From contig OX031058.1 in assembly GCA_943736015.1 (NCBI GenBank), positions 16,641,001 to 16,705,000 of the forward strand: a stretch of DNA of 64,000 nucleotides, in the 5' to 3' direction. Under the pieces are notes generated by a model. The model saw nothing but the letters and a program-made list of their open reading frames with translations, ran no database searches and was not told the origin of the DNA. The position numbers and the translations under genes are program-made. Positions 1-64,000 of the stretch are shown in pieces (the stretch's first letter is position 1; each line of letters begins with the position of its first letter). The DNA is from Tridacna crocea (Eukaryota; Mollusca; Bivalvia; Cardiida; Cardiidae).

Positions 1-252
1 GGTAACCATCATTATCTCCTTTCTCACAATGTTTTCTATTCTTCCCTAAACAAATTTCAATTTTTGAGCCACATTTATTATATCATCAGCATGGCTTTCA
101 ATTTGGACCACTCTTAAATTTTGTTGTTTGGGAAAGAGTTACCAGCATTTTCTCCTTTTCCTACAGTGTTTTCAAAAGGCTTCTGTCTCAGAGGCGTCAA
201 AGGCTTCTTTCTCAGAGGCGTCAAAAGTAGGGACTGTGTGGTAATGGGTTAA
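1..252. mobile_element. Two truncated P1 MITE halves fused
   Basis: Positions 1-140 are the right half of a P1 copy (palindrome arm through to GTTTGGGAAAGAGTT). At 140/141 this runs straight into the right half of another copy in the other orientation, starting at the palindrome centre (ACCAGCATTTTCTCC) and ending in TTAA at 249-252. The junction lies on GTTA, shared by the P1 end and the palindrome centre, so it looks like a microhomology deletion between two copies. A partial CTCAGAGGCGTCAAA block is duplicated near 187-225. Confidence 0.8.
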
Positions 253-321
253 GCACACATACTGTACAGCCTTTTTACCTTTGCAAACACAATTTTCAAA
301 AAACCTTTTATATCAGATTTG

Positions 322-508
322 ACTCTTTACCACACAACACAATTCAGACCGATCAAAATTGAAAGAAATTCCAAGAGACATAGTAAATGTGGCACAAGTA
401 ATAAGATTTGTCAGTAAAGGATAAGAACACATTATGGGAAAAGAAGAAAACATTGGTTACCAGCATTTTCTCCTTTTCCCACAATGTTTTCAAAAGCTTT
501 CTTTTGTT
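322..508 (-). mobile_element. P1 MITE, degraded, right end lost
   Basis: Starts GACTCTTTACCACACAACAC, keeps a recognisable AAAATTGAAAG block and a nearly complete palindrome (TTATGGGAAAAG to CTTTTCCCACAATG), and stops after CAAAAGC. No right TTAA. Confidence 0.65.
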
Positions 509-3500
509 CGGTTTTGCATGCGCATTCATTTAGTTTTTTTTTTTTTTTTTTTCAATATTAATGTTTAACCCTTTTCTCTACAGAAGCAGGTATCAATTTT
601 GCAAGATACTTGCCAGCTAAATTGAATGAATCTACTAAATATTATGTCAATTAACTTCAAAAACTTCAATACCATGACACTTTTTGTATACATTTTTTTA
701 TGGTATTCCCTTAAAAGGCTACGTAGCCTCTTAAGGTATTTTTAGATTTTGCACCAAAAATCAAAAGAAGTATAGTGGGAATGTAAAGTGACTGGCACGT
801 GACTAATGACTCTTAAATTCCATAACATAACAAACATGTTATTTTTCATAGACTTCTTCTTCAGTCGCTGTCTTTGAAGCATCATTTGTGTATTTCCAGT
901 AAGTGAGTGAGCAAGTTGCTCATCTAAAAATAGACCATGGTTCCAGTCGGTGTTGACCTGGGCCGTAGTAAATCTCTAATTTCTCTTGTTGTCGGATGGT
1001 TTTCGACTACTGGGGTTTTATGAATGAAATTTAAAAGGTGCTGGGAGTATCAGGATGAATTTTAATATTTTTGTGTAAATTTCGTCCAAAAATCTGAAGG
1101 GCCACCTTTAAGTGAAAGTACAAAAGCTGCAATACTTTTGACTGAGCCAATTTAAAGATTTAAATGCATATATATGTTAGATCCAGGTTGACAGCATTAA
1201 AGTCAAAATTAACTATATGAAAGGGGAAGAATAGATCACCATTTTATATTTTTCCAACATTTCAATATACTTTCACCTTAGGGTTGCAAAATCCTAGGGC
1301 TGAAATGTAAGTTTAAAAGATTATAAAGGTGTAAGATTTATTACACAAATGCAAACCATGTAAACTCACGTTAGGAGAATGGGCCGAAATTGAAATGGGC
1401 CGAAATTGTAATGGGACGAAATTGTTATCGGTCGAAATTTCCAGTCACTGTAAGGACTGTTGACATTTGGGATTCGTTAAATATTCTTCTTCGACGAAGA
1501 GCAATACATTCAACTAGTTATGGCAGCAAATGCAATACAAATCATTCATATTTATATACTAATGTAGCCTTCTGAAACGCAGGCGTAAAGCTTTCACGAG
1601 CTTACAATCAATCAAAATAGCGACTGTAATCTTTATAAACAACGACTGGCCTACTTCGTTTCTAAACAATACTTAAGGAAGGACGTAATGTCCTTCACGT
1701 TTAAAACAAAAACACATTTCAAAAAAGAAAAAAATACATTGAACTTTACCTTTGCAGCCTTGGGTTTGTTCAGATCAAATTGTGACTTGCTTCCTTGCGT
1801 TTCACTCGCCGCCGTTTCAAAGCTGTGGTGTGGATGAAAGTCACGTTGTGCGTATGAATAAATTAGATTACTAGCTATTCAACACTTCAGACATTCAAGC
1901 AAACATTTGTTGAAAATGTAAATGCCTTGAATAATAAACGTGTAACAAACCTAAAATTTTTTAGGTAAGAATATTAATGATGCGTTTTTAACGAAAGCTA
2001 TTTTTTATGTGAACATGGGTCCGAGTGACATATCATTCATAAAATAGTGCCCGATTGGTAATCGTAACATCTCGGCCGATTTGATGGCTCTGGTGTCACA
2101 CCTGTGGTTTTTGGCCATTTTGAAAATAGAGTGAAATTGGCCATCTTTGAAGCCTCACAGATCGCTTAAGGCAAAAATTTTGCTTTCCCGTCTCTTGCTG
2201 TCTAAAGTATGTCCATAGTCCTTCGTAAAAATGCATTAAAAACAACATGTCAACCGATTGCGTTTTTCGCTAAATCTCAAAAACAACGGGCACCCTAGAA
2301 TTTTCCCTCTCAAAAACACCTGTTCACCGCCATGATCCCAATTTTTTGATCCTCTAGTGACACAAAATGGTCCACTCAATATACAATAAAAATACATCTA
2401 AGTGGTCCCCCAATGCCTATATTTGAAGCAAATCTAAATTATATACCACCAAGCCCTCTTAGCCCCATACAACAGTGCGACAAAAGTGCTACTGCAAATT
2501 TTCACTTGGGACTACTACGAACCGGAAGCAGTCTAGCAGTGGTGCGACACCCTCTCAACACCTGAGTAATGCCGAATGGCTAGATTCGTCCGCATTTATA
2601 TAGAAAAATATAGGATCTGTGTATTAACAAATATTAAGATTTGATAATTATTCATTGAAATGTCATAACAGTTCAAAGAAAATATCTGTTTAGTGCAATA
2701 GTTTGACTTATTTCATTTTTTATCTGAAATTCAATCGTTTTATATGTTTAAATGCTTGAATTTCATAGAACTTTTTTTTCGCTGGTTGAATATTGGTGTT
2801 GTTGGGTGATTTCCCAAATGCCTGAGCGTTCACATAGGAAGACCGATTACTGACGTAATCGACTTCCAAAAATTGTGGGCATATGGTAACATGTTGGATT
2901 ACGGTCTGCTTGTAGTGTAGAACAGAAACACATGTTTCTAGCATTGCCCGAAGGTGAATATAAACCCTTGCAGTACCTTTCTCAATGAATGTTGCCTTTT
3001 TAGCCAATGTAGATCAAGATTTGGCTGCACAAAACATGCTGTCTGATCTTTGATCAACAATGGCTGCTTTGCTTAGTCAGTTTGAATGAAAGAAACCCTA
3101 AAATTGTCATATTTCATGTCTTAATATGTGGACTAAACATTTTTTGTAAGCACATTCCTCTCTCTCACTGCTAATCCATACGCTGCAACAGAAAAAATTC
3201 ATTTCAGGCCTATGATTTGAAAAAGTGAAAATTCATGGTTGTCTAACTAGAATATCTGCCCTAAAAACGAAGAGCCAAATTGAAGATCAGACTGCTTGTT
3301 CTGCCTTGTCTGATCTCAATCTCCACAACAGCAAAGGGTATGTCTGTGCTGCCCTAATAAAGCTAAGAGTTCATTAGCGATTAAAAATTGCATTTCAAGC
3401 CAGAACCATATTCATTGCAAATTAAACACAGTACAATTAACACATTTTGCCTTTTAATCATCTTTAAGTATGTGAAAGCCAAGTAAAAGAGCTTGTTTTC

Positions 3501-3642
3501 TCAATTACAACATGTTTCCAAATGTTTCAGAAATTTCTATGGATAATAATTTTATCTCGAATAACATTCTTTGTATTCAGGGGATATTTTTAATGCTTCG
3601 TTTCTATACCTCATGATTACAGCTACATTTTATTTACTGAAT
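509..3642. other. 3.1-kb stretch without P1 copies
   Basis: No recognisable gene. It holds a run of 19 T (534-552), a four-unit 16-bp repeat (1379-1440) and otherwise unique-looking sequence. A 95-codon open frame on the minus strand (2720-3007) has no splice or family support and is not called. Confidence 0.6.
1379..1440. repeat. 16-bp tandem repeat, four units
   Basis: Units of the form ATGGGCCGAAATTGNA, the last two diverged (ATGGGACGAAATTGTT, ATCGGTCGAAATTTCC). It resembles in style the repeat-built ends of the elements at 29743 and 53324, but no inverted partner was found nearby. Confidence 0.7.
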
Positions 3643-3871
3643 TTAACCCTTTCCCACACAATCCCTGGTTTGTACGGGTCTGGAATTGTAGCTTTTTGAA
3701 AACATTGTAGGAAAAGGAGAAAATGCTGGTAACCAGCATTTTCTCCTTTTCCCAAAATGTTTTCTACCCTATCATAGACAGAAATCATCTTTTCAGCAAG
3801 AGTTGAATTGTCGTCTGCAAATGCTTTCAATTTGGTGTAGTCCAAAAGTTTGTCGTTTGGGAAAGGGTTAA
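3643..3871 (+). mobile_element. P1 MITE, CCCTTTCCC subfamily, intact
   Basis: TTAA at both ends, ends TTAACCCTTTCCCACACAAT and GTTTGGGAAAGGGTTAA. The palindrome spans the middle with one TAGGAAAAGG variant in the left arm. The tail carries CTATCATAGACAGAAATC instead of the usual CCTTCACAAAACAAATT, which defines this subfamily together with 6409, 36474 and 60945. Confidence 0.9.
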
Positions 3872-4503
3872 CCATTTACAACATTGCTAAATTTTAGCCA
3901 TACCCATATTGAAAGAATAAATAGCAAACAAAACATTACTCAAGTGATAGAACTTGTCTGTCAATAGGTAGAAATGATTGTGGGAAATGGAGGAAATACT
4001 GGTTAGTAGTATTTTCTTCCTTTTCCGCAATATTTTCAAAAGCCTCAAAACTTCATCTTTGCAAGCCAAGGCTGACGATTCACTATGCTAGTCTACCCTT
4101 GGCGGATCGAGCTTGATTTTTACATTGCCTTGATACCCTTTTTCATTGGATGCAGCCGGCTCTAACTGCAACGAATGATATCACTCGTAGCATTTTATCT
4201 TTAAATTATCATTAAAAATGTAATAGAAGATAAACATTGAATCCCACATGGATGTCTGCTTATCGCTTCATGTTAAATAAATGTATTCGTAAGCGGTTTG
4301 TAAAACAATATCTCATTGGCTTTCAGATATATGATGTAAAGGGGGGTAATAACCAGCATCCAATAGAGAGAGCATCACAGGAATCTAGAAATCGGGCTCA
4401 ATCAGCCAAGGTAAGATCGACGTAGTGATCGTAACCTTGGCTCACAAAGATGCAAAACTTTCTCATGGTCTTTTTAACTTGAGGATTTGTGGTAAAGGGT
4501 CAA
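3868..4503 (-). mobile_element. P1 MITE, old, interrupted by a hAT-like MITE
   Basis: Shares its left TTAA (3868-3871) with the preceding copy. The left part runs to 4053 (palindrome with TACTGGTTAGTAGTA centre), then comes the 399-bp insertion, and the copy resumes at 4461 (TCTCATGGTC to GGTAAAGGGTCAA). The right TTAA has mutated to TCAA. Removing the insertion and one CAAAACTT restores a continuous P1 copy. Confidence 0.85.
4054..4452. mobile_element. hAT/Mutator-like MITE copy 1 (C1 family)
   Basis: Terminal inverted repeats CATCTTTGCAAGCCAAGG and, on the right, CCTTGGCTCACAAAGATG. It is flanked by an exact 8-bp duplication CAAAACTT at 4046-4053 and 4453-4460. The inner part has no coding frame of note. 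An 8-bp duplication is typical of hAT elements, but the copy at 35180 has 9 bp, so a Mutator-like origin stays open. Two further copies lie at 35180 and 40100. Confidence 0.88.
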
Positions 4504-4537
4504 GAGCTGTTGATACCTTCAATATTATCACATAACC

Positions 4538-4672
4538 AACCCTTTACTATATAATTCTGTGTTTTTTGACCTCTGAGAAAAAAGCACCTAAACACCTAAA
4601 CACCTTGAAATTAGGAAAATGAGAAAATGCCAGCATATTCTCTATTTCTAATATTCTGTTCTTCTGTGTTAA
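4538..4672 (+). mobile_element. P1 MITE remnant
   Basis: AACCCTTTACTATATAATTC start, GACCTCTGAGAAAAAAGC, then a decayed palindrome (ATGAGAAAATGCCAGCAT...TCT). The right half is missing. Confidence 0.5.
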
Positions 4673-5581
4673 AGGCCCTACTACTCATTTTCAGCCAGTT
4701 TAAACCAGTATTTTGTCTTTATTTTATCAAAATATAGTCATTCTTATATCTTCATGCCAAATACTGCACCTGACTGTTGCAAGATTGCTTAGATTACGAT
4801 CGACAGAAAATGCATTTCGCTGAGTTGCGGCCTTCAATGTAAAAAGACTAGTCGTTTTCGGTTTTTAAATCGAAGATTTTCAATAACCGTTATACACACA
4901 GGTAGATTCATATGACGATCATGCATTCTGTCATGTGACTATATTTGACCTTCGCCCTGCATCTAATGAGGGAAAATGGATGCTTCTCTGTAGCAGCTTC
5001 AATTTTCACACTGAGGTGACAGCCTATATGCAAATTACTTTGTATCCAACTCTTGGCGAAAACCAACTATAAATTTCCGTGACGCACCACTATTGTTTAC
5101 AGTTTCAATCCTCTGCCAGTTTTCTTCTAACCAATATTTGGTTTCTAATACATATCTCCGTGTTTCTATTTTTAAATTACACCATATGTCAGTAATTTAT
5201 CCATGTTTACACAAAGGACTGATTTCTGCACCATTCTAAATTGTTTGAAATTTAACAGCGTTTTTGCTCACCTGCTGTAGATGGGCATCTTTAAATTACA
5301 ATAGCTAAATTTTTAAGTTCTCAGCAAATGCTGTTTTCAATTTTATTTAAATAATCGCAGCAGCCAGTGTACTGATCCATGCCTTCCTGAAGTTTCTTTG
5401 CCATATCTTATAATGTTTGATACTATTCCCAGAGGAACTGGCTGCTTTCCCACTAAATAATCATTTAAACACTGGTCAGCAGTGAGTTAGGAATGAATTC
5501 TGTCTCTGTGAACATCATGAATCCTTGAGAACAGATCAGTTGAACTGGCAATCCCAACAAACCACTCTCCAGTTTCAAACC
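4673..5581. other. No gene or repeat recognised
   Basis: A+T-rich unique-looking sequence. I see no open frame with splice sites and no repeat match inside the window. Confidence 0.5.
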
Positions 5582-5587
5582 CTACAT

Positions 5588-5780
5588 CAGAGCTCCAGAT
5601 AAGAGGGCGTGATGGTATTCTAAATCCATTATTTCTCTTCCAAACCCTATGTTGTGGGTACTCATTAGAATCGTCTCAATGAGACTATTCTAATGAGTAC
5701 CCATAACATAGGGTTTAGTGGAGAACTATTTATCATTTTCAATTTTGAAATTGAAATCACTCCCACTATCAGGAGCTCTG
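5588..5780. mobile_element. Second palindromic MITE family (FB2), copy 1
   Basis: 193 bp with ends CAGAGCTCC and GGAGCTCTG, flanked by CTACAT at 5582-5587 and 5781-5786 (6-bp duplication, or part of a longer one). The centre (5642-5716) is a 75-bp palindrome whose 30-bp arms (AAACCCTATGTT... / ...AACATAGGGTTT) differ at one position, with a small GTCTC/GAGAC inner stem. No coding capacity. The related copy is at 59108. Confidence 0.85.
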
Positions 5781-6071
5781 CTACATATTACCAGGTTGTA
5801 ATTATGAGGTTTTGGAAGCAAACCCATGATATATCAGTGTAGAGGAATCTAAGCCTAAAATTTGTTGTCTGGAGTTTGAGATATTACTTGTATACCATAT
5901 AATGAAACTGTCACCAAAGGACAAAAGTTTAGATGAAGCATTTGCAGCCAACAAAACCATTGCTTTCAAAAGCATGTTCCTTGTGTCATATTTATGGTGC
6001 ATATGGACAAGCTTCTGTAGCTTCATTCTGATGGCAAGTTCAGAGGTTGTAAGTCACATTCCAGCTTGCTC

Positions 6072-6302
6072 TTAACTTTCTAACAAACAGTAACATAATT
6101 AAATGACTGCTTTTGGAAACATTGTGGGAAAAAGTAGAAAATGCAAGTAACGAGCATTTTCTCCTTTTTCCCCCATTGTTTTTCATTTTACTTTTTTAAA
6201 GGCATGTTCTATCATTTGAGCCATATTTAATTGATTGTCTGCAACTGCTTACTAGATAGACATAAAAAAAGTGTAAACATGTGCTGTGTGGTATAGGGTT
6301 AA
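6072..6302 (+). mobile_element. P1 MITE, diverged full length
   Basis: TTAACTTTCTAACAAACAG start, GGTATAGGGTTAA end. The palindrome is still readable (CATTGTGGGAAAAAG, centre AAGTAACGAGC). The tail third is heavily diverged. Confidence 0.75.
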
Positions 6303-6408
6303 TTATTGTCAAGAATTGATGTGAGCCAATTTTGAAGCTTCACCTAATCATCCCTGATCTGTCTAAGATCTGATGAATGTACAATTGTCCCAGGGTGACT
6401 GACCAATT

Positions 6409-6638
6409 TTAACCCTTTCCCAAATGACAAACTTTTGGACTAGACCAAATTGAAAGCATTTGCAGGCGACAATTCAACTCTGACTGAAAAGAAGATTTCT
6501 GTCTATGGTAGGGTAGAAAACATTGCGGGAAAAGGAGAAAAATGCTGGTTACCAGCATTTTCTCCTCTTTCCACAATGTTTTCAAAAGGCTACTATTCCA
6601 GACCCGTAAAAACCAGGGATTGTTTGGGAAAGGGTTAA
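6409..6638 (-). mobile_element. P1 MITE, CCCTTTCCC subfamily, intact
   Basis: Begins TTAACCCTTTCCCAAATGAC and ends TTTGGGAAAGGGTTAA, with TTAA on both sides. The palindrome has one inserted A in its left arm. It carries the subfamily block TTCTGTCTATGGTAGGGTAG. Open frames on both strands here are only translations of the palindrome. Confidence 0.92.
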
Positions 6639-8111
6639 AATCAGTCTGACAAAGATCATGCACAAATCCACTTCTACATTGAATCAAAAGTATTCATACT
6701 TAGGACTGTCAAAACTCCTAAACTAATGACCACACATTGCAGTCCTATAATATGCAAATCCCTGCTTCAAAGACTCTTAAGTTTGTCATTTGATAAAGGA
6801 GATAAGATGGTAGGATATGAATTATATCTCTGATTATAAATGTTTGAAATTATTTAGTTACTGTCTGACTTTTTTTTTAAAGATCTTGTCTTCATAATCT
6901 TTCATTGAAACTGCTCTATTATTTTCAACGTGCATCAAAACCTTGTGTCCATTAGTGGCTATTTTTACACGACATCTGAATTTTTGGCGACTAGTATTCC
7001 AAAGGCAAGACCTTCAAAGAAAATTGAATCTTGTTTATATATTTTGTCTTCGTGTACTCCAGATATTTTCTTAATCAGGTTAAGGCAATAGCTTCCTCAA
7101 AAATAGGTAATTTATATACCAGAAACATTGCTTAATTGACAGCAATCCACAGCTGCCAAGGTTGCAGAACTTGAGGCAATTACCATCTGGTGAAATTGAG
7201 GAGTTAACATGGTCATGAGGAATTTTTATATTTGCGAACAATTACAAACATGTAAGCCTAAATGGAAATGACTGAAACAAGTGTCAAGAAATATTTGCGT
7301 CCAAACAGATCTTGGAACAGCCCCTTAAATTCATGAAATGCCAGTTTTTATTTCAGCTTAAAGATAATCCACTACTGTTAACATAGTTTCAATGCCATAT
7401 GACCAATTAGGAGAGTTCACAATGCCCTTGGCAAAAGTGGCAGGTGTCCTGTTAATCTGAGAAAGGGAATTCTTCATAATTAAAATCGTTTCTGGTGTTA
7501 CATGAATGTTTTCAATGAATGTTTTTCACCATAATCCTTAAATCTCAGCTTTCTCCTTTCAAAATTTGCCTCTGGGAAATGTCAACATTATTTTTGCCCA
7601 GATTTCTTTTTCTTTGAAATAAAAACTGAAGTACATGCACTCTTTGCAAGTACTTTTAAAAGTTTTTCTTTTCAAAAAGTTTGTATCTTGTAATGATTTT
7701 CATACTAACAAATGTGTTCCGTGATATAGGTAAAAAATAATTGAAACTAAACAGGATTAATTTATTTTACAATGAGAACAGCACACAGATGCCAGGGCTC
7801 CACTGTAATTGCTTTTAGTAAAACTTTGAACAAATCTAAAACTTTGGTCCTCTCAGGTAATGAGTTACAGATTGTGGTCTTCACTTTTTGCATGTATACA
7901 AATGAGGTATAACTGAAAGATGCGAAGTTATTTCAACTTGGTTCCTGATTTGTTTTTTCTTCAATATCAGTTAAACAATAATCCAAAATAGTTTTTACAA
8001 AGCACTTAAAATATCAGATAACAAACAAATTTGATTTTATCACTTTCTCATGTGGAAAGATTGACAAAGAAAGTTGTTTCACTTAAGTACCTTGCATTTA
8101 AAGATTTCCTC
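6639..8111. other. MITE-free 1.5 kb, possible regulatory island
   Basis: No gene seen. The part around 7140-7450 is rich in common transcription-factor core motifs (CAGCTG, CATCTGGTG, CATATG, CAATTAGG) and is free of repeats. This is suggestive only. Confidence 0.3.
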
Positions 8112-8318
8112 TTAAGTCTTTACCAAACAATCCAAAGGCATTTGAAAATATTGTGGGACCAAGAGAAAATGCTGGTAACCAGCATTTTCTCCTTTTCCAA
8201 CAATATTTTCTTTCTTTTTAAAAAACAAATCTCACCAATGGAACCACATTTCATTTGTCGTCAGCAAATGCTTTCAATTTCTAAAGGTCCAAAGTTTTAT
8301 CATTTGATAAAGAATTAA
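8112..8318 (+). mobile_element. P1 MITE, shortened
   Basis: TTAAGTCTTTACCAAACAAT start, ATTTGATAAAGAATTAA end. The head block after ACAATCC is shortened. The palindrome shows the mirrored variant AATATTG on both sides and a CCAAGAG change on the left only. Confidence 0.85.
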
Positions 8319-8667
8319 TACAAAGAATAAAGAATAATGATGAATAGGTAGCTTCTCTACTGATGATTCCCTAGACAGATTATAAAATAATAGCAGACAT
8401 GTTGAAACTACTGGATGTTCACTAATATGGCATTACCATTAGATTTTACCATGTTTAAATTATTTAAAGATGACAAATTCAATATGACTTAAACAATGGG
8501 ACAATGTCTCTTGGCGGTTAGAAAGCATTGAGGGTAAAAAACAAAATGGTGTATACTAGCTTTATCTCCTTTTTTCCTCATAATGTTTGCAAGTTTCTTC
8601 TTCAGAGTCTTAAAATATCTCTTGGCGCTTAGAAAGCATTGAGGGTAAAAAAACAAAATGGTGTATA

Positions 8668-10582
8668 TAGGGGTAAAAGTTAAAAAAACTGAAAATACTG
8701 AAAATTGAGCTGGGGGCCAGGGGGCCGCTAGGGCCCCCGGTGGGTCCAGGGCAATACCCTGGCCAGGGGTCCAGGGGGCCGGAGGCCCCCGGAAGCTCCT
8801 GAGATTTAGCTATTTTATAACCCTCATATTCCTCTAATGAGATCCAATGTTTGGTATTTTAAAGCTGAAAAAATCTTGAATCGAATGAAAGATATGATAT
8901 GCTAAAACTTAAGAAAATCTTTAAAAAAAAAAAAATTGACCCCCCCCCCCCCCACACACACACACACACATTCGATCTATATTTTCATTTCATAAAACAA
9001 CAATTTCCTTCACTCAAGACATAATTTTAGCTTCCACTTATTGTTTTATTAAGTAACTTGTGTAAATTCACTGTTTAATTTCATTATTAAAGATGAGAAG
9101 ATGGTTTGAAGTCCTGATGATCGGACGATTCCACGCCGATCATTGTAGTGTCATGGGTTTTCACGTTTTTTTTTTGACGATCAATTTTTCGTGTCAATTA
9201 ATTTATGGAGAAGTATTACTACATGATTTGACATCAGTTAGTCATTTTGAATTGCAGTTAACTTTAAAATCTGTCACTTTACCCTAGATAAGAAGATTAA
9301 CACCTTTGTTACTTTGTCATAAATGACTCGCCAGCTTCATCAGATTATGCGCGTGTCCTTCGCATTTTATACTGATCGTGTTTAGTCCATATTTCTGCCG
9401 GATGCATGCAAGTTTGTTTATATGGAGCTCTAGACGATTATTTCACGCGTCAGACAGACCATTAGGCAGATCTTTTTCAGCGTCAAAGACATGTCATTTC
9501 AAATTTCCGAGCATTAAAAACCCGGGCTCAGGGATCAAATGAGAAACTTGCCGAGTTGTCAACTTTTTCAAGAAATCCATGGGAAAAAATGTTTATCATT
9601 CTTCCGGCCAATTTTCGTGTTTGTTATCACTATGTTGGATCCTAGATTGTGATTTTAATGCAAGTCACAAAACCAAACGCTAAAAAGTATTCATGTTTCG
9701 CGATCGAACGAGCTTCGGTACAGACTACAATCGATTCCGGGATTTCTCAATAGCTTATCTCAATCGGAAGCGAAAACCCAATGACTTTCGGGTATCGTCA
9801 ATCATTGGCCCACCACTGCAAATCGGATAATGGTGTATGAATGAATTCCCACCCCCTTTTTCGGTCATTTAGGAGTTTGAGTTGTACGTACTATTAACAT
9901 CAGAAGATAGTTGCCGATCCGCAGCTCTGACATTCATTTGTTATTTAAAGAACAAAGATAATTTAACGTGAGCCATCTTTTGCTGGTTAACAATCAAATT
10001 GCATCCAATATTCCACCGCTAGAACAAACGGCTTTGTTCATGCTTGATTTTCTTTTACAGTCTTAGCGGCAAAAATATTAAAGTAGGCAAACCAATCAAA
10101 ACACAGCCGCAACATTTTGGACACGAACAATATAACATCATACGACGACCTTAGAACGTTCCGTTTCAATATCCATTTTTAGAATCGGCAAACCCTAAGC
10201 AAGAGTGAATGACTGTGAACATTTCGGTGCCATTTTTACAAATAGACCGTTCGAAATGCCATTCGGCATGCTTCAGGAACTATTCCGAGTATACTGGGCC
10301 ACTAAACTCGGCTGATTCCGTATCGGAATCTCTCACCAGACGTTCGGCGAGAGCCATGCCGAGATCAACCCCAGACAAAGCAAATGCAGTGGGACAATAA
10401 ATTTTATTGATACGGCATCTGAAAATCTCTTGACTTGCAAAAGATACGAGATAAAGGGGTACTCGCCCCCCCCTCCCCCCCCCTCTTAATTTTTCTCCTC
10501 GGATTAAGACGATTTGGTAAAATGACCTGGTCGGCCCCTGAAAATACGGAATTCCGTCACAATACGGAAAACTTTTACCCCT
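8668..10582. mobile_element. 1.9-kb non-autonomous hAT-like element inside the array
   Basis: Inverted ends TAGGGGTAAAAGTT and AACTTTTACCCCT. The tandem unit it interrupts is repeated as GTGTATA on both sides (8661-8667, 10583-10589), giving a 7-8 bp duplication. Near the left end is a GC-rich self-complementary block (8705-8800, GGGGGCC/GGCCCCC motifs). A C-run joined to a CA repeat lies near 8940-8970. The right half is richer in CpG than its surroundings. Short open frames only, no transposase motif seen. The terminal sequence resembles the element at 56936. Confidence 0.78.
8940..8970. repeat. Poly-C followed by (CA)n
   Basis: About 13 C then about 9 CA units, inside the 1.9-kb element. 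Confidence 0.9.
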
Positions 10583-11327
10583 GTGTATACTAGCTTTATC
10601 TCCTTTTTTCCTCATAATGTTTGCAAGTTTCTTCTTCAGAGTCATAAAATATCTCTTGGCGCTTAGAAAGCATTGAGGGTAAAAAACAAAATGGTGTATA
10701 CTAGCTTTATCTCCTTTTTTCCTCATAATGTTTGCAAGTTTCTTCTTCAGAGTCATAAAATATCTCTTGGCGCTTAGAAAGCATTGAGGGTAAAAAACAA
10801 AATGGTGTATACTAGCTTTATCTCCTTTTTTCCTCATAATGTTTGCAAGTTTCTTCTTCAGAGTCATAAAATATCTCTTGGCGGTTAGAAAGCATTGAGG
10901 GTAAAAAGCAAAAAGCTGTTTACTAGCTTTATTTCCTTTTTCCTAATAATGTTTGCAAGTTTCTTCTTCAGAGTCATAAAATATCTCTTGGCGCTTAGAA
11001 AGCATTGAGGGTAAAAAACAAAATGGTGTTTACTAGCTTTATCTCCTTTTTTCCTAATAATGTTTGCAAGTTTCTTCTTCAGAGTCATAAAATAATAGAA
11101 TCATTTGATGAAGTGTAAGGGGTTTAAAATTCATGACAAAAAGCATTTTTGCAATACCAAGGCAACAGATGACAAATCAAAGCTCACAAATGGCATATGG
11201 CGCATGACAAGAACTCAAGCCGAGGCCATTATTTGCCTTTAATTAATATTTTCTGAAGCTATTAAACTCCTTGAAAGAATTAAACAATGACTAGTTACTG
11301 ATGTGATTGAAGAAGTGGGAAAAGCCA

Positions 11328-11554
11328 TTAACTCTTCACCACATACTAAAATTTTTGTCTTGTCACAACTGAAAGCATTTACAGAAAGCAAATCAAAGGT
11401 GACTCAAATGGCAGAATTTGTCTCAGAAAGGGTAGAAAACATTGTGGGTTGTGGAGAAAATGCTGGTGATCAGCATTGTCTCCTTCAATCATGGTGTTTC
11501 AAAAGCCTTTTTCCAAAAGGTTGTAAAAACTAAGAATTATTGGTAAGGGGTTAA
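11328..11554 (-). mobile_element. P1 MITE, full length, diverged
   Basis: TTAACTCTTCACCACATAC to GGTAAGGGGTTAA. The left palindrome arm is clear (GAAAACATTGTGGG). The right arm is degraded (TCTCCTTCAATCATGGTG). Confidence 0.85.
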
Positions 11555-11772
11555 CTCTTTACCCAATTAAAACAATTCAGAATTGCCCATACTGAAAGCT
11601 TTTGAAAGCTACAACCTGGTATGAACTAGTTGATGGAATGTCTTTGAAAGTGTAAAAAAAATCACAGCAAAAGGACAAAATGCTGGCCGCCAGTATTCTT
11701 CTGCTCAATCCATCTTTTAGAATATCTTTATTAAGCTTAAAAACAGCATGAGCTTGATTTGCAAAGGATTAC
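11551..11772 (-). mobile_element. P1 MITE remnant sharing TTAA
   Basis: Begins at the TTAA that ends the previous copy (TTAACTCTTTACCCAATTAA). The palindrome is decayed (AAAAGGACAAAATGCTGGCC) and the probable end is GCAAAGGATTA. Confidence 0.5.
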
Positions 11773-12689
11773 AATTTTTACATGATACTCCCCCCCTTTT
11801 TTTTATAGCCTTGCGATTCTGTAGACCCTAGATCTTTGCAAACATTGCAATAAACTTTTTGAGAGCAAGCTGTGCTTTATGATGCACACTTCAGCCAAAA
11901 GACTTTGGACATTAAAAGCTGAAACTATATAAGATACTTGAATGCAAAGTAGCTCAGCCAATAACATACAGGGCTTTTTTTTAATACCCACTCCCATGTA
12001 TCCAACTTGGGACTTTATGGTTATGAAGCCAATGCTCTACATCACAACCATGGACAACACACAGGTGTATCAGAAAAATATTCAGAAAAAGTTGCAACAA
12101 CCCCATGATATTCAATTCACATTTATAAATACCCTACCTTCCTGACTCCTTACCTAGACAATCAGAACAAAACATTATGCCTCAAAAAAGAAATTGAAAC
12201 TGAGCAAACAGACCCATCATCTGAGCAAACATTCTTACATAAATGTAGCTCTTCCAGTGGCATACTGCTGTTTTGTTCATTTATCCATTTTTGTAAAATT
12301 ACAACTCTTTGCACACTTGTCAATGACTGATTCTTTCAGTTATTGTGAGAGAAGGAGTGATTGAGATTTATAACCAATTCTGGAATTCAATAAAAGCAAT
12401 TCATTTATAGGCTGTAAGAATTGACCTGGAAGGGCTTGGCAAGAAAACGTCATTTACGTAACTTGACCAGTTTATATTTCATTCTAGTGGCCTTGAGCCA
12501 GTTTGGAATTGTCCTTTGTAAATCTACATAAACAAATGCATCATAACGGTACTTAGATTCTTTGCTTTATAAAATATGGATACTCTAGGTCAGTTTTTAA
12601 TTACCTATTTTATCCTGATCTAAAAAATTTAATGATGTGAACTATACTTGCATAGCTCTGTCATGCGAATTCAGTTCTTTCAGCCTCAT
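11773..12689. other. Intronic stretch downstream of the KIF26-type exon
   Basis: No gene or clear repeat. A poly-C/poly-T junction lies near 11789-11806. A segment around 12400-12480 has a palindromic TTACGTAA and looks non-repetitive. Confidence 0.4.
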
Positions 12690-12806
12690 AATACAATTGA
12701 GGGAACAGGAGAAAAGCAACCAGCATTTTCTCCTTTCCCACAATGTTTTCAAATGGATTTATTTCCCAGGGACTAAAAAACCTGTGATTGTTTGGGAAAG
12801 GGTTAA
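12690..12806 (-). mobile_element. P1 MITE, left part missing
   Basis: Starts inside the palindrome (CAATTGAGGGAACAGGAG), then the right arm CTCCTTTCCCACAATG, and ends GTTTGGGAAAGGGTTAA. Confidence 0.75.
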
Positions 12807-12927
12807 AGGTGGCGCAAAGATGAAATTTGTCCTTGATTGGGTGGAAACATTGTGGGAACAGGAGAAAATGCTGGTTATCAGCATTTCATCCTTATGTCAC
12901 AGTGTTTTCAAAAGCCTTTTTTTTTTT
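12803..12927 (-). mobile_element. P1 MITE fragment next to the exon
   Basis: Follows directly from TTAA at 12803-12806 but lacks the outer tail. It keeps GAAATTTGTC, the palindrome (ATTGTGGGAACAGGAG ... CACAGTGTTTTC) and stops in a T-run. It ends about 55 bp on the intron side of the splice donor of the exon at 12982. Confidence 0.7.
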
Positions 12928-12981
12928 CAGTGTGGTTCAACCTTGGCACTGTGTGTCAATTTAGCTAGTAACTTAGCTTAC

Positions 12982-13147
12982 CTTTCCTACACCAGGTGGG
13001 TGGGATAGTCCGAAATTTCTCAGCAGACATGGTGGGCACGGAGGTGGTATGAGGCGGAGGGTTTCTGAAAACTTAGTTGGGAAGGGTGGGGGCTCGGGCT
13101 CTGGTGGGTGGTGTCTTTTCTTCTTCTTACTGAGTTTCTGGGCAGCT
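12982..13147 (-). CDS. Internal exon of a KIF26-type kinesin
   Basis: This 166-nt stretch looks like a true coding exon read on the minus strand. Upstream is a pyrimidine tract ending ATCTCATTTCAG; downstream is the donor GAAAG/GTAAGC. One frame is open throughout: one base completing a codon NNA, then 55 codons. The peptide begins AAQKLS, continues with a run of four lysines and a proline-rich segment, then [17 protein letters not shown], and ends GVGK. From memory of the family, vertebrate KIF26A has RAAQKLS, a basic K-rich patch, FPTDFSGALQL, PPCLLR and GK followed by VKVMLRI at the start of the motor domain, in this order and spacing. The split codon NNA fits the Arg before AAQKLS. KIF26 proteins are divergent kinesins that bind microtubules with poor or no ATPase activity and act in signalling and cell migration. 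The next exon should start VKVMLRI in phase 0; it was not found in 1-12981. Whether this is a KIF26A or KIF26B orthologue cannot be told. A retained fragment is possible but less likely given the intact splice sites. Confidence 0.82.
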
Positions 13148-13312
13148 CTGAAATGAGATAAAACAATTAAACATACAATCTGTTATACCATGTAATATAC
13201 AGCATCTACGACTAAAGACTAATCTTAAGTATTCTGTAAAAATTTCATCAAAGTGCATTTTGATCTTACTCTGAAGTGTCTCTAAAAGTAACTAATGTTG
13301 TAGAATGTGATT

Positions 13313-13552
13313 TGACTCTACACTGGACAACAAAATTTTCGACTTGTCCAACTCGAAAGCCTCAGTAGAAGGCAATTTCAATGTTAGCATAGGTAATATA
13401 ATCACGATCTTTATCACACAGGGGGTATAAAACATGCAGAGGGGAAAATGATATTTACAAGCATTTTCATCTTTTCCAAAACTGGTTTAAAAAGTCCTCT
13501 ACCCATGGTCATTAAAATATACATGTACTAGGATTGTGACAGTAAATGTGAT
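13313..13552 (-). mobile_element. P1 MITE remnant
   Basis: GACTCTACACTGGACAACAA start with ATTTTCGACTTGTCCAACTC. The palindrome is decayed (GAGGGGAAAATG...CATTTTCATCTTTTCC), and a faint tail GGATTGTGACAGTAAA remains. Confidence 0.6.
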
Positions 13553-13997
13553 ACAAGGTTTGGAATTAAGATTAATCTTTGTGTTTAACTCTACAATAAT
13601 TAGTCGCAGACCAAATGTTGAAGGTGGCTCCATGGATGTTTATAATACTGCAAAGAAATTTTTTGTGATCTGATTGGTTTACATGCTGGGAACATATATA
13701 TGTTCCCTTGCAAAAACCAGGAAAAGCCAGTTTCCCTTTTGAGTGCCCTGTAAACATCACAACACGTACAATGCAACATCCAAAATGGCGGCGGCGATTG
13801 ATTACCAGACTGCACATTTATGCACCAAACTGCAAGTTTTGGTGACGTCAGTTTCCAGTAACGTCATTTTCATTGAATCCAGGCACTCCGAAGGGAATTT
13901 CTATTTCGTCAGCATGCTCGATTCGTGAGATTATAATACAGGAAAAATTTCTCTTAATGTGCTTTGAAAGGGTAAAACATTGCAGTACAATAAATTT

Positions 13998-14141
13998 GTT
14001 GTACGGTAAGATGGCAGGGGACTGTGAAACTTGTTCATGGCTGTGTCGAATCATGTGGCCACCTCGCCTTCGGCTCGGGGCGACATGATTCACCACAGCT
14101 GTAGACAAGTTTCCAAGTCCGCTGCCACCTGACCGTACAAC
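13998..14141. mobile_element. Foldback element, 144 bp
   Basis: Inverted arms of about 63 bp (GTTGTACGGTAAGATGGCAG ... and its imperfect complement ending CTGCCACCTGACCGTACAAC), with about a dozen mismatches, closed by a GC-rich loop (CTCGCCTTCGGCTCGG). Unlike P1 in sequence. It sits next to a partial P1 copy. I could not fix a target duplication. Confidence 0.75.
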
Positions 14142-14149
14142 TTATAAAG

Positions 14150-14286
14150 TAGTCCTTCATAGGATAGAAATCATAGTGTGAAAAGGAGAAAATGGTGTTT
14201 AGCAGCATTTTCTCCATTGGCAAAAATATTTTCAAAAGCCTACTTCCTCAGGATCGTTAAAAATCATGACTGTTTGGCAAAGGGTG
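14150..14286 (-). mobile_element. P1 MITE, left end lost
   Basis: Enters at ATAGAAATCATAGTGTGAAAAG, palindrome centre GGTGTTTAGCAGC, ends GTTTGGCAAAGGGTGAA (TTAA mutated). Confidence 0.7.
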
Positions 14287-14469
14287 AAACTAAATATTCG
14301 CTGACAACACAACTTTAACATTTCCCATGACAAGACATGGAACATTCCTCTCAAACTGTTTGCATCCGTGTCCATTTCTGAAGTGTTTTATAGACTGTGA
14401 AATGTCTCTGCAATTATTTAGAGTTTTAATTGGGCATGAAATGACATTCCCATCTTTCCAGGCTTACCC

Positions 14470-14679
14470 TTAACCCTTTACCAAACAATGCCGACTTTTA
14501 ACAACCCTGATAAGGAGGGCTTTTGAAAACATTGTGGGAAAAGGAGAAAATGCTGGTAAACCGTTTTCTACTCTATCTATAACATAAGTTCTGCCATGTG
14601 AGCCCAGATGTTAATTTATTGTCTGCTATTGCTATCAGTGTAGACAGGTCAAAAAATTTGTCATTTGGTAAAAATTTAA
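14470..14679 (+). mobile_element. P1 MITE lacking its right palindrome arm
   Basis: Perfect left half to AATGCTGGTAAACC, then directly GTTTTCTACTC: almost the whole right arm is gone while both flanks are intact. TTAA at both ends. Confidence 0.88.
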
Positions 14680-14804
14680 CCCTTTACCTAACAATACAAT
14701 GCTTACATGATAATGATACAACTCTCAAAAAAATGTGGAAAAAAGTAGAAAATGCCATTATTCAGCATTTTCTCCATCTTCCACAATACACTCCATTCAT
14801 TTAA
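14676..14804 (+). mobile_element. P1 MITE, truncated, sharing TTAA on both sides
   Basis: TTAACCCTTTACCTAACAAT start, palindrome with mirrored ATGTGGAAAAAAG / CTTCCACAAT drift, cut at the TTAA that starts the next copy. Confidence 0.75.
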
Positions 14805-15024
14805 ACCATTACCACAAATCCCTACTTTTGACGACCGTGAGAAAGAAGCCTTTAGAAAACATTGTGGGAAAAGGAGAAAATGCTGGTAACCAGCATTTTC
14901 TCCTTTTCCCACAATGTTTTCTACCCCTTTACAAAACAAATTTAAAATATTCAGTCACTTTTATCGGCTGCAAATGCTTTTGATTTGGACAAGCCTAAAA
15001 TATTGTCATTTGGTAACAAGTTAA
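14801..15024 (+). mobile_element. P1 MITE, intact
   Basis: TTAAACCATTACCACAAATC to TTTGGTAACAAGTTAA. The palindrome is perfect on both arms. ACGACCGTGAGAAAGAAGCC head and a CTTTTATCGGCTGCAAATGC tail. Confidence 0.92.
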
Positions 15025-15121
15025 ACGCAAATCCCAATACTTGACCCATATTCTGACCTGTTGTCTGCGAATGCCTTCCATTCCAATATGTCCAAATTTT
15101 TATTTTTTGGTAAAGAGTTAA
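15021..15121 (+). mobile_element. P1 deletion derivative without palindrome
   Basis: 101 bp from TTAA to TTAA. Head AAATCCCAATACTTGACCC is joined to the tail CTGTTGTCTGCGAATGCC; the whole centre is missing. Both TTAA are shared with neighbours. Confidence 0.8.
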
Positions 15122-15366
15122 CCCTCTATCAAACAATTCCAAGCTTTCACGACACTCAAAAGGAGGACTTTTGAAATCATTGTTCAATGGAAAACTGATT
15201 TCTCCTTTTCCTACCAAGTTCTCTACCCCTTCAAAAATGTGAATGGGAATTCTGAGAGAAAGTCTACTGTCTAAAAATCGCCAGAGAAAAATGCTCAGGT
15301 TACTAGCTCTCCTTTTTTCACAATACTTTCTGAAGCTTTCTTCTTCAATATCCTCGAAAAGTTAAG
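15118..15366 (+). mobile_element. P1 MITE remnants, composite
   Basis: TTAACCCTCTATCAAACAAT head and GGACTTTTGAAATCATTG, a broken palindrome, then from about 15280 a second half-copy (AAATGCTCAGGTTACTAGC ... CACAATACTTTCTGAAGC) ending near GTTAA at 15362-15366. Confidence 0.55.
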
Positions 15367-15441
15367 GCTAAAAACAGTTATGAATTAATAGATTTAAACA
15401 CTGTGCTGAAAATGGCACAGCGCATTAAAAGTGACCCCTCC

Positions 15442-15625
15442 TTAATCCTTTACCATACAATTTGAACTTTGAATGACACTGAGGAAAAAGCTTATGAAAA
15501 CATTGTCGGAAATTGAGAAAATGCTTGTAACATTTCAAATATAAATTTAAACTTTTGAGTCCAATAAAACTTTTTGCCTGTACATTTGGCAAAGTCTCAA
15601 ACTCTGTCATGCAGTAAAGAGCTAA
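15442..15625 (+). mobile_element. P1 MITE lacking its right palindrome arm
   Basis: TTAATCCTTTACCATACAAT head, left arm GAAAACATTGTCGGAAATTG, then directly into the tail (AACATTTCAAATATAAATTT). Ends GCAGTAAAGAGCTAA. Confidence 0.78.
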
Positions 15626-15831
15626 CTCTTTGCCCTACATTCCTGACTTTTAATAACCTGAGAAAGAAGTCTATAAAAGCATTGTTGGTAACCAACATTT
15701 TCTCCTTTTCCACACTATTTTCTACCCTATCAAATTCAGACACTATCATATTAACAAAATTCAAAATTTGTAGTCTGCTGATGCTTTGAATTTGATCAAG
15801 TCTAAAAACTTATCGTTCGGTAAACAGTTAA
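15622..15831 (+). mobile_element. P1 MITE, shortened palindrome
   Basis: Shares CTAA at its left with the previous copy. The left arm is cut (GCATTGTTGGTAACCAAC), the right arm kept. Ends TTCGGTAAACAGTTAA. Confidence 0.8.
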
Positions 15832-16110
15832 CTCATTACCACACAGCCCCGACTTCGGACAACCCTGAGAAAAAGGTTTTGAAAACATTGCGAGAAATGG
15901 AGAAAATCCCGGTAACCATGTTTTCTACCCTTTCCAAATCAAATTTCAGTTTTTGATTCAGTTATTTAGTTGTCTGTAAACTCTTTGTTTAAAATTTTGT
16001 CGTTTGGTAACCATGTTTTCTACCCTTTCCAAATCAAATTTCAGTTTTTGATTCAGTTATTTAGTTGTCTGTAAACGCTTTGTTCAAAATTTTGTCGTTT
16101 GGTACAGAGA
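15828..16110 (+). mobile_element. P1 MITE with duplicated right half
   Basis: TTAACTCATTACCACACAGC head, right palindrome arm mostly lost (CCCGGTAACCATGTTTTC). The right half is then present twice in tandem (15911-16005 and 16006-16100, 95 bp each) with GGTAACC at both joints. The sequence GGTAACC exists at the palindrome centre and GGTAA near the terminus, which explains the repeat as microhomology exchange. Confidence 0.82.
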
Positions 16111-16643
16111 AGCCCAGATTTTAGTAAAATTCGTCTGTCTGAGGACAAAAAAGTCAGCTGCAGGTGCTGATATGTGTAAAACATGTATACATTTTGTCTT
16201 CAGGAAACAATCTTCTGGCACACATCTTCAAACACAAAGTTAAAATATCCAGTTTACAAAGTTTTAAATCATTCAACATACCAAGGTTCTAGGTTTACAG
16301 AGTACATAAAAGTGTTTAAAAAACATGCCCCCTATCAATGACACTATGAGTATAATCTGTCAGCCAGATGGGCTTATCAGTTGTTACATCAATGTTCAGG
16401 GTGCAGCCATTTAACCACTGATGTATGTTTTACTCTCATACATTTTTTTTTGTCAAAGAGTTTCTCCTATCCCCTTTCATCATATATATATATACACAGT
16501 TCACCCTTAGTCTGACATACCTTTGATTGACATTTTTGCAAAATAGAATAGGTAAAAGTTAGACTGCAAAGAGTATGCAATATTTTGTGGCATATTCAAG
16601 CAAAATTTGCTTGATACAAAATGCAAGTAACTTTTCATGCAGC
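16111..16643. other. No gene recognised
   Basis: Unique-looking A+T-rich sequence with a short (TA)n at about 16481-16495. A GTATGT donor-like site on the minus strand at 16520 has no convincing exon. Confidence 0.5.
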
Positions 16644-16873
16644 TTAACTCTTTACCAAACGACAAAATTTTAGACTGGTCCAAAACGAAAGCCTTTGCAG
16701 ACGACAAAATAAATTAGACAAAAGAATTGAAATTTGTTTTAGAAAGGGAAGAAAACATTGTGGGAAAAGGAGAAAATGCTGGTTACCAGCATTTTCTCCT
16801 TTTCCCACAATGTTTTCAAAAGGGTTCTATCTCAGGGTCGTAAAAACCAGGGATTGTTTGTTAAAGGGGTTAA
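16644..16873 (-). mobile_element. P1 MITE, intact, with known empty site
   Basis: TTAACTCTTTACCAAACGAC to GTTAAAGGGGTTAA, perfect palindrome. The flanks (TGCAAGTAACTTTTCATGCAGC on the left in two parts, and TGGTGCATTTGTTCC on the right) recur at 37597-37640 with a single TTAA and no insert, which fixes the insertion as exact at TTAA. Confidence 0.96.
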
Positions 16874-16936
16874 TGGTGCATTTGTTCCAGATACTGCTGG
16901 TAATTGAGAAAATCTTTCTTGGCAAAATAATAATCA

Positions 16937-17162
16937 TTAACTCATTACCAAACAACAAAATTTTAGGCTTGTCCAAATCGAAAGCATTTGCCAATGACAA
17001 AATAATGAATCAAACTTTGACATTTGATTTGAGGAGGGTAGAAAACATTGTGCGAAAAGGAGAAAATGCTGGTTACCAGCATTTTCTCCTTTTCCCACAA
17101 TGTTTTCAAATGGATTTTTCTTCAAGGGCATCAAAACTTGGGATTGTGTGGTACAGAGTTAA
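16937..17162 (-). mobile_element. P1 MITE, intact
   Basis: TTAACTCATTACCAAACAAC to GTGTGGTACAGAGTTAA. One mismatch in the palindrome (TGTGCGAAAAGG against CCTTTTCCCACA). It belongs to the duplicated block that also holds the copy at 37694. Confidence 0.92.
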
Positions 17163-17204
17163 AAGAGAAAACTGCACTAACGACTAATTCTGCAGTAACT
17201 TTGA

Positions 17205-17323
17205 AAGGGGAAAAGTAGCAACTTTATGTGTAATAAACATTATCTCCCTTTTCAAAAGCATTAATTTCAAAAGGCCTCATCCTTACCGTCGATAAAAGCC
17301 GGGATCATTTGGTATAGGGTTAA
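17205..17323 (-). mobile_element. P1 MITE remnant
   Basis: GAAAGGGGAAAAGTAGC, weak palindrome, then TCAAAAGGCCTCATCC and TTTGGTATAGGGTTAA. Confidence 0.6.
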
Positions 17324-18024
17324 GGGAGGAATTTTTTTCATTTATACAAATGTTTTCCACTGCTATAAATTCATCCATAAATGTGGTTTGAGCATGTCAA
17401 AATGACCAAAGCTGACAGCCTATGGTGATGTATCTATTTCGCAAATTAAGTGAAATACTCTCCAAGAAAATTCTACAAAAATCTATATTCCATTTTCTGT
17501 TATATTTTATGTAAAAAATCCCTGTCATATCACAGAGTTTTTAATCTAGATTCTACAGGAAAACCTGTATCTAGTTTCAATCAGTCTAGGATTTCCTTCT
17601 TTTTTTTAAACTCCTTGCCTCAAGAACCATTTTTAAAACATAATTATGGTAACAGAATGACAAATACAAATGACAGTTTAATATATCAATATAACTGAAA
17701 ACATTGTTGCCAAGGGAGAAATTACTTCTTATGAGCATTGTCTCCTATTCCTGTTGGTATCTCCTATTGCTGCAATACCCACAGCAAGGCAAAAAGAATG
17801 TGTTCTGCAACAGTGAAGAGTTGATGAATCAAATCGAAATGTATCTATCTGGAAATCTCCTGTGATTGGGCACTTATATCCCATGTCATTTCCTGAAAGC
17901 CTTCATTTATCGCTTGTCATCACTACACCATACATCTCTAATATCTCATGGTCTCTCTGGAATCGAATTCTAATAAATAAAACCTTCCAAAAAACATGTT
18001 ATATAATAAGTATGGCTGGATTAA
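17324..18024. other. No gene recognised
   Basis: Mostly unique sequence. A faint P1-like trace (GAAAACATTGTTGCCAAGGG, then CATTGTCTCCTATTCC) lies at 17697-17760. Confidence 0.4.
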
Positions 18025-18252
18025 TTAACCCTTTACCACACAATCCCGACTTTTAACACCATGTGAAAGAAACCTTTTGAAACCATTGTGGGAAAAGGAG
18101 AAAATGCTGGTAACCAGCATTTTCTCCATTTCCCACAATGTTTTCATCCCTTCCTAAAACAAATTTCAATTCTTTAGTCACATTCATTTTACCGTCTGCA
18201 AATGCTTTCACTTTGGACCAGTCTAAAATTTTCTCGTGTGGTAAAGAGTTAA
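18025..18252 (+). mobile_element. P1 MITE, intact
   Basis: TTAACCCTTTACCACACAAT to GTGTGGTAAAGAGTTAA. Palindrome perfect except CTCCATTTCCC in the right arm. Confidence 0.94.
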
Positions 18253-18335
18253 AGACACTCAATCAGCGTTTAGTTCTAGTGCAACTCCTTACAAAATGAA
18301 AAATTTCATGACTTGTCCAAATGGCGTTGAACTCA

Positions 18336-18563
18336 TTAACCCGTTAACACTCAGCAAATTTCATACTTGTCTACAATTTGAAGAAATTCACAAAGGAAAA
18401 CTGACATGTTGTCAAAAATGATACTTGTCCTTGAAAAGGTAGAAAACCTTATGGGAAAAGGAGAAAATGCTGGTTACCAGCATTTTCTCCTTTTCCCTCA
18501 ATGTTTTCAAAAGCCTTCTTTCTCAGGGTCGTTAAAAGGCGGGATTGTGTGGTAAAGGGTTAA
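18336..18563 (-). mobile_element. P1 MITE, full length
   Basis: TTAACCCGTTAACACTCAGC to GTGTGGTAAAGGGTTAA. Palindrome nearly perfect (CCTTATGGG on the left, CCCTCAATG on the right). Confidence 0.9.
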
Positions 18564-19049
18564 TAAATGACACATCTTTGGACGGGATCAAATTCAAAGC
18601 ATCTGCAGACAACAAATTATATCTTGTTTAACTCTTTACCACACGAGAAAATTTTAGACTGGTCCAAATTAAAAGCATTTACAGACCACAAAATAAAAGT
18701 GACTGAAAAATTAAAATTTGGTTTGGGAAAGGCAGAAAACACTGTGGGAAAAGGAGAAAATGCTGGTTACCAGCATTTTCTCCTTTTCCCACAGTGTTTT
18801 CAAAAGGCTTCTCTCTCAGGGTCGTTAAAGGCGGGATTGTGTGGTAAAGAGTTAAACGATTTCCGACTAAATTGGCAGAAAATTTTGTGGGAAAAAGAGA
18901 AACTGCTGGTTAACCCATGTTTTCCTTTTCCCACGACATTTTCTATAGACTTCTTTCTCAGAGTCATTTTCTCTTTTTCCCCAGAATATCTTCAATAGGT
19001 TTAATTCTCAAGATCATTAAAACTCCCAAACAGTGTGGTAAAAGGTTAA
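18560..19049 (-). mobile_element. Older P1 MITE, split by the copy at 18628
   Basis: Left part 18560-18627 (ACGGGATCAAATTCAAAGC, ACAACAAATTATATC). It resumes at 18856 with CCGACTAAATTGGCAGAAAA and palindrome GTGGGAAAAAGAGAAACTGC, an internal duplication of TTTTCCTTTTCCC-type sequence, and ends GTGTGGTAAAAGGTTAA. Confidence 0.78.
18628..18855 (-). mobile_element. P1 MITE, intact, nested
   Basis: TTAACTCTTTACCACACGAG to GTGTGGTAAAGAGTTAA. Palindrome perfect and with a mirrored change: CACTGTGGG on the left and CCCACAGTG on the right. Confidence 0.95.
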
Positions 19050-19278
19050 TGAATTACATGATAATTATACAACCTGAACCCTTCAATAATTGTCTAACAA
19101 TCTGTGACGAAGCTTTACTCATCTTTTTTGAAATAAAGGCATCACAAAAATACCTGATAAGCCTAAATGGCTTGCCGAAATATCCCAGATACCTTCATCT
19201 CCTTTATAATTTGGACATCAGAGATTATGTAATGTAAGAAGTGCTCTTAGATCCATGGTAGAAAATCATTACTGTACC

Positions 19279-19507
19279 TTAAACCTCTACCAAACAATCC
19301 CTGGTTTTTACAGCCCTGAAAAAGAAGCCTTTTGAAAACATTGTGGGAAAAGGAGAAAATGCTGGTAACCAGCATTTTCTCCTTTTCCCACAATGTTTTC
19401 TTCCCTACCGGAAACAAATTTTAATATTTGACCTGCGTTTATTTTGTCATCAGCAAGTGCTTTCAATTTGGACCAGTCTAAAATTTTGTCGTTTAGTAAA
19501 GGGTTAA
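19279..19507 (+). mobile_element. P1 MITE, intact
   Basis: TTAAACCTCTACCAAACAAT to GTTTAGTAAAGGGTTAA, perfect palindrome. Confidence 0.95.
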
Positions 19508-19694
19508 ATCATCAGACTACAGAATCCTAAACTCATCCAACAACAAAATTAAGATATGTCTATGTTGAAAGCATTTTCAGCCTACCACTGTCCTCCAACA
19601 GTAGTCAAAGAAATCCCTAAATCCAAAAATATCTAAGTCTCCAAATATCTGTACCTGAACTGCGCATCAATCTACCTGTATCATTTTTTAGCAA

Positions 19695-19861
19695 TTAACT
19701 CTTTACTAGTCCAAATTTAAAGCATTTGCTAAGAACAAAATTGATAAACAAATGATTGCATTTGTTTTACAAACGGTAGAAAACATTGTGTGAAAAGGAG
19801 AAAATACTGGTCACCAGCATTTTCTCCTCTTCTCACAATGTTTTCAAAAAGCCTTTTTCAT
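19695..19861 (-). mobile_element. P1 MITE, both ends shortened
   Basis: TTAACTCTTTAC is joined directly to TAGTCCAAATTTAAAGC (tail block deleted). Palindrome with GTGTGAAAAGG / CTCTTCTCACA. It breaks off at the head of the next copy. Confidence 0.75.
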
Positions 19862-20102
19862 AGACCAAACAATCCCTGGTTTTTACGACCCTGAGATAGA
19901 AGCCTTTGACCCTGAGATAGAAGCCTTTGACCCTGAGATAGAAGCCTTTTGAAAACATTGTGGGGAAAGGAGAAAATGCTGGTAACAATGTTTTCTACCC
20001 TGCTGGAAACAAATTGCAATTTTTGAGTTATGTTTATTTTGTAGTCTGCAGGTGCTTTCAATTTGGACCAGTCTAAAATTCCGTTGTTTGGTAAAGGGTT
20101 AA
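19862..20102 (+). mobile_element. P1 MITE with a 21-bp triplication
   Basis: The left TTAACCCTTT is missing. GACCCTGAGATAGAAGCCTT(T) occurs three times in tandem (19887-19949). The right palindrome arm is reduced to AACAATGTTTTC. Ends TTTGGTAAAGGGTTAA, followed by poly-A. Confidence 0.85.
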
Positions 20103-20308
20103 AAAAAAAAAACAATTATAGGCTAGAAGGAAAATTGTTAATTTTTTGGAATATTCAGTGAGAAAAAAAAATTACAAGAATCCAGAAAACTTAAACCTTT
20201 ATTTCCATGTTCTTGAGAGTCTGTTAAAAAGACAGCAGAACAGAACATAAGAATGGCAATAAAGCCGTACTTTGCTGTCGGAACAACCTTAATTATGTCA
20301 TTATTTAC

Positions 20309-20367
20309 CATCTCGTAAAGACTAAGTGGTGTCAAGTACTCAGATCTGTTCCCAATGAAGATGTTCC
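20309..20367 (-). CDS. Unrecognised exon-like stretch (weak)
   Basis: On the minus strand, TTTTGTTTTATAG/GGAAC resembles an acceptor and GAGATG/GTAAATAATG a donor. Between them one frame reads NIFIGNRSEYLTPLSLYEM without stops; without the donor the frame continues about 50 codons more, including a hydrophobic stretch YGFIAILMFC, to a stop near 20138. I do not recognise the protein. Chance or an old repeat are real alternatives. Confidence 0.22.
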
Positions 20368-20596
20368 CTATAAAACAAAACTTTAACTCTTATCATCCCA
20401 AATCCAGTTTCACCTTGAGGCAACAAAGTGTGACTCAATGCCTTTTTGTGGACAGTCGTAAATCAAAATCAGACTACAAAGAACAGGCTGTCTGATCTTT
20501 GATCTACAATGTACATTATGGTCAAATTCTGTTGCAAAGAAAAATCACAATGTTGGAGTTTTCATCAATGACTAGAAATCTCTATTTTTTTTACCT

Positions 20597-20812
20597 TTAA
20601 CCCTTTATCAAACAATCCCGACTTTTAACGAACCTGAGAATGAAGCTGTAAGAAAACATTGTGGAAAAGGAGAAAATGCTTGTAAACAGCATTTTCTCCT
20701 TTTTTCACAATGTTTTCTATCCTTCACAAAACAAATTTCAAATTTTCAGTCACTTTATTTTGTTGTCTGCAAATGCTTTCAATTTGGACTAGTCCAAAAT
20801 TTTGAGAGTTAA
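20597..20812 (+). mobile_element. P1 MITE, small terminal deletion
   Basis: TTAACCCTTTATCAAACAAT start. At the right end CCAAAATTTTG jumps to AGAGTTAA (the GTCGTTTGGTAA block is missing). Palindrome good. Confidence 0.9.
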
Positions 20813-21072
20813 CTCTTTAAAACACAATCCCGACTTTTAACGACCCTGAAAAGGAAAACTTTTGAATTCATGGTGGGAAAAGAAGAAAATGCTAGAACCC
20901 AGCATTTTCTCCTTTTCCAACAATGTTTTCAACCCTTCCGAAGTAAAAATTCAGTTTTTGATTCACATTTTGCCATCTGCAAATGCTTTCAATTTGGACA
21001 AGTCAAAAAGTTTGTCATTTGGTAAAGACTTAAATTTAGACAAGTTAAAAGTTTGTTGTTTGGTAAAGAGTA
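20809..21072 (+). mobile_element. P1 MITE with duplicated tail
   Basis: Shares TTAA with the previous copy. Palindrome diverged (AGAAGAAAATGCTAGAACCC). The copy ends at TTAA 21030-21033 and the tail (TTTAGACAAGTTAAAAGTTT ... TTTGGTAAAGAG) follows once more. Confidence 0.85.
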
Positions 21073-21233
21073 GCATCTTTAACAATAGTTGATGCTACAT
21101 AAACATCATTACTGATGACAGTTTTCTGCACAATTTGTCAAGAATAATGGGAAATGCTCATAAGATTTTGTTTTCCTATTCTTCCTCATCTTATTGCATG
21201 ATACCTAGTCTAAACTGTTTTTTGATCTTCAAT

Positions 21234-21439
21234 TTAACCCATTACCACACAATCCCTACTTTTGATGCCCCTGAGAAAGAAGCCTTTAGAAAACTTGTAG
21301 CCAGCATTTTCTCCTTTTCCCACAATGTTTTCTACCATTAACAAAACAAATGTCAAATTTTCAGTCACTTCTATTTTGTGGTCTGCAAATGCTTTCAATT
21401 TGGACAAGCCTAAAATATTGTTGTTTGGTAATGAGTTAA
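21234..21439 (+). mobile_element. P1 MITE lacking its left palindrome arm
   Basis: TTAACCCATTACCACACAAT head to TTTAGAAAACTTGTAGCCAGC: the left arm is reduced to a few bases, the right arm is complete. Ends TTTGGTAATGAGTTAA. Confidence 0.88.
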
Positions 21440-21599
21440 TGGTTCTTCACTACCTTGGAGCTCAATGATGTTTATACTAAAAAAAATACTGATGATAATT
21501 TCCTTTGCAACCAGCGCAAATCAAGATCATGCTGTCCAAAGCATGCATCCTGATCCTTGAAATAAAATATCCTCTTTGCAGAGACAAAATTGCAATTAC

Positions 21600-21696
21600 T
21601 GAAGTCATGTTGCTGATTTGAGTCACCTTAATATGTTGTCGGCAAATGCTTCCAATTTGGACTAGTCTAAAATTATTTAATTTGGTAAGGAGTTAA
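21600..21696 (+). mobile_element. P1 MITE, tail third only
   Basis: TTTGAGTCACCTTAATATG, GGCAAATGCTTCCAATTTGG, TTTGGTAAGGAGTTAA. Confidence 0.65.
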
Positions 21697-21759
21697 TCCA
21701 TATTAAATTTCTCCAGATACTTCATACGTTGTTGGTTTGTAGTTCATCCCCCAAAAGGA

Positions 21760-21972
21760 TTAACTCTTTACCACACGACAAAATCATGGGCTTTTTCAAA
21801 TTGAAAGCATTTGCAAATACTAAAATGTGGCTCAAATGATGCAATTCATCTTTCAAGGTTTGGAAAGATTGCGGAAAAAGGTAACCAGCATTTTCTCCTC
21901 TTCCAAAAATTTTTACAAAATTTTTGGTTTCTCTGGATCGTTAAAGTTCAAGATTGTGCCCTAAAGAGTTAC
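21760..21972 (-). mobile_element. P1 MITE, short left arm
   Basis: TTAACTCTTTACCACACGAC start. The palindrome left arm stops early (GCGGAAAAAGGTAACCAGC). The right arm has drifted, and the end is CCCTAAAGAGTTAC. Confidence 0.8.
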
Positions 21973-22234
21973 GTACGAATTAGGAAAAAAAAAGTTGTCT
22001 TTGCTGTTGCAGTGCATCATTTCCATGTTCCTATGTTTCAATTAAGAGATTTTCCCTAATCTTTTTCAATCTTGACAGGTATGTTTATGCCAGAGATACT
22101 GGTTAATATCAAACTCTCCTGAAGATTCACCAAAAGGGACATAACCCAGACAACACAATGAAACCACTAGTTTCAAAATCTAAAACAAGGTTATGTTGAA
22201 AAGCTGTTGAAACCATCTACTATGGGTTGAATAC

Positions 22235-22463
22235 TTAACCCTTTACCCCATAAGGCATTTCTATGGTATCTCTGATTGACCCTAAATAATAGCAAGGACA
22301 AAGCCTTTTCTTATGTGTAAATGACACCTTTAGATAGTGTAGAAAACATTGTGGCAAAAGGTGAAATTGCTTCTGATGAGCAATTTCACCTTTTGCCACA
22401 ATGTTTTCCAAAGGCTCCTACAAGCAATGCATAGAAATAAGTATCTATGGAGTAAAGGGTTAA
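22235..22463 (+). mobile_element. P2 MITE, copy 1, intact
   Basis: 229 bp with TTAA at both ends: TTAACCCTTTACCCCATAAG on the left and TATGGAGTAAAGGGTTAA on the right. The inner left block GGCATTTCTATGGTATCTC pairs loosely with GAAATAAGTATCTATGG. The central palindrome has arms AAAACATTGTGGCAAAAGGT / ACCTTTTGCCACAATGTTTT with GAAATTGCTTCTGATGAGC at the middle. It shares only the outer arm bases and the end hexamer with P1. No coding capacity. Confidence 0.93.
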
Positions 22464-22890
22464 AAAAAGTCCTTAATAATATGGGAAAATGCACTGCAGC
22501 TCATGCCCTTTTCTATGCTTATTTCACTACGATGAAAGACCTATGAAAACCCCTTTTTGTGTTATTGTAGATCAAGATCAGACTGTGCAAGGTAAGTAAT
22601 GCAATACTTAAAGCTCTATGTCCAATAAAAATTGAAATATTCAGGCTAAAAACTGCTATATTCTTGATCTATGCTCTCTGCAAAAATTCAAATGTCCACA
22701 AGATACAGCTTTTTGACAAATGACAATCAAAGCACTGAAAGCACCAATAGCTGGGAGCAAGTGCAAAGTGCACATTTTATGCGTAAAGCAATTTACATTC
22801 AATCATGATCTTTCCAGTTAAATAGTAAAAGTAAAACAAAATTTAATGTGGATGCTAATACTCTGTTGCAGTTGTTTTAAGTTAGAATTG
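22464..22890. other. No gene recognised
   Basis: A short dispersed AGATCAAGATCAGACTGTGC motif lies near 22567. It recurs in part at 20466, 47011, 52051 and 63116 and may be a remnant of another repeat family. Confidence 0.4.
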
Positions 22891-22904
22891 TCAGTCAAAA
22901 AGCC

Positions 22905-23240
22905 GAGCATTTCTATCAAAAATATTTAGATGTTTACCTGTCTCTGATTTATGGGTTTCCTTATCAGACTTAACAACTAGCCCAAGTTTGAAGTGAATAT
23001 GATGGTTAGCAACTACTTCAAGGTTGAAGTAAATGTCTTTTGGCAATGGCAATAATGACAAAGATATTAGAAAATATAAAAACATTTGAACATACATAAT
23101 CAAAGTGAGGCATTTACAAATGTTTGAAAAATACTTTGATGGATGTCTGTCCCTTTTGAATGGGTTTCCTTTTTGATGTTTAACACCAGTTCCAGTTTGA
23201 AATTGATATCTTTAGTAAGGACAGAGATATTGTAGTCTTA
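22905..23240. repeat. Dispersed repeat (GATAGTTACCTG family), two adjacent copies
   Basis: Blocks of the form TTTACCTGTCTCTGATTTAT, GGGTTTCCTT..., AGTTTGAAGTGAATAT occur near 22930 and again near 23150. Similar blocks are at 26920 and 56740. Probably pieces of one invertebrate repeat. Confidence 0.5.
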
Positions 23241-23352
23241 TCTCTTGCAAAGCAAATTCCTATTTTCCCTTACACGAGTACGCTCAGGTTTTCCCCTATT
23301 CCATTGTCAGACGAGTAAAGTGTTGCTACAAGAGTTTACATAGTATCATGAA

Positions 23353-23400
23353 GTCCATTCCGGTCCAATCCAGTCTGTTCCTGTCCATTCCAGTATTTCC
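23353..23400. repeat. Degenerate CCATTCCNGTC minisatellite
   Basis: CCATTCCGGTCCAATCCAGT followed by similar units; about four. Confidence 0.6.
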
Positions 23401-23606
23401 ATACAACAATATGAACATTGACTCATCAACAACTGTCCTACTTGTACATGTATTACGGCTAACAAGGTAAAGGCTTTTGTCTGTTTGTATAATACATGGA
23501 AACACTAAACACACACCATACAAGACTTATCGATCATATGTCAATTTCACCACATTCCATCTTCATCCAAAGGTGTTCAAAGGTGTTCAAACAGCCACGA
23601 CCCAAG

Positions 23607-23836
23607 TTAACCCTTTACCCCATAAGGCATTTCTATGGTATCTCTAATTGACCCCAAATAACAGCAAGGATGAAGCTATTTTTTATGTGTATATGACACC
23701 TTTTGATAGCATAGAAAATATTGTGACAAAAAGGTGAAATTGCTCATCACGAGCAATTTCACCTTTTGCCACAATGTTTTCAAAAGGCTCTTACAAGCAA
23801 TGCGTAGAAATGAGTATCTATGGAGTAAAGGGTTAA
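23607..23836 (+). mobile_element. P2 MITE, copy 2, intact
   Basis: TTAACCCTTTACCCCATAAG to TATGGAGTAAAGGGTTAA. Palindrome centre TTGCTCATCACGAGCAA; one extra A in the left arm. Confidence 0.93.
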
Positions 23837-24736
23837 ACACGGATGTTGGCTGTATCATGTTCTGCATAAGTATTTGGTGAAATTATCAGAAAAAGCCCTT
23901 TATGTTTTAAGTGTTCTCATTTAAAATTCATCACGCCCGCAAATACTGTTTGAGACTTTTTCTTTGAATATACATTTTCTTTGGCATTCTCAGTTAATGT
24001 AGACACAGAGCCCTCTTTCCATTTCTATTTTGCATAACAGATGAATAATTGGTAAGGTGTAAGGTGGTTTTGAGGGGTGTATCATTTCAAGCCAGTAAGA
24101 AAAGGCAGTTGCAGTTCCAGCACACCAGAGACAGCGAAAAGTGCGCATTTATGCACAATGTTGAAAGTGGTTGCAGCTTTCATGCACAAGTCTGAAATGT
24201 GGTACTAAGGCTAGGTGTCTCTGAAGTTCAAATTTGGTCTTGGACTGGAGAAAAACTTTGTGAGAAAAAAAAAATAATGCTAGTAAGCAGTCTTTTCTCC
24301 CTGATCTAAAATGTTTCCTAGCTATAAGGTTAGTACAAGAAATTAAACAGTTTAGATGGGTTGAGGAGGGTTAGCTTCTCCAAGTCCTCTGTATCCAAGC
24401 TCTCTAATGCTAGTTTTTCATCCATCTTTTTTAGGTTTTCAAGGTATCTTAAATGTAAAGTCTTCCAAGACTATCTTGTGTTTTAATCAACCCTGATGAA
24501 TAAAGCTTTTGGTCAGAAAAACAAAACAAAACAGAAACAACATGGGCATTAAGCCTTTTCTGTTCTTTTCAGAAAGTTTCCTACCATTTCATGGCAAATC
24601 ATTTAAGCTATCCTGAATTATATTTTGTAAACTGTGAACACAAATCAATCTAAAATTTTGTTACAGAGTAAATAGGCATACCATATTTTCTCTTTTGAAA
24701 GCCCCAAGATGTGCAGTATTTTCCAACAAGGGGTGA
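23837..24736. other. No gene; faint P1 traces
   Basis: Old P1 remnants are suggested at 24240-24325 (AAAAACTTTGTGAG ... GTCTTTTCTCC) and 24556-24672 (TTTCCTACC ... CAATCTAAAATTTTG). Confidence 0.4.
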
Positions 24737-24965
24737 TTAACCCATTACCAAACGACAATATTTTAGACTGGTCCAAATTGAAAGCATTTGCAGACGACAA
24801 AATAAAAGTGACTGAGAATTTGAAATTTGTTTTGTGAAGGGTAGAAAACATTGTGGGAAAAGGAGAAAATGCTGGTTACCAGCATTTTCTCCTTTTCCCA
24901 CAATGTTTTCTAAAGGCTTCTTTTTCTGGGGCGTCAAAAGTAGGGATTGTGTGGTAATGGGTTAA
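24737..24965 (-). mobile_element. P1 MITE, intact
   Basis: TTAACCCATTACCAAACGAC to GTGTGGTAATGGGTTAA. Perfect 65-bp palindrome. Confidence 0.97.
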
Positions 24966-25776
24966 TAATGTCAAACAAAGCTAGATCTATAGCCATTTCA
25001 AAAAAGCCTAGTTATAGTGCAAGATATCAATTTTATTGCTACTCATGATTCATTAGCCGTCCAAATTGCATTAATGATTAACATGTGACACTGGTCTCTG
25101 ATACTTTAATTTTCTTAAAGTTTTTCCAATTTATTTGTTGAACTTTATGTTACAGAAATTTAATCTATTATTTGAGGTATATGTATATTCTGAAAGCCAG
25201 GTGTGACACTGATTTGCAAAGTAATTAGGTTAATTTCAATGCTGTAAGTATATTCTAACTGAATTATATCTAACTTTTATCAAAGCATAGGCTGTCCAGC
25301 ACACCCATTTTCAGTATGAAGCAAAGCTGAGGGAGTGTTAATTGGGGGGAGCATCTATACGGTACTATATGGTAGTATAGCTATGAGGTATTAACTTTAA
25401 TCCTACCCATGTTCTAGGATGAGGTAATATCCAAAATTGCTTACACTTGCATATGGAAAACTGCACAACTGTTCTTTGATAAAAGTCACTAATGAATCAA
25501 GTTGGTATTGATTAGTGCAAGTATTTCCTACCTTTGAGCAAGATTGCTTTCCTTAATTTGATATAAAATCTCTACAAAGAACATTCATCCTTTCCACCTC
25601 CATGGTTGCATGCAGGCTTCAGTTTGCATTTCTCAACAGAATAGATGAAGATCAAACTGCACAGAGCATTACAGTCATCCTGGATCTAATAATAAATAGC
25701 TGATTCTTACAAAATCCCTACAGTCTTTCAGTGATACCAAACAATAAAAGTCTAGAAAGTTTTTTGGTACAACCAA
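24966..25776. other. MITE-free 0.8 kb, possible regulatory island
   Basis: Contains AGGTGTGA (T-box-like core), ATTTGCAAAGTAATTAGG (octamer- and homeodomain-like) and TATCAAAG within 25197-25285. Not repeated elsewhere in the window. Function is inference only. Confidence 0.3.
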
Positions 25777-26000
25777 TTAACCCATTACCACACAATCCCT
25801 ACTTTTGAAGCTTCTGAGAAAGAAGCCTTTAGAAAACATTGTGGGAAAAGGAGAAAATGCTGGTAACCAGCATTTTCTCCTTTTCCCACAATGTTTTCTA
25901 TCCTTCACAAAACAAATTACAAATTTTCAGTCACATTTGTCATCTGCAAATGCTTTCAATTTGGACATGCCAAAAATTGTGTTGTGTGGTACTGAGTTAA
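25777..26000 (+). mobile_element. P1 MITE, intact
   Basis: TTAACCCATTACCACACAAT to GTGTGGTACTGAGTTAA, perfect palindrome. Confidence 0.95.
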
Positions 26001-26159
26001 GTGAAGCCGAAATGTGATTGTAATTGTCTCAAAGTGTAGAAAACTTTGTAAGAAAAGGAGAAAGTGCTGGTTACCAATGTTTTCTCTTTTTCAACAAGAC
26101 TTTCAAAAAGCTGTTCCCTCAGGGTTGTCAAAACTTTGGATTGTGTGGAAAAGAGTTAA
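25997..26159 (-). mobile_element. P1 MITE, left tail and right-arm core lost
   Basis: Joins the TTAA of the previous copy. GTAGAAAACTTTGTAAGAAAAG on the left in part, centre GGTTACCAATG (arm shortened), ends GTGTGGAAAAGAGTTAA. Confidence 0.75.
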
Positions 26160-26185
26160 AATGCAGTGGATTTACAGTCTATAGC

Positions 26186-26414
26186 TTAACCCTTTACCAA
26201 ATGACAAAAATTTAGCCCTGTCCAAATTGAAAGCATTTGCAGACAACAATTTCAATGTGGCTCAAATGGTGCACCTGTTTATTGATAGGGCAGAAAACAT
26301 TGTGGGAAAAGGAGAAAATGCTGGTAACCAGCATTTTCTTCTTTTCCCATAATGTTTTCGAAAGGCTTCTTTCCAAAGGTCGTCAAAATTCGTCATTGTG
26401 TAGTAAAGGGTTAA
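26186..26414 (-). mobile_element. P1 MITE, intact
   Basis: TTAACCCTTTACCAAATGAC to GTGTAGTAAAGGGTTAA. The palindrome has unmatched changes only at CTTCTTTTCCCATAATG on the right. Centre base A although the tail is on the left, so the centre is flipped relative to most copies. Confidence 0.93.
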
Positions 26415-26443
26415 AAATGTATTCAACCAACACAGAAAAGAGT

Positions 26444-26698
26444 TTTACCCTTTACCACACAATCCTGAGTTTTAGAGACCCTAAGGAAGAAAGCTTTAGA
26501 AAAGACTGTAAAGAAAGGGTAAAATGCTGGTTACCCAACATTTTCTCCTTTTCGCACGATGTTTTCTTTTATTTCATGGGTAAATTGGTTCAAGTTTGTA
26601 GTCTGCAAATGCTTTGGATTCGGACAAATTTTTCATGTTATTTTGCAAATGGTTTTAACTGGACAAGTCTAAATGTATGTTATTTGGTAAGGAGTTAA
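26444..26698 (+). mobile_element. P1 MITE, full length, diverged
   Basis: TTTACCCTTTACCACACAAT start, palindrome with AGAAAGGGTAAAATGC / CTCCTTTTCGCACG, repeated tail block near 26600-26660, end TTTGGTAAGGAGTTAA. Confidence 0.82.
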
Positions 26699-27334
26699 CT
26701 CTTTTCAAAACACTTGTTGGTCCTTCTTAACCAAAACTAACTCCAGACAACCAATGTAAAATTGGTGTAAATGAACTTATTTTTCTAGGAAAAAAAAAAC
26801 ATAGTAGAAAAAGGAAACAAGAGCTTGGTATGCCATTGCTGATGCTCAGCTAACACTTTTCTGGTTTTCAGAGATAATTCTATAAAAAAAGGGGCATAAC
26901 TCTATCAAAAATGTGCTGATGGTTACCTACTCTTGCTGTATATATTCCCCTATTGATTTTAACAACTTGTCTAAGTTTGAAGAAAATATCTTCAATAACA
27001 ATGTAGATATGAAATGTCAAAAGTTTTCAAACAACATTGCAGAGGACGATGCATTTTATGGCTATGACAATACCTGATGTATTCTTCAAAAAACAGCCAA
27101 ACTCAAATTGCCATTTACCACTATTTCATCCTTTTCCTATGGCCTGCAAGTTTTCAAAAAGCTTTCTTTTCCAAGCTTGTCCAAACTCAAGAGAGTGTGG
27201 TAGTGGATACAGTGCACAGTTTAGGACTTAAAGTGAAAAATTGAAGTAATTTTGTGCAAATCTCATTCAATTATCCATCACTCATAACACTGAATCAAAT
27301 AATTCTTTATGCCTTTACCACTCTATTCAACGTT
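26699..27334. other. Dispersed repeat and weak P1 traces
   Basis: GGGGCATAACTC and the AGTTTGAAGAAAATATC block (26880-27000) belong to the repeat also seen at 22930 and 56740. A half P1 trace lies at 27125-27210 (CAAGTTTTCAAAAAGC ... GTGTGGTAGTGG). Confidence 0.45.
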
Positions 27335-27563
27335 TTAACCCATTACCACACAATCCCTACTTTTGACGCCCCTGAGAAAGAAGCCTTTTGAAAACACTAT
27401 GGGAAAAGGAGAAAATGCTGGTAACCAGCATTTTCTCCTTTTCCCACAGTGTTTTCTACCCTTCCCAGAACAAATTTCAATTTTTTAGTCAGCTTTATTT
27501 TGTCGTCTGCATATGCTTCCAATTTGGACCAGTCTAAATTTTTCTCGTGTGGTAAAGAGTTAA
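27335..27563 (+). mobile_element. P1 MITE, intact
   Basis: TTAACCCATTACCACACAAT to GTGTGGTAAAGAGTTAA. Mirrored change AAAACACT / AGTGTTTT in the two arms, with one unmatched base (CTATGGG). Confidence 0.95.
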
Positions 27564-27804
27564 TACCACAGATCCCAGAAAAGATGGCTTTAGAGAACTC
27601 CCTGGGAAAAGAAATGCTGCTAACCAGTTTTTTTCCCTATTCCCACAATATTGTATACCTTTCCGAATAAACTCAGCCTTGAGTCAATTTATCATCAAGA
27701 AATATATCGGATATGAACAAGAAGTTTTTCCTTTTCCCACAATGTTTTCAAGGCCTTCTTCTTCTGGGTCATTAAAAACTCGGTATTGTGTAGGAAAGGG
27801 TTAA
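27560..27804. mobile_element. Chimeric P1 with two head ends
   Basis: The left half reads head to tail (ACCACAGATCCCAGAAAAG, CCTGGGAAAAG). From about 27727 it switches to a right arm and head in the other direction (CCTTTTCCCACAATG, GGTATTGTGTAGGAAAGGGTTAA in two parts). Both ends are thus head ends. Confidence 0.7.
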
Positions 27805-27997
27805 TGACCCTAATATACTCAAAGGGGCAGTTGTGTTATGGTCCCAAGAGAAACCCCATTAAACTTTACTGTTGCTAATAAAACACTGGAAGCTAATACC
27901 CTGAAGATTTTCAACCTAGTTGATTGTCAATGAAGCCTTGACTGAAATCTGCAATAAACCCCAGGGCCAAAGATGAAAGCGAAGGAAAGTTTGGTCA

Positions 27998-28190
27998 GTT
28001 CTTTACAAGAGCCAGGCTGAATAATTCTAGACTCAACTAATTTAAAAGCATCTACAGAAAAAAACGAGATTAGGTAAAAAACTATGGAAACTGCCATAGA
28101 TAGGCTAGGAAACACTGTTGGAATAGGAGAAAATGCTGCTTACCAACATTTTTTCTTTTTCCAAAAATGTTTTAAAAAAGCAAATACAAT
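27998..28190 (-). mobile_element. P1 MITE remnant
   Basis: GTTCTTTACAAGAGCCAGG, TTCTAGACTCAACTAATTTAAAAGC (in parts), palindrome ACACTGTTGGAATAGGAG with a drifted right arm. A possible far end TGGGTTAA lies at 28291-28298. Confidence 0.55.
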
Positions 28191-28439
28191 TTAAAAAAAA
28201 AAAATAGTAGTTTTAAAAACAAAATGGCCATTGGCTCACAAGAGCTTTACAAAGCGGTGCATATACGCACGAAAGGGTTTGTCAGTGAAATGGGTTAAAA
28301 TCTAGATTGCCTGCAGATATCCAAACTTTAAAAAAAAAGCAAAGGCACAACAGTACTTAACACATCATAGAGATTCATTGTAGTAAGTTTGAATTTATTC
28401 AAAAGAAAACTGTAGTTGGAATTGTGCACACAAGAAATT

Positions 28440-28745
28440 GCTATGGAGGGACAGACTAACAGATACATGCCAAGCTTGGTAGCTCTAGGCCTTATGGTTT
28501 CAGACACAAAGATTTCAAAGATTTACAATATTTTCATTTTTGTTGCCATGGCAACAACAGTCTGAAGGAGCCACAATCTAACAAGAAGAGGATCAAAACA
28601 GGATAATTTCTGTGAAGTTTCATCAAAATTGGATGGGTAGTTTCAGCAAAGATGTTTGAAATAAAACTTAACACACACACGCACAGGTAGACAACGAACA
28701 CAGGGCCATGAAATAAGCTTGCTGACTACTTACTTGTGCTAGTGA
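28440..28745. repeat. Pearl-like repeat 2, short copy
   Basis: Shares with 51100-51625: GATACATGCCAA, GTTGCCATGGCAAC, TTTCATCAAAATTGGATGGG, GATGTTTGAAATAAAA, a CACACACACGCAC tract and GGGCCATGAAATAAGC. This copy lacks the tandem core. Confidence 0.75.
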
Positions 28746-29249
28746 AGGTAAAAACCAAGCAATTCGAGTTTCAGCTCTAGCTGATAATGAGCCTCACTGT
28801 CTGCAAATGCTAGGTAACTTGTACTCAATCCTCTTTGCGGAAGACCAGAAATGCCTTTTAAACTGCATTTTTATCCTTTCAAAAGCAAATTCTGCCTTTG
28901 GAGCCTCATATAATTTGTGTTCTTAATTGTTTTGTATGAGAAGAAGTCTAGATGGTGAAGAATTCATGTTACCCCCATGTTCTATGATGCATGCAGTAAG
29001 GATTGTTTTATTTGTTTAATTAGGGATATTTTGTTTGTTTGTTTATTTATTCAATGTCTGGAGCTTTCAATAAAGGCTAATGAACATTCCAGAGGGGTTT
29101 CTAACTGACACCAGGGTAACATACTTTATACAATGGGTCACAGTCATTTAACCTTTGACCTCTACTAATGTTTTCAACAAATAATTCAATTTAGTTTGAA
29201 GGGACAAAAAGAAAACAATTAGAAAAATGCACTTGGTGTGAAACAACAA
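28746..29249. other. MITE-free stretch, possible regulatory island
   Basis: 29005-29090 holds TTTAATTAGG, TGTTTGTTTGTTTATTTATT, CAATAAAG and ACATTCCAG, a dense set of homeodomain-, forkhead-, caudal- and TEAD-like cores. No gene seen. Confidence 0.3.
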
Positions 29250-29395
29250 TGAGGTAACCAGCATTTAGCCTTTTCCTACACAGTTTTCTATCCTACTGAG
29301 GACAAATTTTGACATTTTGAGCTAGCTCTAATTTGTCGTCTGCAAATGCGTTCAAATGGTCTAGTCTAAAACTTTGTTGTTTGGTAAAGAGTCAA
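29250..29395 (+). mobile_element. P1 MITE, right half
   Basis: Starts at GAGGTAACCAGCATTTAGCC and ends TTTGGTAAAGAGTCAA. Left half missing. Confidence 0.75.
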
Positions 29396-29713
29396 GACAA
29401 TTTTTATCTCATTGCTTCAGCCAGATTCAAATTGTTGTCTGCAAATGCTTTAAGTCTTTACCACACAACCCCAACATTAATGACCCTGAGAAAGAAGCCT
29501 TTTGAAAACATTGTAGGAAAAGGAGAAAATGTTGGTAACCACCATTTTCTCCTTTACCCACAATGTTTTCTACTCTATCAAAGAAAGATTGCACCACTTG
29601 AGCCACACTGAAATTATTGTCTGCAAGTGCTTTCAATTTGGACAAGTCTAAAATTTTGTTGTTTGGTGTTAACTTGGGATAAGCTTAAATTTTGCTGTCT
29701 GTTATGGAATTAA
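29396..29713 (+). mobile_element. Older P1 tail split by the copy at 29450
   Basis: CAGCCAGATTCAAATTGTTG, TCTGCAAATGCTTTAA stops at the inserted copy and resumes after it as TTAACTTGGGATAAGC, ending GTTATGGAATTAA. Without the insert it reads as a P1 tail in which GCTTTCAATTTGG has become GCTTTAACTTGG. Confidence 0.75.
29450..29672 (+). mobile_element. P1 MITE, intact, nested
   Basis: TTAAGTCTTTACCACACAAC to GTTTGGTGTTAA. Mirrored change near the centre (TGTTGGTAACCACCA is close to but not fully paired); GTAGGAAAAGG is unmatched. Confidence 0.9.
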
Positions 29714-29742
29714 TTCATTGCAGCTCACTGAGCACTATTAAC

Positions 29743-30960
29743 GGGTCCGACGAATCACCGAAATACCACCGAAACACCGAAATACCCCATATTTTTACAA
29801 TGAAGTCATATAATTAACATAAGTGCTAAAATGTCGGGGGGGGGGGGGGGGGGGGGGGGGGGGTTTGTTTTGTTTTTAACACAAAATTATGTATATATTG
29901 ATGAAAGGTAGTTAGTTTAAAACAAAATGACAAAATAACAACATACCATTGACGTCTGCCGTAATGGATGTTCACCGAAATACGAGCCCGTTGTCCACCG
30001 TAATACCCACATGACGTAATAAAATGCGTCACCTTGTAGATGTTTTACAGGGTTGTTTTGTCAGATATATATCTATAAATATGCTCGGAAAAAATGGTTT
30101 TCTTTCCTGATATTTGGAGAATGAAATTAAAAATTAACGGATCTAGAAAGACAACTGGCAGCCATTTTGAATCGGGTACACATGTTACCCGGCCTTTATT
30201 TGTAGACCTGTCTGTCTAAATTCCACGTCTACTGACGATAAATCAAATATCGATTTTGATCTAAATAATATAGATTTAATTGCAGTTCGTCCCCATAGGT
30301 TCGTAAACGTAGTAGAAAAAGCAGAAAATGTCAAATGCGACACGCACGTGACGATGGATAAATCACGCAATGCTAATTTAGGTACATTTACTTCGTTCGC
30401 AAATGGAACGCACTTTCATACTTTGTGTTTATGATTTAAAGAAATGAAATATCTGATGACTCCAAAGTTTGTTTTTTGTGTAATAAAGGTCAGGTATTTC
30501 GGTATGTCAGGACTTGACAGGCGAGTATTTCGGTGATTGTTCTTCACGTGAATCAATGATCAATGTATACTAACGACATTTTTCTGCAATCTTGTACATT
30601 AATCTTCTCTATAGTGATCATTACTTTAACTAATCGTTTTTTATGTGAAAAAGAGCCAAATCTTGCATTTAATCCCTAAATCAACAAATATTTAACTGCC
30701 TCGAGCGGGTATTTCGGTGGACTTACATGTATACGCCTGTCTCGGTGCATTGTTTACGTCGAGCCCCAATGATAGATTGTTATTTTGTCATTATGATTTT
30801 AACTAACAGCCCTTCATCTCTATTGACATTATTTTGGTCAAATTCCACAAAAAAAGATAAATCCGTTGTACTTCAATAATAATCATAACACAGTAATAAA
30901 AAAATAGGGGTATTTCGGTGTTTCGGTGGTATTTCGGTATTTCGGTGATTCGTCGGACCG
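29743..30960. mobile_element. 1.2-kb hAT-like element with repeat-built ends
   Basis: Exact 8-bp duplication CTATTAAC at 29735-29742 and 30961-30968. The ends are inverted: GGGTCCGACGAATCACCG on the left (29743-29788) and its complement on the right (30907-30960), which has one extra 8-bp ACCGAAAT unit. CACCGAAATAC-type units recur inside, as CACCGAAATAC or CACCGTAATACC in the left half (29973, 29996) and as GTATTTCGGTG in the right half (30494, 30525, 30709), always pointing inward; they look like transposase-binding subterminal repeats. Contains a 28-G run. No transposase frame. Confidence 0.9.
29836..29863. repeat. Poly-G run, 28 bases
   Basis: Uninterrupted G run inside the element at 29743. 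The length may be an assembly estimate. Confidence 0.95.
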
Positions 30961-31288
30961 CTATTAACACATTCCTAAAATAAAACCATAAGCAATACCA
31001 CTACCCAGTTAAGGACACAGCCATTCTGACATGAAACTATCAGTGGGGATGCAAGACAAATGGCCAAATAATATCCCCTTTTTGGTGTCTGCATTGAGAG
31101 GGAGGGAAAAAAAGGGGAGCAACTAAATCATAAATAATAATAGAGCCCAAAGACATTGATATACATCCCAGACAGACTGGCCAATGGTTTCCATCATGAA
31201 AACAACCCCCTGTGTATTCTAAAATGGATAGGCCCTGGTCTCAGCACTTTGCATCATGATTCCGCAGCTTCTTCCTTGGTCTGCAACA

Positions 31289-31517
31289 TTAACTCATTAC
31301 CAAACGACAAAATTTTAGGTTGGTCCAAAATGATAGCATTTGCAGACGGCACAGTAAAAGTGACTGAAAATTTGAAATTTGTTTTGTGAAGGGTAGAAAA
31401 CATTGTGGGAAAGGGAGAAAATGCTGGTTACCAGCATTTTCTCCTTTTCCCACTATGTTTTCTACAGGCTTCTTTGTCAGGGTCGTCAAAAGTAGGAATT
31501 GTGTGGTAATGGGTTAA
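31289..31517 (-). mobile_element. P1 MITE, intact
   Basis: TTAACTCATTACCAAACGAC to GTGTGGTAATGGGTTAA. One mismatch in each arm (AAAGGGAG; CCCACTATG). Confidence 0.95.
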
Positions 31518-31742
31518 CTCTTTACCAAATGACAAATTTTTGGATTGGACCAAAATCAAAGCACCTCCAGATAACAAATTAAATCTTGGTAACATGATGA
31601 TTTCTAACTTTGATAAGGTTGTAAATACTGTGGGAAAAGGAGAATATGCTGGATACCAGCAATTTCTCTTTTTTCCCCCAATGTTTCCTTAGGCTTCTTT
31701 CTCAGGGTCATTAAAAGTCGGGATTGTGTGTTAAAAAGTTAA
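31514..31742 (-). mobile_element. P1 MITE, full length, sharing TTAA
   Basis: TTAACTCTTTACCAAATGAC to GTGTGTTAAAAAGTTAA. Palindrome moderately drifted (GAGAATATGCTGGATACC). Confidence 0.88.
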
Positions 31743-31834
31743 ACATGTCCTCATGCCAGCGTGAAAATGTAAGCAGTAATTGCTGTTTCCTGATGAAGTC
31801 TTTACCAGGCTACAGAATTTCATCCTTGTCCGAA

Positions 31835-32055
31835 ACAAACCCTTTTCAAAACAATGTTGAGTTTCAACCACCCAAAAGAAGATAGCATTCAAAAATATAT
31901 GGGAAAAAGGTGAAAATAGTGGTAACCACCATTTTCTCCTTTTCCCACATTTTCTTCCTATCTATTACAACCTGAAAATTTGTGAGTGACTTACATTTAT
32001 TCATCTGGTAAGCTTTCAGTTTTTGAAGGCCTAAAATTCTGTCTTTAAATATGGA
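31835..32055 (+). mobile_element. P1 MITE remnant
   Basis: AACCCTTTTCAAAACAATG head. Palindrome with a mirrored centre (AGTGGTAACCACC) and arm AAAAAGGTGAAAAT. Tail GTTTTTGAAGGCCTAAAATT. Confidence 0.7.
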
Positions 32056-32062
32056 GGTCAAC

Positions 32063-32690
32063 GGTTGCAGATGACAAAATAAATGTACCTCAAATTAGAG
32101 GACTTGTTCTTTGGAAGATCAGAATCAATATGGAAAATGAAGACAGTACTAGTAAACAGCATCTTCTTATCCCATAATGTGTTCCAAAGCCCAAGGAATG
32201 ACAAAATTTAAGATCCTTCAGTAAAGAGTCCTTTAAAATAGATATCACCAGGTCTCAGCACTTTACTTCTGGATTCTACAGTTTTTGTCTTCGGTCTGGG
32301 ACATAAAATTATCCCCATGCAAAAGCAAAAGACAATGCGATTGTTTCTCTTCTCAGAGTTTCCTTTTAACTAATTAGCACATAAGTGCAACTTTTTACAA
32401 CCCCCTACCCAGTCCCTGCAATAGACTAAAAATATGGTTTCTTTTTGTTACAAGGTGAATGTAAATTAAGCGGTTCTATGTTCCATCTTGTTACCTCGTT
32501 TCCTGACAATTTTTGTATCTGTCGGTGTTGAAAAGACATTCAGTGTGGTTCAAATGATACAATTTGCTTTCAGAACTTACAAAAAGCATTGTGGAAGTAT
32601 GGAAAAAGTTTCCTTAATTCTTCTTTCTCCCTACTGTATTTTCTAAGATAAACTTTCATAGGACTGTAAGAACACAGGGGCATTTGATAA
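32063..32690 (-). mobile_element. Two decayed P1 remnants
   Basis: At 32063-32232 (GCAGATGACAAAATAAATG, ACAGCATCTTCTTATCCC) and 32530-32690 (GTGGTTCAAATGATACAATT, CATTGTGG). Boundaries unclear. Confidence 0.45.
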
Positions 32691-32793
32691 AAGTCTAGGT
32701 CAAATCATCAATAGCATACATGAATATAACTTTTAATGCCTCCATCCATCTTGCAACTTTATTTTTGGCAAAAAAAAAATCAAAGAGGTTCTC

Positions 32794-33127
32794 AATTCCT
32801 CTACCAAACAACAAAACATTTTAAAAACCATGAGAAGCCTTTAGAAAACACAGCAGGAAAAGGACAAAGTGCTGGTCTCCTGTTTTCTAACCCCTTTTTT
32901 TCCTCATTACCAAACAATCCTGGGTTTTTGCAACCTAGAGATCAAAGCCTTTTGATAACATTGTCGGAAAAGGAGAAAATGCTGGTTACCAGCATTTTCT
33001 CCTTTTCCTACAATGCTTTCTTCCCTTCCCAAAACAAATATCAATTTTTGAGTTACATTAATTTTGTTACCTGCCAATGCTTAAAATTTGGACATGTCTA
33101 AAATTTTGTTATTTGGTAAACAGTTCA
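32794..33127 (+). mobile_element. P1 fragment followed by a full P1 copy
   Basis: 32794-32900 is a left half (TCCTCTACCAAACAACAAAA, AAGCCTTTAGAAAACACAGC). 32901-33127 is a near-complete copy (TCATTACCAAACAATCC ... ATTTGGTAAACAGTTCA) whose centre base is T. Confidence 0.8.
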
Positions 33128-33665
33128 AGTTGATAAAACATGTGATTATTTGGTATGGTTTGAGGACAAGCAACTTGCCAATGACAGGGCCCTAGACAGA
33201 TAATGGATTTTTCAGAGAGATAGCAAAATATACTGTCATTATGACAAAACAGCATGATACAAAGATGCTGATACAGTAATTTTGAGAGATGTTACCCAAA
33301 CAAATTGCAAGATAATAAAAGGTTGTAATTGGTAGCAATGGAGTCATAAAGAAAACAGTTTGGATGGCCATAAAGGCAGGGCAGTAAATGAAATGTGCAA
33401 TGTTCCATTGAACAATAATTCTGATGTTATTGGTTCACATTGAAATAGACAAGATGTACTATCTTGCTGCATGAAATGGAGAACAAAAGTAGACATAAAG
33501 CTAGAAATGAAACTTAACTGTATATTGTAATATGGTCTGAGTGGTACAATTACCGGTGTTTTTCACTGTTCATTACCAAACATAAAAGCAAAAATTCAAT
33601 AATGCAATAGCAATAACTTGCCTGTTTACCAAAATAACATTATCGTGACATTATTACAACCCCAA
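33128..33665. other. No gene or repeat recognised
   Basis: A+T-rich sequence without support for any feature. Confidence 0.5.
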
Positions 33666-33888
33666 TTAATTCTTTATCATAACACAAAACTGCTGACATG
33701 CACAAATTGAAAGCATTAAATGCAGCAGACATTCTAAGCATAATTGTAAATCGGCTCAAAAGATGGAACTTCTCATTGATAAGGTAGAAAACATTGTGGG
33801 AAAAGGCGAAAATAATGATTACTTCTTGAAGAGTCGAGTCTTCTTCCTCTAGATTGTTAAAACTCCAGATTGTGTTGTTAAAAGTTAA
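33666..33888 (-). mobile_element. P1 MITE lacking its right palindrome arm
   Basis: TTAATTCTTTATCATAACAC head of the tail side, left arm GAAAACATTGTGGGAAAAGG, then straight to CTTGAAGAGTCGAGTC. Ends GTGTTGTTAAAAGTTAA. Confidence 0.8.
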
Positions 33889-34257
33889 AGACAAAGACTA
33901 CAAGGGAAGAAAAATTTGTCCTCCCCCTTCCACCAATCAGGTGATAACATTATTGGGAACAAAGACATGCTTGAAAGCAATGAAAATATACTTTTTTAAC
34001 GATCTTTGATGAAATACACGAAATGAATCAATTTTTTGTCACAGGCGATCGCCCCTTTTCCACAGAATGTTTCCAAAGCTGTCTTCAGATGTGTACAAAA
34101 CTGTATTTGCATCATAAACAAACCCTGTAGAGCAAAGATGCTAACAAACACATGATTATAAATGAACTTCGAAAGCATTGCATATTTATCATAACTTGGC
34201 AAACAAAATTTCATCAAGCCATAAGAAACTGAGGTCTACAGATTTCCATATATGAAA
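33889..34257. other. No gene recognised
   Basis: Unique-looking. A weak P1-like CCCCTTTTCCACAGAATG lies at 34050. Confidence 0.4.
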
Positions 34258-34539
34258 TCCCTTGATAATTCCAAAACAAACAAAAAATTATCTAGACAAC
34301 ATATTTTTTTATCTGTCTGTAACAAAATGATACAGACAACCAAGAACGATTTTTGTGCTATTTGTCGAAGACAATACCACTACGAGTTCAATATTGAATC
34401 CCTTGATAATTCCAAAACAAACAAAAAATTATCTAGACAAAATATTTTTTTATCTGTCTGTAACAAAATGATACAGACAACCAAGAACGGTTTTTGTGCT
34501 ATTTGTCGAAGACAATACCACTACGAGTTCAATATTGAA
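34258..34539 (+). repeat. 141-bp tandem duplication, in frame
   Basis: Two near-identical 141-bp copies (34258-34398, 34399-34539). 141 is 47 codons, so the open frame 34252-34545 simply repeats the peptide (each ends CRRQYHYEFNIE). The copies differ at two positions I can see, both changing the amino acid. I recognise no domain; recent duplication of noncoding DNA is the simpler reading. Confidence 0.85.
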
Positions 34540-34919
34540 TTTTGAAGACCATATATTATTATTTTGTGCAAAGCCGAAGGAAAAAATCACAATTTAACTC
34601 AATATTTCTCGGACAAATGAGTTTTTCGATAGCAACCCGGTATGTAAATTTGAAATGGCATGTTTAAATACACTAAGTGAGGCCATCGATCATAGAAATA
34701 CTAATTTTTGATTGAAAATAGCTTCACCGGCTTATAGCCTTCTATTGGCGCAATGATATACACAAAATTTGTCTACTGATCGCTTCGTCTCTTTTTGTTA
34801 CAAAAGCAGTCCGCACTGGCTTGTTGGATCAATGGTATCACTTTACCATGTGCAAGCAGTTATGTTGGTTCAATATAGTAACCAAACAGACTTTTCAACT
34901 CCCTGGTATTTTCATATCA

Positions 34920-35037
34920 GTCTGTGTGAAGCATCTTCCACAACTTTAGTGTCATTTGTGGCCACTGAAGATCAAGATGTCTGTGTGAAGCATCTTCCAC
35001 AACTTTAGTGTCATTTGTGGCCACTGAAGATTAAGAT
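34920..35037. repeat. 59-bp tandem duplication
   Basis: GTCTGTGTGAAGCATCTTCC ... GAAGATCAAGAT twice (34920-34978, 34979-35037), with one change (ATCAAGAT to ATTAAGAT). Confidence 0.9.
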
Positions 35038-35179
35038 TAGACTGCACAGCATGTCTTCTCCTTGATCTAGACTGTATGCTTTGCCGAGACATTCTGGAGA
35101 TGGGCAAAGGCAACCTTAAAATTGGTATTTATAATTAGAGTCTAATTTCTGCAATAACAACGCCATTTGGGTTTATTCT

Positions 35180-35567
35180 CATCTTTGCAAGCCAAGGCTG
35201 ACGATTCACTACGCTTCTCTACCCTTTGTGGATCAAGCTTGATTTTTACATTCCCCCGATACACTTTTTCATTGGATGCAGCCAGCTCTAACTGCAACAA
35301 ATGAAATGGCTTTTAGCATTTCATCTTTGATAAAAAGAGAACAAGGTTGCTGCCTTTCAAATAAAAGGTAAACATGGATGTCTGCTTATCACTTCATGTG
35401 TATTCATAAGCAGTTTGTAAAACAATCTTTCATTAGCTTTTAGAAATATGTAAAGGGGGGTAATAACCAGCATCCAATAGAGGGCGTATCGCAAGAATCT
35501 CAAAATCGGGCTCAATCAGCCAAGATAAGATCCACCTAGAGATCGTAACCTTGGCTCACAAAGATGG
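35180..35567. mobile_element. C1 MITE copy 2
   Basis: Ends CATCTTTGCAAGCCAAGG and CCTTGGCTCACAAAGATG. Exact 9-bp duplication GTTTATTCT at 35171-35179 and 35568-35576. Inner GGGGGGTAATAACCAGCATC and TTGTGGATCAAGCTTGATTT match copy 1. Confidence 0.9.
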
Positions 35568-35923
35568 TTTATTCTGTGCTCTAACTGTTGAGAGGTCCAC
35601 TATAGGTTTAGTGCTGTAAATCAAAATTCTGTGTAAAAACACTGACAAATGGGGCTAGATAATATTCCTTTTTGCAAATTGCTACAAATTGTATGCAGCA
35701 AAATGGTGCAATTTTAGGTTTTTAAATAACAGGAGTAAGTAAATCTGTCTGTTTTTATCATGTTTGCTCTAAAAAAGGTCTTTGTATAACAAGATACCAA
35801 TGATGTTTTTTTCCCAATGAAGAATACCACTAATTAACAGGAATTAATAGATTAGGAAAACTAAACAGAAAATTCTGTGGGTAGAAAGTACTGTTAGTTG
35901 GTAGAAATCAGGTCAGAAATTCT
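35568..35923. other. No gene recognised
   Basis: Unique-looking A+T-rich spacer. Confidence 0.5.
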
Positions 35924-36150
35924 TTGACCCTTTACCAAATAATCTTTACTTATTAATGACCCTGAGAGAAAAGCTTTTCGAAAACATAGTGGGGAAAAAG
36001 GAGAAAATACTGGTAATAAGCATTTTCTCCTTTTCCAACTATGTTTTACTTTTACACATGTCTAAAGAATTTCACATTATAATTAACATTAATTATGTTG
36101 TCTGCATGTGCTTCCCATACTGGGATCAATCTAAAATCTTGTCTAGTTAA
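35924..36150 (+). mobile_element. P1 MITE, full length
   Basis: TTGACCCTTTACCAAATAAT to CTTGTCTAGTTAA. Palindrome with an inserted A (GGGGAAAAAGG) and an AATAAGC centre. Confidence 0.85.
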
Positions 36151-36366
36151 CTTTTTACCGAACGACAAAATTTTAGATTGGTCCAAATTGAAAGCACTTG
36201 CAGATGACTGAATAGTGGCAAGTTAAAATTGAAATTGTTTCTTGCAGGGTAGAAAACATTGTGGGAAAAGGAGAAAATGCCAGCATTTTCTCCTTTTCCC
36301 ACAATGTTTTCAAAAAGCTTTTATCTTACGGACGTAAAAACCAGGGATTTTTTGGTAAAGGATTAA
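36147..36366 (-). mobile_element. P1 MITE, centre trimmed
   Basis: Shares TTAA. The palindrome is perfect but its centre is AAATGCCAGCATTT: GCTGGTTACC is lost, leaving shorter arms. Ends TTTGGTAAAGGATTAA. Confidence 0.92.
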
Positions 36367-36473
36367 GAGATGATGCTTCATCAGACAAAAAATAATTAGT
36401 TTGTGACTTGAGAAATGTAAAATGTCTGAAAATTTTACTGGAAGTTCAGTATCTGAGAATATTTAATACCCTT

Positions 36474-36702
36474 TTAACCCTTTCCCAAACGACAAACTTT
36501 TGGACTAGACCAAATTGAATGCATTTGCAGACGACAATTCAACTCTTGCTGAAAAGATTATTTCCGTCTATGATAGGGTAGAAAACATTGTGGGAAAAGA
36601 AGAAAATGCTGGTTACCAGCATTTTCTCCTTTTCCCACAATGTTTTCAAAAGGCCACTAATCCAGACCCGTAAAAACCAGGGATTGTTTGGGAAAGGGTT
36701 AA
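36474..36702 (-). mobile_element. P1 MITE, CCCTTTCCC subfamily, intact
   Basis: TTAACCCTTTCCCAAACGAC to TTTGGGAAAGGGTTAA. Palindrome with one change (AAAAGAAGAAAATGC). Confidence 0.95.
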
Positions 36703-36927
36703 CTCTTTCGGAAACAACAAAATTTTAGACTGGTCCAACTTGAAAGCATTTGCAGACGTCAAAATTGACGCAACTCAAAAATTGAAATATGTACTGGGAA
36801 GGGTGGAAAACCTTGTGGGGAAAGGAGAAAATGCTGGTTACCAGCATTTTCTCCTTTTCTCACAAGGTTTTAAAAAATCTTCTTTCTCAAGAGCCATGAA
36901 AACCCAGGATTGTATGGTAAAGGATTA
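36699..36927 (-). mobile_element. P1 MITE, intact, sharing TTAA
   Basis: TTAACTCTTTCGGAAACAAC to GTATGGTAAAGGATTAA. Mirrored change AAAACCTTG / CAAGGTTTT. Confidence 0.94.
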
Positions 36928-37022
36928 AAGAGAAATCCTGTCAATAGCCACATTCAATTTGTCAGCTTCAAATGATGTCAATTTTGGACACTTGTAAGAT
37001 TTTGTCATTCTATAGAGAGATA
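36924..37022 (+). mobile_element. P1 tail fragment
   Basis: GCCACATTCAATTTGTCAGC, CAAATGATGTCAATTTTGG, AAGATTTTGTCATTCTATAG. Confidence 0.5.
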
Positions 37023-37338
37023 AAATCCCACATAAAGTACTTACACAAAATGAATGCAGTCTGCACCATGGAACCTATAGTACCCAAAGGCTATTGCAGA
37101 AAAAAGGATCATGATATGGCCTGAAATACCCGAAAAGGGGCATTCAGACATTTGCCTTAAAAGTGTTGTATCAAACTAGCTTGTGCAGCATAGGCAGGCT
37201 GATCGGAGATGGTATTTTGCGACTACATTAGATTTTGTCAAACAGTAGAAATGCATGAAACAGATAAACACAATCGATCAGAAAGTTTTGTCTTGGATCA
37301 GTCTGCGCAGACTATGCAGGCTGATCCGATACAACACT

Positions 37339-37536
37339 TTAACCCTTTCCCAAACGAAAGATTTTAGACAATTTCAACTTTCATAACAATGGCAGAAAAT
37401 TATCCAAACGGGCAGAAAACACTGCGGGAAAAGGTGAAATTGCTCGTTACGAGCAATTTCTCCTTTTCCCTCAGTGTTTTCAAAAGACTTGTACTGCAGA
37501 CACGTAAAAACAAGGGCTTGTTTGGGAAAGGGTTAA
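37339..37536 (-). mobile_element. P1/P2 intermediate MITE, intact
   Basis: Ends as in the CCCTTTCCC subfamily (TTAACCCTTTCCCAAACG, TTTGGGAAAGGGTTAA), but the palindrome inner part is P2-like: AAGGTGAAATTGCTCGTTAC and its complement. Outer arms read CACTGCGGG / CCCTCAGTG. It links the two families. Confidence 0.9.
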
Positions 37537-37596
37537 GCAATATGTCTCAATGCCCTTTTTCGGGTGTTGCGGGCCAGGTATCATCAAACTATATGG

Positions 37597-37693
37597 AATG
37601 CAAGTAATTTTTCATGCAGCTTAATAATGCATTTGTTCCAGATACTGCTGGTTACTGAAAAAATCTTTCTTGGCAAAATAATGCTTATAATCA
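37597..37693. other. Empty site paralogous to the P1 insertion at 16644
   Basis: TGCAAGTAATTTTTCATGCAGC (in two parts) TTAA TAATGCATTTGTTCCAGATA: the same flanks as at 16622-16643 and 16870-16900 with one TTAA and no MITE. The following spacer also matches up to the next P1 copy. Confidence 0.9.
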
Positions 37694-37917
37694 TTAGCTC
37701 ATTAACGACAAAATTTTAGGTTTGTCGCAATCGAAAGCATTTGCAGATGACCAAATAAAAGTGACTGAAAATTTGATATTGTTTTTTGAAGGGGAGAAAA
37801 CATTGTGGGAAAAGGAGAAAATGCTGGTTACCAGCATTTTCTGCTTTTCCCACAATGTTTACTAAAGGCTTCTTCCTAAGGACCTTCATAAGTTGGGATT
37901 GTATAGTAATGGGTTAA
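37694..37917 (-). mobile_element. P1 MITE, paralogue of the copy at 16937
   Basis: TTAGCTCATTAACGACAAAA (part of the terminus lost) to GTATAGTAATGGGTTAA. The palindrome has one change (CTGCTTTTCCC). Confidence 0.9.
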
Positions 37918-38981
37918 TGCATAATTGCACAAATGCTCCTTATATACATCCTCATATTCAACATTTTCAAAATATTGTTTGCGACAATACTTTTCCAACA
38001 ATGTTTCCCCTGTACAAAGCAGTTTGAAATTTCTTTTTGTATGAATATTTCACTTCATCAGACAAAGTAGGTCAGAAGATGAGACTGCTTCTTTTGTTCA
38101 TTTTCATCTTGATCGAAACTTTCTTCAAAAGTGCACTAGAACATTTTGCAATCTAAGGGCAAAAATGCAAGTACAGTCACATACAGTCAATCAGCCTAAC
38201 TAAAGAAAACTTGTGTATCCACTTTTGAGATGCCATTCTTCAGAAATCTTGTAAGTCTAAGAAAGATAAGATAAAAAGTTCAAAAGAAAACTGCCTCTCT
38301 TCTAAACTTTGGAATCATTACCTGGTTCAACAACTGAAATACCTTTTCAAAAGTAAAGTAATTAATCCACCTGCAAAACTCTTAAAAGCTCATTTCAGAG
38401 AAGCCCAGCCAGTGCTTCGCCCATTACTTTATAAAAGCCTTTTACAAGCTTACAAAAAAAGAGGTTTTGTAGGGAAAAAAAAAAACATTGTGGAAAGAAT
38501 AATATCATGTAGCTGCAGATGCTGCAGATGCAAGGTTAGACCAGAAATTATCTGATCTTGATCTATGCCATCAGTTAAGCTACATAAGTCATCAGCAGTA
38601 GAATGAAAGAGTTAACTATCTGGCTGCCAAGCCTGAATCACTTGTACAGATCAAGATTAGGCTGCAAAGAAATGTGCAGCATGATCATGAATCTACAGTG
38701 TCTAATATGGAGACATTTGCAGTAAAAAAAGTAGCTTTAAAACAAAGGAAAATTGGACCTTATTGGTATCAGCTTGAAAATTTTATTTCATTTAGCAGGA
38801 CTTGACCTCATCTTGCTAATTAAGTTAAATAAACTTTTCTTGTTGATCATAAAAATACAAAATAAGTGTGTGTGTGGGTGGGGGGAGGGGGGAAGGGGGA
38901 GGGAAAGAGGGAATTTCTCTTCTATGGACACCATATTGTCTGCAAAAGGTAAGTATTAAGTTGCACTAAGCAGCTCACAGG
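37918..38981. other. No gene recognised
   Basis: Fragments resembling P1 at 37975-38010 and 38435-38500. A G-rich tract at 38869-38910 (GTGTGTGTGGGTGGGGGGAG). GATCAAGATTAGGCTGC-type motifs near 38650. Confidence 0.4.
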
Positions 38982-39215
38982 TTAACTCTATCAATTGACA
39001 ACAAATTTAGACTGGTTCAAATTGAAAGCATTAATTTTGCGGAGAACAAAACAAAAGTGACTGAAAATTTGGAATTTTTTTTGTTAAGGGTAGAAAACAT
39101 TGTGGGAAAAGGAGAAAATGCTGGTTATCAGCATTTTCTCCTTTTCCCTTAATGTTTTCAAAAGGCTTCAAACGTCAGGGTCATCAAAAGTCGTCATTGT
39201 GTGGTTAAGGACAAA
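38982..39215 (-). mobile_element. P1 MITE, right terminus decayed
   Basis: TTAACTCTATCAATTGACAA start. Palindrome almost perfect (GGTTATCAGC centre, CCCTTAATG). Ends GTGTGGTTAAGGAC. Confidence 0.88.
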
Positions 39216-39442
39216 GAGTTTATGCTTTCAAAAACGGAACTATTGTTATGTCCAGTAGAAGGACTTCAAACTATTCATAATTTCAAAGAATGTGAATTAT
39301 GGAAGAAACATGTAACACTTCAAAGGAACTCTATTTAATGGCTACAATAATAGACTTGTTTTGGGAATCTGATCAAAAGATCAAATGAATCTGTAAGCTT
39401 TCAAGACAAAAAGGAAAGAGCTACTGACTTCTACTATCTCTG

Positions 39443-39945
39443 CATTAGGCAGCTTTTGAAAGTATTGTTCTAATGAATGGCACCTTTTGAAAAAGCACTG
39501 TTGTACTGAATTTGGCAGCTTTTGAAAGTATTGTTTTAACCCATTACCACAAAAGAACGACTTTTGGCGGCCCTGGGAAAGAAGCCTTCTGAAAGCATTC
39601 TGGTAACCAGCATTTTCTCCTTTTCCCACGATGTTTTCTACCCTATCAATAAACATTTGCACCATTCAAGCCACATTGAAAATGTGGTCTGCAAATGCTT
39701 TCAATTTGGACATGGTTAAAATTTTTTCGTGTTGTAAAGAGTTAATGAATGGCAGCTTTTGAAAAGTATGTTGTAATGAATGGCAGCTTTTGAAAACTAT
39801 GTTGTAATGAATGGCACCTTTTGAAAAGCACTGCTGCAATGAATTTGGCAGCTTTTGAAATGTATTGTTGTAATAAATGGCAGCTTTTGAAAAAAATGTT
39901 GTAATGAATGGCAGCTTTTGAAAAGTATTCTTGTAATGAATAGCA
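39443..39945. repeat. 31-33 bp minisatellite, P1 inserted inside
   Basis: Units such as ATGAATGGCAGCTTTTGAAA AGTATTGTTGTA; about ten, three before and the rest after the P1 copy. Units alternate between GGCAGC and GGCACC forms. Confidence 0.88.
39536..39745 (+). mobile_element. P1 MITE in a minisatellite
   Basis: TTAACCCATTACCACAAAAG to GTTGTAAAGAGTTAA. Left palindrome arm mostly lost (GCATTCTGGTAACCAGC). Neighbouring minisatellite units read TTGTTGTAATGAATGG where this one has TTGTTTTAA[insert]TTAATGAATGG, so the uninterrupted target is known. Confidence 0.93.
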
Positions 39946-40099
39946 AAATTAATGTTTTTGAGCTCTTGCTCTGCGAAAAGGGAGTTTACTGCATCTACAA
40001 AAAGTATTCACTTAGATCAAACTTTGTTTGAACTTTATGGTAGTGGTCAATATTCTTCATGTCAAAGAACCAGTCAGATTCATCATTCAGTTGGTTGTA

Positions 40100-40492
40100 C
40101 ATCTTCGCAAGCCAAGGCTGACGATTGACTAGGTTACTCTACCCTTGGCGGATCGAGCTTGATTTTTAACATTTCCCCCGCTTTTTAATTGGATGCAGCC
40201 AGCTCTTACTGCAATGAATGAAATCGCTCATAGCATTTCATCTTTGATAAAAATAGAATAAGGTCGCTGCCTTTCAGATAGAAGGAAAACATGGAAACCC
40301 ACAAGGATGTCTGCTTGTCGCTTCATGTATATCTGTAAGCTATTTGTTAAACGATATTTCAGTGGCTTTTAGAAATATGATGTAAAGGTGGATAATAACC
40401 AGCATCCAATAGAGGGCGCATCGCAGGAACCTCGGGCTCAATCAGCCAAGGTAAGATTCATGTAGTGATCGTAACCTTGGCTTGCGAAGATG
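40100..40492. mobile_element. C1 MITE copy 3
   Basis: Perfect 18-bp ends CATCTTCGCAAGCCAAGG and CCTTGGCTTGCGAAGATG: the TTCGCAAG change relative to copies 1 and 2 is present in both ends. No matching target duplication is visible. Confidence 0.88.
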
Positions 40493-41038
40493 CTGAATAA
40501 GGTACAACTTGGTATTTATCTTCGATAATTATCCTTTGCACTATATGAAAATGTTAAGGTTAAAATTTATTATTTTTATTATCTTTTAGGGTTGTAAACA
40601 GCTGGCACAAGGGAGATAACACATTACAACACTTATTACAGTATGAACAACTCCTCAAAAAGAGAAATTTCTAAAAATGTTTTCTTTTTTTTTTAAGTGT
40701 CTACATTGTAACCCTTCACAACTCAATCCCAAATTCCAACTACCCCAAAAAAGGATTCTTTTGAAAAATATTGTTGGAAAAAGAGACCATCATTTTCTCC
40801 TTTTGCCATAACTGCATTTTCTATGCCTAATCCACACAGTCCAAAACAAATCTTCTGAAGTGATCATGATGATGATGATGATGATATTGACTGTTACACA
40901 GTACGGTTTCATGCTCCTTTCCCTTTCCAAATTTATAAAAACTACCGTACTTAGGTCATGAAGGAAAAGAATAGGGAATACTAGGATCATAATGAGCTTC
41001 TGTAAAACAAGATCTGTGTGCCAGAAACCTAACTTGAT
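40493..41038. other. P1 fragment and simple repeat
   Basis: 40708-40822 is a P1 left half (GTAACCCTTCACAACTCAAT, TTGTTGGAAAAAGAG). (ATG)n follows at 40867-40885. No gene. Confidence 0.55.
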
Positions 41039-41262
41039 CTAACCCTTAACCAAACAATCCAGATTTTCAGCAGCCCTAAAAGAAGAGCTTTTGTAAACAT
41101 AGTGAGAAATGAAGAAAATGCTGGTAACCAGCATTTTCTTCTTTTCCCACAATGTTTTCACCCTTTCAAAACAAATACCTTTAGATGACACACATTTACT
41201 TATCAGCCTTCAAATGCTTTCAACTTGTATCTGAGTAAAATGAAGTACCAGTAAGGAGTTGG
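41039..41262 (+). mobile_element. P1 MITE, full length
   Basis: CTAACCCTTAACCAAACAAT start, GTAAGGAGTTGG end. Mirrored GAAG / CTTC change in the palindrome. Confidence 0.85.
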
Positions 41263-41471
41263 CTCTTTCAACACAACCCAAGTTTTTACAACCTGCTGAG
41301 AAGAAGGCTTTTGAAAGAATTGTGGGCAAAGGTGAAAATGCTGGTAACAAGCATTTTCCCCTTTTCTCACAATGTTTTGCACCCGTCATACAACCAATTT
41401 CAATTTTTGAATCACATCTTAAATATAGTCTGCAAATGCCAAGTGAAAAATGTCGTTTGGCAAAGAGTTAA
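41259..41471 (+). mobile_element. P1 MITE, adjoining
   Basis: Starts at the mutated junction TTGG (TTGGCTCTTTCAACACAACC) and ends TTTGGCAAAGAGTTAA. Palindrome GGGCAAAGGTGAAAATGC / CCCCTTTTCTCAC. Confidence 0.85.
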
Positions 41472-42373
41472 TGAAGCACCTGGCTACAGAATGCTTTCCT
41501 CACTATCATGCAACATTAAAAACAATTTATGCAGAAAAAAATGCAATCCCATGAACTTCTCTTGATTGTAGGGAAGGTAATGACAATCTATGCTGCCAAA
41601 AATGATTAGATAAATACATAGTGACTTACCGATTCAAACTCATGTTGCGCTACTTATTTGAACTTCATCTTACCAGCATTACAACTCACTAGATTGCCAC
41701 TAAATCCATTGATCTAACACTTCCTTGCAAGAAAAAAAAGTCCAAGAAAAAATAACATTTTCACGTTGGTATATTCATTTCAAACTAGAAAGTATAGACA
41801 AAAAATGTAACTGTCACTAGTTTCTCTCATGTTCTTATCATTTTCACTTGGAAGTTTAACTCACTACATTACTAAACTGCAGTTTGTTTTATTCTTTTGC
41901 TAAGAGAAAGCACTGTGAGTCAATTTACGTGCTCGTAAAAAAACTCTCTAGATTAGACAGGAGTCAAAATGCTTGTGCTGAAAGACTGTGTATATCCCCT
42001 GTCTAATGCAATCAGGTAAAACTGTAATAAATGAACCAATTAAGAAGCATGATTCTACATGTAAAACATGTCGGTGCTGAGTCACTGTCAAATTGTAGTC
42101 TCTATCAGTGTAAACAAGTTTCTAACTTTTCATCATGTCTCATGATCCTCCATTCCAAATTTTTAAACTTACTCTCAGGCCACATAAACAGAAAAGTTAG
42201 TTTTGCACAATTCAATCATTTAAAAAAAACTTTAAATTATCGAAACAATGTACTCCATTCTGTGACCTTTTCCATCCTTCTCTTATGTATAGCAGATCCA
42301 TTTTCCCAACAACAGCAGCCACCCCCTTTACACTTCCATGTTGTGGTAGAGCCCCTATAGTAACTTCAATATG
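41472..42373. other. No recognised gene; one weak first-exon candidate
   Basis: On the minus strand a strong donor CG/GTAAGT lies at 41630/41629, preceded by ATGAGTTTGAATCG (start codon at 41643-41641). Its phase fits the KIF26-type exon. An A-run and C-rich segments near 42315 hold no supported feature. Confidence 0.3.
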
Positions 42374-42583
42374 TTAATCCTTAACCATGCTTCCATACAA
42401 ATATGTCTTGAAAATATTGTAGAAGAAGGAAAAATTGTTAGCAAAAATTTTTTTTTCCTTTTTCCACGATGTTTACTACTCTTTCAAAAAAACAAATTCA
42501 ATAATTTCAGCCAAATTCAATCCGTCATCTACAAAGACTTTCAATTCGACGGGTCTAAAATTGTCTTATCTGGTAAGAATTAA
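42374..42583 (+). mobile_element. P1 MITE, strongly diverged
   Basis: TTAATCCTTAACCATGC start, AAATATTGTAGAAGAAGG / CCTTTTTCCACGATG palindrome remnant, end ATCTGGTAAGAATTAA. Confidence 0.7.
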
Positions 42584-42815
42584 ATCACCTTCACTGAACC
42601 GAAACATCCAACTTTCCGCTGAAAAGTCTATCTCAGTTCGAAAAAAATAAGCATGGGGTAAAACGAGCAAAAAAAAGTACAAAATTCCTTTCTCCACTGG
42701 AGGGAGAATCTCCCTGTCTCAATCCACCTCTATAGTTCAATAAAGCCAGTTCCTCTATCAGTAGGATACAATAAACTAATTCAGAACAGAGGTCTTCTTC
42801 GATTGAAAATTACAT

Positions 42816-43031
42816 CCTTCTCTCTTTACCACACGATCCTGAATTATAACAGAAGCAGTCTCTTGAAAACATTGTGGGACAAGGAGAAAATGCTGCTGAG
42901 CAGCATTTTCTCCTTGTCCCACAATGTTTTCAACCATTTGAAAGATAGAAGTAATCTTTTGAGCTATGATGAACTTGTCCTCTGCAAATTCTTTCATATT
43001 ATTGGAATTCATGATTTTGTTCACTATTTAA
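42816..43031 (+). mobile_element. P1 MITE with several mirrored palindrome changes
   Basis: CTCTCTTTACCACACGATCC to TTTGTTCACTATTTAA. Arms read TGTGGGACAAGGAG and CTCCTTGTCCCACA, centre GCTGCTGAGCAGC: each departure from the P1 consensus is present on both sides. Confidence 0.92.
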
Positions 43032-43258
43032 CTCTTTTCCACATGATAAAAATTTAGACTTGTCCAAATTCAAAGCACTTGCAGACTACAAAATGAAAGT
43101 GACTGAAAAATCAAAATTTGATTTGGGAAGGGTAGAAAACATTGTGGGAAAAGGAGAAAATGCTGGATACCAGCACTTTCTTCTTTTATTACAATGTTTT
43201 CAAAAAGCTTCATTCTCAGGGTCGTTAAAAGTCGGGATAATGTGTGGTAAAGAGCTAA
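43028..43258 (-). mobile_element. P1 MITE, full length, sharing TTAA
   Basis: TTAACTCTTTTCCACATGAT to GTGTGGTAAAGAGCTAA. Right arm drifted (CTTTCTTCTTTTATTACAATG). Confidence 0.9.
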
Positions 43259-43339
43259 AGGCTGTTTATTCTATCTCAAAAGCATTGCATCCCACCTTCA
43301 ATGCCAAAAAAAAAATTCAAGCATTTTTTTTTTTAAAGT

Positions 43340-43580
43340 AAAAGCTAATAAAAAAGTTGATTTATTTTTTAAGAGGCTTTTGTTTTTTTCAGGGATAACA
43401 CTGTAACAGAGTGAGTTTTATTCTTTTTGTTCTGCAGTAGAACCTAGAATGGGCCTCGGCTCTGCAGTACCTTGCTTCAGCACACCTCCCTGTAACAGCC
43501 TAATGCCTTGGAATAGGATTAGGATTGAACCCAGAACCACTAGGGTATTTACCCAACACCATAACAACAGAACCTGCAGA
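43340..43580 (-). mobile_element. Possible tRNA-derived SINE, minus strand
   Basis: On the minus strand TGGTGTTGGGTAAA (A-box-like) is followed 30 bp later by GGGTTCAATCC (a good B box), then a body and an A-rich end near 43340. No target duplication found. Confidence 0.45.
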
Positions 43581-43584
43581 ACCC

Positions 43585-43777
43585 CTTCAGCTCTTTACCA
43601 CACATCAGCTCTTTACCTCAGACTAATTTTTTAGAATTTGATAAAATCATAGGATCTATAGGTCTATGACTGGATAGAAAAAATTGTTGAAAGACCTGCA
43701 TTTTCTCCTTTTCCTACAATCTTTTAATTTTCTCCTGGGTCTATAGAACTTGGGATTATTTAGCAATGTTTTATCCC
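43585..43777 (-). mobile_element. P1 MITE remnant
   Basis: CAGCTCTTTACCACACATC (duplicated once), TAGAAAAAATTGTTG, CATTTTCTCCTTTTCC, ACTTGGGATTATTTAGC. Confidence 0.55.
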
Positions 43778-43997
43778 TTAACCCGTTACCACACAACAAA
43801 TTTTAGACTGGTTCAAATTGAAAGCATTTGCAGACGACAAGATAAAGGTGACTGAAAAATTGAAATCTGTTCTGGGAAGGGTAGAAAACACTGTGGGAAA
43901 AGGAGAAAATTCTGGTTTTTCTCCTTTTCCTACAGTGTTTTCAAAAAGCTTCTTTCTCAGGGGCGTCAAAAGTAGGGATTGTGTGGTAATGGGTTAA
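43778..43997 (-). mobile_element. P1 MITE, centre trimmed
   Basis: TTAACCCGTTACCACACAAC to GTGTGGTAATGGGTTAA. Mirrored CACTGTGGG / CTACAGTG in part. The centre is GAAAATTCTGGTTTTTCTCC, so the innermost right arm is missing. Confidence 0.9.
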
Positions 43998-44190
43998 ACA
44001 CATTGTTTATCCCTTTGAATACATTGTGGGAAAAGGAGAAAATGCTGGTAACCAGCATTTTCTCCTTTAACCACAATGTTTTCTACCCTTCCCAAAATAA
44101 ATTTTGATAATTGAGTCACATTTATTTTGTTCTCTGAAAATGCTTTCTATTTGGACAAGTCTAAAATTTTGTCGTTTGATAAAGACTTAA
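43994..44190 (+). mobile_element. P1 MITE, head shortened
   Basis: TTAAACACATTGTTTATCCC then GAATACATTGTGGG. Palindrome nearly perfect (CTCCTTTAACCAC). Ends GTTTGATAAAGACTTAA. Confidence 0.87.
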
Positions 44191-44240
44191 ACATAATTCC
44201 AATGAAAATGGTGGATGAACTTCACATTATTTTTTTCTTC

Positions 44241-44450
44241 TTATCCCTTCACCACACCATCATGATTTTTGATAGCCTCGAGGAAGAAGCCTTTTGAAAA
44301 CATTGTAGGAAATGGGGAAAATGCTGGTAACCAGCATTTTCCCCTTTTTCAGCAATCTAACTGAAGACAGACATATTTCATATTTTGAGTATATCTAATT
44401 TCATGTTTACAAAATTTTAATGCTTTCAATTAGGGCAAGTTTAACAAAAT
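44241..44450 (+). mobile_element. P1 MITE, truncated at the right
   Basis: TTATCCCTTCACCACACC start. Mirrored change GGGGAAAATGC / GCATTTTCCCC. Right arm end and tail partly lost. Confidence 0.78.
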
Positions 44451-44616
44451 TTTAGACTAGCTGAAATTAAAAGCATTTGCACACAACAAAATTAATGTGA
44501 ATCAAACACTGAAACTTGACTTTAGAACAGTAGAAAACAATGTGGGAAAAGGACAATGTTTTCAAAAGGCTCCCTCCTCTGGGTCATAAACCCAGGGATT
44601 GTTTGGTAAAGTGGTA
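44451..44616 (-). mobile_element. P1 MITE without palindrome core
   Basis: TTAACAAAATTTTAGACTAG start (terminus missing). GTGGGAAAAGGACAATG: both inner arms are deleted, keeping only the outermost bases. Ends TTTGGTAAAGTGG. Confidence 0.8.
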
Positions 44617-44788
44617 GGGACTGGCTCAACATAGATTTCCACTGCATTTAACAATGATTTTGGTCAACATTTAGCATCAGTCAGTGGACAATGTAGATTC
44701 AAGACTATACACTGCATGTTCTGCGACCTTTTCTTGACTTACACCATACCTTAAAACTACTTGGGTCACCATAATGGAAGCTAAAGAG

Positions 44789-45013
44789 TTCACCCATTAC
44801 CACACAATACCTACTTTTGATGCCCCTGAGAAAGAAGCCTTTAGAAAACATTGAGGGAAAAGGAGAAAATGCTGGTAACCAGCATTTTCTCCTTTTCCAA
44901 CAATGTTTTCTACCCTTCACAAAACAAAGTTAAAATTTCCACTTTTCTTTTGTGGTTTGCAAATGCTTTTGATTTGGAAAAACCTAAAATTTTGTCGTTT
45001 GGTAATGAGTTAA
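44789..45013 (+). mobile_element. P1 MITE, intact
   Basis: TTCACCCATTACCACACAAT to TTTGGTAATGAGTTAA. Palindrome with TTGAGGG on the left and CCAACAATG on the right. Confidence 0.92.
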
Positions 45014-45459
45014 GAGACTGTTCTGCAGTCAATAATTCAATGTGTTCCGCCAGCATTTAAGAGATCTCCCTATTTGGTACAGACACACTGACCCTATATC
45101 CTGTGATGAATGTTTTTGGCTCTTATCATTTTTCTGAACATAGAGTAGAGCCCTAAAATCTCAGTGGGTAGCATAAAGGACTTGAGAACTGAAGTCCCCT
45201 GTCCGATCCTTGACTTAGCCAATTTCTTTCCCAGGATTAATGATAGTTATTGCAACAAAATTCATTCTTCTTTCATTACTAGTCATTGCTTCCACAATAG
45301 CTATTTTATTACTTAAGTCACTGCTTCCACAATAGCTATGTGTGAAGCAGCCAGTGGCTTGGAAAGAATATTGTGCGGAGAACTGGTAAAAGCAATTCTA
45401 GAAACTCATGGATAGGTGCATTGGCTGCTGCGATATAACTGAAGTAATGTTGAAAATGG
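45014..45459. other. Possible SINE fragment and a direct repeat
   Basis: CTCAGTGGGTAGCATAAAGG ... CTGTCCGATCC at 45161-45216 resembles tRNA A and B boxes. CTTCCACAATAGCTAT is repeated at 45289 and 45326. Confidence 0.4.
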
Positions 45460-45462
45460 TGT

Positions 45463-45661
45463 AAATTTGTCAAAATTGAAAACATTATACAGAAGGCACA
45501 TAAAACATCTAGATGAAGTGATGACAATTGTGTGTCTAAGTATACAAAAATGTGTGGAAAGAAGAAATTGCTGGTTACTAGAATTTTCTCCTTTTCCCAC
45601 ATTTCCAGAAGTCTATATCTTTAGCCTAGTTCAAGTCCAGAATTGTGTGGTAAGGGATTAA
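45463..45661 (-). mobile_element. P1 MITE, left terminus lost
   Basis: AAATTTGTCAAAATTGAAAAC, palindrome ATGTGTGGAAAGAAGAAATTGCTGG in parts, CTCCTTTTCCCACAT. Ends GTGTGGTAAGGGATTAA. Confidence 0.78.
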
Positions 45662-45831
45662 TGGTGATAATGTCAGACTTACTGACATTTTCTGAGAGAG
45701 TGATAGAAAACAACAGAGTGGTTCCCACGGCAATCAATCACTCAACTGTAACTGTAGAAAATGGTCGAAATGCACATTGTAATAGGATTTTTGAGGGAAA
45801 CTCTGAAGCTGTGTGGTTTGCACTGTTGTGA

Positions 45832-46022
45832 GAAAAATGTAGATTTGTCCAATCTAAAAGCAATTCAAATGAGAAAAACTTTTATTTGATAGGGTAGAAG
45901 AAAACATTGTGGGAAAAGGAGAAAATGCTGGATACCAGCATTTTCTCCTTTTTCCAACAATGTGTTCAAAAGGCCTGTACCTAAGGGTTGTTGAAAGTTG
46001 GGATTGAGTGGTAAAGGGTTAA
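45832..46022 (-). mobile_element. P1 MITE, left terminus lost
   Basis: TGTAGATTTGTCCAATC, GAAAACATTGTGGGAAAAGG, centre GGATACCAGC. Ends GAGTGGTAAAGGGTTAA. Confidence 0.85.
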
Positions 46023-46069
46023 TAAAGTTTTGTAAAAAATCTGATTCCAAATAATTCAGTGTTTTCCAC

Positions 46070-46205
46070 CCTCACAGTGTAAGAATGCTTTTGAAAAAAT
46101 TGTGGAATACAGAATTCCCCACAATTTTTACTGTCCTTCCAACATCAATTTTTTTTGGTCCCATTCATTTTATTGCTAGAAAACTTTGGCATAGGATCAA
46201 TTTTC
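46070..46205 (+). mobile_element. P1 MITE remnant
   Basis: GCTTTTGAAAAAATTGTGG joined to CCCCACAATTTTTACTGTCC (arms shortened), then CCCATTCATTTTATTGC. Confidence 0.5.
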
Positions 46206-46395
46206 TGCATGTCAAAAGACCATTCTACATACAGATTCAATTGGTTGTTGTACAAAATCGGTTTTACTCCTCCATAAGTAGGTGATGACTTGCTCGGTAA
46301 AATATATCACAGAAATATACAATAAGCTCCCTTCTGCAAGACTGCTCATTTAAAATTGCTCTTACCTGTGGGCCTTTTGGCCAGTTTAGTTTACC

Positions 46396-46617
46396 TTAAC
46401 CCTTTCCCAAACAATCCCTGGTTTTCATGGCCCTGAGAAAGAAGCCTTCTGAAAACATTGAGGGAAAAGGAGAAAATGCTGGTAACAAGCATTTTCCCAA
46501 AAATGTTTTCTATCCTGCTAGTAACAAAGTTCAATTTTTGAGTTACGCTTATTTTGTCGTCTGCAAGTGCTTTCAATTTGGACCAGTCTAAAACTTTGTC
46601 CTTTGGTAAAGGGTTAA
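46396..46617 (+). mobile_element. P1 MITE, right arm shortened
   Basis: TTAACCCTTTCCCAAACAAT to TTTGGTAAAGGGTTAA. The right arm goes from AAGCATTTT directly to CCCAAAAATG. Confidence 0.9.
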
Positions 46618-46672
46618 ACTCCACTTTTATTACTATGGTTGTCTTAGCAGACAGGCTACATCAAGACCGCAC

Positions 46673-46895
46673 TTAACCCAAACGACAAAGTTTTAGACTG
46701 GTCCAAATTGAAAGCACTTCCAGACAACAAAATAAATGTAACTCAAAAATTGAAATTTGTTTCCAGTAGGGTAGAAAACATTGTGGGAAATGGAGAAAAT
46801 GCTGGTTACCAGCATTTTCTCCTTTTCCCTCAATGTTTTCAAAAAGCTTCTCTCTTAGGGTCGTTAAAAGTCGGGATTTTGTGGTGAAGAGTTAA
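46673..46895 (-). mobile_element. P1 MITE, intact, short terminus
   Basis: TTAACCCAAACGACAAAG (CTTTA missing) to GTGGTGAAGAGTTAA. Palindrome near perfect. Confidence 0.92.
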
Positions 46896-47081
46896 GTCCC
46901 CTTTTCCCAGATCATGGCTCAATTATTTGGGTCCTCATTTCTAGACAGTCAGAATCACTGATTTATACGGTATTCCTACAACTTACATTAAGTAGCATAC
47001 AATGTAAATTCAAGATCAGACTGCACAAACAGAAGTAACCCAGGTCAGAATTTTGACCCTGTATCATACACTCCCAAGGTT

Positions 47082-47293
47082 TTAAATCATCATTACCAAA
47101 TGATAATATTTTAGGCTTGTCCAAATCGAAAGCATTTGCAAACAACAAAATATAAGTGACTGAAAATTTGAAATTTGTTTTGTGAAGATTAGAAAACATT
47201 GTGGTAACCAGCATTTCCTCTTTTCCCAAAATGTTTTCAAAAGGCTCCTATCTCAGGGTCGTAAAAACCAGGGTTTGTTTGGTAAAGGGTCAA
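47082..47293 (-). mobile_element. P1 MITE, left arm lost
   Basis: TTAAATCATCATTACCAAAT start. GAAAACATTGTGGTAACCAGC: most of the left arm is missing. Ends TTTGGTAAAGGGTCAA. Confidence 0.85.
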
Positions 47294-47474
47294 CAAACCT
47301 GAAAAGGGATTTTGAAATCCTTGTAGGAAAAGAAGATACTAGTAATTAGCCTATTCTCCTTTTCCTGAATTGTTTTCTTTGCTAACAAAGATAATTTCCA
47401 CCTTCTGAGCCACATGGAAAACAATATGTTGTCTGCAAATGCTATGGGCAAGTCCAAAATTTTGTTGTTTGGGG
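47290..47474 (+). mobile_element. P1 MITE, head lost
   Basis: CAACAAACCTGAAAAGGG, palindrome with TACTAGTAATTAG centre, tail TTGTCTGCAAATGCTATGGG, TTGTTGTTTGGGG. Confidence 0.7.
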
Positions 47475-47575
47475 CATCAGTTTCACATTGGACAGTGTTG
47501 GTTTGAGATCAAACTATGTGCTAGAAAATACAAAATAAGCTCCAAACACACATAAAAGGTAAATGATGCCTTCTG

Positions 47576-47870
47576 TAGCTTGGTTTTCTTCCACACTGTT
47601 TAACAGTAGCAAAAGAAGGGACAACAACAAATCCCTAAACATAAACTCAGAGATTTCAGCTAAAAACAGGATAACTGCTACCTTTTCTCTGTGTTTATTC
47701 AGACCCATGCACGGTATCAAAACCATGTAACTTGGTTTTTTTCCACACTGTTTGACAAAAACAACAGAAGGGACAAGACAAAATCCCCATGCACGAACTT
47801 GGAGATCAAGGTCAGAAACAGAATAACTGCCAAGTTTTTCTTGGGCTCATTTAGAACCATGCAGCTTATC
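47576..47870. repeat. Diverged 152-bp tandem duplication
   Basis: TTGGTTTTCTTCCACACTGT ... CCATGCACGGTA and TTGGTTTTTTTCCACACTGT ... CCATGCAGCTTA align over their length with many changes. Confidence 0.75.
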
Positions 47871-47979
47871 AGTTAGGGAGAAAGAAAATGAAATGATTTG
47901 ATATGCATCTATTTCCATAATCATCACAGCTGAAAATCCATGGCAACATTTTCTGTCCTTCTGAAACCCTTTTTTTTTC

Positions 47980-48277
47980 TTAGCTCTTTACCTCTTTACC
48001 AAACAATTCCCACTTTTAAAAACCCTAAAAAAATAAGCCGTTAAAACATTGTGGGAAAAGGAGAAAATGCAGGTAACCAGCATTTTCTCCTTTCCCAGTC
48101 TTTTCTATCATATCAAAGTCAAATGTCATAAATTTAGTGTAAGGTTTGTTGTCTGCAAATACTTTTCAATTTTCTACCTAGCTGGAAACAAATTCTATAT
48201 TTTGAGTTTCATTTATTTTGCCTAATGCATTTTCAATTTGAACCAGTCTAAAATTTTGTTGTTTGGAAAAGGGTTAC
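47980..48277 (+). mobile_element. P1 MITE with duplicated tail
   Basis: TTAGCTCTTTACC twice at the start. Palindrome mostly kept (CTCCTTTCCCAGTC). The tail occurs twice: GTTTGTTGTCTGCAAATAC, then TACCTAGCTGGAAACAAATT to TTTGGAAAAGGGTTAC. Confidence 0.82.
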
Positions 48278-48428
48278 ATAAAACTGGGAGAGAAAGCTAT
48301 TGAAAACATTGTGAGAAAAGGTGAAAATGCTTGTAACCTGGCATTTTCTCCTTTGCTTTCAATGTTTTCTACCGTTTCAGAGATAAAATCCCATGTTTGA
48401 GCCCAATTTGATTTTGTAGACAGCAAAG
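48274..48428 (+). mobile_element. P1 MITE, both ends truncated
   Basis: AACTGGGAGAGAAAGC, GAAAACATTGTGAGAAAAGG, CTTTGCTTTCAATG, cut at the TTAA of the following P2 copy. Confidence 0.75.
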
Positions 48429-48608
48429 TTAACTCTTCACTCCATAAGGCATTTCTATGGTATCTGTAATTGACCCTAAAAAACAGCAAGGATCAAGCAG
48501 TTTTTTTTATGGGTATACGACACCTTTTGATAGCAAGGAAGATATTGTGACAAAAGGTGAAATTGCGTAGTATTGTGTAGAAATGAGTATCTATGGAGTA
48601 AAGGGTTA
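48429..48608 (+). mobile_element. P2 MITE, copy 3, right arm lost
   Basis: TTAACTCTTCACTCCATAAG to TATGGAGTAAAGGGTTAA. Left arm GATATTGTGACAAAAGGTG is followed at once by GCGTAGTATTGTGTAGAAATG. Confidence 0.9.
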
Positions 48609-48903
48609 ATGCTCTCAATAAGGACAAGTTGGTAAGTCTATCCACTCAAAAGCTCAGGCACTACTTCATAATCTTACTGCATCGGAATGGTACAGAACTA
48701 TGAACAATAATTATGATTCTGTAAATAGATACGATCATGTGTCATTTTTTCCCCCCATTTGGAAATATTTGTGATTTTTATCACGACTCTCTGGGAAGTG
48801 GCAATGTTTCACAAATTAACCCTTAGATTGCAGGGGAAAAAAATCCAGAAAATATCTTATAGAACAATGAACACAGAACCTTTTTGGAAATGCTGGTGTG
48901 TCC

Positions 48904-49130
48904 TTCACTCTTTACCAAACGACAAAATATTAGACTGGTCCAAATTCAAAGCACTTGCAGATGACAAAATAAACGTAACTCAAAAATTGAAATTAATGTT
49001 TCCAGCAGGGTAGAAAACATTGTGGGAAAAGAAGAAAATGCTGGTTACCAGCATTTTCTCCTTTTCCCACAATATTTTCAAAAAGCTTCTGTATCAGAGT
49101 CGTAAAACCAGGGATTGTTCAATAAATTAA
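48904..49130 (-). mobile_element. P1 MITE, full length
   Basis: TTCACTCTTTACCAAACGAC to GATTGTTCAATAAATTAA, where the head terminus has decayed. Palindrome good (AAAAGAAGAAAATGC). Confidence 0.9.
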
Positions 49131-49354
49131 CCCTTTACCTCATAAGGCATTTCTATGGTATCTCTAATTGACCCTAAATAAGAGCAAGGATGAAACGGTT
49201 TCTTATGTGTATATGGCACTTTTTGATAGTGTAAAAACATTGTGGCAAAAGGTGAAATTGCTCGCGACGAGCAATTTCACCTTTTGCCACAATGTTTTCC
49301 AGAGGCTCCTACAAGCAATGGGTAGAAATGAATATCTATGGAGTAAAGGGTTAA
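49127..49354 (+). mobile_element. P2 MITE, copy 4, intact
   Basis: TTAACCCTTTACCTCATAAG to TATGGAGTAAAGGGTTAA, sharing TTAA with the P1 copy. The palindrome is perfect: TTGCTCGCGACGAGCAA centre, TGTGGCAAAAGGTG arms. Confidence 0.95.
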
Positions 49355-49412
49355 GGCTTAAACTCTACAGCCCTAGCCTATATAGGGATAATGTACAAGA
49401 GTTCTTGCTGTG

Positions 49413-49623
49413 GTGTCCGTGGCTGTGAGGTAGAGCATCGGCCTCATGACCATAAGGTCCTGAGCTCGATACCCGGGAGTGGGCATCAACTTTGGGATTT
49501 TTCATTAGCCCACACATTTGGCATGAGTACTAGTGTAGTTCCCAGGAAGCAGAATCGAGAGAGATTAGTATCAGTTGTTAGAACTTTTTTCTCAATCGAT
49601 GTAAAATAAATATGTTTAAACTA
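49413..49623 (+). mobile_element. tRNA-derived SINE with 13-bp duplication
   Basis: 211 bp flanked by AGTTCTTGCTGTG at 49400-49412 and 49624-49636. The first 75 bases are tRNA-like: A box TGGCTGTGAGG (49420-49430) at +8 and B box GAGCTCGATACC (49462-49473) at +50, the spacing of a tRNA. CTCATGA in the anticodon region and the overall read resemble tRNA-Met. A unique body follows, with an A+T-rich end. RNA polymerase III promoter presumably intact. Not a tRNA gene, because the acceptor stem does not pair. Confidence 0.9.
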
Positions 49624-49681
49624 AGTTCTTGCTGTGATACAACAGAAATACTGTTGAAAAAGGCTTCAATCGATCAGTCAA

Positions 49682-49897
49682 TTAACCTTTTACTCATTTC
49701 TACGCATTGCCTGTAGGAGCCTCTGGGAAAACATTGTGGCAAAAGGTGAAATTGCTCGTGACCAGCAATTTCACCTTTTGTTACAATGTTTTCTTTTCTA
49801 TCAAAAGGTGTCATATACACATAAGAAACAGTTTCATCCTTGCTGTTTTTAACCGTCATTTAGAGATACCATAGAAATGCCTGGGGTAAAGGGTTAA
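49682..49897 (-). mobile_element. P2 MITE, copy 5, intact
   Basis: TTAACCTTTTACTCATTTCT to CTGGGGTAAAGGGTTAA, opposite orientation to the other four. Palindrome GGCAAAAGGTGAAATTGCTC with GTGACCAGC centre and CACCTTTTGTTACAATG. Confidence 0.93.
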
Positions 49898-50061
49898 TCA
49901 ATTAATTCAATTAACAATTAGCCTATTTACACATACACGCACAAATCTCATGATATCACACAGTACAGATCAAAGATCAAGCTGCTTATTTCATGAAGTC
50001 TGGTCTTCTCATGTTATGCTTCACATCTTCATTTGAAACATCTTGATATCGCCATAAAGTC

Positions 50062-50258
50062 TTAACTAAACAAAATTTTAAGACTTGTCAGCTTAAAAGC
50101 ATTTTCAGATAACAAATTACATGTGATTCAAATAATGGAATTTATCTTTTGTGAACAGGAAAAATGCTTGCTACAAGCATTTTCTCTTTTTCTCACAATG
50201 TTTTCAATAGCCCTTTCATGTACATCAATTAAACATAGGACTGTTTGAAAAATTATAA
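50062..50258 (-). mobile_element. P1 MITE, diverged
   Basis: TTAACTAAACAAAATTTTAAG start, short palindrome (GGAAAAATGCTTGCTACAAGC), CTTTTTCTCACAATG, end GTTTGAAAAATTATAA. Confidence 0.75.
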
Positions 50259-50366
50259 GACTGTCAATTAAATTTTAGGTTGATACTGACAAAACTGTAT
50301 TTTCATTTTGCGAACAAAATTTCTGAAATTGCAATTATTTGTTTCTTAGAAAAAGGCTTGAATGTT

Positions 50367-50562
50367 TTGACCTGTTACCAAACAATCCAAAGTTTTTACG
50401 ACCCAGAGACAGAAAACATTGCTGGTTACAAGAATTTTCTTCTTTTCCCACAATGTTTTCTACCCTGTTGGAAATAAATTTGAATTTTTGAGTTTATTTG
50501 GTCGTCTGAAAGTGCTTTCAATTTGGACCAGTCTAAAATTTTGTCATTTGGTAAAGATTTAA
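50367..50562 (+). mobile_element. P1 MITE lacking its left palindrome arm
   Basis: TTGACCTGTTACCAAACAAT head, GAAAACATTGCTGGTTACAAG, right arm kept (CTTCTTTTCCCACAATG). Ends TTTGGTAAAGATTTAA. Confidence 0.87.
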
Positions 50563-51029
50563 GTGGTCTGTTCACAATTAAAGCTTGGCCTCTAAATAGC
50601 CAAATTTACAAAAAAATGTTTACATTCACTATATCCAGCAGCCACATAGTTTCAACAAGATCTTTTAGACTTTTATATCAATTTCCTGTTTTCCTACAGG
50701 TTAAGGGTATGTAATCAATCTTGAAATATTATCTCCCCAGTTTTTTGGTTGTTGCTGGAAGCTCTGTTTGTGGCTTTTGATCATTTCAGAGATTATCTAC
50801 AGATTGGATCTAAACTTTAATGGAGGAAGAAACACTACTCCAATTCTCTTGTTCTTGATTTTAAAACTAGAGGTAAAACTAGAGGTAAAACGATTCAATT
50901 ATTCATAACTCATTTCTATGTCTCAGTTCTAAGGTAAGCTACCAGAATGTTTTGGCCAATCAGATTGGCCAGTCATGGAATTCACAGTAAAAAGAATATT
51001 TTGTACGGCTGGTGTTAACGCATATAGGC
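50563..51029. other. No gene recognised
   Basis: A short duplication AACTAGAGGTAAA at 50865-50890. Otherwise nothing. Confidence 0.45.
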
Positions 51030-51625
51030 TGTCAAGAATATTTTCAAAGTTTTCCCTATATAAGCCAATATAAAACTTGTGACCCCCTTGGGCCAGCCTA
51101 AATTTGACCCCAGGGCTATGGTTTTTTGCATTCTTGGTAGACACCCACTTTATAAAGATACATGCCAAATTTGGAAGCCCAAGGCCCTATAGCTAGGTAA
51201 CAGAGGGATTTTAAAGTTTTCCCTACATAAGCCCATATCAGGCGGGGCCAATTTTGACCCCAGGGCCATTATTTGAAGGAATTTGGTAGAGGTCCACTAG
51301 ATAAAGCTACATGCATAATTTTGTAACCCTAGGCCTTATCTCTTCAGACAAGAAGATTTTTAAAGATTTCCAATATTTTTCAGTTTTGTTGCCATGGCAA
51401 CCAGAGTTTTAGATGGAATCAAATTCTCTCAAAGAATTCTAAAGAGGACCATGGCAGGATCATTTCTGTGAAATTTCATCAAAATTGGATGGGTAGTTTT
51501 AAAGAAGAAGATGTTTGAAATAAAAGTTATCGCACACACAGACGGATGGACGCACACATGGAAGCATGACAGACACTGGGCCATGACATAAGCCCGGTGG
51601 CCTTCTGCCAGTGGAACTAAAAAGG
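51030..51625. repeat. Pearl-like repeat 2, long copy
   Basis: A tandem core of period 167 bp (AAAGTTTTCCCTATATAAGCC at 51046 and AAAGTTTTCCCTACATAAGCC at 51213, a third partial), then GTTGCCATGGCAAC, AAATTGGATGGGTAG, a CACACACAGACGGATGGACG tract and a terminal small hairpin (GGTGGCCTTCTGCCAG). Layout as in bivalve tandem-core elements; related to the copy at 28440. Confidence 0.75.
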
Positions 51626-51760
51626 AGATACTTTTCCAAAGTAAATAAGCTTTGAAAAAGCAAAAGTTTTTTTTTTTAAATAGCAGTTTAAAAGTTTGAT
51701 TTCACATATTTAGAAGGTTGATATTTAGATAAAAGTCCTGATTATTTGAAATTGAATCAA

Positions 51761-51989
51761 TTAAAGCTTTACCACACTAATCCCGACTTTTAAAGACCCT
51801 GAGAAAGGAGCCCTCTGAAAACATTGAGGGAAAAGGAGAAAATGCTGGTCACCAGCATTTTCTCTTTTTCCTACGATGTTTTCTTCCCTTCTCAAAACAA
51901 ATTTCAAATTTTCAGTCACTTTTACTTTGTAGTCAGCAAATGCTTTCAATTTGGATCAGTCTAAAATTTTGTTGTTTGGTAATGACTAA
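51761..51989 (+). mobile_element. P1 MITE, intact
   Basis: TTAAAGCTTTACCACACTAA to TTTGGTAATGACTAA. Palindrome with TTGAGGG, GGTCACC centre and CTTTTTCCTACGATG. Confidence 0.92.
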
Positions 51990-53312
51990 AATAATTGTGA
52001 TAAGTTGCTTCCTTGACATGGTCAACAAAAATACTGGCTTATTAAGGAATAGATCAAGATCAGACTCGACAATACATGAAGTATAATCATTGATGTAATC
52101 TTCAGAATTGATCATAAATTCTCTTATGGTACATGAGTTAAAGTGTTTTTAGACCCCTTGAAAGGTTGAAAGAGATTTTAGTATAGGAAGAAATTTCACA
52201 AAATTATGATCTACACTGTTTGAAAATCTACCTGAGTATGTGCAAAACGATTCAAATGGAAGCTTTTCCAATACAAATGCTATCTAGTCAGCAATTTTTG
52301 TTTGTTCTAAATCAAGCTGCGCATATCTAATATTGCCTTTCATGCTAATGAATAACAATTTACCAGCATGCTTTGAAGTTATTCATTATGCAACTGCAAG
52401 TATTAATTTGATTAGCCATGCCTCCAGGCTGCTGTACCCTGGCTATCAAATATTTCCTCTATTTTGCTTGTACATAGCTTACACTGGTGCTCCTCCCTGG
52501 CCTCTTTATTGATCCAAAATTGTGCTCCAGGGGTCTGGGCCTATTCCCCTCGTCTCAAAGATCTGAGGTGCTTTGATTTGTAAAAAACATCAACAAAGCC
52601 TACAAACCAAGATATAGATGGCCTCCTTCCTCTCTACACTAGTAAATGTATCAATGTTACCCAAACTCTAGGTTACTACAGGATTAAATTTCACCTTAAG
52701 GCACTGCTCAGGTCTATATTGCCCTTGTGGCTAGTTTAAATCACTTTGCAAAAACAAGTGCAGCCTGTTCTTTCATCTTCAGCTTTGTATTAACACTGTG
52801 GACAAAAGCAACCATGACACTACAATGGTTTGATTCATATTTATAGAATGTAAATTTCTTATGGGTTTATTTGGCATTTCTAGGGTGAAAGATTGTTTCC
52901 ACCAACTGAGCCCTTTGGATTGATGTAATTTTATTCAATAGTAATAGGTGCCTGCTCCCTACTTAACATCCTTTAATATAAATAGCATTCTGTACTTCAA
53001 AAAGTAACTTCTGAAAGTACTTAATCCATATTTTTAACAATGCATTACTTCATTTGCCAGCTTGAAATGCATTAGAAGGCATCTATATGATAGAAATAGT
53101 CCCTCCAAAAAGCTTTATGACAGGATGAAAGCTTCCAGACACCATTGATCTGACTGGTTTACAAGGTTTTGATATACTGGACTAGTCCAATGATAAATTG
53201 TTTGAAGGTTGTTTTGGTAATAAAAATCTGCAAAAGAGAGAACCTGCAGTCTATAAAATTGGAACAAATGTGAACCCTGAAGGTTTTATTGACTGAAATA
53301 TGCACTTGGTCT
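51990..53312. other. 1.3 kb without MITEs, possible regulatory island
   Basis: No gene. 52330-52440 holds CATGCTAATGAATAACAAT, TTATGCAA and TTGATTAG, homeodomain/POU/Sox-like cores in unique sequence. Confidence 0.3.
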
Positions 53313-53323
53313 CAAAATAATGG

Positions 53324-54392
53324 GGTACGGACAATTGCCCCTGCGGACAAATGCCCCTGGGACAATTGCCCCTGCGGACAATTGCCCCTGCGGACATTTC
53401 CCCCTGCAAAATTTGTTCACCTGGACATTTCCCCCTGAATTTTTAAAAAGCTTAAAAATGTTTTTTATTTTAATCGGAAATATTTCTGTTTGCTTTAATC
53501 TTTAAATTTATAGCAATTTCTTTATGATTTTTTATATATGTATGTGCTGCATAAAACATACAGCTCATACAACGTTTTTTGAAGAACATCAACAAAATTT
53601 TTACTTGTTTAAGATCAACTTGGTTTTGACAAAGTTAGCATGCAGTAGATATTAGTTGCATTGATTTTCTTGTGTACTTAGTAAAAATTGATTCCAAGAT
53701 TGTCATATTGTGTCATTGTAATGTTCACATTTTTTTTGGATGAAATCATAGTTAAAATTTACATTAACCCTTTAATTTGAAATGCCTATGACTGGTTCAT
53801 AGAAACAAGCATGTGCATTTCATCATTTTGGGGGTTAAGATATCATTTTCTATAAAAACTTGAACACTAAAGGTTAAAATATGTGAAAGACAACATATAT
53901 AATCATGTTATGCATATGACCTGCCTGAAAATAAAATAAATGTATTTCATACAATAGGTTTCCACTTTTCTTTGATACTTCAAAGTGAAAAACTTAACAT
54001 TTAACATTTAAACTACCCAGTAAGCTGTATATACATTGAAATGAAAGTTTAGCAGGTTAATGTCCATTCTGAAACATAAACACAATTAACAGAAAAAAAT
54101 GATTGTTAATAGATATTCATTTTGAAAAAATGAAACGGCGAAACGGCGAAAAAATTCATCTACTTATAACTTACTAACTCTAAATTTCTCAGATTACAAA
54201 TGATATCACTCAAAATCAAATGTAAGTTACAATTTGAAAAAAAATAACATCAATTAAAGTAAAAAAATAATGAATCAGGGGCAATTGTCCGCAGGGGCAA
54301 TTGTCCGCAGGGGGAATCGTCCGCAGGGGGAATCGTCCTCAGGGGCAATTGTCCCAGGGGCAATTGTCCGCAGGGGCAATTGTCCTACACTC
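53324..54392. mobile_element. 1.07-kb element with tandem-repeat ends
   Basis: Flanked by an 11-bp duplication CAAAATAATGG (53313-53323, 54393-54403). Each end is built from about five units of GGACAATTGCCCCTGC type, arranged as an inverted repeat (left 53327-53430, right 54277-54387). Variants such as GGACATTTCCCCCTG (left) and GGGGGAATCGTCC (right) occur inside. The A+T-rich interior has no coding frame. An 11-bp duplication would fit a Mutator-like element; the family is not recognised. Confidence 0.85.
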
Positions 54393-54403
54393 CAAAATAA
54401 TGG

Positions 54404-55039
54404 AGGCAGCTTTATATTGAGGCTGGAAAATGGTTCTATATGGGCTCCAGGTGATAGCAAAATAAAAAGCTTTCATTGTAGACTGTTCTAGATGCTCGAG
54501 TTTTGTGATTTGCTCAAGGACAAAGCCAAGTTTGATCAACTACAATGCCCACTGGCACAAGAGCTAAATTCTAGCTTGAAGTTCTTGCAATAAAGACTGC
54601 AATGAGGTAATCATGAGGGCTTTATTGATACCCTTTTCATAAAACTTATCACCAATTTACACCTATTCCAAGAGTTTTAACAACCCTGAGAAAGAAGGTT
54701 TTTGAAAGCAATGCAGGAAAAGGAGCATTTTCTTTCCTTCATGCAATTTGTCTCTACTAATGTTTTCAACAAATTCACTGCTCTTCTAATAAACATTGGT
54801 AAAAGTTGCCATGACTGTTATATGCAGCTTGTGTAACAAACTGCCTTCCACATCCGACTTAATAATGTTTTAATCCCTCGATACATGCTGCCAATGATTG
54901 AAGCAACATAGAACCTTCTCTATGAACCGATTTTTTTTTCCAGGCAGCAATCATTCAAAGTGAGCACCTAAAGGTTTGGTTACACCAATGCTAACAGACT
55001 TAAGTAGCGGATAAACTAGAGCTATCACTCAACGTGATC
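54404..55039. other. P1 fragment, otherwise nothing
   Basis: 54640-54750 is a degraded P1 left half (AGTTTTAACAACCCTGAGAA, GAAAGCAATGCAGG). The rest is unassigned. Confidence 0.45.
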
Positions 55040-56546
55040 ATACCCCCCACCAGCTCCTTGCCACCAAACAGGTCTTTGTCACAGAATGCAGAATGGTTGA
55101 GTATGAAAGTAAGAGTTGAACATGAGCAGCAAATTGTCGTAAGATACGCCCTTCTTACCCCAAGTTGTTAAGCTGGGGCATGCACCGGACCAAATTCAAG
55201 TATGAAAAACGACAAAGGGCAATAACTCAAAAATCAAGTGAGCAAGAGTTATGATTCTTGTGCACTGCACTCCCCCTTGATGAGATCTTTCCATCCATGA
55301 AATTTCATAACCCTAGCTAGTATAGTTTTGGAGATACCCTCCGGACAAAATTCAAGTATGAAAAACAACAAAGGGCAATAACTCAAAAATCAAGGGAGCA
55401 GGAGTTATGATTCCTATGCACTGCACTCCCCCTTGATGAGATCTATCCACCCATGAAATTTTATAACCCTAGCTGGTATAGTTTTGGAGATATTCACCGG
55501 ACCCAATTCAAGTATTAAAAATGACAAAGGGCAATAACTCAAAAATCAAGGGAGCAGGAGTTATGATTCCTATGCACTGCACTCCCCCTTGATGAGATCT
55601 ATCCACCCATGAAATTTTATAACCCTAGCTGGTATAGTTTTGGAGATATTCACCGGACCCAATTCAAGTATTAAAAATGACAAAGGGCAATAACTCAAAA
55701 ATTAAGGGAGCAGGAGTTATGATTCCTGTGCACAGCACTCCCCTTTGGTGAGATCTATCCAGCCATGAAATTTCATAACCCTAGCTAGTATAGTTTTGGA
55801 GTTACGCTCCAGACCAAATTCAAGTATTAAAAACGACAAAGGGCAATAATTCAAAAATTAAGCAAGCAAGAGTTATAATTCCTATGCACTGTACTCCCCC
55901 TTGGTGAGACCTACATACCCATGAAATTTCATAACCCTAGCTAGTATAGTTTTGAAGATACGCTCAGGACAAAATTCAAGTATAAAAAAAACAACAACAA
56001 AGGGCAATAACTCAAAAATTAAGCTAGCAAGAGTTATGATTCCTGTGCACTGCACTCCCCCTCAATGAGATCTATCCACCCATGAAATTTCATAACCCTA
56101 GCTAGTATAGTTTTGGAGATATGCTCCGGACAAAATTCAAGTATGAAAAAGAAATTTGTCCAGAATCATTAAATGGCCATAACTCCACGAAACCTTAATA
56201 AAAAATAACCAAAATAGGATATGCACATCTCTGCTTTATACTGAGTCTATTTGTGTAGTTTGAACCAAATCTGTCCAATAGTTGATGAGAAAAAGAGCAG
56301 ACAAGAAATTTCATGAAAGGGCCATAACTCAGTGAAAATTCAATGAACCATAACCAACATTTCATATGCACATCTCTGCTTAATACTGAGTTTACCTGTG
56401 AAGTTTGAATAAAATTCGTCCAGTAGTTTATGAGAAATAGAGCGGACAAAAAGCTAAAGACCGACCGACCGACGGACAGACAGACGGACGGACCGACGGA
56501 CAAGCTGACTCCTATATACCCCCCAAACAGAGTTTTGGGGGGTATA
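55040..56546. mobile_element. Pearl-like (Helentron-related) tandem-core element
   Basis: Six copies of a 156-bp unit (CAAAGGGCAATAACTC at 55213, 55369, 55525, 55681, 55837, 55998; the last interval is 161 bp), units about 85-95% alike by eye. Then two copies of another repeat (GGCCATAACTC, ATATGCACATCTCTGCTT, GTCCAGTAGTTTATGAGAAA), then a GACCGACCGACGGACAGACA tract and a hairpin ATACCCCCCAAACAGAG / TTTTGGGGGGTAT. The left boundary is taken at CATACCCCCCAC, inverted to the right end. Layout matches the pearl elements described from bivalves, later linked to Helentrons. Confidence 0.75.
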
Positions 56547-56927
56547 AAAATCATTTTATCTGTTCATGTAGTTACGAGGTTTTCAAAGTAAACTGACAAC
56601 ATGATGTTCAGAATATCAGAAAATACAACACAAAACAACAGCATTTCATGCAAGTGCCATTATGTTCAACTGCAAATGTTTGATTTTGAATGAAAATTTT
56701 GAGTCCAAAAGGGACAAAACTGTGTTAAAATGCTTTGATAGTTACCTGTCCTATTTTGTATAGGTTCCCTTTTTGATAGTTAACATTTTGTTCAAGTTTA
56801 AAGTGATTATCTTTGCTAATAACAGAGATATTGCAAAATGTCAAAGTTTTTGTATGATGCTGCCACGGCTTTGACAACACCTCAACATTTTGTTCAAAAA
56901 CAGTCAAGCTAAAAATGCAAATAGAAC
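56547..56927. repeat. Dispersed repeat (GATAGTTACCTG family)
   Basis: GATAGTTACCTGTCCTATTT, AGGTTCCCTTTTTGATAG, CAAGTTTAAAGTGATTATC match blocks at 22930, 23150 and 26920. Confidence 0.5.
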
Positions 56928-56935
56928 ATATCTAA

Positions 56936-57776
56936 TAGGGGTAAAACAATACGGTAAAAAGCGTATTGCAATATATTGCGATACGGCTGACCCGTATTGC
57001 AATACGTATTGCAATACGCTCTATATTTAGAATATCTGACCACTTGTAGTCACTGTTAGGGTTGCATATGCTAAAAAAATTGACTAGTCTTTAACACAGA
57101 CTAGACTGAAAGAACAAAGAAATTAAGAATTATCCATAGAAAGAAGTAAATGGCTCAGTGACATTTCAAGTCATGTTCTTTTTCAAAAATATTAGCATGT
57201 CAACCATGTCAGCACCCAGAGAAGCCCTCTGTGCTGACAAAAAGTCACAAGCAGTACTGAACACTCGCTCAGAGGGCGCACTTGTTTATGTAGAAACCAG
57301 TCAGGGCTACTATACCGAACTTTGGGAGCTCAACAGTGAAGACAGTGCAATGCACTAACTTACTCTTTTAAACACAAATACTTTCCCGCTTATCTACCGG
57401 GAGAAAAAACGCGAAATAAGTGTCAACAAAGTTATAGGAAATGAATAACAAACTCTGTTGGTCTAAAATCAGTAATACGGTCGACGGTTATTTGGAGTTC
57501 GTACCCGCGGCGAATTTGAGGCGGTCATAATTTTACCTTAACACCGGTGACTCCGCCTGTAGAAAAAATAAACAACTTTCGCTTTCGTAAATGTTTCAGA
57601 TTGTTGAAAAACGATCGATTCCTGACCGAATTTTTGGGAAAACCGGACTTTCTAATGCAATTACGAGAAGTTGACATAATGAAGAAATACGGATACGGTA
57701 AAATTCGTACCGGTTTCGGTTTTTTCTTTGAACAAACCGCGGTTAATCGGTATATCGGTAAACCGTTTCACCACTA
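56936..57776. mobile_element. 841-bp non-autonomous hAT element
   Basis: Exact 8-bp duplication ATATCTAA at 56928-56935 and 57777-57784. Ends TAGGGGTAAAAC and GTTTCACCACTA (10 of 12 paired). Subterminal CGTATTGCAATACG-type repeats on the left (56960-57022) and CGGTATATCGGTAAACCG-type repeats on the right. A 66-codon frame (57158-57358) shows no domain I recognise; a degraded hAT transposase piece is possible. Confidence 0.88.
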
Positions 57777-58003
57777 ATATCTAACATAATTTACAGCATG
57801 ATGTTACACAGGAAAGGGAAGCATCTTTTTTAGTGCTATAGATACATATCATGCGAAAAGAAGTGTTAGAGTTTTGCATAATCAAGTCAAAAATATTGAT
57901 AGCAGAAAGAAATGTTTAGAGAGAACTGGTTGTATGAAATCTACCTGAATTCCCCTAACAGTAAAACAATTTTCATTGTGGTAATGTTATAGTCTTTTCC
58001 TGT

Positions 58004-58231
58004 TTAACCCTTTACCAAACAATCCTAAGTTTTAAAGACCTGGATAAAGAAATCTTTTGAAAACATTTTGGGAAAAGAAGAAAATACTGGTAACCAGGAT
58101 TTTCTCCTTTTCCCACAATGTTTTCCATCCCATCAAAAACAAACTGCATCATCAATCGAAGCATATTTATATTGTCGTCTGCTAATGCTTTGAGTTTGGA
58201 CCTAAGATTTTGTCCTGTGGTTAAGTATTAA
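58004..58231 (+). mobile_element. P1 MITE, full length
   Basis: TTAACCCTTTACCAAACAAT to TGTGGTTAAGTATTAA. Palindrome with CATTTTGGG, GAAGAAAATACTGG and CAGGATTTTC changes, mostly unmatched. Confidence 0.9.
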
Positions 58232-58391
58232 CTTGCCCTTTGATGACTGCAGTTTGCAGACCTAATGGCAGGAATATCAGACAAAATTACATCCACAGTA
58301 TTCCCTAATCATGCAAACTTTTAATGATTCACATAGATCTACATCAGTTTTTCATCCTTCTGAAGTTTCAAATGTATCTGGATGCTCTGAT

Positions 58392-58622
58392 TTAATACCT
58401 TTACCAAACAACAAAATTTAAGACTTTTCCAAATTGAAAGCATTTGCAGACAACAATTTTAAGGTCACTCAAATGACAAAATTTGATTTCAATAGGGAAG
58501 CAAACAAAGTGGGAAAAGGAGAAAATGCTGGCAACCAGCATTTTCTCCCATTACCACAATCTTTTCCAGAGCCTTCTTCTTCAGGGTTATTAAAACTCGT
58601 ATTTGACTATGGATGGTTATAA
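58392..58622 (-). mobile_element. P1 MITE, full length
   Basis: TTAATACCTTTACCAAACAAC start. Palindrome with mirrored centre GGCAACC and drifted outer arms (CAAAGTGGG; ACCACAATC). End decayed (GGATGGTTATAA). Confidence 0.85.
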
Positions 58623-58653
58623 TTACTGAGAAGGAGAAAATGCTGGTAATGTT

Positions 58654-58879
58654 TTAACCCTTTCCCAAATAACAAAATTTTAGAAAGTCCAAATTGAAAG
58701 CACTTGCAGACAACAAAAAACATAACTCAAAAATTGAAATTGGTTTCTAGCAGGGTAGAAAACATTGTGGGAAAAGGAGAAAATGCTGGTTACCAGCTTT
58801 TTCTCCTTTTCCTGCAATGTTTTCAAAAGGCTTCTATTTCAGGGTCGTAAAAACCAGGGATTGTTTGGTAAAGGGTTAA
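58654..58879 (-). mobile_element. P1 MITE, intact
   Basis: TTAACCCTTTCCCAAATAAC to TTTGGTAAAGGGTTAA. Palindrome with GGTTACCAGCTTTTTC and CCTGCAATG on the right. A loose P1 scrap (GAGAAGGAGAAAATGCTGG) lies just to its left. Confidence 0.94.
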
Positions 58880-59107
58880 AATCTGTTTTCGTCAGGGTGG
58901 TACAAACACTTAAATGTAAGCTGAAGGGATAAAATGTAACTTTGTGGAACTCTCACATCTGCTAAGAAGATCAGACAGAATTAGTATACAAATATTTCAC
59001 AGCTCATTAAAACCATTTATGGAACTTTAGTGGCATGCATTGTAAATTAGGGAACTACCCAGCCAGTTAATGCTTATCAACAGCAATAAAGATTTAGAAC
59101 CCACTTA

Positions 59108-59299
59108 TGGCGCTCCAGACAAGAGGGAGTGATGGTATTCCAAGGTTATTATTTCTCTTTGAAACCTTATATTGTGGGTACTCATTAGAATTGTCTAAAC
59201 GAGAAGATACTAATGAGTACCCACAACATAGGGTTTAGCGGAGAATAATTAATATTGTCAATTTTGAAATCAAAATCGCTCCTTCTATCTTGTGGCTAT
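59108..59299. mobile_element. FB2 palindromic MITE, copy 2
   Basis: CGCTCCAGACAAGAGGGAG to AAATCGCTCCTTCTATCTTG. The centre palindrome TGTGGGTACTCATTAGAATT ... TACTAATGAGTACCCACAAC uses GTGGG/CCCAC where copy 1 has GTGGG/CCCAT. Boundaries and duplication not exact. Confidence 0.82.
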
Positions 59300-59339
59300 G
59301 CCCTTATATTGTCTTCCTTAATCAACTGTAAGACTCTTC

Positions 59340-59464
59340 TTAGCCCTTCACTATACAATCCTGGGTTTCAACGACCCTTAGAAAGGATGGCTTTTGGAAA
59401 CATGGTGGGAAAAGAAGAAAATGCTGGTATCCAGCATTTTCTCCTTTTTCAACCATGTTTTAAA
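59340..59464 (+). mobile_element. P1 MITE, tail lost
   Basis: TTAGCCCTTCACTATACAAT start. Palindrome with a mirrored outer change (ATGGTGGG / CAACCATG in part). Stops after CATGTTTTAAA. Confidence 0.78.
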
Positions 59465-59587
59465 TAAAATTAACAAGTCAAGCATGTTTTACAGATACTA
59501 TTGAGTATATCCAAATCATTCTCTAATCAGTCTCTGCTAGAGACTTTCTTGGCAGTCAGGAACCTTAAAAACTTGTAGTATTCACTT

Positions 59588-59780
59588 TTAACTCTTTTCC
59601 AAAGGACAAAATTTTAGACTGGTCTAAATAGAAAGCACTTGCAGACGACAAAATTAACATAATTCATAAACTGAAATTTGTTTCCAGGAGGGTAGAAAAC
59701 ATAGTGGGAAAAGGAGAAAATGCTGGTCACCAGCATTTTCTCCTTTTCCCAATCTGTTTTCAAAAGGTTTCTATCTCAGT
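59588..59780 (-). mobile_element. P1 MITE, head lost
   Basis: TTAACTCTTTTCCAAAGGAC start, palindrome with GGTCACC centre and CCCAATCTG. Breaks off at CTATCTCAG. Confidence 0.85.
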
Positions 59781-60132
59781 AAATCTGATAGAAACTTGTG
59801 AAATCCTCAAAACTCATTTCTGAACAGGAAACAGATTAAAATGACTCAATTTCACTCCCTAAAAAATTTTCAAACCTCATTTTTACTCTTGTCAAATTTC
59901 GTTTCAGGAAAAAAAGCTTTTTTCACGAGCTATCAGAAACAGGTTCAAGATTAAATTTACATTTATATAGCAAGGAAATAGATAGATCTACTGATCGAAC
60001 AACAAATTGAGTTAGCGTTCCCCTGTTGATTTCCGAGACAATTGTACATTTCCTACAAATGTACAAATCAATCTAACTTCATTTGGTTTCTCATTCTAAG
60101 CCGTGCGTGAATTTCCACGTAAATTTCATCAC

Positions 60133-60584
60133 TTAACACTTTGCCATGCAATCCAAAGTTTTATCGAACCTAACACACACTTTTAAAAACATACTGGGAA
60201 AAGGAGAAAATGCTGGTAACCAGCATTTTGTCCTTTTTCCAACTATGTTTTCTATCCCATGAACTTTAAACTCCATAACTTAAGCCTCCATTAACCCTTT
60301 ACCAAACGACACTATTTTAGACTGGTCCAAATTGAAAGCATTTGCAGACGACAAAATAAATGTGACTGAAAATTTGAAATTTGTTTTGTGAAGGGTAGAA
60401 AACATTGTGGGAAAAGGAGAAAATGCTGGTTACCAGCATTTTCTCCTTTTCCCACAATGTTTTCAAAAGGCTTCTTTCTCAGGGTCGTCAAAAGTAGGGA
60501 TTGTGTGGTAATGGGTTAAACTGTCATCTGCAAATGGTTTGAATTTTGACTGCTCCAAAATTTTGTTCAGTGGTAGAGGTTTAA
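60133..60584 (+). mobile_element. Older P1 MITE split by the copy at 60291
   Basis: TTAACACTTTGCCATGCAAT, palindrome ACTGGGAAAAGG / CCTTTTTCCAAC, up to CCTCCATTAA; it resumes at TTAAACTGTCATCTGC, TGGTTTGAATTTTGAC and ends GTGGTAGAGGTTTAA. Confidence 0.85.
60291..60519 (-). mobile_element. P1 MITE, reference-quality copy, nested
   Basis: 229 bp including both TTAA. Left end TTAACCCTTTACCAAACGAC, right end GTGTGGTAATGGGTTAA. The ends pair only over the outer 14 bases or so. The palindrome has arms 60399-60430 and 60432-60463 around T60431, all 32 positions paired (AAAACATTGTGGGAAAAGG outer, GAGAAAATGCTGGT inner). Between tail end and palindrome: TTTGCAGACGACAAAATAAA and GTGACTGAAAATTTGAAATT. 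Between palindrome and head: TCTCAGGGTCGTCAAAAGTA. No open frame of meaning. TTAA sites and CCC ends fit a piggyBac-like parent, which is not in this window. Confidence 0.97.
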
Positions 60585-60651
60585 TACACAAACTTTTGCA
60601 GAACTTTTAATGCCTAGCAGCAAAACATCTCTGAAAACACCAAGGCCAAAG

Positions 60652-60652
60652 G

Positions 60653-60690
<38 letters not shown>
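60652..60690. repeat. (TTGA)n microsatellite
   Basis: About nine GATT units directly followed by the TTAA of a P1 copy. Confidence 0.95.
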
Positions 60691-60921
60691 TTAACCCATT
60701 ACCACACAATACCTACTTTTGACGCCCCTGAGAAAGAAATCTTTAGAAAACGTGCGAAAAGGAGAAAATGCTGGTAACCAGCATTTTCTCCTTTTCCCAC
60801 AATGTTTTCTACCCGTCACAAAACAAATTTCAAATTTTCAGTCACTTTCATTATGTCGTCTGCAAATTGCTTTCGATTTGGACAATTAAGCCTAAAATAT
60901 TGTCATTTGGTAATGGGTTAA
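60691..60921 (+). mobile_element. P1 MITE, intact
   Basis: TTAACCCATTACCACACAAT to TTTGGTAATGGGTTAA. Left arm shortened to GAAAACGTGCGAAAAGG, right arm complete. Confidence 0.94.
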
Positions 60922-60944
60922 ATTGTTTAGAGCCATTTTCAACA

Positions 60945-61173
60945 TAAACCCTTTCCCAAACGGCAAATTTTGGACCAGACCAAATTCAAAGCATTTTGCA
61001 GATGACAAATTAACAGTTGCCAAAAAGATAATTTTTCTATATGATAGGGTAGAAAACATTGTGGGAAAAGGAGGAAATGCTGGTTGCCAGCATTTTCTCC
61101 TTTTCCCACTATGTTTTCAAAAGGCTTCAATTCTTGACCCGTAAAAACCAGGGATTGTTTAGGAAAGGGTTCA
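60945..61173 (-). mobile_element. P1 MITE, CCCTTTCCC subfamily
   Basis: AAACCCTTTCCCAAACGGC to TTTAGGAAAGGGTTCA (both TTAA mutated). Palindrome with GGAGGAAATGCTGGTTGCC and CCCACTATG. Confidence 0.92.
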
Positions 61174-61405
61174 TTTAGTTATACAGTTTTACATTCAAAT
61201 TGATTGCCAATATATCATAATATAGCCACACAATCCCAAATTTACTAACCCTGAGTAAAAAGGCTTTTGAAAACTTACGGGTAAAAGGAGCATAATTCTG
61301 GTAGTACCCAGCATTTTCTCCTTTTCCCACCATGTTTTTTTTTTCACTCTTTTACAGACCAATTTCATTATTTAAGCAATTTTTATCTTGTCATCTGTAA
61401 ATGCT

Positions 61406-61634
61406 TTAACTCTTTACCACACGAGAAAATTTTAGACTGGTCCAAATTGAAAACATTTGCAGACAAAAAAATAAAGGTGACTGAAAAATAGATATTTGTT
61501 CTGGGAAGGGTAGAAAACACTGTGGGAAAAGGAGAAAATGCTGGTTACCAGCATTTTCTCCTTTTCCCATAGTGTTTTCAAAAGGCTTCTTTCTTAGGGG
61601 CGTCAAAAGTAGGGATTGTGTGGTAATGGGTTAA
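61406..61634 (-). mobile_element. P1 MITE, intact, nested
   Basis: TTAACTCTTTACCACACGAG to GTGTGGTAATGGGTTAA. Mirrored CACTGTGGG / CATAGTG in part. Confidence 0.95.
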
Positions 61635-61858
61635 CCCATTACCACACAACCCCTACTTTTGATGACCCTGAGAAAGATGCCTTTAGAAAACATTGTGGGG
61701 AAAGGAGAAAATGTTGGTAACCAGCATTTTCTCCTTTTCCCACAATGTTTTCTACTCTTCACAAAATAATTTTCAAATTTTCAGTCACTTTTATTTTGTC
61801 GTTGCAAATGCTTTCAATTTGGACTAGTCTAAAATATTGTTGTTTGGTAACAAGTTAA
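61631..61858 (+). mobile_element. P1 MITE, intact, nested, sharing TTAA
   Basis: TTAACCCATTACCACACAAC to TTTGGTAACAAGTTAA. Palindrome with GGGGAAAGGAGAAAATGTTGG. Confidence 0.95.
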
Positions 61859-61945
61859 ATTTGGACCAGTCCAAAAGTTTTTCATTTGGTAAAGGGCTAA
61901 CCTCTCAAAGGCCAGGTCTAAAAATTTAACGTCTGGGACTAAGGG

Positions 61946-62147
61946 TTCACTCTCAACCCAACAATCCTGAGTTTTAACACCCTGAAGGAAGCTGCTTTTG
62001 AAAACACTGTGGTAACTAGTATTTGCTCTTTTTTCTTCTCTATTTTCTATCCTTTCTAGAACAAATTTTGCATTTTGAATGAGACTTGGTATGTCGTCTG
62101 CAAAACCTTTGAATTTGGACAAGTCTAAAATTTTGTCATTTGGTTAA
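61946..62147 (+). mobile_element. P1 MITE, shortened palindrome
   Basis: TTCACTCTCAACCCAACAAT start, GAAAACACTGTGGTAACTAG (left arm cut), decayed right arm. Ends TTTGTCATTTGGTTAA. Confidence 0.82.
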
Positions 62148-62372
62148 CTCTTTACCGCACAATCCCGACTTTTAACGACCATGAGAAAGAAGCTTTCTGA
62201 AAGCATTGTGGGAAAAGAAGAAAATGCTGGTAACCAGCATTTTCTTCTTTTCCCACAATGTTTTCTCCCCTTCCCAAAAGAAATTTCAAATTTTCAGTTA
62301 CTTTCATTTTTTCGTCTGCAAATGCTTTCAATTTGGACAAGTCTAAAATGTTGTCGTTTGGAAAAGAGTTAC
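62144..62372 (+). mobile_element. P1 MITE, intact, sharing TTAA
   Basis: TTAACTCTTTACCGCACAAT to TTTGGAAAAGAGTTAC. Mirrored GAAGAAAATGC / GCATTTTCTTC. Confidence 0.95.
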
Positions 62373-62606
62373 CGTATGTCTTTACCAAATGACAAAATTT
62401 TAGACTTGTCCCCAATTGAAAGCATTTGCAGATGACAAAATTTAATGTGACTCATAAATTGAAACTTTCCTTCAGAAAAGTAGACAACATTGTGGAAAAA
62501 GGAAGAAAATGCTGGTAATCAGCATTTTCTCCTTTTCCTACAATGTTTTTTCATCATGTTTCTTTCTCTAGATCGGTAAAACCAGGGATTATTTGCCAAA
62601 GAGTTA
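62373..62606 (-). mobile_element. P1 MITE, full length
   Basis: GTATGTCTTTACCAAATGAC (left TTAA unclear) to TTTGCCAAAGAGTTAA. Palindrome with one inserted A (AAAAAGGAAG). Confidence 0.88.
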
Positions 62607-62870
62607 AAAGGCAATGGATTCTGAATTTGCAATGTAAATAGAATTACAATGGAAAGGAAAGCTGCCTGTAAACAAACAAAAAGCATCATGTCTCTGACAA
62701 AAAGCTTTTTGTATAGGACCGAAAAGATGATCTAAAGTAACTCCAAGAGAATTAGTCATGGACTATAAGATTAATTTTGATGAACATGTTCTTTCAGTAA
62801 CCATTCTTTTTCTCTCAAAAATGTCCTTTTTCTTTTAAAATTACCTTTTTCTCTCAAAAATCTGTATTGC

Positions 62871-63085
62871 TTCAGTCTTTAGCAAACCACAAAAACTTAG
62901 ACTGGTCCAAATTCATAGCATTTGCAGATGACAAAAAAGAATAAATTTTTGCATTGGGAAGGGTAGAAAACATTGTGGAAAAGGAGAAAATGCTGGTTAC
63001 CAGCATTTTCTCCTTTTCCTACAATGTTTTCAAAAGGCTTCTTGCATAGGGTTGTTAAAGACGGGATTGTGTGGTAAAGGGTTAA
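62871..63085 (-). mobile_element. P1 MITE, intact
   Basis: TTCAGTCTTTAGCAAACCAC to GTGTGGTAAAGGGTTAA. Palindrome nearly perfect (GTGGAAAAGG; CCTACAATG). Confidence 0.92.
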
Positions 63086-63207
63086 TCTATAATGTGCTTT
63101 TGCAGATACAGTAGATTAAGATCAGACTGCTCAAATTATGCAGTCTGATCTTTGATCTACATTATCTGCTCTTCTACGACATTCTGGAAGATAACAACCT
63201 TGACTTT

Positions 63208-63411
63208 GCACATAATCCAACTAGAAACCATTTGCAAACGATATATCAAATTGTAGCTAAAATGCCAAGATTGTTCTTTGATGACAAAAAACGTTGGAGA
63301 GAGAAGCAGAATGTTTTGAACCAACATCTTCTTTTATTTTTCAAAATGTCTACAGAATCTGTCTATGTCAGAATCCTATAATAATTCAGGACTGTTTGGT
63401 ACAGTGTTGAT
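63208..63411 (-). mobile_element. P1 MITE remnant
   Basis: CATTTGCAAACGATATATC, AGAATGTTTTGAACCAACAT, CTTCTTTTATTTTTCAAAATG, end GTTTGGTACAGTGTTGA. Confidence 0.55.
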
Positions 63412-64000
63412 ATTTCACTTCAGACAATATTTACCTTTCATACCCATTTGCATCAAAACAGGCTTTTTGTTACAGTGTAGATCAAAGACGGGCCTGCATA
63501 GAATCTTCAATCTTAAATCCATATTGTCCAATATTTTACTGCTAAAACTGAGCTTCAAATTTGCATTAAGTTCAATGTGTGACCACAATCAATTCTCAAT
63601 CTAATTTTGAAATTCTGAACTCTGAAAATACCCGTTTGAACGGCCCAGATTCCTAATCCACAAACTATTCTTAAGAACATTCTTTGTCATATTCTCAACA
63701 TGTTTTTTTTCTAAATTAGAAAGCAACACAACTTCTGTTTGGCTAAAATTCATCTGGTTTTGCCAATCAGATTTGGTATAGCAGTTGTGTTACTTTCTAA
63801 ATCTAGAATTAGACAAAGAAGTTTCTTCAAAATGGTTGGCGAATATGAACCAGTGTTTTGTCTCAGCCAGTCCAATGGCTAGCCAGTTACAAGTTTTGAA
63901 TACAAATACCAGTTTTCCTACAAAATTAAACTTTCCATTTCATGTATTTAGCCGTTCAAAGGTTAAATCTGAAAGCATCAGCTTTGTTTTACATCCATAA
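63412..64000. other. No gene recognised to the window end
   Basis: Unique-looking A+T-rich sequence. A 71-codon frame running off the end (63785-64000) has no recognisable domain or splice signal. Confidence 0.5.

Follow-up and report, generated by a model that had tools for sequence, protein, structure and literature searches.

The palindromic core P1 of a hugely amplified transposon in Tridacna crocea carries the same change at mirrored positions of its two arms far more often than the single-arm rates allow. The excess is confined to mirror positions, comprises insertions as well as substitutions, recurs at one base pair in copies that show no close kinship and has a base spectrum linear in the single-arm mutations, while five linked variants have been inherited by subfamilies. 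The explanation that accounts best for these observations, and which is probably correct, is template switching within a hairpin formed by P1, part of its products having been passed on through subfamilies.

The P1 consensus is a 67-bp palindrome with two 33-bp arms and a 1-nt centre (pair 1 adjoins the centre, 33 pairs in all), located in a MITE-like, TTAA-flanked element of about 227 bp. The consensus element ends in TTAACTCTTTACC and GGTAAAGGGTTAA, its terminal inverted repeats are imperfect, and among the 40 best-scoring elements 33 have TTAA at both ends. By these features the element is a non-autonomous, piggyBac-like DNA transposon with a TTAA target. With the MITEs of the piggyBac superfamily the element shares the TTAA flanks and ends that start with CYCTTTA, but it differs from them in its long central palindrome, which is not known as a defining feature of piggyBac elements.

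A profile built on 35 copies from the window (the whole 64,000-nt stretch of DNA analysed here) retrieved 377 non-overlapping copies from the window and twenty 10-kb stretches (L001-L020), 18 of them arbitrary and two bordering the window. All stretches except L020 hold at least one copy (19 of 20). By profile search, P1 elements occupy 22,727 of the 64,000 bp of the window (127 copies, 36%) and 38,497 of the 180,000 bp of the arbitrary stretches (21%), a share that we judge unusually large for one non-autonomous element. Extrapolation to the genome (1.05 Gb, 31 contigs) gives about 1 million copies, fragments counted. The exact inner 35-mer of the core occurs 173,858 times genome-wide, and these are the consensus copies of the counts given below; repeat counts are possibly lower bounds, pattern counts are whole. 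A refined profile (185 near-full copies, looser cut-off) gave 393 hits, 275 of them usable. Searches with Rfam at gathering scores and a tRNA scan gave no match.

The copies of the window on which the argument starts are the following.

42822..43000, minus strand: P1 element, central copy, by profile alignment, with diverged flanks and truncated ends
42865..42931, minus strand: P1 palindrome of 42822..43000, arms 42865-42897 and 42899-42931, centre 42898; inverted repeat I19, 35 nt, 100% complementary, 1 nt between arms
18628..18855, plus strand: P1 element by profile alignment, mirrored pair-26 T>C (subfamily-linked)
36699..36928, plus strand: P1 element, mirrored pair-27 A>C, 3 mismatches
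62144..62371, minus strand: P1 element, mirrored pair-14 G>A (unlinked to relatedness), 1 mismatch
44241..44446, minus strand: P1 element, mirrored pair-13 A>G, 4 mismatches
43778..43997, plus strand: reference element with ends TTAA-CCC...GGG-TTAA and the subfamily-linked mirrored pair-26 T>C

The five copies that the sequence-only reading had put forward as examples, at 42822, 18628, 36699, 62144 and 44241, all read as it described them. In the central copy none of the 33 pairs is mismatched, and two mirrored changes are present, A>C at pair 18 and G>C at pair 2. Its palindrome, calculated as single-stranded DNA, has a folding energy of −40.3 kcal/mol (z −15.3), and the private divergence of its flanks, 0.047, lies above that of 79% of 257 copies. 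Diverged flanks, zero mismatches and two mirrored changes are the leftover expected from the copying of a whole arm, in a single case. Among the first 100 of the 719 arm matches to its pair-18 variant there is one adjacent opposite-strand pair, too few to judge.

Departures from the P1 consensus had been claimed to fall often at mirrored positions, with unmatched changes occurring as well. Both hold: in the 275 usable copies 153 identical mirrored departures are observed and 43.2 are expected from the single-arm rates, and unmatched changes are commoner than matched ones. Co-departure is raised 2.6-fold at mirror positions and 1.2- to 1.7-fold at off-mirror offsets. In a tree built from the flanks only (224 of 296 copies), which separates small subfamilies poorly, mirrored identical co-changes number 39 against 12.3 expected on terminal branches, where off-mirror changes of the same type are raised 1.47-fold, while on internal branches they number 10 with 0.3 expected and the off-mirror figure is 3.6-fold. 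The effect at mirror positions thus exceeds the one that off-mirror pairs owe to shared ancestry. The pooled excess has two sources, subfamily inheritance and a further process specific to mirror positions.

The contribution of inheritance is large. The carriers of the mirrored variants 3C, 8T, 13T, 20C and 26C lie close to one another by their flanks, and these five variants make up 98 of the 165 mirrored changes in the 257 copies. Subfamily differences hence form the majority of mirrored changes in the sample, a point absent from the first reading. The consensuses of clusters of at least four copies each, which take in 79-153 of the 240 copies according to where the cut is placed, show five distinct mirrored arm differences and no single-arm one, with one pair in one cluster undecided, while the flanks of the same consensuses differ at up to 71 positions. 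Common variation is four times lower in the arms than in the flanks (0.048 vs 0.195), and rare divergence is about equal (0.044 vs 0.038 per site). The low common variation together with the equal rare variation implies that the arms are constrained or symmetrised in the source lineages, and the latter that individual copies decay much like their own flanks.

The five linked variants and the cluster consensuses would be well explained if a few source elements had carried mirrored differences and all mirrored copies had inherited them. Yet mirrored G>A at pair 14 is present in 12 copies that are unrelated, apart from two that are duplicates of one another, and seven further mirrored variants, each in three to five copies, also have unrelated carriers. 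At pair 16, described below, three different bases are found mirrored, with no close kinship among the 20 copies compared, and a mirrored insertion reaches 28 times its expectation. Ancestry as the sole cause is therefore very improbable, being countered by the flank distances at pair 16 and by the eight unlinked variants. The sequence-only reading had named a full explanation by a few ancestral subfamilies as a ground for its refutation; such an explanation holds for the five variants, but not for the mirror-specific excess found genome-wide.

Without the six common variants, and with the expectation taken from non-identical doubles, the sample contains 55 identical doubles vs 45.2 expected. 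Arranged by mismatched pairs, observed and expected numbers are 14 vs 3.1 (0-2 mismatches), 9 vs 6.8 (3-4), 10 vs 4.9 (5-7) and 22 vs 30.4 (at least 8; 14 vs 17.5 for 8-12 and 8 vs 12.9 for at least 13). When the expectation is estimated from the single-arm rates, copies with 0-4 mismatches (169) give 23 vs 3.1 and those with at least 8 (48) give 22 vs 18.0. The mismatch count is a biased measure of age, because copying itself lowers it. Arranged by flank divergence, from the least to the most diverged fifth of the sample, the numbers are 4 vs 1.4, 2 vs 4.3, 7 vs 2.4, 14 vs 14.5 and 20 vs 14.4, with no clear trend. The set of 257 copies retains near-duplicates (three in L037/L038/L039, two in L037/L038). 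By itself the sample is weak and would not prove a process beyond subfamilies; the genome-wide counts decide.

These counts cover one pair, pair 16, and one insertion, +1A. With the remaining inner pairs at consensus, pair 16 is changed in one arm in 10,012 copies and in both arms in 691, against 144 expected. The first 50 of the 691 doubles comprise 41 identical and 9 non-identical ones, the identical share expected being 39% (P 8e-10), and identical doubles reach 4.4-11 times the level implied by the non-identical ones. Mirrored T is found 282 times and mirrored G 211 times (C/C doubles were estimated from 50 of the 691 copies), and T accounts for 5,049 of the 10,012 single-arm changes. With the G:C split of the single-arm changes taken from the first 100 listed, the mirrored G/T ratio of 0.75 compares with predictions of 0.54-0.79 by copying and 0.30-0.63 by two hits (P 0.003). 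The mirrored spectrum is thus linear in the single-arm mutation, as if the second change had been copied from the first.

Mean flank distances are 0.275 among ten mirrored-T and 0.362 among ten mirrored-G copies (9 of 10 measurable in each), 0.297 and 0.339 among single-arm copies, and 0.20-0.23 in three draws of random consensus copies; in this measure mirrored copies resemble single-arm ones and exceed the consensus copies. The mirrored copies at pair 16 look like independent events, small families being possible in a set of 20. Insertions, in either one arm or both, are present in at least 4 of the 51 fetched 'mirrored' copies (L047, L055, L094, L106), and the arms of L055 and L094 are not alike in kind; pattern counts consequently mix event types.

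An insertion of one A in the A-run of pairs 8-11 occurs in a single arm in 1,144 copies and mirrored in 52, against 1.9 expected when kinship is ignored; some of the 52 lie close together in the genome. About 55 had been predicted ahead of the count. The off-mirror control, +1A in one arm and a pair-16 change in the other, gives 34 copies vs 33 expected, from a pattern slightly stricter than those behind its expectation, which would lower the latter a little. Per single-arm change, the mirrored form amounts to 4.5% for the insertion (52/1,144) and to 4.0-5.5% for the substitution after removal of chance doubles. By eye, the same insertion is seen in both arms of L106 (T) and L072 (GG), cases that were anecdotal before the genome-wide +1A count.

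Two independent hits followed by selection would also yield mirrored doubles, if only copies with symmetric arms were mobilised and doubles arisen by chance were amplified in this way. The constraint on the arms in source lineages, seen in the common but not the rare variation, agrees with such a scheme, as do the lack of single-arm differences among the cluster consensuses and the location of the sample excess in copies with few mismatches. The scheme predicts, however, a quadratic spectrum with a T share of 0.60-0.67, whereas T makes up 0.46-0.55 of the identical doubles; it predicts about 18 mirrored +1A copies instead of 52; and the ratio of mirrored to single-arm changes is alike for a common and a rare change. 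We regard it as improbable. Still less credible, and the least of the alternatives considered, is an artefact of assembly or sequencing: sequence is difficult to determine in long palindromes and A-runs, but identical substitutions with the single-arm spectrum are not expected from misreading, nor is an off-mirror control at expectation.

Selection of a paired RNA hairpin, such as a small-RNA precursor in which the mirrored changes would be compensatory, had been offered as one possible cause. The palindrome does fold very stably (DNA parameters). Nevertheless, G-T and A-C mismatches are about equally frequent (99 vs 87 and 186 vs 177, element orientation), the arms decay like the flanks, as the rare divergence given above indicates, and the copies are, by reasoning, too many for selection on each. 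With no clear wobble or strand bias and neutral decay, RNA selection was rejected, and we consider it highly implausible.

Hairpin template switching accordingly remains the preferred explanation. That the hairpin serves as its own template, one of the possible causes named by the sequence-only reading, is supported by (i) identical doubles far above independence; (ii) the off-mirror control at expectation; (iii) the mirrored insertions, and (iv) the linear spectrum. In the model proposed, the 33-bp arms with their 1-nt centre can fold back on themselves, and for about every 20 surviving single-arm changes, base or small insertion, one would also have been written into the other arm, resynthesised on the hairpin template. 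Some mirrored versions arising in source copies would have been multiplied, giving subfamilies whose arms differ from one another and are still palindromic. The copying may act in resident copies, in source copies or in the transposition cycle; the molecular step itself we infer from its footprint.

Long conversion tracts were not seen. The 47 mirrored sites lie no farther from mismatches (3.2 pairs) than random sites do (3.7 pairs; P 0.86), but decay after the copying could have wiped out such a tract. A near/far comparison made without gaps was distorted by indels and set aside. Outer-arm mismatches are 0.079 in consensus (50 copies), 0.095 in mirrored (51) and 0.130 in single-arm copies (39 of 40), 0.108 and 0.136 in sample copies with one (60) and two (18) inner mismatches, and 0.139 in non-identical doubles (9), in a test without power. 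A moment calculation shows that copies whose inner arms are intact hardly differ in age, so that this test cannot tell a one-step from a two-step origin.

The rewriting might also take place at the birth of each copy, if the transposition cycle regularly included hairpin-templated synthesis or gap repair by which one arm was rewritten from the other, so that new copies started perfect. Single-arm changes of the parent would then become mirrored or vanish, which would explain both the lack of single-arm differences among the cluster consensuses and the excess in copies with few mismatches. We hold symmetry at birth to be rather unlikely, slightly more so than before, because the mirrored excess shows no clear trend with flank divergence.

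Centre departures from T (element orientation) are to A in 39 of 63 cases, namely 33 of 56 in non-B sample copies and 6 of 7 in 40 fetched copies, one A-centre copy being counted twice through the duplicated segment L037/L038. The excess of T>A has a P of 7e-5 to 0.012, dependent on the reference spectrum, and the A-centre copies form no clade, 25 of 31 nearest neighbours having T. Such an excess of the complement would be expected if the core were now and then inverted, another effect of template switching, though a single base carries little weight as evidence. In subfamily B (15 copies) the centre is C in 11 copies and G in 4, complement only.

That template switching can make inverted-repeat arms alike is already established. 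Abraham and Hazkani-Covo (2021, PMC8604942) describe recurrent, independent multi-base events between inverted-repeat arms in yeast genes; one arm templates the other and the arms become identical, as proposed here, and spacers can invert; the mirrored changes of P1, by contrast, extend over a family of MITE-like elements whose exact inner cores number 173,858, and no tract signature was found. Template switching is also reported to maintain RNA hairpins, where compensatory changes are possible in one step (Monttinen and Loytynoja 2022, PMC8794818); the mirrored changes of P1 are likewise explicable in one step, but in mobile DNA without sign of RNA selection. Quasipalindrome mutations in E. 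coli and yeast (PMC7202029, PMC3820800) are reported to make imperfect palindromes more perfect by a template switch, as would happen in P1; those are laboratory mutations, whereas in P1 the outcome is read from natural copies. A search of titles and abstract openings, with subscription papers mostly outside it, turned up no account of MITE palindromes whose arms change in mirrored fashion.

The P1 family in one genome amounts to a natural experiment on palindrome mutagenesis, internal controls included. The share of arm mutations copied across, about 4.5% of the single-arm number, is measurable per position, base and indel type. P1 suggests how a palindrome can stay perfect through transposon evolution without selection on each copy, and it cautions that mirrored, compensatory changes alone are no proof of a functional RNA hairpin.

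The genome has 118 PF13843 matches. Both termini are readable in 11 of 20 fetched loci, where only 3-7 bases after TTAA are common with the P1 element, and no autonomous element with P1-type terminal repeats was found among these. Recent piggyBac-domain elements with termini TTAACCCTTTATATAC, about 98-99.9% identical within groups, are present in L025-L031 and L035, the one in L027 apparently inserted in a P1 element at TTAA. L037-L040 contain stretches, about 4.1 kb long, that are nearly identical to one another; they hold a PF13843 match and several P1 elements without differences between loci, which implies that P1 copies were duplicated within a larger unit. In L017 three identical copies (634-786, 2306-2458 and 3978-4130) are spaced by exactly 1,672 bp, suggesting part of a larger tandem repeat. 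A tandem array at 10583-11094 of the window (111-bp unit, 4.6 copies, 96% alike) is matched several times by P1 queries at about 70% identity and seems to contain a diverged P1-like stretch.
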